From a virus: a DNA stretch of 25,657 bases. Below, one piece after another: positions 1-25,657 of this stretch. The stretch covers positions 1 through 25,657 of IMG/VR virus record IMGVR_UViG_3300010430_000419. The stretch is one strand, 5' to 3'. The notes below the pieces were generated by a model that was given only the letters and a program-made list of their open reading frames with translations, had not been told where the DNA came from and did no database searches. The first letter of the stretch is position 1. Every line of letters starts with the position of its first letter. The translations under genes were made by a program, and so were the position numbers.

Positions 1-415
1 TCAGATCGATCCATGTATCCAGAACACCGGTCAATGCCGTGCCTGAAACCTGATGCACCATGACCATTGCAAACATGTCATCGAAGACGGTGCCGTCCAG
101 TGGTGGTGAGAAATAGAATTCACTGGCATCGACGTTCGGGAAGTCTTTGTAAACAGCAAGACCGGTGGCACGTTCAAAGGTGATCGAGGCAACCGCATCC
201 AGTGGATCGACCACTGACTCTTCGACGGTCAGGGGGATCGTGTCCCAGACTACTCGCGCCCCTTCACTGGGAATGAAAGGCCAGAACTCCCTGACGATTC
301 CATTCCGCGCAACACAGGCCCGTGTTACCCGTTTGACCAGACCCCCAACAGCAACTTTAAATTCAATTGCTTCCTTTGCTTTCGCCCCGTCTGATATAAC
401 CAGTCTATGTCCCAT
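1..415 (-). CDS. Phage tail-associated protein, 3'-incomplete
   Basis: An open frame begins at ATG 415-413, overlaps the end of the tail-fibre anchor gene by 11 bases and runs without a stop to the window edge, giving 138 codons of an unfinished gene. The protein starts MGHRLVISDG and contains a segment reading KRVTRACVARNGIVREFWPF. That pattern (basic residues, then a short NG turn and an FWP motif) is familiar to me from small structural proteins encoded beside tail-fibre genes, but I cannot name a family securely. No membrane segment or catalytic motif is visible. The tight overlap implies translational coupling with the tail-fibre gene, so a tail or receptor-binding role is inferred from context only. 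The start lacks a strong ribosome binding site; GGATTGA nearby is the best candidate. Confidence 0.7.
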   Translation of the reverse strand, partial: MGHRLVISDGAKAKEAIEFKVAVGGLVKRVTRACVARNGIVREFWPFIPSEGARVVWDTIPLTVEESVVDPLDAVASITFERATGLAVYKDFPNVDASEFYFSPPLDGTVFDDMFAMVMVHQVSGTALTGVLDTWIDL

Positions 416-986
416 CGGTTTCAATCCATACATAACCATCAGGTCTGGTGGTGGCAGATTCGTCTGCCGGTGCGGTGCCAATTTCACCGATGTACATGCC
501 TGCAAATGTTGCACTGACCCATGCTGGCAGTACGGCATCCGTACCGCCGGAGTTGTTGACCGTGACAGTGTATTGACCGGCAGTGACCGACAGGTCGAAG
601 GTCAGCACAAACGGGTTGCCGTCTGAATCAATTCCCCTCCATGCCCCGTTGATCAGTTCCTGCAGGATGTAGACGATCTTGTCGAGGTTCCATTCATGGG
701 TGTCGGCAGGGAATTTGCTGAACGATTCATAGTCCACGTTCTGGGATGCGGTGGTGGATCGGAAGATCAGCACCCTTGAGTCTGCTGCCGGTGGATCAAC
801 GAACACGATGTCGCCACCAAAGTCATTGATGTTCTCCACCGTGTAGGCAGAGTAAAGAACCTGCAGCACATCATCGACCATCACAAACAGGTCTTCAGGC
901 CCGACGATACTGAATTCATATTCGTACCGTGTCAGTGACCCATCACCGATGAAGATCACGTAGGGGATTTGTACATTGGTTGTCAT
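405..986 (-). CDS. T7-type tail fibre anchor protein (N-terminal domain only)
   Basis: This 193-residue protein resembles the N-terminal virion-anchoring domain of T7 gp17-like tail fibres. It opens with a beta-rich region (IPYVIFIGDGSLTRYEYEF) followed by the hallmark stretch near residues 75-110: RVLIFRSTTASQ, then DYESFSKFPADTHEW, then NLDKIVYILQEL. In the family this domain attaches the fibre to the tail. Full T7-type fibres are several hundred residues longer, with a shaft and receptor-binding tip; here the gene stops soon after the anchor. The C-terminal 80 residues (roughly from DGNPFVLTFDL) look like a small beta domain. The start codon overlaps the stop of the upstream ejection protein gene as TAATG. 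The receptor-binding part is presumably encoded further left, outside the window. Confidence 0.82.
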   Translation of the reverse strand: MTTNVQIPYVIFIGDGSLTRYEYEFSIVGPEDLFVMVDDVLQVLYSAYTVENINDFGGDIVFVDPPAADSRVLIFRSTTASQNVDYESFSKFPADTHEWNLDKIVYILQELINGAWRGIDSDGNPFVLTFDLSVTAGQYTVTVNNSGGTDAVLPAWVSATFAGMYIGEIGTAPADESATTRPDGYVWIETDGT

Positions 987-3910
987 TAGAAATTAACTCC
1001 TTCAGCCCGTTGTCTGGCCCGTTCACGACCCTCCTCTTTACGTTCCCGCATACCGGCATGTAGTGGTGCCTGCCTGATCTCTTCCTGCTTGACCCGTTTG
1101 CCTTTGTAGGCACGGGCAAAGTCGGAGGTCGGGTACTCTTTTGCGAACAGACCATCGGCCTCACGTTTCGCCAGTGCGACTGCCTTATTGAGCAGGGTTC
1201 CCCGTGATGCCTTGTTGCCGGTTTCACTGCCTGCAGGCCCGACTGGCGCACGGGCAAATTCACTTTCCCGTACCATCTTCTTCAGGTACTTCAGACGCGA
1301 CTGGCCCAGTCGTTTCTTGTACTGGTGGAATGCCCACCCTTCACCGTTGGGGTGTTCCTGTTTGAGTAGATCGACCTTCTGTCCACCGATGGTGATCACT
1401 GGGTTGCGGGGTTCGGAAATGAATACATCATTCTCTGCCAGTGCCGTCCATATCTTGTCGTGCTTCGATGTTGTCACCGGCAGGATCGACCACGGTGATG
1501 TGGCAGGTGGTGCCGGTTCACCAAACAGGGTCAAGCGGGGTGGCAGGTCTGCCGACCAGTTCGGGATTCCGGCCTGAATGTTATTGGCGATCTCATCCAT
1601 GATGTTGTCATCGTAGGTGTCACTGCGATCCGGATTGATGACCTTCTCAATATCACGCAGCCAGTTCGGTGGGCCTGCGTACTGGCGCACAATGTTCTTG
1701 GTTACCTTGGCGGCACCTTTGGCCTCAAACATCATGCCCATCCATTCGTACAGGCCTTTGGCAAATGGTGCTTCCAGTGGGCCTGCGACCAGCACCTTCA
1801 TACCGGTGGCGATAGCCTCGACAATGGTTTCCGATTCAGGGTCTGGACTACCGTAGTAATTGACCACATCGGTCATGTCTGCCATCCACCCGATCAGGGT
1901 GCCGAAAGGTTGTATCTGGGCAAAGGATCGGTATCGATAACTGCCGTCATCGTCGCGGGATCGGATCGCCATTGGTTGCCACCCGTCCTGCTTCCACTGG
2001 CGCAGGGTACGTGCATCGACATACCGACCTGTGCCGGTGATGTTGTTCTGGGTGGTCTGGTATCCCACGGTGGCGAACAGGGTACTGTACAAGGCCAGTC
2101 GGCCCAGATACTCGTTGCCTTCCCTGCCGCCCATCTTGATGGACTGACGCAATTCCGCGCTGATCGCAGGGTGCAGCGGCAGGGTTGCCTGCTTGGCACT
2201 CCATGTCATGATGTTGACCAGTACACGGGCAAACGGAACTGCCAGTCGCATACCGTATCCCAGTGGCCCACGGGTGTTTCGCAGACGCAGGAAATTACGC
2301 GCAAAGGTTCCCATGTCAGGTGTCTGGGTATGGGTGCCAACTGCCGCCGATTTCATGCCTGCTTCAAACAGGTTCTCAGGCATCTTAGGTTCGGTCAGTA
2401 TTTCGTTGATACGTGCAGTCGCAGCCTCACCGGTCAGACCCTCCAGTCGGGCCTGCCTCGATGCCAGCATGTGTGTTTCAAATCGCCACAGGGCATTCTT
2501 GAAGGCAATGTCTCCAGCCATCAGGTTCCTGCTGCCCAGAGAGAAGGCAAGGATGTCTACCATCTCGACGAAACCCCGTCCGAAAATGCCAAATTGTTTC
2601 TCCAGCATCTGTGCCGGTTTGCTGGTCTTCAGGGCAATCGTTCGCCTTGCTTCCAGCTTGCCTGCCTGACCGATCTCCATTGATGGGTCAAGCCATGCCC
2701 GACCACTCAGGCCCATCGACTCCATAAAACTGTGCGTCATGGCCTGCATCCCACTGACGTAGTCACTGACAACCACAGTATTCGGATTCGGGTTCTTACC
2801 TGCCGTCATTCTGGCAGCATTTCTGGCACTGCCAATCAGCGAGGCACCACCTTCAGCAACAAACCGATAACTGTTATGCATGATATTGCCGACGATATTT
2901 CGCAGGGATGTAGCCATACCAGAGAGCATGTTGTTGTATCGGATTGCCTCTACGACCTCACCGGTCTTTCGCAGGAAAGTGTCCCGCACTTCCTTGCTGA
3001 GTCCGGTCAAGCTGTTGTCACTTCTGGCCCCCAGATCGGCAATGTTCTCTGCCTTCTGGTAGATGGTGGATTCGCCACCGGCATCCATGATCAGTTCATC
3101 GATCTGGCCCAGTCGAACCCGTCCAGTATTGGACGCAACATATTTGAATGACCCCAGTAACTGGCCTGCAATACGGGTGACTCTGGCGACACCTTCCTGA
3201 ATGGCCCGAAACTTTGTCAGGTTGACCTCAAACTGCAGCAGGTCTTCCTTGCTGGTCGGCAATCCATTGGCCTGATTGCTCTTGATCTTACGGGCCTGTG
3301 CGTACAGATGCTCACCCAGTTCGACGGCAGTTTCACGGGCAATGATCATGTCGCCCGACAGGGTGTTCAGATCGACGGTGCCATCATCAGTTGCCTTCAG
3401 CAACCAACCCAACGGGTCTTTGCCTGCACCATCCTTCTCTGCCAGTTTGATCATCTGCTCATGGGACATGCGTGGGCCTGCACCACCACCTGCCTCTTCG
3501 GTCTGCCGTGCTGCCGCCTCCCACATTGCTTCCATTTCTTCACCGGTATCCCACCGGTCATAGTTGGTGTTGGCGACCTGCTCTTGGGGATCGGGTCTGG
3601 GTTGACCTACGGACTCGACAACCTCTGCCGCATCTTCATCGGTAGCAGCATCAAATCTGCGGGGTTCCGGTTCCGGTTCTGGTGGTTTGGGTTCTGGTGG
3701 TGGCAGGTCATCAACCAGTTCGCCTTCTGCTACCTGTCCTTCCGGTGCCTGCTTGCCAGTGTCGATCAGTTCTTTGCTTGAGGATGGTGGTGCCATGTCC
3801 GGCCCCAGTCCCTGCTTTGCCGCACCCTCTGCTGCTTCCCGAATGTTCGGGCCTGCAACCTTGGATTGCTTCATAAGTTTCAGTAATTTTGCTAATGCAC
3901 CGGTTGCCAT
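986..3910 (-). CDS. Large internal virion / ejection protein with polyvalent-protein-like region
   Basis: The 974-residue product is probably carried inside the capsid and ejected with the DNA. Residues about 40-110 are disordered and rich in Pro and Glu. Around residues 325-350 it has NMLSGMATSLRNIVGNIMHN, matching the 'LSG...T..RN..GN' signature of large polyvalent proteins and podovirus ejection proteins. Hydrophobic stretches near the middle could embed in membrane, and the last 60 residues are strongly basic. No lytic transglycosylase or other enzymatic motif was recognised. Size and location (between the nozzle/small ejection genes and the tail fibre) match T7 gp16-type position. It is coupled to the upstream gene by TAATG at 3908-3912. 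Exact function is inferred from position and signature. Confidence 0.78.
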   Translation of the reverse strand: MATGALAKLLKLMKQSKVAGPNIREAAEGAAKQGLGPDMAPPSSSKELIDTGKQAPEGQVAEGELVDDLPPPEPKPPEPEPEPRRFDAATDEDAAEVVESVGQPRPDPQEQVANTNYDRWDTGEEMEAMWEAAARQTEEAGGGAGPRMSHEQMIKLAEKDGAGKDPLGWLLKATDDGTVDLNTLSGDMIIARETAVELGEHLYAQARKIKSNQANGLPTSKEDLLQFEVNLTKFRAIQEGVARVTRIAGQLLGSFKYVASNTGRVRLGQIDELIMDAGGESTIYQKAENIADLGARSDNSLTGLSKEVRDTFLRKTGEVVEAIRYNNMLSGMATSLRNIVGNIMHNSYRFVAEGGASLIGSARNAARMTAGKNPNPNTVVVSDYVSGMQAMTHSFMESMGLSGRAWLDPSMEIGQAGKLEARRTIALKTSKPAQMLEKQFGIFGRGFVEMVDILAFSLGSRNLMAGDIAFKNALWRFETHMLASRQARLEGLTGEAATARINEILTEPKMPENLFEAGMKSAAVGTHTQTPDMGTFARNFLRLRNTRGPLGYGMRLAVPFARVLVNIMTWSAKQATLPLHPAISAELRQSIKMGGREGNEYLGRLALYSTLFATVGYQTTQNNITGTGRYVDARTLRQWKQDGWQPMAIRSRDDDGSYRYRSFAQIQPFGTLIGWMADMTDVVNYYGSPDPESETIVEAIATGMKVLVAGPLEAPFAKGLYEWMGMMFEAKGAAKVTKNIVRQYAGPPNWLRDIEKVINPDRSDTYDDNIMDEIANNIQAGIPNWSADLPPRLTLFGEPAPPATSPWSILPVTTSKHDKIWTALAENDVFISEPRNPVITIGGQKVDLLKQEHPNGEGWAFHQYKKRLGQSRLKYLKKMVRESEFARAPVGPAGSETGNKASRGTLLNKAVALAKREADGLFAKEYPTSDFARAYKGKRVKQEEIRQAPLHAGMRERKEEGRERARQRAEGVNF

Positions 3911-6747
3911 TATTTCAACTCCATTTCGACATGGTCAGGATGGTTCAACTTTTCATAGTCCCAATCGTCTGGCGCATACGCATCGTCCCACGGTGTGCGG
4001 TTGGTTTCTTTGAACCCCATTTCTGAATAGCTGGTCGGCAGGAATTCGTTGTAATCGTAGCAGTCCAGTTTCGTGCCACCCTGTTCCTTGGCAAGGGCAA
4101 TCAGATGCTTGAGCGTATTTTTGTGCCTAGCACCTTTAGTGTTGAAAACAGAGACGATGTCACCGTCCGGCTTGATGGCAAATCCGGTGCTGCCGTCACT
4201 GGATGTGAAGGTACGCATGTTGGCATATTCTGCCGCTGGATAGACATCGACCAGTTCGCCAAAAGGACTGGCATCCCGTGCTGCACTTATTGCAGTTACG
4301 AATTTATCTGGATCGGAGAATTCTGAAAGGGGTGGTGTGGAGACACCAAATTTATTGAATTTCTTCTTGAGTGGAACAGGCAGTGAGTACTGCCTGACCG
4401 GTGTGCCTTTTAGGTAGTGTCTTCCAGATCGTCGAGTTCCTCGTCCGTAGCGTTGGGAAAGAACCTCCGCAGACGATCCCGTGCCGCCGAATTCTTCCTT
4501 GAAGAGTTGGTCGAGTTGTTCGACGTTCTGGGTCTTGAGGTCGCCCTTTCCTGCTCTTCTAGCTGTTCGGTCAAGACGTTTAGCAGAGGACTCAAGATTC
4601 CTGCCTTGTTCAGTTCCTGTGCTAACCGCTCTTCCCTGTCCGAATTGGCCTGTTGGGAGAATTTTGATTTGCTTACCATAACCTGCATCCTCTAGTAACT
4701 GTTTGAACTCACCTTGCTGGGAGAACATTGTAGCAAAGTCTGGGGTGTCTTGTATCATCTTATCTGTTATGGCCCCCTCTGATAATAGCTTGGGAATATT
4801 GCGTAATTCGCCTTCTGAGTTGCTGGCATCCCAGATGGACTTCACCCATGACCAGACGGTTTCCTGAACCTCTGCCGGTGTCCATGCATCACCGGTTGCC
4901 TTGGTGATGATTTCCGTTGCCTCACGCACCAACATGTTACCGGCGACATAACCGGCACCCTTGACCCCCAGACCACCGGATGACTTCAGTGACCTGCCGC
5001 CGAAATCTCTTTGCTGCAACAGGCCCAGCCCCCGTGCCATCCATGTGTCCTGTGTTACCTCATCGTAGAACCCCATCAGGTTACGCATGAAGGAATCCAC
5101 TTTCGGGCCGGACAACAGACCTTTTCCTGCCTGACCCCTCAAGGCGCGAACTGCGTTATTTCTCCAAGCACCCAGTACGGACTGCTCACCCTTGGTGCCT
5201 TCCACTGACTGGCCCATGATGCGGATGATTGAGGCCCGATCTGTCGGCCTGCCTGCCTTGTCCCAGTTCTTCCAGATGTTCAGGGTGTTCCTGAGATTAG
5301 ATTCAACCGATGTCTGTGGACTGGTAGCAGCAAGCAGGGCAGTAAACGTGTCGGAGTCGTTACCGAATATGTGCCGGAGTGCCTGCACCGATGCCCTGTA
5401 CCAACCACGTTTGGCCCCACCTGCTGCTGCCATTGAAGCAACTTCCTGCGGTGTCGCAGAATGCTTCAGCAATCGTTCCAGTTCTGGGGTGTCTTTTGCC
5501 AGCAGTACATTACGTTCATCTGCCGTGGCATATTTCATGACCCGTTTCTGGAAGTCCGGTTCAGTGCCTGCAAGATTGATCATGCCACGTTGGGCGGCAG
5601 GCCCACGCACTCCGGAGAACCCACCTTCCTGTGCATATTTCCAGAACTTTGGCCCCAGCTTTACGGTGCCAAATGAACCTTTTAAAACGGCAGGGAATAA
5701 CACACCCAGAATGGCACCCTCGATGGCAAACATATTGGCCCGTTCCAGATCACTATCTGCCTCAGTTGCATCGATGCCTTTCAAATCTTCTGACTCGATG
5801 CCGATGTTACTCAACCATTCACCGACAGTTGCCATCCCGCCTTCTTCACCTGCCTCATCTGACTCGATAGCCTGTCGCAGGATCGTGCCGATACTGGTCT
5901 GCAGGTCGGCACCATAGGCCAGACCTTTATCACCGAATGCACCGGCGATCAGTTCCTTGATGCCGGTCACCGTTGCGTTGAGATATTTGCCCAGCTTGGC
6001 AGGGTTGACCTTCATGGCCTTACTGGCGGCACCGTACTGCATAAAGAATGCACCGATCTCTGAGACGATCTCATCTTTCATATCGATGGGTTGGATGACC
6101 TTGATTGCCGGTCTGTTGTCCCATGCTTCTGCCGTTGCCGTGGGATCGAGTTTCGCCATGAGTCGGGCCGACTCCTGCTCAAAGTATTCCGGATCGGTCA
6201 TGGCCTTGTTGCGATCCAGTACCTCCAGTGTCTGTTCGATCAGTAACCGTTCATTCTTACGGGCCAGAATGCGGGGTTCGTTGAAGAACATATCGGCAAT
6301 TCCCTGCATGGCAATCTGGCCTGCACGTACTGCGGTTCTGGCAACTTTGTAGCGCAACTGGTCTGGGTTCATGGCCTGCGTATGCTCACCCGTAAATCCG
6401 TAGGCCTGATCCGCTTTATACAACCATGAATTCACCACTGATTCTTCGGTGGGTGGTTCATAGTCATAGGTGCCGGTGTCGGCATTGAATGTACCGGTGG
6501 TCGCGTAGTCCGGTTTCATGTAGTCGGGCGACAGGGTGGCATTCTCTTTGTTGGCAGCATCCGGTAAAGCATTGGCCCGTGCTGCAGTCGGGTAGTCGTA
6601 TTCCTGCTCAGACGGTGCGTTCGGATTGGTCTTTTTCCATTCGTCGATCTGGGGCCGGACATCTCCATTCTGGTGTGCATCGGCACTGATCTCTGCTCGA
6701 CGCAGCAATGCGTGACGATCTTCGGTAGACATGTTCGTGTAACTCAT
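3910..6747 (-). CDS. Large internal virion protein: DUF7178-like core plus C-terminal GNAT-like domain
   Basis: A 945-residue virion protein with at least two recognisable parts. The middle (about residues 465-600) contains FTALLAATSPQTSVESNLRN, then LSGPKVDSFMRNLMGFYDEV and QDTWMARGLG; this arrangement resembles the DUF7178 domain found in phage and polyvalent proteins. The last 130 residues read like an acetyltransferase-fold domain: GFAIKPDGDIVSVFNTKGA, then LIALAKEQGGTKLDCYD and a final YSEMGFKE segment, the pattern of GNAT-like modules fused to phage head or polyvalent proteins. Between them lies a charged, low-complexity linker. The gene overlaps its upstream neighbour by ATGA at 6744-6747. 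The acyl acceptor, if the domain is active, is unknown; domain names are from memory of the families, without a profile search. Confidence 0.75.
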   Translation of the reverse strand: MSYTNMSTEDRHALLRRAEISADAHQNGDVRPQIDEWKKTNPNAPSEQEYDYPTAARANALPDAANKENATLSPDYMKPDYATTGTFNADTGTYDYEPPTEESVVNSWLYKADQAYGFTGEHTQAMNPDQLRYKVARTAVRAGQIAMQGIADMFFNEPRILARKNERLLIEQTLEVLDRNKAMTDPEYFEQESARLMAKLDPTATAEAWDNRPAIKVIQPIDMKDEIVSEIGAFFMQYGAASKAMKVNPAKLGKYLNATVTGIKELIAGAFGDKGLAYGADLQTSIGTILRQAIESDEAGEEGGMATVGEWLSNIGIESEDLKGIDATEADSDLERANMFAIEGAILGVLFPAVLKGSFGTVKLGPKFWKYAQEGGFSGVRGPAAQRGMINLAGTEPDFQKRVMKYATADERNVLLAKDTPELERLLKHSATPQEVASMAAAGGAKRGWYRASVQALRHIFGNDSDTFTALLAATSPQTSVESNLRNTLNIWKNWDKAGRPTDRASIIRIMGQSVEGTKGEQSVLGAWRNNAVRALRGQAGKGLLSGPKVDSFMRNLMGFYDEVTQDTWMARGLGLLQQRDFGGRSLKSSGGLGVKGAGYVAGNMLVREATEIITKATGDAWTPAEVQETVWSWVKSIWDASNSEGELRNIPKLLSEGAITDKMIQDTPDFATMFSQQGEFKQLLEDAGYGKQIKILPTGQFGQGRAVSTGTEQGRNLESSAKRLDRTARRAGKGDLKTQNVEQLDQLFKEEFGGTGSSAEVLSQRYGRGTRRSGRHYLKGTPVRQYSLPVPLKKKFNKFGVSTPPLSEFSDPDKFVTAISAARDASPFGELVDVYPAAEYANMRTFTSSDGSTGFAIKPDGDIVSVFNTKGARHKNTLKHLIALAKEQGGTKLDCYDYNEFLPTSYSEMGFKETNRTPWDDAYAPDDWDYEKLNHPDHVEMELK

Positions 6748-8357
6748 TGGTCACCCCATACGTTCTTCATCAGTAGTTCGATTTCAGACAGTGATTCAGT
6801 CAGGATCAGCGACTGCTCGTCTGGGTCTTTTTCGTTCCACTCTTCTTTCCAGAATCTCTTTTCGGATATCAGAATCTGCCCCTCGATCCACGGGATAGCC
6901 TCTGCCCTTTCGGCAGGCATTTGGGCGATATCGACACCCTTTGCTGCCATCGTCTCAGTCAGTGCGATCCGATAATATTTACCCTTGTTATCTTCCAGCC
7001 ACTGGCTTGCTGCTGCCTCAGTGAAATCGATGCCCCCTGCCATTGCTGCCGACCAGAAATCACGTTCCAGTTGTTTACCGGCAGTGCGTTCCCCCCTCCT
7101 GTCGGTGGTGGTGCCGATCAGGGATTGTTCGGAAGTCATACCCTGCAGTGTGACCAGTTCGGCATCGAGCAGTCTGCGGTGGGGTCGTTGACCGGAGATG
7201 TCATTGACTGCCTTATCAACATCACCCATCAGGGAGAGTTGATCCTCTGCCATGATGCCTGCGTCATTGCGGATAGCCTGCTTGATCATTTCGGGTGTCG
7301 TGTTGGTGGTGCCTTCGACCACCATTTCCAGAATCATTTCCCGTGCGGCAGTCATGGACTCCGGCGAACTGGACAGACCGACCTCTGCAGTACGTGACTG
7401 GGTCAACAGGTATTTGATGCCATCCAGTCCCACCGATTCCAGTGGCAGGTTGGTAACCTCCATCGGGCCGACTTGACCGGAAACGATCCCGCGCAATACC
7501 TCAAGGGTGTTCTGTTGCTGGGTCAGTTTGGTCGCGGCAGTCGCACGGGCATCGATACCATTCTCATGCTGGTACAACTGGCCTTGCAGTCGCACCCGTT
7601 CGATGTCGTTGAGTTCCATTTCCGGTTCGTCGAATCCCAGTGCCGAATCCCACTGACCTTTTTCCAGCGAGTCGGTCAGCATTTCGATAGATGCTTCAGT
7701 GGCCTCTGGATTCAATAGCACCCGTGACACCACATCGACATCACGGGCCTTTTTGATTTCGCGTCTGGCATCGTTGTATGCGTCCGGCCCGACGATACCG
7801 GTGATCACATCTTCTCTGGCCTGCTCCAGTGCATCATTGAATCTGCCGTCCTGAATCAGTCCCTGCCTGCGGAATTCTGAATTGGCCTCAAGGGTCTTTT
7901 TCTCTCGATTGATCTGGGCAACCTGATAGACCTGCCCCCGTCTCCGGTTCAGGCCCACGGTGTGTCTGTCGAATGCTCTTCTGGCAGTACCACTCTGGAT
8001 GTTTTCACGCACCGCAGATATCAGCGAAGTTCGGGCCTCTGACTCCATCTTGGTCAGGTCTTCAGCATCGAATACCACATTGCCGTTTTCATCCAGTTGC
8101 ACCGGCATTGCCTCGATGTCCCTGTCTACTTTAAGCAGGGCATCGTCCAGATCGTTGACCGCATTATTCAGTTCCTGTTCTGCCCTGATGTTTGACATGG
8201 TGGTCGCCACATCACCGACACCCTCAGCAACCGCAGAGATCGCGGCAAACTTTGCCAACTGCACATTTGCTGCCTCTGTCGGTGTGATCCTCGATGCCTT
8301 CTGGGCCTCAAGTTCCTGTACGTTGGTTCGGCCTACGTTGTAGCGTTGAAGTTTCAT
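6744..8357 (-). CDS. Internal virion / DNA ejection protein, mostly helical
   Basis: A 537-residue, largely alpha-helical, charged protein without signal peptide or clear transmembrane segment. It starts MKLQRYNVGRTNVQELEAQK and has long heptad-like stretches (for example residues 60-130 and 150-240), which fits the gp15-like core/ejection proteins that sit between a small gp14-like protein and the largest ejection protein in podoviruses. No enzymatic motif was found. The gene lies 8 bases after the small hydrophobic ejection protein gene and overlaps the next gene by ATGA, so the three ejection genes are translated as a coupled group. The assignment depends on order, size and composition rather than on a diagnostic motif. 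Confidence 0.68.
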   Translation of the reverse strand: MKLQRYNVGRTNVQELEAQKASRITPTEAANVQLAKFAAISAVAEGVGDVATTMSNIRAEQELNNAVNDLDDALLKVDRDIEAMPVQLDENGNVVFDAEDLTKMESEARTSLISAVRENIQSGTARRAFDRHTVGLNRRRGQVYQVAQINREKKTLEANSEFRRQGLIQDGRFNDALEQAREDVITGIVGPDAYNDARREIKKARDVDVVSRVLLNPEATEASIEMLTDSLEKGQWDSALGFDEPEMELNDIERVRLQGQLYQHENGIDARATAATKLTQQQNTLEVLRGIVSGQVGPMEVTNLPLESVGLDGIKYLLTQSRTAEVGLSSSPESMTAAREMILEMVVEGTTNTTPEMIKQAIRNDAGIMAEDQLSLMGDVDKAVNDISGQRPHRRLLDAELVTLQGMTSEQSLIGTTTDRRGERTAGKQLERDFWSAAMAGGIDFTEAAASQWLEDNKGKYYRIALTETMAAKGVDIAQMPAERAEAIPWIEGQILISEKRFWKEEWNEKDPDEQSLILTESLSEIELLMKNVWGDQ

Positions 8358-8365
8358 CTCTTAGC

Positions 8366-8785
8366 CTATCGGGTGTTTGCGAACATGCTGAAGGCACTGG
8401 TCAGTGATTGCGCCCCTTGAGAGATTCCCTGATACATGGCCTGCTGACCGACCATCCTTCCCCTAGCCAGTCCGGCCTGCATCTTGGTTGCACCAACTTG
8501 CGAGGTGATCAATCGTTGCTCTGCGAAAGTACGGGCCTGTTCTGCGAGGATATCCAGAGGTGAACCGACATTGGCCTTAACACCGGATGCTGCTGCACGT
8601 ACACGGGTCTGGCCTGCCAGAGTGCGTTCATCCTGTCTCAGTTCCTTGATCTTTTGGGTGGTGATTGCTTGCTCATCAATTGCTGCTCTGTTGGTGGCAC
8701 TTTTTGTTGCGGAACTGGCCTTGCTGCCACCCACGATACTGCTGATCGTGCTGACTGTTGCCATTGCTATTGCTACCCATTCCAT
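8366..8785 (-). CDS. Small internal virion protein (gp14-like)
   Basis: The 139-residue protein starts with a hydrophobic segment (residues 1-20, VAIAMATVSTISSIVGG) followed by an Ala/Gln/Arg-rich helical body with SGVKANVGSPLDILAEQ and a second glycine-containing helix near the end. T7 gp14 and its analogues, which enter the outer membrane during ejection, have this layout: short, N-terminal hydrophobic helix, helical body with an 'ASG' turn. The start ATG at 8785 is preceded by AGGAG at a good distance. It sits between the tail nozzle gene and the two larger helical ejection proteins, the canonical place for this protein. The role is inferred from architecture and synteny. Confidence 0.72.
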   Translation of the reverse strand: MEWVAIAMATVSTISSIVGGSKASSATKSATNRAAIDEQAITTQKIKELRQDERTLAGQTRVRAAASGVKANVGSPLDILAEQARTFAEQRLITSQVGATKMQAGLARGRMVGQQAMYQGISQGAQSLTSAFSMFANTR

Positions 8786-8794
8786 TGCTGACTC

Positions 8795-11158
8795 CTATGC
8801 ATTATTCACGTTGAACTCACCGTAAAGACCCAGCACATGGGTCGGGTACGGTCTGTCCTGTTCTATTAAGATGCTGCCGTCTCCCCACCCCAGCCCCCTG
8901 ATATCGACATCCTGAACACCCATGCGGAGAATTTCCGCAAGGTTCATTTCTGTCTCTGGGGTGCGATCCGGCGGCAGGGTGCCGTTGATGATAGGCAGGG
9001 CAGAATCCAGCAACCTGATCCACAGTCGATTCCATCGACGCTTGGTGCCGAATCCAACACCTCTGGCATTACCGGCATTGTGTTCGAAGGTTTCCAGTGT
9101 GCCTTTGTACAATCGGCCCACGGCATATTCACCATCGTAGTTCTCGATGTCTTCTTCACTGGTCAGAATGATGGTGCCTGACTGGACGGTATAGATGCCT
9201 GTCCATGCATCGTCAACCAGTGCCGCGACCTCCAGTCCTTCCAGATGATCCAGACCGGTAATCACGTTGGCATCACCCGTGACGATGGTGCCGGTGACCC
9301 ATGAGTCGAGACAGACCACGCCCTGTTCGGTCAGGCTGGGATCGGACTCTTCCAGTTTGGGTGTCATGGTTCTGGACGGGTACGGCATCCGTTCCAGAAA
9401 GTAATTATCCCCGTGCATAATCGTGGCGAAAATGCCGTCTTCACCGGAGATCGTGCCATCGGCCTCAGTCGTGATCTTGTAGTTTCCGGCGATATCATGG
9501 ACGAATCCAGCCGATTCCAGTTCAAACCACGCCGCTACGTTGAAATCCGGAGCGAAGCTGACGGCAACCATGCTTCCATCAAACCTCAGAGCCACCACCA
9601 TCAGTTCTGGGGTGTGCAAGATGACCAATCGTTTCACTTTGGTGTGCAGCAGGTTCTCAGCAATCAGTGAGATATCCTTTGAGGTCATCGCATCCGGATC
9701 GCGCAAATAGGATGTGGTGCGTATTTTCTCGTTGCCCTGCTCGATGTAGATGATGTCGGTATTGGTGGTGACCGCACGGGTCTTGAACGAACGGGCATTG
9801 TTCTGCTTGAGCGCATTGACATCGGAGGGGGTCAGAGTCACCTCCCCCCGCAGCATGAAATCACCAGATGATGTACCGATGGTCAGGTGACGTTGTGACT
9901 CTGCCCACTTGATCGTTGGGGTGTCGGAGGTATCGATGGTGAAGAAGAACGGATCATCGTCCTCCGGCCCCAGTGTGAAGTCTTTGAACTGGTTCAAGCG
10001 ACTGCCCCAGATGCCCATTGTCACAGAGGCATTCGCCATCAACAGCAATCGTTGCTGGTGGATCGCGCCGACTGTCGGGAACCCCCTGCCGTGGGGTGCG
10101 TAGATCACACCATCGGCCCAGACGTTGCCGTCCGGATATTGCCAGTCGAAGGTGTCCGGCTTGGTGGTGCCAAGATCAACCCAGTAAGCAGCATCGGGTG
10201 GCTCGATGACTCCCGTCTCCGATGTGTGCGGTGCAATGCACTGGTAATAGTTCGCAACATGGAACACGTAGGTCGGGTATGACCATGCCGGTTCCAGTGT
10301 CTGGTTGGTGTCATCCACCGCAGGGTTGACCACATCAACGAAGTAATCGCGGAAATTATCAACACGGTTGATCTGCAGGGTCTTGCCGCCATTGAGTCCG
10401 GCGATCACGATGTTGTATTTGGGGTGCGTGTCTTCGGTCACCGTGACGGTGGTGTCCGGCCCACTGATTGCTGGAATGAACGACAGGGCTAATTCGATCT
10501 TTGCCAGCATGTCTGCCGAAGTTGTTTGGAAATTGAATTCCTTGATGTTGCCCTGATTGCCGGTGGCATAGACACCATCATATCGCAGTGTCCATTCGCG
10601 ACCATCTTTCCAGAGATCGGTGCCGTCCACCCACTCTGCCGTGTAGTCAAACGATGTGGTCATGGATGATGTCGGTGAATTGACATCCTTGTAATCGACC
10701 AGTGGGATCAATCTGTTGGGCAGGTATTCAGCAGTGACCAACCCGTTGGCATCTTCTTCGATGTAATACGGTGGGTAGTCCGGATGCAGGATGACCGCAG
10801 TCGTTTCCTGATTGGTGAAGTACAAATTCTCCAGATCAGCTTCCAGATATATGTTTGTTAGCGTTAGATAAGGTGTGGCGGGATATGATGGATTCTTCCA
10901 AAATATGGTAGACCCTGGTCGTATCTCGATCAGGATGTCGTGATCGTCTCCCCCCTGATGAAATTGGAACAGTCGATTCTTGAATACTTGTGCCAGATTC
11001 TGGAAACCTTCCCTGAAAACGGCACCCCCTTGCGGTGAAACAATGAAGTTAATGGACTGACGCAGCCCAGTGGAATATCGATCCAGATCAGACCTGAGTG
11101 ATAACCGTGGGGTCATCACTCCTGATGAGAAGGATAATTTGGCTTGCTGTGATCTCAT
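8795..11158 (-). CDS. Tail tubular protein B-like (tail nozzle)
   Basis: A 787-residue, beta-rich protein. Its N terminus is diagnostic: SFSSGVMTPRLSLRSDLDRY followed by TGLRQSINFIVSPQGGAVFR, the 'sGe.sP.l..R.Dl..Y..g....Nf...p.GG' motif of podovirus nozzle proteins (T7 gp12 / P22 gp10-like). In the family, six copies form the distal tail tube through which DNA and ejection proteins pass, and the protein also anchors fibres. Length agrees with T7 gp12 (about 800 residues). The gene follows the adaptor gene directly with no gap (adaptor stop at 11159) and precedes the ejection genes, the expected order. Confidence 0.87.
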   Translation of the reverse strand: MRSQQAKLSFSSGVMTPRLSLRSDLDRYSTGLRQSINFIVSPQGGAVFREGFQNLAQVFKNRLFQFHQGGDDHDILIEIRPGSTIFWKNPSYPATPYLTLTNIYLEADLENLYFTNQETTAVILHPDYPPYYIEEDANGLVTAEYLPNRLIPLVDYKDVNSPTSSMTTSFDYTAEWVDGTDLWKDGREWTLRYDGVYATGNQGNIKEFNFQTTSADMLAKIELALSFIPAISGPDTTVTVTEDTHPKYNIVIAGLNGGKTLQINRVDNFRDYFVDVVNPAVDDTNQTLEPAWSYPTYVFHVANYYQCIAPHTSETGVIEPPDAAYWVDLGTTKPDTFDWQYPDGNVWADGVIYAPHGRGFPTVGAIHQQRLLLMANASVTMGIWGSRLNQFKDFTLGPEDDDPFFFTIDTSDTPTIKWAESQRHLTIGTSSGDFMLRGEVTLTPSDVNALKQNNARSFKTRAVTTNTDIIYIEQGNEKIRTTSYLRDPDAMTSKDISLIAENLLHTKVKRLVILHTPELMVVALRFDGSMVAVSFAPDFNVAAWFELESAGFVHDIAGNYKITTEADGTISGEDGIFATIMHGDNYFLERMPYPSRTMTPKLEESDPSLTEQGVVCLDSWVTGTIVTGDANVITGLDHLEGLEVAALVDDAWTGIYTVQSGTIILTSEEDIENYDGEYAVGRLYKGTLETFEHNAGNARGVGFGTKRRWNRLWIRLLDSALPIINGTLPPDRTPETEMNLAEILRMGVQDVDIRGLGWGDGSILIEQDRPYPTHVLGLYGEFNVNNA

Positions 11159-11767
11159 TTAACGAACCCTGCGTAACCATGAAGACCTCAAACGTCTGGT
11201 CGATCCCTGTTGACCGTCCCTGCTCTTTGCCTCTTTAATGGCACCGGCATACAGTGCCGCAAGGTTCTCAACCTTCTGGTTGGATTCGGTGATCGCGTAA
11301 CAGGTCAGCATGGCAAGTTTCATTGCCAGTGCAGTGGCGAACAGATTCGAATAAATGCCCTCATCGTCGGTGCGGCGAATGCCGGTGCAATAGATCGTAT
11401 CTTCATTGCAGAGAATCTTGCGCCCCTCGATCACATGCTGGACTTCATAGCGTGGGTTGCCCTGACCCAACTGTGTCTGGGAGACAAACGATGCTGGTGA
11501 ATTCCGATCCACCTGCAGAACCCGCAGGATGTCGGACGGGATCGGGTAGGCAAAATTCCAGCCCCAGACCGGTGCCTCTGCTGCTTTGGCAGGCTTGAAT
11601 CGTTTGATCGCGAACGACCATTCGTAGGCCTCAAGGGTCGCATCCCGTGCAATCGGATAATTGGTCTTCATGACCAGTGCCTCTGGCGCATCGTCCTCCA
11701 GTGAGGTGATGGGATCGGCACCCAATACGGTCAGGGCAATATTGACAATATCAATTCTTTCACTCAT
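11159..11767 (-). CDS. Tail tubular protein A-like adaptor (gp11 family)
   Basis: This 202-residue protein begins MSERIDIVNIALTVLGADPI, typical of the gp11-like tail adaptor that docks the nozzle onto the portal. The family features are visible in order: an N-terminal helix with 'N.AL..LG...I.S', an ARDATLEAYEWSFA segment (the 'R...L....W.FA' motif), then YPIPSDILRVLQV. The C-terminal quarter is helical and basic. An upstream in-frame ATG exists at 11797, but the start at 11767 overlaps the stop of the preceding gene as ATGA and matches the family N terminus, so it was chosen. The nozzle gene follows immediately. Confidence 0.87.
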   Translation of the reverse strand: MSERIDIVNIALTVLGADPITSLEDDAPEALVMKTNYPIARDATLEAYEWSFAIKRFKPAKAAEAPVWGWNFAYPIPSDILRVLQVDRNSPASFVSQTQLGQGNPRYEVQHVIEGRKILCNEDTIYCTGIRRTDDEGIYSNLFATALAMKLAMLTCYAITESNQKVENLAALYAGAIKEAKSRDGQQGSTRRLRSSWLRRVR

Positions 11768-12237
11768 GGCAATGCTCCATCCCAAAATGATTTCCAACGA
11801 TCAGGCAATGATCCGGTATGACCCAATCCACCAAGATAGGCAAAAGCAGCATCATTCCAATTCAGTATGACAAGTACATAATTGCCACCAGAACCGGAAG
11901 CATAATTTCCTTCCAGTGTCAGGTTCAGGTCATCGGTAATTGCCGTGACAAAGTGCGTTTCCGTACCGATCTGGATAGCGTCACCAACCTTCAATTCGGT
12001 GGTGAACAATGTACCCGTGCCGACCACTGCATTTGAACCACCGGCAACATTTACCGTGCCGGTGAGTTGTATCTTTGCACCACCCAAATGAAAGACTTCC
12101 AACCAAGCATTGTTGACCTGATCAGAAGTTGCACCTTTCGACTGCAACCATTGAATCTCAAGGTCATCGATGTTGCCGACACTGACTGCCAACGCAGTCA
12201 TAAGTGCCGTGCGTTTCGCATCCGAAATGTGAGACAT
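11764..12237 (-). CDS. Putative virion structural protein with beta-sandwich C-terminal domain
   Basis: 157 residues. The first 55 are helical (MSHISDAKRTALMTALAVSV). From about residue 58 comes a Gly/Thr-rich beta segment: GTVNVAGGSNAVVGTGTLF then ELKVGDAIQIGTE, a repeat-like pattern common in small tail or decoration domains that reads 'GTV....gs..V.GtGT.F...l..Gd.I'. The last 30 residues end in a Trp-rich tail. No enzymatic motif is present. It overlaps the gene before it by TAATG and the adaptor gene by ATGA, placing it in the head-tail joining part of the operon. A head-tail connector or decoration role is plausible but unproven. Confidence 0.62.
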   Translation of the reverse strand: MSHISDAKRTALMTALAVSVGNIDDLEIQWLQSKGATSDQVNNAWLEVFHLGGAKIQLTGTVNVAGGSNAVVGTGTLFTTELKVGDAIQIGTETHFVTAITDDLNLTLEGNYASGSGGNYVLVILNWNDAAFAYLGGLGHTGSLPDRWKSFWDGALP

Positions 12238-12692
12238 TACTTTCTCGTTTCTAAGTAGTACTGCCTCAGTCGATCAAATGCAGTGTTCAATAACAGGGTG
12301 TCAACACCCGCACCCTTGCCCACAAATTCTTCATCGATACCAATTCCAAGAATCGAAATGGTGGTCGCATCGGTGGTCAGCAGAGCAAAGTCCTGTGCAA
12401 TCTTTCGATACAAGGCAGTCTGTGCGCCAATCGGAGTCCAGAGATAATCATTGCTGCCAACGGATGGGCCAAACGGTTCATAGGAATGTAATTTCCAGCC
12501 TCTGTAAAGAGACAACCAGCCCCTGATACGTTCTGCTTTCCGGTGTGCATTCGGTGCTTCATCTGCCACGATGTCTGAACCATAAATAGCAACCGATCCA
12601 GCTTGCGGTTCAACCAGTGACGCAGTTTCAGTGACAACAGGCAGGACTACAGTAGATGTGAAAACAGGTACTTCCAGTGTGAATGCTGACAT
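12237..12692 (-). CDS. Hypothetical structural-module protein
   Basis: A 151-residue protein that I do not recognise. Residues 1-40 are hydrophobic beta-like sequence (FTLEVPVFTSTVVLPVVTET), followed by a region with RGWLSLYRGWKLHSYEPF and a mostly helical C-terminal third ending LRQYYLETRK. No signal peptide or catalytic motif is evident. It begins 1 base after the stop of the lysine-rich peptide gene and overlaps the next gene's start as TAATG. An AGGGG run lies about 8 bases before the ATG, supporting the start. Its place between capsid and adaptor genes suggests a head-tail joining or capsid accessory function. Confidence 0.6.
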   Translation of the reverse strand: MSAFTLEVPVFTSTVVLPVVTETASLVEPQAGSVAIYGSDIVADEAPNAHRKAERIRGWLSLYRGWKLHSYEPFGPSVGSNDYLWTPIGAQTALYRKIAQDFALLTTDATTISILGIGIDEEFVGKGAGVDTLLLNTAFDRLRQYYLETRK

Positions 12693-12693
12693 G

Positions 12694-12777
12694 TCAACGC
12701 CCCTTCATGTATTTGATTGGTGCTTTCTTTTTGGTGGTCTTTTTTGCTGGTGTCTTTTTGGTTTGCTTCTTAGGCAT
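12694..12777 (-). CDS. 27-residue lysine-rich basic peptide
   Basis: A very short frame starting ATG 12777-12775 with a good ribosome binding site (CAGGAGACTCACA before ATG). The product is 27 residues, with ten or more lysines arranged as PKK / TKKTPAKK / TTKKKAP blocks and ending IKYMKGR. Its stop is 1 base from the start of the next gene. The Lys-Pro-Ala-Thr composition resembles histone H1 tails and other intrinsically disordered DNA- or RNA-binding peptides. It follows the capsid gene hairpin, so it would be the first cistron after that structure. Functional ideas (DNA condensation, packaged basic peptide) are inference. Strong Shine-Dalgarno, tight spacing and non-random composition support a real gene. 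Confidence 0.6.
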   Translation of the reverse strand: MPKKQTKKTPAKKTTKKKAPIKYMKGR

Positions 12778-12815
12778 TGTGAGTCTCCTGTATCTACTCA
12801 GTCGGTGATGGGAAA

Positions 12816-12833
12816 CCCCCCCGTGAGGGGGGG
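12816..12833 (-). terminator. G7/C7 hairpin after the capsid gene, possible partial terminator
   Basis: Read on the minus strand, seven C, loop TCAC and seven G form a perfect 7-bp GC stem, followed by TTT. It lies 17 bases after the capsid stop codon. Only three T follow, so it may attenuate rather than end transcription, leaving capsid mRNA in excess over downstream tail genes, or may protect the mRNA 3' end. Confidence 0.55.
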
Positions 12834-12849
12834 TCACTTCCGGCCTTAC

Positions 12850-13770
12850 TTATGGTGCTGGTACGGTTGCGTCGAGGAACTTGCCCCAGACGAGGTGTTC
12901 GTCTTCTACACGAACTGCACCTGCGGTGAACTGGCAGTAGGGTCGCCACGCATACTGGAAGGACGGGTCACGATCAACGAAGGTCGTGATGTCTTCAGGT
13001 ATGTGCAGGCCCATTGCCCTGCGGGTCATGAAAATACAACTCTGCTCAGTCTCCGCCGGTACTGGCGCATTGAAATAGAGTCGGTTCGACATGATCCATG
13101 TCATACCCATCCAGTTCGGCACGATGCCGTTCTGCTGCAGTGCCTGTGCCTGAACGTAATCAGAACTGGTCTGCTCAGTCAGGTTCATCAGTTCGCGAAC
13201 CTGTCGCGGCCCCACGACTGCAACCTTCGGCTCATCCATTGCGATATCGTTGGAATTGAATACTTCCAATACCTCAGTGATCGCATCGAATGAGATCGGG
13301 GTTGTCCAGTCACCCACGACCTGACCGGCAGGAACAGCAACGCCGGTAGGCGTGTTGGAACCGTCACCGGCACGTACAGAGTTCAGTGCTGAACCCAGTG
13401 CGGCTGAGATGATGATGTCATCGAACTGTCGGCCCATTGCATAGCCCAGTGAACGAACCAGATTACTGTTCGGATCAATGAGCATCATTGACGGGTCTTC
13501 GACCTCTGTCATTTCGGCACCGTTGTAGCTCAGTGCTACCGCGATCCTACGTGACCAGACACGGTCATCAATGGGGGTGGAAATCGGGGTGGTGGTGCGG
13601 CGAACCTTCAGGGCTGCGTCTGCGGATGCGAGACGATCCCAGTTGCCGGTTTCTGCTTCGGGTGAAAATTCATCTGTCCACCCACGTAATTTGGATGCCT
13701 CTTGCTGGGCTAAGTGACGTAGTGCGTCTCTAAATCCATCAACAAAGACTTGGTCTACTGATACAGTCAT
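12850..13770 (-). CDS. Major capsid protein
   Basis: 306 residues, starting MTVSVDQVFVDGFRDALRHL. Position after scaffold, length and composition identify it as the major capsid protein (HK97-like fold expected). Family-typical segments include PNSNLVRSLGYAMGRQFDD and IIISAALGSA (the spine helix region), a central PKVAVVGPRQVRELM strand-helix, and a C-terminal GLHIPEDITTFVDRD segment, a pattern found in several podovirus capsids. The start is preceded by CTGGAGATATCCAA, a clear ribosome binding site. A 150-base leader upstream holds a promoter-like sequence and a large hairpin, and a strong GC hairpin follows the stop, both consistent with high separate expression. Confidence 0.87.
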   Translation of the reverse strand: MTVSVDQVFVDGFRDALRHLAQQEASKLRGWTDEFSPEAETGNWDRLASADAALKVRRTTTPISTPIDDRVWSRRIAVALSYNGAEMTEVEDPSMMLIDPNSNLVRSLGYAMGRQFDDIIISAALGSALNSVRAGDGSNTPTGVAVPAGQVVGDWTTPISFDAITEVLEVFNSNDIAMDEPKVAVVGPRQVRELMNLTEQTSSDYVQAQALQQNGIVPNWMGMTWIMSNRLYFNAPVPAETEQSCIFMTRRAMGLHIPEDITTFVDRDPSFQYAWRPYCQFTAGAVRVEDEHLVWGKFLDATVPAP

Positions 13771-13849
13771 TTGGATATCTCCAGTTAATTAGTGATTAAT
13801 CGACTGAAGGTATCCACGACTTCGGTGGGCTTCTGTGGAACTGGTGGGG

Positions 13850-13906
13850 CCGGAAACGGGTATCCCAAAAGTTCGTTGTCGGGGAGACTATATACCCGTT
13901 AACCGG
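13850..13906 (-). other. Large imperfect hairpin in the capsid gene leader
   Basis: A 9-bp perfect inverted repeat (AACGGGTAT / ATACCCGTT, 13855-13863 and 13892-13900) is flanked by CCGG on both sides (13850-13853 and 13903-13906) and encloses a 28-base loop. The right arm overlaps the predicted -10 hexamer. It is not followed by a T run, so a terminator is unlikely; an operator, RNA processing site or leader structure is possible. Confidence 0.45.
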
Positions 13907-13916
13907 CGAATTTCAA
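13887..13916 (-). promoter_or_regulatory. Predicted sigma70-type promoter for the capsid gene
   Basis: On the minus strand TTGAAA (13916-13911) is separated by 18 bases from TATAGT (13892-13887), each five of six to consensus. The spacer contains a near-perfect palindrome centred on GTTAAC. Transcription would start about 105 bases before the capsid ATG. Confidence 0.45.
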
Positions 13917-13921
13917 ATCGG

Positions 13922-14083
13922 CTATTCCTTCTTCTTGCTATCACTTTTCTTTACCAGATATTCCCCGCACCAACCAGATTTCATCATAGGAACATTGGCT
14001 GGATACCGGTGGCAGATTCCTTCCCGATGCAAGATCGCATTCGGTTTGCCCACCTCATAAAATTTACAATCTTCACATTTCAT
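13922..14083 (-). CDS. 53-residue four-cysteine small phage protein
   Basis: The frame starts at ATG 14083-14081, overlapping the scaffold stop as ATGA, and encodes 53 residues. The product has CEDC near the N terminus (Cys3, Cys6), GICHRYPA (Cys24) and GWCGEY (Cys39), ending in a lysine-rich tail. The 'CxxC...C.R.P...WCGE' arrangement is one I recognise from many small uncharacterised phage and bacterial proteins, presumably binding zinc or an iron-sulphur cluster through four cysteines. It sits between scaffold and capsid genes. No function is established; the cysteine pattern and translational coupling make it a confident gene. Confidence 0.75.
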   Translation of the reverse strand: MKCEDCKFYEVGKPNAILHREGICHRYPANVPMMKSGWCGEYLVKKSDSKKKE

Positions 14084-14895
14084 TGTTGCGTCTCCAGTTG
14101 TCTGCCAAGGGCAACCAGTTTCTGCAGCAGGCGTTGCTGGTCGGGCCGACTCATCTTGTACTGCTCTTTCCGCAACCGTTCCCGAATCTGGTTCTGCTCA
14201 TCCCTGATCTCATCGGGGGTCGGCAGGTTGGTATCCACCGGTTGGGTAAATGCCTGTGGGCCTTTGCCGGAGAAACCGGCGACGATGTTGTTGAGCATCA
14301 GGATGTCGCCGGAGGTCAGACGGGATGGATCGTCCAGCCATGCCGGTGGATTGTCCGGATCAGCAAACTGGCCTGCCAGTGCCTTGATATTTTCCATCTT
14401 GTCTTTTTCTGCCAGACCAAACTTGCCGGAAACGATAGCCTGATCTGCTGCCTTTTGTTCCTGTGCCAGTTGGGTGGTGTTGGCATATTCGGTGGCATAT
14501 TCAGATAGAGTGTCCTTCCACTGCTTGACCGTCCAACCGGCCTTGCCAGCAACGCCACGCAGGTTCTCGATGAACTCCGGCGGCAGTTCGGTTGCCTCCG
14601 GTGTCGCATAGCCTTTCGGATCGTCCGGCACCCCTGCCATCTTCCAGAATTCTTTGGCATGGTCGCCTTCGGCAGTGTCCGGATGCAGGGTCAGGTTCGG
14701 TGCCGTGGTCTTGACCTTTTCAACGTAGGCATCCCACGCATCCTGTCCGGCATCTTCACTGGGAATCGTGATCGATCTGCCCAGTCTGCCGTTGGCATCA
14801 ATCAGGCCTTTGAATGCTGCCTCTGGCGTTTCATATTTCGCCAGTGTCGGGTTGGTCTTTAGTTCGTCGGGTAATTCATCGCGCCAGTTTTCCAT
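14080..14895 (-). CDS. Capsid scaffolding protein
   Basis: 271 residues, highly charged and helical. The N terminus ENWRDELPDELKTNPTLAKY with the following TPEAAFKGLIDANGRLG and SITIPSEDAG is typical of podovirus scaffold proteins (T7 gp9-like 'W...LP.elk..p.l.k......l...y......G..i.iP'). The C-terminal 60 residues are Gln/Arg/Lys-rich coiled coil (EIRDEQNQIRERLRKEQ), the part that binds capsid subunits in such proteins. It assembles the procapsid interior and leaves before packaging. It overlaps the upstream Bbp19-like gene by 20 bases; its start has GGAGAAGATAGAAA before ATG, resembling the leader used in the plus-strand operon. Confidence 0.83.
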   Translation of the reverse strand: MENWRDELPDELKTNPTLAKYETPEAAFKGLIDANGRLGRSITIPSEDAGQDAWDAYVEKVKTTAPNLTLHPDTAEGDHAKEFWKMAGVPDDPKGYATPEATELPPEFIENLRGVAGKAGWTVKQWKDTLSEYATEYANTTQLAQEQKAADQAIVSGKFGLAEKDKMENIKALAGQFADPDNPPAWLDDPSRLTSGDILMLNNIVAGFSGKGPQAFTQPVDTNLPTPDEIRDEQNQIRERLRKEQYKMSRPDQQRLLQKLVALGRQLETQQ

Positions 14896-15121
14896 TTTCT
14901 ATCTTCTCCAGTATGACTTTAATAACCAGTTGCTCACCCACTGCTGCCATCACGGCATTCGGATCGATCCGACCATCGGGTGCTTTCTTCAATACCGATC
15001 CCCCAAACATGCGCTTGAGGTACTCGATCATGATCTTGCCGTCCGGTGTCTCTGCGACCCTCCAGAAGGCACGATTCTCGACGGCACGTTTGGATTGAAG
15101 CTTTGCGATCTTGTCGTTCAT
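14876..15121 (-). CDS. Bbp19-like small phage protein
   Basis: 81 residues. The sequence ENRAFWRVAETPDGKIMIEY followed by LKRMFGG and a later MAAVGEQLVIKVILEKIE fits the Bbp19-like pattern, 'F..v..T..G...L.yL...f ... a....G.q..i..i...i', named after a Bordetella phage BPP-1 protein. The family is conserved between portal and scaffold or capsid genes in podoviruses, but its role is not settled. The start overlaps the portal stop as ATGA (15118-15121) and the end overlaps the scaffold start, so all three are coupled. The family name comes from motif memory and gene position. Confidence 0.68.
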   Translation of the reverse strand: MNDKIAKLQSKRAVENRAFWRVAETPDGKIMIEYLKRMFGGSVLKKAPDGRIDPNAVMAAVGEQLVIKVILEKIENGKLAR

Positions 15122-16746
15122 TGCACCGTCTCCATGCCTGCTGCCTGTGCTGCCTGTGCGCCCTTACCGGCAGCTTCCATTGCCTCACCACCGGCACGAA
15201 TCTTTTCAGCTTCCATCGCAGCCTGTTCCTGTTCGGCCCGTTCGGCCCGTAGCTTCTCGACCTCCTTATCACCCTTGGCACAGTCGGCAGGCACACCACG
15301 CAGGTCTGCCAGATATCGGGCCACTTGATCGGTGTCGGGGATGTCCATCATTGCTGGGAACACCTCACCCAGTTGGGCAATGCCCATCAACCACTGCTCG
15401 ATACCCATAGCGACCTCTGCTTTCTGAGCGCGTGGCATCGGGCCGATGTACTCGATGTCCATTTCCGCATCCTTCAGGGTGGTCGGCAATGGCATTAACT
15501 GACCTTGTCGGGCCAGCAATGAGTAGGTGATCTCGATCAACGGATCGAGGAAATCAGACTGCAGTCGGCCCAGTGTCGGAGACATCATTCGCAACATTCT
15601 TTCGTAACGCATGTTGACCTCAGTTGCGGTCATCTGCGGGGAATCCTTGAATTCCAGTTTGTCGATAAAGAATCCAGCCCTGATTGCTTCCTGCAGACGT
15701 TCCCGTTCCAGATCGGCCTGATGGAAATCACTGGCAGGGATCAGGGGTGATAACAAATCCATGTCGGTGACTACGGTCACACCACCTGCTTCCAGATCGA
15801 GATCACCGATGACCCCACGTTCGGTGGTCAGGTACGGTGGATCGATTGCTTTGGCACGGGCCTCTGAGGTCTGGGCGACCAGTTCGTTGAGTTGTTTGAT
15901 ATCGGACAGTAAGTCCATAGCAGGACTGGAACCCCACTTGGCACCGGCGACCTTGTCCCACCGCACTACCATCGCAGGGAACTTGTAGTAACCACCCTCC
16001 TCCAGTGTTGCGTCAGAATTGAGCAGCACATACTTGTAACCAGTGGGCCTTTGATCCGGTGGCGCATTGCCCTTGGTGTTCTTGTATTCGTCCCGTTTGA
16101 AAATACAGAACACGACCTCGATCTTGGCATCGACGCTGGACTCTTCAGTGTCATCGAGGGTCAGTTCCTCCGGCATGTCGGGGAACCGTTCCTGCAGTTC
16201 CAGTCGGGTATATCTCAGTCGCCGGTAAATCCGGTATGGCACCCCGTCCGGCCCCATCTCAAAGTACGAATCCATGATCGGCAGGGCAGTGAAATCAATC
16301 CCTTCCCACTTGATATCATTCTTCTGCTCTTCCATTAAGATCGACGTTCCGAAAGAGCAAATATCCTTGTACATCTCTGCTGCGGTGTTGTTGAAATCGG
16401 ACTCCTGCAGCAGTCTCCAGATGCGTTTGCCGGTGTCTTCCAGACATGCTTTGGCCTCTGGTTCCCGATTCATTTCATCGTCCCTAAATCTCAGGTGAAA
16501 CCACTTGGTCACAGGGGATGTCAGGTTGCCGTGCATCTGAGATGCCAGCAGGTTGCAGGCGACGATTGCCGTCGAGTCATATATCTGTGTACGTCTCCAT
16601 TCGACTGAATGTTCGGAGGTCAGATCATTGAAAAAGTCACCCCGATACGGGGTCACATACATGTCAATTTCCTGTAGCACTGAGTCCAGTGTCTTGCGTT
16701 GCGACTCCAGTTGCCGATAGCGTTGTACGATTGTCGTGGATTCCAT
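15118..16746 (-). CDS. Portal protein (head-tail connector)
   Basis: 542 residues from ATG 16746. The protein shows the head-tail connector family pattern: an N-terminal helix (STTIVQRYRQLESQRKTLDS), then YVTPYRGDFF, then YDSTAIVACNLLASQMHGNL followed by SPVTKWFHLRF, the classic 'D.T...a...LA..l...ltPp...WF.l' signature. Middle segments SSPAMDLLSDIKQLNELVAQ and the C-terminal Ala/Glu-rich helix also fit. Twelve copies form the channel at the capsid vertex for packaging and tail attachment. An upstream in-frame ATG at 16788 lies inside the previous gene; 16746 has AAGGAAC upstream and the family N terminus, so it was chosen. Confidence 0.9.
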   Translation of the reverse strand: MESTTIVQRYRQLESQRKTLDSVLQEIDMYVTPYRGDFFNDLTSEHSVEWRRTQIYDSTAIVACNLLASQMHGNLTSPVTKWFHLRFRDDEMNREPEAKACLEDTGKRIWRLLQESDFNNTAAEMYKDICSFGTSILMEEQKNDIKWEGIDFTALPIMDSYFEMGPDGVPYRIYRRLRYTRLELQERFPDMPEELTLDDTEESSVDAKIEVVFCIFKRDEYKNTKGNAPPDQRPTGYKYVLLNSDATLEEGGYYKFPAMVVRWDKVAGAKWGSSPAMDLLSDIKQLNELVAQTSEARAKAIDPPYLTTERGVIGDLDLEAGGVTVVTDMDLLSPLIPASDFHQADLERERLQEAIRAGFFIDKLEFKDSPQMTATEVNMRYERMLRMMSPTLGRLQSDFLDPLIEITYSLLARQGQLMPLPTTLKDAEMDIEYIGPMPRAQKAEVAMGIEQWLMGIAQLGEVFPAMMDIPDTDQVARYLADLRGVPADCAKGDKEVEKLRAERAEQEQAAMEAEKIRAGGEAMEAAGKGAQAAQAAGMETVQ

Positions 16747-16756
16747 AATGGTTCCT

Positions 16757-17293
16757 TTACCAAGGGGATTGAGTCGCGAGTTGTTCAAGTTTGGAGACGG
16801 GTTCCAGCAGTTTCTGCGGGACGATATAGTTCAGTGGGCCATCTGCCCTGACCCTGTCGATGGCTTGCTGGATAATGAATGCGGTGAACTGGAAACCGGT
16901 GATGCAATAGGTCGGGAATTCACCCAGCACCAGTATGAAAATTTGCACCTGTGGGCAGATGCTATCCACCGGCACCAGCAGTCTGCCGTAGGTCAGTCGG
17001 GTGGACTTCACATCGGCATTGAGTCCCAGCCCCAGAGTCAGATCGACTTCGGGCAGGATGTCGTAGTCAGTCTTAAAGTCAGGCCATCTTCTGAAATGTT
17101 TCGCCACCGTCATTTCGGCACCGAAACCATCGAGGTTCTTTTTCTCAGAGGTTATGCCGTCAGCACACATCGACATGTTGTCCGACATGCCAGTCTTCAA
17201 AAGAGTGTCGCGTTTACGGTTACGCGCAACCAGATGGCAGGCATCCTGCTCAGTGGCCTCTAACGTGACCCAGTGCTGGTGCTTCCTGTTCAT
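16757..17293 (-). CDS. Putative PD-(D/E)XK-type nuclease-like protein
   Basis: 178 residues. Visible residues compatible with a restriction-endonuclease-like active site are Glu60 (GFGAEMTVAKHF), Asp84 (ILPEVDLTLG) and the Asp94-Val95-Lys96 triplet within ADVKSTR, in the order E...D...DxK. In such enzymes these bind metal and cut DNA, as in resolvases and repair nucleases. The gene overlaps the terL stop as ATGA and precedes the portal gene by 10 bases. A nuclease beside terminase genes could assist packaging or junction trimming, as HNH proteins do in other phages. The assignment is inference from a short motif; no other domain was seen. Confidence 0.5.
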   Translation of the reverse strand: MNRKHQHWVTLEATEQDACHLVARNRKRDTLLKTGMSDNMSMCADGITSEKKNLDGFGAEMTVAKHFRRWPDFKTDYDILPEVDLTLGLGLNADVKSTRLTYGRLLVPVDSICPQVQIFILVLGEFPTYCITGFQFTAFIIQQAIDRVRADGPLNYIVPQKLLEPVSKLEQLATQSPW

Positions 17294-18750
17294 GTCCGGT
17301 ACGTCTTGCCAGACATGGCACGTTTCACCTTCGGTTTGATCTGATGGCGACGATCCATCGGCACCCCGTACCTGCCGATCATCGCTGCTCCATATCGAAC
17401 AGCATCCATGACATCGTCATCCCTTTTGACCAGCTTGCCTTCTTTACGGTGGTACAAACGAAACTCGCGCCAGAATTCCAGACAGGTGCTGAAGACCTTG
17501 AAGCGTCCATCACGCATCCGTTCCTTGATATCGAATATTCCGGATTCAACATTGAGCGAACCGTCAATGTTCTTGAAATCCAACGTGCGGGTCAGGCCTG
17601 CCTCGTTGTAAAACTTGCGGATCGTTTTACCCGATCCCTTTTCGGTGGTATCCACATCATGCGGAAACACCACAGGGGTGAAATTCCAGAGAGCATTCGC
17701 AGCCTGTGCATGGGTCGCTGCATTCTCACCAGCTACCGCATACGTCTTGACCACATAGATGACATCGTCTTCCGGCGAATGCGCCAACCAGACAATCGCT
17801 GTCGGGTGATTGATACCCAAATCCATTGCCCGAATAAGGCGAAAATACGGTGGCACTTTGAACGGATCACAAATCACCCTCGACTCCGGCACCGGATAAA
17901 CAAGACCGGAACCAAAGAATGGAATTCCCTTCGAACGCATCTCACGTTCATGCTCTGGGATCGCAGACAGAATCTGTTCCTGAATCTCCGGTGTCAGGTG
18001 TGGACACTCTGACCAAGCGACAGGCCCGATCAATTTCTGACCAACCTGACGATCCTCCAGAAAATTCGTCACCAACTGGGTGGCACCCAACTCAGGTGTC
18101 ATCGTGTACCTGATCCGACCACCCTTACCCAAATTGCCGGTCATGGTTCTGGTTACCAACTGTCCGACCAGATCATCGGGTGGACACTCATCAACCCAGA
18201 TCAGATCGATACTTGAGCCAGCAAAAGAAAGAGAAGCTGTACCGGTCTTGGATGCCGTGTATGCCCTCAACGTGATCGTCGCCTTGCCCAGCTTGCCCTG
18301 TACCGTTACCCGTCGAGCCAGACCAGATACCTGTGGCGACCACTCGATCCGCACGATCTCCGATGGGTGAATCCAACCACCAGAGAAATGATGATCCTCG
18401 ACCATGCCAAACAACTCAGTCTGAACCACCGTCTTCAACTGCTCGTTGTCAACCCCCATACCCAAACAATAAGGCGCATGGGTCTGCCTGAATCCAGTCC
18501 ACCACGGTGGATAGTCCTGCGTCATGTCACAGGCAGTGTGGAACCCAGCAGACATCGTCTTGCCCGTCCGGTTTGCCGCCATCAACATCACCTGCGGATC
18601 AAACGAACTGAATCCCTCCCTCTGCCATTCGTACCAGTCAGGTGTGAACTCACGCGCATGACGTTGCTTGTACCGGCGCATGTCTTCCAACACCTGAACA
18701 CGGTTCGCCAGTGCCTGCTGATACTGTTCTGGGGTCAACATGGAGGACAT
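17290..18750 (-). CDS. terL: Terminase large subunit
   Basis: 486 residues. The ATPase has a Walker A at residues 58-65 (AANRTGKT) and Walker B with catalytic Glu at 181-188 (IDLIWVDE). The C-terminal nuclease part has MDLGINHPTAIVWLA around residue 310 (first acidic residue of the RNase H-like fold) and DDDVMDAVRYG near residue 450. It drives ATP-dependent packaging through the portal and cuts concatemers, with the small subunit choosing the site. It is the first gene of the continuous virion operon and is followed by the nuclease-like gene with an ATGA overlap. The start is not preceded by a strong ribosome binding site; a second ATG lies three codons downstream. Confidence 0.93.
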   Translation of the reverse strand: MSSMLTPEQYQQALANRVQVLEDMRRYKQRHAREFTPDWYEWQREGFSSFDPQVMLMAANRTGKTMSAGFHTACDMTQDYPPWWTGFRQTHAPYCLGMGVDNEQLKTVVQTELFGMVEDHHFSGGWIHPSEIVRIEWSPQVSGLARRVTVQGKLGKATITLRAYTASKTGTASLSFAGSSIDLIWVDECPPDDLVGQLVTRTMTGNLGKGGRIRYTMTPELGATQLVTNFLEDRQVGQKLIGPVAWSECPHLTPEIQEQILSAIPEHEREMRSKGIPFFGSGLVYPVPESRVICDPFKVPPYFRLIRAMDLGINHPTAIVWLAHSPEDDVIYVVKTYAVAGENAATHAQAANALWNFTPVVFPHDVDTTEKGSGKTIRKFYNEAGLTRTLDFKNIDGSLNVESGIFDIKERMRDGRFKVFSTCLEFWREFRLYHRKEGKLVKRDDDVMDAVRYGAAMIGRYGVPMDRRHQIKPKVKRAMSGKTYRT

Positions 18751-18806
18751 ATCAACCGGAATATAAATCTTCCAGATGACCTGTCAAACAGACCAAAAGA
18801 GAGCAA

Positions 18807-18836
18807 CTTACATGGAGTTATAGCAACTGATACAAT
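18807..18836 (+). promoter_or_regulatory. Predicted promoter for the terS-terL inserted cassette
   Basis: CTTACA (18807-18812), an 18-base spacer and TACAAT (18831-18836), the latter preceded by TGA as in extended -10 elements. It lies about 40 bases before the first cassette gene on the plus strand, in the gap between divergent genes. No equally good minus-strand promoter for terL was seen here. Confidence 0.4.
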
Positions 18837-18877
18837 GCGAAGAAGCTATTAACCAATATACAATTTAGGTGGAGAAA

Positions 18878-19078
18878 ATGAGTTGCTACGCAGAATGGAA
18901 AAAGATGGAGGCTTCGCTCCAAATGTTAAGAGAAGAGATACTTATTGTCGATTCAAACGTGGTTGAATTAGAAGGTGAAATCATGACTCTTCAGAACAGA
19001 GCCGAAGACCTGATCAGGGAACTGGGACACTTTGATCCCAAAGCAGCAGAGAGATACAACGAATGGAAATATTGGTGA
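18878..19078 (+). CDS. Small coiled-coil protein, first gene of cassette
   Basis: The ATG at 18878 is preceded by GGTGGAGAAA and gives 66 residues; an in-frame GTG nine bases earlier overlaps the ribosome binding site and was rejected. The protein is acidic and predicted coiled coil over most of its length (EASLQMLREEILIVDSNVVE then LEGEIMTLQNRAEDLIREL), ending ERYNEWKYW. I do not recognise a family. It begins a three-gene plus-strand cassette lying between the two terminase genes and reads away from terL. Function unknown; coiled coils of this size often mediate oligomerisation or act as small inhibitors. Confidence 0.65.
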   Translation: MSCYAEWKKMEASLQMLREEILIVDSNVVELEGEIMTLQNRAEDLIRELGHFDPKAAERYNEWKYW

Positions 19079-19093
19079 CCTGCTTAACCTAGG

Positions 19094-19438
19094 ATGACCA
19101 TGATTGAAACCGGAGACAAACTTCTCGCAGAAAATATCAGCACGGCATTTAAACAGAAACTTCACTGGGTCTACGATGAATTCGATTGCTGGAATGTGAA
19201 ATTCCAGTACGACATCAGGATCGTCCACGCATGGATCAGCAAACGACCTCACTACTGCGACAGAGGCCATTACCAGTTGAACTGTGACATCATCAAACAT
19301 TTCGACAAAGACACTGACAATGAATACTTCCTGCCTGACCTTGACCCGCAAGACGGATTCCCCAGATACTTCATGGAATTCGAAACCGCAAAAAAAGAAT
19401 GCGAACTTTTCTTAATCTGGAGACTACTGAAACAATGA
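19094..19438 (+). CDS. Hypothetical cassette protein
   Basis: 114 residues counted from ATG 19094; an alternative ATG at 19100 has AGGA better placed and would shorten it by two residues. The protein is acidic and rich in aromatic residues (KLHWVYDEFDCWNVKFQYDI, later HYCDRGHYQLNCDIIKHF), with five Cys and several His that do not form a standard zinc motif. No family recognised. It is coupled to the next gene by ATGA at 19435-19438. Base composition is more AT-rich than the virion genes on either side, as in the rest of the cassette. Confidence 0.62.
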   Translation: MTMIETGDKLLAENISTAFKQKLHWVYDEFDCWNVKFQYDIRIVHAWISKRPHYCDRGHYQLNCDIIKHFDKDTDNEYFLPDLDPQDGFPRYFMEFETAKKECELFLIWRLLKQ

Positions 19439-19800
19439 TCAACCTCAACCAACTTAACCAGTATCGCGTGACCACCAATCAAGTCCGTAAACTCTATGGA
19501 TCAGTGGGCGATTCCAGAAATGGTGTGTTCGTTCTGAAATCACCAATCGATAAAGCACCACTGAAAATAATTGCAGCATGCGACTCAGAATGGGAACACG
19601 TTTCAGTGAGCCGAAAGAACAGATGCCCCAACTGGCCCGAAATGGAATTCATCAAACGAACTTTCTTCTCCGAAAACGAAATCGCAATGCAACTGCACGT
19701 TGAAGAAAAAGAACATATCAATGTCCATCCATACTGCTTGCACATCTGGAAACCACTGAAAGAGAAAATACCGTTGCCACCGTCGATCTTCGTCGGTTAG
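19435..19800 (+). CDS. Hypothetical cassette protein
   Basis: 121 residues from ATG 19435, which overlaps the previous stop as ATGA; an in-frame ATG 36 bases upstream is within the preceding gene and less likely. The protein starts MINLNQLNQYRVTTNQVRKL and contains GDSRNGVFVLKSPIDKAPLK, then ACDSEWEHVSVSRKNRCPNW, and a PEMEFIKRTFF segment. The SEWEHVSVS and later 'HINVHPYCLHIWKP' pattern is reminiscent of small proteins I have seen in many phages and Gram-negative genomes (a DUF-type 'deviant' of unknown role), but I cannot name it. It is the last gene of the cassette, convergent with terS. Confidence 0.65.
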   Translation: MINLNQLNQYRVTTNQVRKLYGSVGDSRNGVFVLKSPIDKAPLKIIAACDSEWEHVSVSRKNRCPNWPEMEFIKRTFFSENEIAMQLHVEEKEHINVHPYCLHIWKPLKEKIPLPPSIFVG

Positions 19801-19989
19801 CTTTTGGTGAAAAAAAAGGTTACTGGACTATATATCGCTATATTCCAAACTTCGTTTGGGGGGTGGGGTGCCTTTCGCATAATGCGTTCCTTGTTTTCTC
19901 CGGATCGATGCCATCCTTTTTCCCAGCCACCCCACCCAGCCAGATCGGCCTGCCCAGCCTGCCCCAGTCAACCCAGAGGCAACCAGTCA
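19801..19989. other. Intergenic region between convergent genes with hairpins and G/C-rich tracts
   Basis: No supportable gene. It contains a 6-bp hairpin CCAAAC-TTC-GTTTGG (19844-19858), a run of seven G then TGGGGTG, an 11-base palindrome CGCATAATGCG (19876-19886) followed by a T-rich stretch, and a 10-bp inverted repeat GGGTGGGGTG / CACCCCACCC (19861-19870 and 19928-19937). The minus strand at 19922-19974 has five runs of three or four G, a possible quadruplex. It could hold bidirectional termination or a packaging recognition site beside terS. Confidence 0.5.
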
Positions 19990-20394
19990 TCACCCATCAC
20001 CATCATCATCAATAAGCAGTGGCATCTGGGCCTCATCAGCAACTGATTGACTATCAGTTTCGACCACATCAACAGGTGGATCGACTGCAATCACATGCCG
20101 GTTCTCAAGTGACTGCCAAACCTCATCTGGGTTCTGTCCCATTGCCAACAGCCTGCCCTCCAGTTCCAGCCTCGATTCGATTTGAACGTCCACCCTCCCT
20201 CTGACATCAACCGATTTGAGATCAGGCAATACCTTATTGAGAAGTTTCAAACCGATGTTGATCTGGCCTGCATCCATTGGATATTCCAGTTCACCACGGT
20301 AATGTTTGAGCAGTCGAGAAATGATGTTGGCATCAACGATCTTCTGCCTTGTCCGTTCAGCGACTGTCATTCGAATGGTTGTTTCTGTTTTCAT
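19990..20394 (-). CDS. terS: Probable terminase small subunit
   Basis: 134 residues from ATG 20394 (MKTETTIRMTVAERTRQKIV). The central part, residues about 35-75, reads YPMDAGQINIGLKLLNKVLP followed by DLKSVDVRG; the 'T..Q...g..LL.kvLPdl..v' pattern is characteristic of small phage terminase subunits that recognise the packaging site and recruit the large subunit. The C-terminal 45 residues are very acidic (ends DDDGDG), as often seen in such proteins. A longer frame starting at 20442 adds 16 residues without better signals. It is on the same strand as terL but separated from it by three opposite-strand genes. Confidence 0.72.
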   Translation of the reverse strand: MKTETTIRMTVAERTRQKIVDANIISRLLKHYRGELEYPMDAGQINIGLKLLNKVLPDLKSVDVRGRVDVQIESRLELEGRLLAMGQNPDEVWQSLENRHVIAVDPPVDVVETDSQSVADEAQMPLLIDDDGDG

Positions 20395-20429
20395 TTCATT
20401 TTCTCGCAGCAAGGGGTTGGCTATTGAGA

Positions 20430-20442
20430 ATGATAGCATCAT
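20430..20442. promoter_or_regulatory. 13-base palindrome before terS
   Basis: ATGAT-AGC-ATCAT is a perfect inverted repeat about 36 bases before the terS start, overlapping TATGAT (a -10-like hexamer on the minus strand). No good -35 accompanies it. Possible operator or part of a weak terS promoter. Confidence 0.3.
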
Positions 20443-20479
20443 AGTAAATGCCTATCGGTAATTTGGGCCTGATCTGGGT

Positions 20480-20503
20480 GATTTGATCAATTTTCTTCAA
20501 ATC
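20480..20503. promoter_or_regulatory. 7-bp inverted repeat, candidate operator
   Basis: GATTTGA and TCAAATC are separated by 10 bases, placing the half-sites 17 bases apart centre to centre, suited to a dimeric helix-turn-helix regulator. It lies in the divergent region between terS and the plus-strand operon. Confidence 0.35.
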
Positions 20504-20561
20504 AGGAATGGTCTACTTCTGCGGTTCTTAAATTTATTTCAAATTATCTTCACCAGAATGC

Positions 20562-20591
20562 TTGACCGGAACATCATTCCGGTTGTATGGT
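20562..20591 (+). promoter_or_regulatory. Promoter of the plus-strand small-gene operon with palindromic operator in its spacer
   Basis: TTGACC (20562-20567), 18-base spacer, TATGGT (20586-20591). The spacer contains a perfect palindrome ACCGGAA-CATCA-TTCCGGT (20565-20583) overlapping both hexamer edges, where bound repressor would block RNA polymerase. An AT-rich stretch (20526-20551) upstream resembles an UP element. Transcription would begin near 20598, 55 bases before the first gene. Confidence 0.55.
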
Positions 20592-20636
20592 GCGTCCCGC
20601 ACCACCGGCGAAACGGGAAGGTGCTTAACCACAGAC

Positions 20637-20652
20637 TCAAACGGAGATAGAT
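20637..20652 (+). repeat. Conserved leader / ribosome binding site, copy 1
   Basis: TCAAACGGAGATAGAT directly before ATG 20653; shares CAAACGGAGAT with six other starts in the operon. Confidence 0.85.
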
Positions 20653-21126
20653 ATGAGCAACACGACTAACAATGTAGATTTCACCAAACTGAACCTTCGC
20701 ATCGATAACCTGAACCATGTCATTGATGAGGCACAGGCAAATGGCATGACAGTTGAGGCATCACAGGCTGCACAGGAACGTGTCAGTGGATGGTTCAGTA
20801 AAGGTGCCATTGCCCTCAGCCAAATGACGAAGATCGAGCGTGAGGCATTCCAACTCGATCTGGATGACTCACTGATGGTTGGCTGGATTGATGAACGCAT
20901 GAGAATGGAAGAGACACTGCGGCTCAACCTGATGCACATCACCAGCAACTGGCTCATCACTGAAACTGCCAAGCTGGTCAGTCCGGCAGGATTCCATCCC
21001 AGTGATCGTGTCTTCATTGCAACTGATGTCCAGACCAACTGCGAGACATCGAGAGAAGCAATGCGCTATGCGGCAGACGGCAGTGTTCCACTGTACTTGC
21101 ATGACATGTCAGTATTTGACGAGTAG
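20653..21126 (+). CDS. Hypothetical early-operon protein
   Basis: 157 residues starting MSNTTNNVDFTKLNLRIDNL, largely helical and acidic. It has an amphipathic stretch (EASQAAQERVSGWFSKGAIA) and an EREAFQLDLDDSLMVGWIDE segment. No catalytic or DNA-binding motif and no membrane segment are visible, and I do not recognise a family. It is the first gene after the operator-containing promoter and has leader copy 1 as its ribosome binding site, so it is probably made early and in quantity. Such first-position phage genes often encode host-takeover proteins, but that is inference from position only. Confidence 0.72.
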   Translation: MSNTTNNVDFTKLNLRIDNLNHVIDEAQANGMTVEASQAAQERVSGWFSKGAIALSQMTKIEREAFQLDLDDSLMVGWIDERMRMEETLRLNLMHITSNWLITETAKLVSPAGFHPSDRVFIATDVQTNCETSREAMRYAADGSVPLYLHDMSVFDE

Positions 21127-21139
21127 TTGCTACCCAGTT

Positions 21140-21159
21140 GGGGTCACTGACCTGACCCC
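21140..21159 (+). other. 7-bp hairpin after the first operon gene
   Basis: GGGGTCA-CTGACC-TGACCCC forms a perfect stem 13 bases after the stop codon, followed only by TTCT, so it is at best a weak terminator. It may stabilise the 3' end of the first message. It occupies the same kind of gap that the two hammerhead ribozymes occupy downstream. Confidence 0.5.
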
Positions 21160-21190
21160 TTCTGAGTGTCAATTTCGACGCTAATTTAAC

Positions 21191-21207
21191 TCAAACGGAG
21201 ATAGAAA
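21191..21207 (+). repeat. Conserved leader / ribosome binding site, copy 2
   Basis: TCAAACGGAGATAGAAA directly before ATG 21208. Confidence 0.88.
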
Positions 21208-21582
21208 ATGATCAAGCAAATAATCACAGTTGAAGTCACGATGGCATACGAACTGGATGAACTGGAATCGGGCGAATGGCAGGTCGTTGATCCTGACGGT
21301 TGCATCCTGAAGACCTTCAATACCAAGCAACGTGCGTTGGACAATATTAACGACTGGGTCTATGGCGACACCGGCACTGAAAATTTCAGGATGGCACAGT
21401 TGGATGAGCCGACTGATGAGAGACTCCCAACTGCACGGGCCATCATTGACCTGATGAACCGGACAATCGAGCAGTGGAACAAACGACTTGATGCACACCC
21501 CGATTCATTACGTGCCGTCCACTACCTGTTGGACAGGATCACTGCTCACAAGATGAGCATCCGCACGATTACCAACGACTAA
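21208..21582 (+). CDS. Hypothetical early-operon protein
   Basis: 124 residues starting MIKQIITVEVTMAYELDELE. The N-terminal 50 residues look like a small alpha/beta domain with GEWQVVDPDGCILKTF and KQRALDNINDWV; this 'W.V.d..G.....F.....A...i' arrangement suits a compact beta-hairpin plus helix. The C-terminal half is helical and charged. No family recognised. Its TAA stop is followed at once by the first hammerhead ribozyme (GTC at 21583), so ribosomes finishing this gene would cover the ribozyme's 5' strand. Confidence 0.72.
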   Translation: MIKQIITVEVTMAYELDELESGEWQVVDPDGCILKTFNTKQRALDNINDWVYGDTGTENFRMAQLDEPTDERLPTARAIIDLMNRTIEQWNKRLDAHPDSLRAVHYLLDRITAHKMSIRTITND

Positions 21583-21644
21583 GTCGAAACCGGCCTTGTG
21601 CCGGTCTGGTGGAACTGATCACCCACCACTGATGAGACAGATCA
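21583..21644 (+). ncRNA. Type II hammerhead ribozyme with loop I-3' tail pseudoknot, copy 1
   Basis: All hammerhead core elements are present in order. Stem II: GUC 21583-21585 pairs with GAC 21636-21638. GAAA: 21586-21589. Stem III: ACCGGC 21589-21594 / GCCGGU 21600-21605, loop CUUGU. Cleavable C17: 21606. Stem I: UGGUGG 21607-21612 / CCACCA 21623-21628, loop of 10. Core CUGAUGA: 21629-21635. Loop I UGAUC (21616-21620) pairs with 3' GAUCA (21640-21644), equivalent to the loop I-stem II tertiary contact that speeds natural hammerheads. Cleavage is predicted between 21606 and 21607. The short 3-bp stem II is the main weakness; matching covariation with copy 2 supports it strongly. Confidence 0.88.
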
Positions 21645-21652
21645 AATAACTT

Positions 21653-21669
21653 TCAAACGGAGATAGAAA
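21653..21669 (+). repeat. Conserved leader / ribosome binding site, copy 3
   Basis: TCAAACGGAGATAGAAA directly before ATG 21670, 8 bases after the ribozyme pseudoknot strand. Confidence 0.88.
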
Positions 21670-22023
21670 ATGATTATTAAATTCCACCAACTGCATGACG
21701 GCATGGTTCTTTACATGACATCCCTCACATCCATAAATCTGGTCGAAGAAGTGCTTCCAGAGGTTCAGGCGGCATCGAGGTTAAATGTGCAGATCGACAA
21801 CATGACTGATGGCACTGCCTGCAAGATCGGTGCCTTGCTAGCCAACAAATATCAGGAAAATGTCATTGTCGAATTGTTCGACTGCAACCATCGGATCACT
21901 GCCTCGTTTTACCAGTACCCACCCAGAGTCTGCACACAATGTGGCGGCACTTTATTTGAAGGCACCATTGGCAACACATGTGATTCCTGCGAATCCACCA
22001 ACTCAAACGGAGATAGAAAATGA
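21670..22023 (+). CDS. Small zinc-ribbon protein
   Basis: 117 residues. The N-terminal 80 residues form an unrecognised alpha/beta domain (MIIKFHQLHDGMVLYMTSLT). The C terminus has a zinc-ribbon pattern, Cys88-x2-Cys91 and Cys104-x2-Cys107 (VCTQCGGTLFEGTIGN then CDSCE), which should bind one zinc ion. Such ribbons mediate nucleic-acid or protein contacts in many phage regulators, but no partner can be named. The last codons overlap the next start as ATGA, and the next gene's leader copy 4 lies inside its coding end (SNGDRK). It is the first cistron of the message expected after cleavage by ribozyme 1. Confidence 0.75.
   Translation: MIIKFHQLHDGMVLYMTSLTSINLVEEVLPEVQAASRLNVQIDNMTDGTACKIGALLANKYQENVIVELFDCNHRITASFYQYPPRVCTQCGGTLFEGTIGNTCDSCESTNSNGDRK
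22003..22019 (+). repeat. Conserved leader / ribosome binding site, copy 4, inside upstream coding end
   Basis: TCAAACGGAGATAGAAA directly before ATG 22020, translated as part of the zinc-ribbon protein C terminus. Confidence 0.88.
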
Positions 22024-22706
22024 ATACAGCTAACAACACCCAGTTCCAGATTCACCAGATCAACCTGCGTGATATCAGTGATGAGATCAATCGGCTTGGT
22101 TGGACTGATGCCTGTGCGAAGTACGAACAGGTTCAGGCCCATCTGGACTATTCCTGCAGCGGTTCCCGCAATCGTGATGGTGAGAACCAGTTCAAGGCAG
22201 AACACCTGCGGCACTATGATCATGTCGCCACCATCGAGGCCACTGGCCTTGAGAATGTTTTCGAGATCGGCAACATCGGGCCTGAATCCAAGATCACCCG
22301 CATCCTGCCGATGCACTCGATCAGCGTGGGTGACATCGTCCAGTCCGGTGGTTTGTTCTGGATGTGCGAACCATGTGGGTTCGTTGAGATCACCGACATC
22401 ATCAGTGAGTCACTGGCAGTTGAGCCAGTCGATCCGACTCGTTATGCGGTCATCGATTGCAACGTCACCAGTGAGGTCGGTGCCTACCTGCCATCAGGTT
22501 ATGAGATCGTGGGGATCGTCCAGATGGACGGCAGTTCCTGCACCCTGATCAAAGGTCTGGATCACGCAGGCTGGACGCTCGACGGTTACGTGTTGCCCCG
22601 TCTGGGTTCAGGTTGGTTGCACGGCAATGAGATCACTGCTGATGAGGCCGACCAGTTGGTCAAGGCATCTGCTCTTGATGCATCAGGCAAGAGGGCATCA
22701 GCATGA
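22020..22706 (+). CDS. YodL-like domain protein
   Basis: 228 residues. The segment HSISVGDIVQSGGLFWMCEP followed by CGFVEI (about residues 99-124) matches the 'S.SVGDvv...g..y.v...GF..i' pattern of YodL-like domains found in phage, plasmid and mobile-element proteins; the family's biochemical role is not settled. The C-terminal part has YEIVGIVQMDGSSCTLIKGL and a GYVLPRLGSGWLHG beta segment that I do not recognise. The N terminus is helical and polar. It overlaps both neighbours: start ATGA with the zinc ribbon gene and end ATGATG with the small membrane gene. Confidence 0.72.
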   Translation: MNTANNTQFQIHQINLRDISDEINRLGWTDACAKYEQVQAHLDYSCSGSRNRDGENQFKAEHLRHYDHVATIEATGLENVFEIGNIGPESKITRILPMHSISVGDIVQSGGLFWMCEPCGFVEITDIISESLAVEPVDPTRYAVIDCNVTSEVGAYLPSGYEIVGIVQMDGSSCTLIKGLDHAGWTLDGYVLPRLGSGWLHGNEITADEADQLVKASALDASGKRASA

Positions 22707-22843
22707 TGGCACTGGAACTCTGGTTGCAGGCACACCCGCACTTTGTTGCGGCACTGTTAATGGTGATGGGGATCGGCCCCATTGCCATCGGTGAGTACGT
22801 TAAATTTAACAAACAAACGGAGATACAAAATGAAGACGATTAA
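22703..22843 (+). CDS. 46-residue single-span membrane protein
   Basis: ATG 22703 overlaps the previous stop as ATGA; a second ATG follows at once. The 46-residue product has one hydrophobic segment (FVAALLMVMGIGPIAIG, about residues 14-30) and a polar tail. The C-terminal part is encoded over leader copy 5 and the first codons of the next gene, ending TAA 22841-22843. GAGGG upstream could serve as ribosome binding site. It could be an inner membrane accessory or a holin-like protein, but it is short with a single span and no lysis genes adjoin it. Function unknown. Confidence 0.55.
   Translation: MMALELWLQAHPHFVAALLMVMGIGPIAIGEYVKFNKQTEIQNEDD
22813..22829 (+). repeat. Conserved leader / ribosome binding site, copy 5
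   Basis: ACAAACGGAGATACAAA directly before ATG 22830; two substitutions relative to the common form. Confidence 0.85.
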
Positions 22844-23066
22844 AGAAAATGGCAAGTTCAAATTCGATTACGAAGTGGAAGGCATGGTGTTCTTTGGGCA
22901 GACCGATGTTGCCCTGCTGGATCGCAAGACCGGTCAGCAGGTGGTCGTGTCGATTGAGAAGCTGGAAGCTGATCTACCTGCGGCAAAGTACAAACTGATT
23001 TCTGCCGACCTGTTGATGAGCAATCGGTTCACCAATGACCGGTACGATATCGTCGGGCTGGGATGA
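22830..23066 (+). CDS. Hypothetical early-operon protein
   Basis: 78 residues from the ATG that follows leader copy 5; a longer frame from 22782 lacks a ribosome binding site. The protein starts MKTIKENGKFKFDYEVEGMV and contains DVALLDRKTGQQVVVSIEKL, suggesting a small beta-rich fold with a C-terminal helix. No family recognised. The stop TGA at 23064-23066 is followed directly by GTC of ribozyme 2, mirroring the arrangement after the gene ending at 21582. It is the last cistron of the middle message expected from ribozyme cleavage. Confidence 0.7.
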   Translation: MKTIKENGKFKFDYEVEGMVFFGQTDVALLDRKTGQQVVVSIEKLEADLPAAKYKLISADLLMSNRFTNDRYDIVGLG

Positions 23067-23130
23067 GTCGAAACCACCCGCAAGGGTGGTCTGCCGGAAC
23101 CTGACCAACCGGCACTGAAGAGACAGGTCA
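23067..23130 (+). ncRNA. Type II hammerhead ribozyme with loop I-3' tail pseudoknot, copy 2
   Basis: Same architecture as copy 1 with different stem sequences. Stem II: GUC 23067-23069 / GAC 23122-23124. GAAA: 23070-23073. Stem III: ACCACCC 23073-23079 / GGGUGGU 23084-23090, closed by a GCAA tetraloop. C17: 23091. Stem I: UGCCGG 23092-23097 / CCGGCA 23109-23114. Core CUGAAGA: 23115-23121, differing from CUGAUGA only at position 7, the one core position known to vary. Loop I UGACC (23102-23106) pairs with GGUCA (23126-23130). Cleavage is predicted between 23091 and 23092. Compensatory changes relative to copy 1 occur in stem I, stem III and the pseudoknot. Confidence 0.9.
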
Positions 23131-23134
23131 TTAC

Positions 23135-23150
23135 TCAAACGGAGATAGAA
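23135..23150 (+). repeat. Conserved leader / ribosome binding site, copy 6
   Basis: TCAAACGGAGATAGAA directly before ATG 23151, 4 bases after the ribozyme 2 pseudoknot strand. Confidence 0.88.
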
Positions 23151-23498
23151 ATGAAAGCAGTAAAATTTGAAGTGAAGTGCAAAAAAACAGGACAGGTTAC
23201 CCGTGAATTGTTCAAGTTCGAAGCAGATGATTATGAACTGGCACTGGGCCATGTTCACACCCTGCGGAATGATCCGGAGTTCTGTGCCAAGCACGGCAGG
23301 CCGATCCTTGAAACGTGTCGGGTTGAGTCATTGAAACCGGCGACAGTGGATGTGAAACCGACTTGGCAGTTCGCAATGAAGGTCTACATCATGGCACTGG
23401 AAAATGGCACTCGCGAAGGCAAGCAGGCAGCACGGGATGACCTGATGGAACTGGCCCGTAGTCTGGACGCGAAATTACAAAATGGAGTGAGTAAATGA
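23151..23498 (+). CDS. Hypothetical protein, first MKAV-start gene
   Basis: 115 residues starting MKAVKFEVKCKKTGQVTREL. The first half looks like an alpha/beta unit (strand, strand, helix: FKFEADDYELALGHVHTLRN) and the C-terminal 45 residues are helical (WQFAMKVYIMALENGTREGK, then DDLMELARSLDAKL). No known motif. It is the first cistron downstream of ribozyme 2 and overlaps the next start (GTAAATGAAA). It shares its first eleven coding bases, ATGAAAGCAGT, with the two genes starting at 23495 and 23860. Confidence 0.7.
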   Translation: MKAVKFEVKCKKTGQVTRELFKFEADDYELALGHVHTLRNDPEFCAKHGRPILETCRVESLKPATVDVKPTWQFAMKVYIMALENGTREGKQAARDDLMELARSLDAKLQNGVSK

Positions 23499-23863
23499 AA
23501 GCAGTAGCAATCAGGATCGGTCAGTCCGGCAAGGAACGGATCGAGGTAGACGGCACCGTGTATTTGAAATCGGTGCCGGTGGGCAAGTGGAACTACATCA
23601 GCAGGATCGAAGTGGATCGTGGTGCCGACATTTTCACTTTCTATGCCCGTCACCGGACTGAGGCAAATGCATGGGCCTACACACCCAGTAACATGTTCTA
23701 TGATTTCTGGGCAGGTCGGTCTGACAAGATGAGTCAGGATGGTTTGGCGGCAATCGAGGCAGGCACCGGCAAGTGGGTGAAGTTGCGGGGTGGGTTCAAA
23801 GTCTACCGTGTACCGATGCCATACCGTTGCGACTTTGTCACAGTCAGACGGGCGGCATCATGA
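23495..23863 (+). CDS. Hypothetical protein, second MKAV-start gene
   Basis: 122 residues starting MKAVAIRIGQSGKERIEVDG. The protein appears beta-rich with many aromatic residues (GKWNYISRIEVDRGADIFTF then SNMFYDFWAGRSDKMSQD) and ends in basic sequence. No family recognised. GGAGTGAGTAA before the ATG is a good ribosome binding site, located in the end of the previous gene; the ATG overlaps that gene's TGA. The stop overlaps the next start as ATGA, making the four genes from 23151 to 24191 one coupled block. Confidence 0.7.
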   Translation: MKAVAIRIGQSGKERIEVDGTVYLKSVPVGKWNYISRIEVDRGADIFTFYARHRTEANAWAYTPSNMFYDFWAGRSDKMSQDGLAAIEAGTGKWVKLRGGFKVYRVPMPYRCDFVTVRRAAS

Positions 23864-24015
23864 AAGCAGTCAAGATCAGCAAGTTGGTCAGTGAGCAGGC
23901 AGAGCAGGACAAGCAGAAAATGTGGGATCGCAAGATCAGCAAATTCATGCTGGTCGGTTACCTGCTGCTCAATCTGGTTGGATGGTTGTATTGGACTTTT
24001 GGAGGCAACGTATGA
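23860..24015 (+). CDS. 51-residue single-span membrane protein, third MKAV-start gene
   Basis: Start ATG 23860 overlaps the previous stop as ATGA. The 51-residue product has a polar, charged N-terminal half (VSEQAEQDKQKMWDRKISK) and a C-terminal hydrophobic segment (FMLVGYLLLNLVGWLYWTF, residues about 29-47), consistent with a tail-anchored inner membrane protein with its N terminus in the cytoplasm. A longer frame from 23773 has no ribosome binding site. Its neighbours give no lysis context. The role is unknown. Confidence 0.68.
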   Translation: MKAVKISKLVSEQAEQDKQKMWDRKISKFMLVGYLLLNLVGWLYWTFGGNV

Positions 24016-24191
24016 AATCACCAACGAAGACACGGGTTCTGGAATTCAGGGTTGAGCATGGCCTGACCCAAAGACAGGCAGCAGACATGATCTGGGTGAC
24101 TGACAGGACATGGCGCAATTATGAATACGGGATTCGCCAAATGCCTGCCGGTTTCTGGGAACTGCTGCAGATCAAGGCCCGAAAATTATGA
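24012..24191 (+). CDS. Small helix-turn-helix DNA-binding protein
   Basis: 59 residues from ATG 24012, which overlaps the previous stop as ATGA and follows TGGAGGCAACGT, the strongest ribosome binding site of the operon's end. The sequence VEHGLTQRQAADMIWVTDRT followed by WRNYEYGIRQMPAGFWELLQ is a compact XRE-like helix-turn-helix of a type common in phages and plasmids ('GLTQ..AA..v.v..r.W..wE.G.r.mp...weL...k'). It probably binds DNA, perhaps the palindromes upstream of the operon as an autoregulator; that target is inference. It is the last gene before the operon terminator. Confidence 0.78.
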   Translation: MKSPTKTRVLEFRVEHGLTQRQAADMIWVTDRTWRNYEYGIRQMPAGFWELLQIKARKL

Positions 24192-24218
24192 CGATAAGAA
24201 ACTGACCCGCACCCATTC

Positions 24219-24247
24219 AGGCCCGTCTAACCCACGGGCCTTTTTTT
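24219..24247 (+). terminator. Rho-independent terminator of the plus-strand operon
   Basis: AGGCCCGT (24219-24226) pairs with ACGGGCCT (24234-24241) around loop CTAACCC, and the stem runs into seven T. Located 28 bases after the helix-turn-helix gene. Confidence 0.9.
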
Positions 24248-24276
24248 GTCTGGGGGAAAGTGACAGGTGGTCGCAC

Positions 24277-24292
24277 TCAAACGGAGATTCAA
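24277..24292 (+). repeat. Conserved leader / ribosome binding site, copy 7, beyond the terminator
   Basis: TCAAACGGAGATTCAA directly before ATG 24293. It is the only copy downstream of the operon terminator, and no promoter was found between. Confidence 0.8.
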
Positions 24293-24367
24293 ATGACGAC
24301 CTTAACGCAGCCTGCCCTACGTTTGCTTGGTGGCGATAACATGACCCCCCAGTTATCTCCGACCTAG
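24293..24367 (+). CDS. 24-residue ORF behind a full leader, possibly a gene remnant
   Basis: The frame starts ATG 24293 with leader copy 7 and encodes 24 residues (MTTLTQPALRLLGGDN, then MTPQLSPT) ending TAG 24365-24367. Its stop interlocks with the stop of the convergent minus-strand gene in the palindrome CTAG. The leader is as good as those of the real operon genes, but the product is very short and separated from the operon by the terminator. It may be a genuine micropeptide, a 5' remnant of a longer operon gene truncated by rearrangement, or untranslated because no transcript reaches it. Confidence 0.45.
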   Translation: MTTLTQPALRLLGGDNMTPQLSPT

Positions 24368-24558
24368 ATTGACTCCAACAGATAGCGGATTGTATTACGT
24401 GTCTTTGCTGCTGCATACCTGTTTACTGCATCAGGCACCGCAGCACTTTTTATAGCCGACAGAATACGGGCCTCTTCACTTTTGCTCAGAGGCTCGTAGA
24501 ATTTCAAATTTGCCAACCATTGCCGACAAACTGCCTGTGGTGCGATCCTGCATACCAT
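24364..24558 (-). CDS. Small hypothetical protein downstream of the XRE-repeat regulator
   Basis: 64 residues if started at ATG 24558 (MVCRIAPQAVCRQWLANLKF). The frame stays open upstream to an ATG at 24648 inside the preceding gene, but that extension looks unlike protein sequence. No good ribosome binding site precedes 24558, so the start is uncertain. The C-terminal part (SKSEEARILSAIKSAAVPDA then VNRYAAAKTRNTIRYLLES) is helical and basic. I do not recognise it. It lies 32 bases after the regulator gene on the same strand and could be co-transcribed with it. Confidence 0.45.
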   Translation of the reverse strand: MVCRIAPQAVCRQWLANLKFYEPLSKSEEARILSAIKSAAVPDAVNRYAAAKTRNTIRYLLESI

Positions 24559-24590
24559 GACCCGATAATAACAGAACCGCACCGCACTGG

Positions 24591-25657
24591 TCAGGCACTG
24601 ACCTGATTCAACAGGATGGCAGTCCACTTGTCGATGGTGTCCTGACACCGATCCGCTTGCCGCAGGTGTTCATCACGTTGGGCAATGGCAGTCTGCAGTT
24701 CATCCGAAATATTGACGATGGAATTCTTGTCCACCTGTGCTTCCCTGATCTTGATGACAGGTTCACCGGCAGGTGGCAACGTGACCACTGCCACCGGTGC
24801 CGTCTCGACGGGTTCCGGTTTCGCCAGTTCTTCTACTCGATTTGCTTCTTGCTGCTCGATCCATGCCTTTTTCTCCGGAGAGTCGAAGTACTTGGCGGCA
24901 GGTGAATCAGAATCGTCCAATTCGCCACTGGTTGCCTTTTCGGGGGCCGGAGCGACTTCCTGCGTGGCTGGAGCAGGTGTTACCTCTGCCGACTCTGATT
25001 CCACGGGCGCAGAGTGCGTATTTTGACTCTCGATCTCTTCCACCATCGGCCCAGAACCAGATAATAGCCACTGGATGCGAGTGCCACTGGCCTTAGCCAG
25101 CTTGCCAACGAACACTGGATTCGGTATCCGGCTCGATGGGCCAGTCGCCATGTAGGCAAGCAAGGTGACCCGTGCCAGACCAACTCTGTCTGCCAAATAG
25201 GACATGGCATCTTTGTTGAGGTCATAAACATAGTCCTTCTCTGCCGCCTTGCGAAGTCGATCACCGAATCCATCCTTTTTGAAAGCAGGGATCGTGAACG
25301 GATCGTCTCCGGCCCCAGTTTTCAACCATTCGAATGGCACTTTGAACAGCTTGGCATATTGATGCAGGGTGGAATCCCGTGGGATCGATTGTTTGCCGAT
25401 CAGAGTCGAGTGCTTGCTGAAAGTTGAATTGCCTTGGGAGGTCAGGACACCGATCTCTGCTGCAGTCAGGCCGGAGTGGATTGAGCAGTCGGTCAGACGC
25501 AGGGCAAGGTCACGGGCATCGGCTGGGGGTGTCGCCAGAACATTGGTGACTGAGCCGGTGCCGGACACCATCCACCGGTGGTTCACATTGAACAGCTTGG
25601 ATAGTTTCTTCAGCACCTTGGGTGGTGGTGGTCGATAGAACTGGGATGCCATGTCGA
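24591..25657 (-). CDS. Regulator with three tandem XRE-like repeats, 5'-incomplete
   Basis: The frame has an ATG at 25652 but is still open at the window edge; because the first repeat lacks its N-terminal helices, the gene most likely starts outside. Counting from that ATG: repeat 1 ends LSKLFNVNHRWMVSGTGS (about residues 17-34); repeat 2 (about 45-118) ends YAKLFKVPFEWLKTGAG; repeat 3 (about 130-205) starts FGDRLRKAAEKD and ends KLAKASGTRIQWLLSGSGP. The 'LAk.f.v...WL.sG.G' ending is typical of CI-like XRE domains. A Pro/Ala/Glu-rich linker (about 205-300) and a C-terminal helical segment (DELQTAIAQRDEHLRQADRC) follow. DNA binding is likely; no peptidase domain is seen. Confidence 0.72.
   Translation of the reverse strand, partial: DMASQFYRPPPPKVLKKLSKLFNVNHRWMVSGTGSVTNVLATPPADARDLALRLTDCSIHSGLTAAEIGVLTSQGNSTFSKHSTLIGKQSIPRDSTLHQYAKLFKVPFEWLKTGAGDDPFTIPAFKKDGFGDRLRKAAEKDYVYDLNKDAMSYLADRVGLARVTLLAYMATGPSSRIPNPVFVGKLAKASGTRIQWLLSGSGPMVEEIESQNTHSAPVESESAEVTPAPATQEVAPAPEKATSGELDDSDSPAAKYFDSPEKKAWIEQQEANRVEELAKPEPVETAPVAVVTLPPAGEPVIKIREAQVDKNSIVNISDELQTAIAQRDEHLRQADRCQDTIDKWTAILLNQVSA

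What the first reader, a model, noticed from the sequence alone, without database searches (positions are those of the whole stretch)
23067..23130. Second hammerhead with covarying stems and an independently covarying pseudoknot (copy 2)
The second copy keeps every core base except position 7 (U to A, the known variable position) while stem III becomes ACCACCC/GGGUGGU with a GCAA tetraloop, stem I becomes UGCCGG/CCGGCA, and the pseudoknot becomes UGACC/GGUCA in place of UGAUC/GAUCA. Compensatory change in three helices with a fixed core is strong evidence of selection on RNA structure. The 5-bp loop I-tail pseudoknot with a single A after GAC in both copies suggests a specific subtype worth describing.
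Basis: partly seen in the sequence, partly recalled or inferred. Interest (0 to 1): 0.92.

Follow-up and report, generated by a model that had tools for sequence, protein, structure and literature searches.

The report
Phage self-cutting RNA between genes
The sequence is a genuine self-cleaving hammerhead RNA of an already described kind (type II with a pseudoknot), one of two that lie between genes of a phage operon; the less expected part is that such ribozymes, in many unrelated phage contigs, often start right at the stop codon of the upstream gene, which suggests a job in cutting operons into shorter messages.

Summary
Copy 2 (23067-23130) is a type II hammerhead: complete core, stems I, II and III, and a 5-bp loop I/3'-tail pseudoknot. 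Both window copies pass Rfam's Hammerhead_II cutoff. They also hit a covariance model built only from unrelated viral hammerheads, at E 3e-15 and 3e-18. The covariation is real in 38 unrelated sequences, pseudoknot included. The proposed 'specific subtype' is not new: type II hammerheads with exactly this loop I-tail pseudoknot, often clustered between prophage genes, were described and assayed by Perreault et al. 2011. In both copies the ribozyme starts at the base after the upstream gene's stop codon, and the next start codon lies 26-31 nt after stem II. In two further viral samples the upstream stop begins 4-12 nt before the catalytic GAAA in 51-66% of ribozymes, against 9% in the main decoy set. 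Often the stop codon's last base is a base of stem II. The likeliest role is co-transcriptional cutting of a polycistronic mRNA into segments with structured ends. Cleavage was not tested.

The parts
23064..23066 (+). TGA stop codon of the upstream gene, directly abutting stem II of copy 2
   Evidence: sequence; ORF list
23067..23130 (+). type II hammerhead ribozyme, copy 2 (stem II to end of pseudoknot)
   Evidence: Rfam RF02276 38.5 bits; R1 60.7 bits, E 3.4e-15
23073..23090 (+). stem III hairpin, 7 bp with GCAA tetraloop; would be the 3' end of the upstream cleavage product
   Evidence: fold -13.3 kcal/mol for 23064-23091
23091..23092 (+). predicted cleavage site after C17
   Evidence: inferred from the hammerhead core (established chemistry); not assayed
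23092..23114 (+). stem I hairpin with 11-nt loop; would be the 5' end of the downstream product
   Evidence: sequence; fold
23102..23106 (+). pseudoknot 5' strand UGACC in loop I
   Evidence: covariation in relatives
23126..23130 (+). pseudoknot 3' strand GGUCA in the tail
   Evidence: covariation in relatives
23133..23153 (+). repeated leader ACTCAAACGGAGATA with Shine-Dalgarno GGAG and ATG (23151) of the next gene
21580..21582 (+). TAA stop codon of the gene upstream of copy 1
21583..21644 (+). type II hammerhead ribozyme, copy 1; predicted cleavage 21606/21607
   Evidence: Rfam 43.6 bits; R1 71.7 bits, E 2.7e-18
20653..21582 (+). operon segment 1: two small genes before copy 1
   Evidence: ORFs, leader repeats
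21670..23066 (+). operon segment 2: three small genes between the ribozymes
   Evidence: ORFs; start at 22830 behind a leader repeat
23151..24191 (+). operon segment 3: four small genes, the last an HTH protein
   Evidence: ORFs, HTH_3
24219..24247 (+). intrinsic-terminator-like hairpin plus T tract at the end of the operon

Best explanation
Copy 2 is a self-cleaving type II hammerhead ribozyme that sits in the gap between two genes of a phage operon and, with copy 1, cuts one long transcript (about 20.65 to 24.25 kb) into three messages. Sequence and covariation support the ribozyme fold; cleavage itself is inferred. Cleavage after C23091 would leave the upstream message ending a short way past its stop codon in a GC-rich GCAA-capped hairpin with a 2',3'-cyclic phosphate. 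The downstream message would start with a 5'-hydroxyl on the stem I hairpin, which can still pair with the tail as an H-type pseudoknot, about 20 nt before the next start codon. Both ends would be structured and poor substrates for the usual end-dependent RNases, so the cut would allow separate stability and translation of the gene blocks; that last step is inference. The tight fit between stop codon and Shine-Dalgarno, seen across many phages, indicates that the ribozyme is an intercistronic part and not a random insertion.
For: Rfam match for both copies; strong hits to an independent model; covariation in all four helices including the pseudoknot. Upstream stop codon at -6 from G12 in both copies. 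In a viral sample not selected for it, 38 of 119 stops are at exactly -5/-6 and 79 of 119 in -4..-12, against 6 and 12 of 130 for pattern hits without stems (Fisher p 9e-9 and 5e-22). A further sample with another stem II sequence gives 31 and 61 of 119. The chosen start codon lies a median of 25 nt after stem II, within 45 nt in 111 of 121, with an SD word in 106. Arrays of 7-8 such ribozymes between successive genes in one contig. Stem III loops are GNRA or UNCG in 149 of 317. Precedent: clustered prophage hammerheads cleave in vitro and in E. coli (PMC3088659), and a halovirus mRNA 5' end maps within 3 nt of a hammerhead cleavage site (same paper).
Against: No cleavage assay or RNA-seq for this phage. 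The MFE fold with flanks pairs UGAGU (23064-68) with ACUCA (23133-37) instead of forming stem II, which could slow copy 2; that outer pairing is hardly above shuffles across the family. Orthologous copies could not be tested: the nearest relatives by terminase show no match to the early genes. Protection of product ends is not shown here. Genes behind the ribozymes share no common function.
Confidence: 0.8

Rival explanations
1. Translation-gated switch: because the stop codon touches or enters stem II, a ribosome terminating on the upstream gene covers stem II and GAAA and blocks folding, so cleavage happens only on poorly translated or freshly made RNA; the ribozyme senses translation of the upstream gene. 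(A specific form of the best explanation.)
For: Sharp edge of stop positions at -5/-6 from G12. Where the stop lies at -5 its last base is a stem II base: UAG faces C in 68 of 69; UAA/UGA face U in 10 and A (no pair) in 6. Replicated in separate samples.
Against: Plain genome compaction predicts the same decline of distances from the same edge. The A before stem II is also common when the stop lies elsewhere, so the ribozyme may want that base for itself. No functional data.
Confidence: 0.2
2. Genome compaction only: the ribozyme is active and useful, but its fit against the stop codon is merely minimal spacing in a dense phage genome.
For: Stop positions thin out gradually from -5/-6 outward; downstream spacing is equally tight.
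Against: No direct evidence against it; it leaves unexplained why half to two thirds in unrelated phages lie within a few nucleotides, but does not forbid it.
Confidence: 0.45
3. Decaying or inactive hammerhead-like sequence.
For: Copy 2 scores only 1.5 bits over the Rfam cutoff and has a competing pairing with its leader.
Against: All core bases, all stems and the pseudoknot are intact in two diverged copies; R1 E 3e-15.
Confidence: 0.05

Closest known systems
Type II hammerhead ribozymes with loop I-tail pseudoknot (Rfam RF02276; Perreault et al. 2011, PMC3088659)
   Same: Core, topology (stem II open), short stem II, loop I paired with nucleotides just 3' of stem II, clusters between phage genes.
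   Different: Nothing in the fold. Loop I of copy 2 has 11 nt against the commonest 10. The relation to the stop codon is not mentioned in that paper's main text.
Halovirus HF1/HF2 HHphage hammerhead variant (PMC3088659)
   Same: Lies just upstream of a start codon in early genes; transcript 5' end near the cleavage site.
   Different: Variant core that needs high salt; other host group.
HDV-like theta ribozymes of gut phages (PMC10879173, abstract only)
   Same: Self-cleaving ribozymes placed in phage genomes.
   Different: Other fold, linked by its authors to tRNA-based recoding; not related.

Membership tests
Hammerhead ribozyme | CUGANGA ... GAAA ... UH core with cleavage after H17 | tested here: met
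   CUGAAGA 23115-21, GAAA 23070-73, U23090 C23091
Hammerhead ribozyme | three helices around the core | tested here: met
Hammerhead ribozyme | self-cleavage activity | not testable with these tools
   needs in vitro transcription
Type II hammerhead (RF02276) | stems I and III closed, stem II open; score above gathering cutoff | tested here: met
   43.6 and 38.5 bits against 37
Type II hammerhead (RF02276) | pseudoknot of 4 or more bp between loop I and the tail (majority feature) | tested here: met
   5 bp in both copies; covariation in relatives
A separate new subtype | geometry distinct from the published type II consensus | tested here: not met
   same register as the commonest viral sequences; consensus in PMC3088659

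The most novel reading that the evidence does not exclude
Phage type II hammerheads are stop-codon-fused intercistronic cutters: the upstream gene's stop codon is built into or against stem II, so the terminating ribosome gates cleavage and the ribozyme couples translation of one gene to the release of the next message.
Probability: 0.2. Interest if true: 0.72.

Novelty: new member of a known kind. Interest (0 to 1): 0.42.

Why it matters
What hammerheads do in phages has been open since 2011. The ribozyme here is an ordinary member, but the placement rule (stop codon, ribozyme, Shine-Dalgarno, start, with almost no slack) narrows the possible roles and makes them testable: operon cutting with structured ends, with or without gating by the terminating ribosome. 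It also gives annotators a way to rank hammerhead hits and to check gene ends.

Tried and rejected
Outer helix UGAGU/ACUCA around the ribozyme as a conserved extension: mean pairing 3.23 against 3.09 shuffled over all ribozymes, so not a general feature of note; in copy 2 it comes from the leader repeat. Orthologous copies in close relatives: nine loci with a related terminase have no hammerhead, and none matches the early genes. The protein just downstream (23151-23498) finds no relatives in viral contigs. No near DNA match in phages. PaP3, which carries a core-variant hammerhead according to the 2011 paper, gave no hit with model R1. A shared function of genes behind ribozymes: 88 proteins spread over 27 families, nearly all unknown. 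A third copy in the window: none. Stop codon usage (TAG-rich at ribozymes) was set aside because the first scan pattern fixes AG before UC.

Full report
What is there. The window is an IMG/VR virus record of 25,657 bases with head, connector, tail and terminase genes on the minus strand and a block of small genes on the plus strand from 20653 to 24191, ending in a terminator-like hairpin. In that block two sequences match Rfam Hammerhead_II above its cutoff: 21582-21646 with 43.6 bits and 23066-23132 with 38.5 bits. The finding concerns the second.

Is it more than chance. A covariance model (R1) built from 38 hammerheads of unrelated viral contigs, without the window, finds the two copies at E 2.7e-18 and 3.4e-15; the next window match has E 0.31.

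Covariation. A scan of viral contigs for the core with free helix sequence gave 120 loci, in which a stem parser found 207 ribozymes (the count includes the window's own copies). After a second viral scan and one genome scan, 317 non-redundant ribozymes with good stems were used. For sequences of one geometry (stem III insert 14 nt, stem I hairpin 22 nt) an ungapped alignment of 38 was made. Six of the 44 of that geometry were left out by hand: one near-duplicate and five with other stem II or tail geometry. All four helices are 92-100% paired, with 175 double-sided changes against 48 in shuffles. Stems I and III were required by the parser and stem II partly by the scan pattern, so their pairing percentages are not independent evidence; the pseudoknot was not selected on. 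It shows 41 double-sided changes against 11.6, and 91.6% paired cells against 12-42% when slid. With all 44 sequences and whole tails swapped between sequences, it is 88% against 69% with a maximum of 75%. Over all 317 ribozymes the longest Watson-Crick run between loop I and tail averages 4.26 against 2.78 for swapped partners.

Is it a new subtype. No. Perreault et al. 2011 (PMC3088659) describe type II hammerheads with a conserved pseudoknot between loop I and the 3' tail after stem II, test it by mutation and rescue, and report clusters that flank single genes in prophages, with cleavage in vitro and in E. coli. The single A between stem II and the pseudoknot is common in a sample not selected for it.

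Placement. In both copies the stop codon of the upstream gene (TAA 21580-82, TGA 23064-66) is followed directly by the GUC of stem II. To see whether this is general I measured where the longest upstream open frame (at least 35 codons) ends, relative to the G of GAAA. The first scan pattern fixes AG before UC and is therefore biased; it gives 94 of 148 at -5/-6. A second scan that left all bases before the last C of stem II free gives 38 of 119 at -5/-6 and 79 of 119 in -4..-12; hits to the same pattern whose stems do not pair give 6 and 12 of 130 (Fisher 9e-9 and 5e-22). A third scan with stem II GGC/GCC gives 31 and 61 of 119; its 27 decoys are few and 11 of them fall in -4..-12, perhaps because some are real ribozymes with imperfect stems, so that control is weak. 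Where the stop lies at -5 its third base takes the place of a stem II base: UAG faces C in 68 of 69, UAA or UGA faces U in 10 and A in 6; the six A cases are not pairs. On the other side the start codon lies a median of 25 nt after stem II, usually behind a Shine-Dalgarno word; start sites were chosen by a simple score that favours near starts and SD words, so this figure leans short. In the genome set (16 strong hits) the same trend holds, 11 of 15 in -4..-12. The main text of the 2011 paper does not mention stop codons, and nine paper searches found no report of this placement; the library lacks most subscription journals, so this is not proof of novelty.

Mechanism. Shown: fold, conservation, position. 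Inferred: cleavage after C23091 and C21606, three messages from one transcript, a structured 3' end (stem III, -13.3 kcal/mol for copy 2) and a structured 5' end (stem I with the pseudoknot, which the 2011 paper found to form without the rest of the ribozyme). That 5'-OH and hairpin ends slow decay is general knowledge and was not tested here. Whether the stop codon contact is functional (ribosome gating) or only compaction cannot be decided from sequence.

Limits. The stem parser was cross-checked against Rfam itself in ten contigs, one of them a terminase relative of the window: eight have matches over the cutoff.

Noticed in passing
window 20635-24288, seven sites: A leader (A)ACTCAAACGGAGATA precedes seven plus-strand start sites, only two of them behind ribozymes; phage-specific leaders also recur within other ribozyme-rich contigs (shared word median 7 nt within, 4 nt between contigs). 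Resembles the start-associated sequences known from some phages (from memory).
   Followed up: partly
window 22020-22706; L231 minus strand: The 228-aa protein between the two ribozymes has a 33% identical relative in L231, where it also ends just before a hammerhead-like element (below the Rfam cutoff), followed by small genes including an HTH protein resembling the one at 24012-24191.
   Followed up: partly
L144 142 and 1532 (-), L159 2474 and 3864 (+): Type I hammerheads in these contigs carry a possible upstream-gene stop (TAA) inside the 5' strand of stem I (GTAACACTGATGAG), so stop overlap may not be limited to type II (very few cases).
   Followed up: no
L016, L047, L096, L195, L366, L416: Contigs with about 6-8 type II hammerheads between successive small genes in one block.
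   Followed up: partly
window 24012-24191 and 24591-25652: Two HTH proteins on opposite strands face each other around the operon's terminator; the second resembles phage repressors.
   Followed up: no
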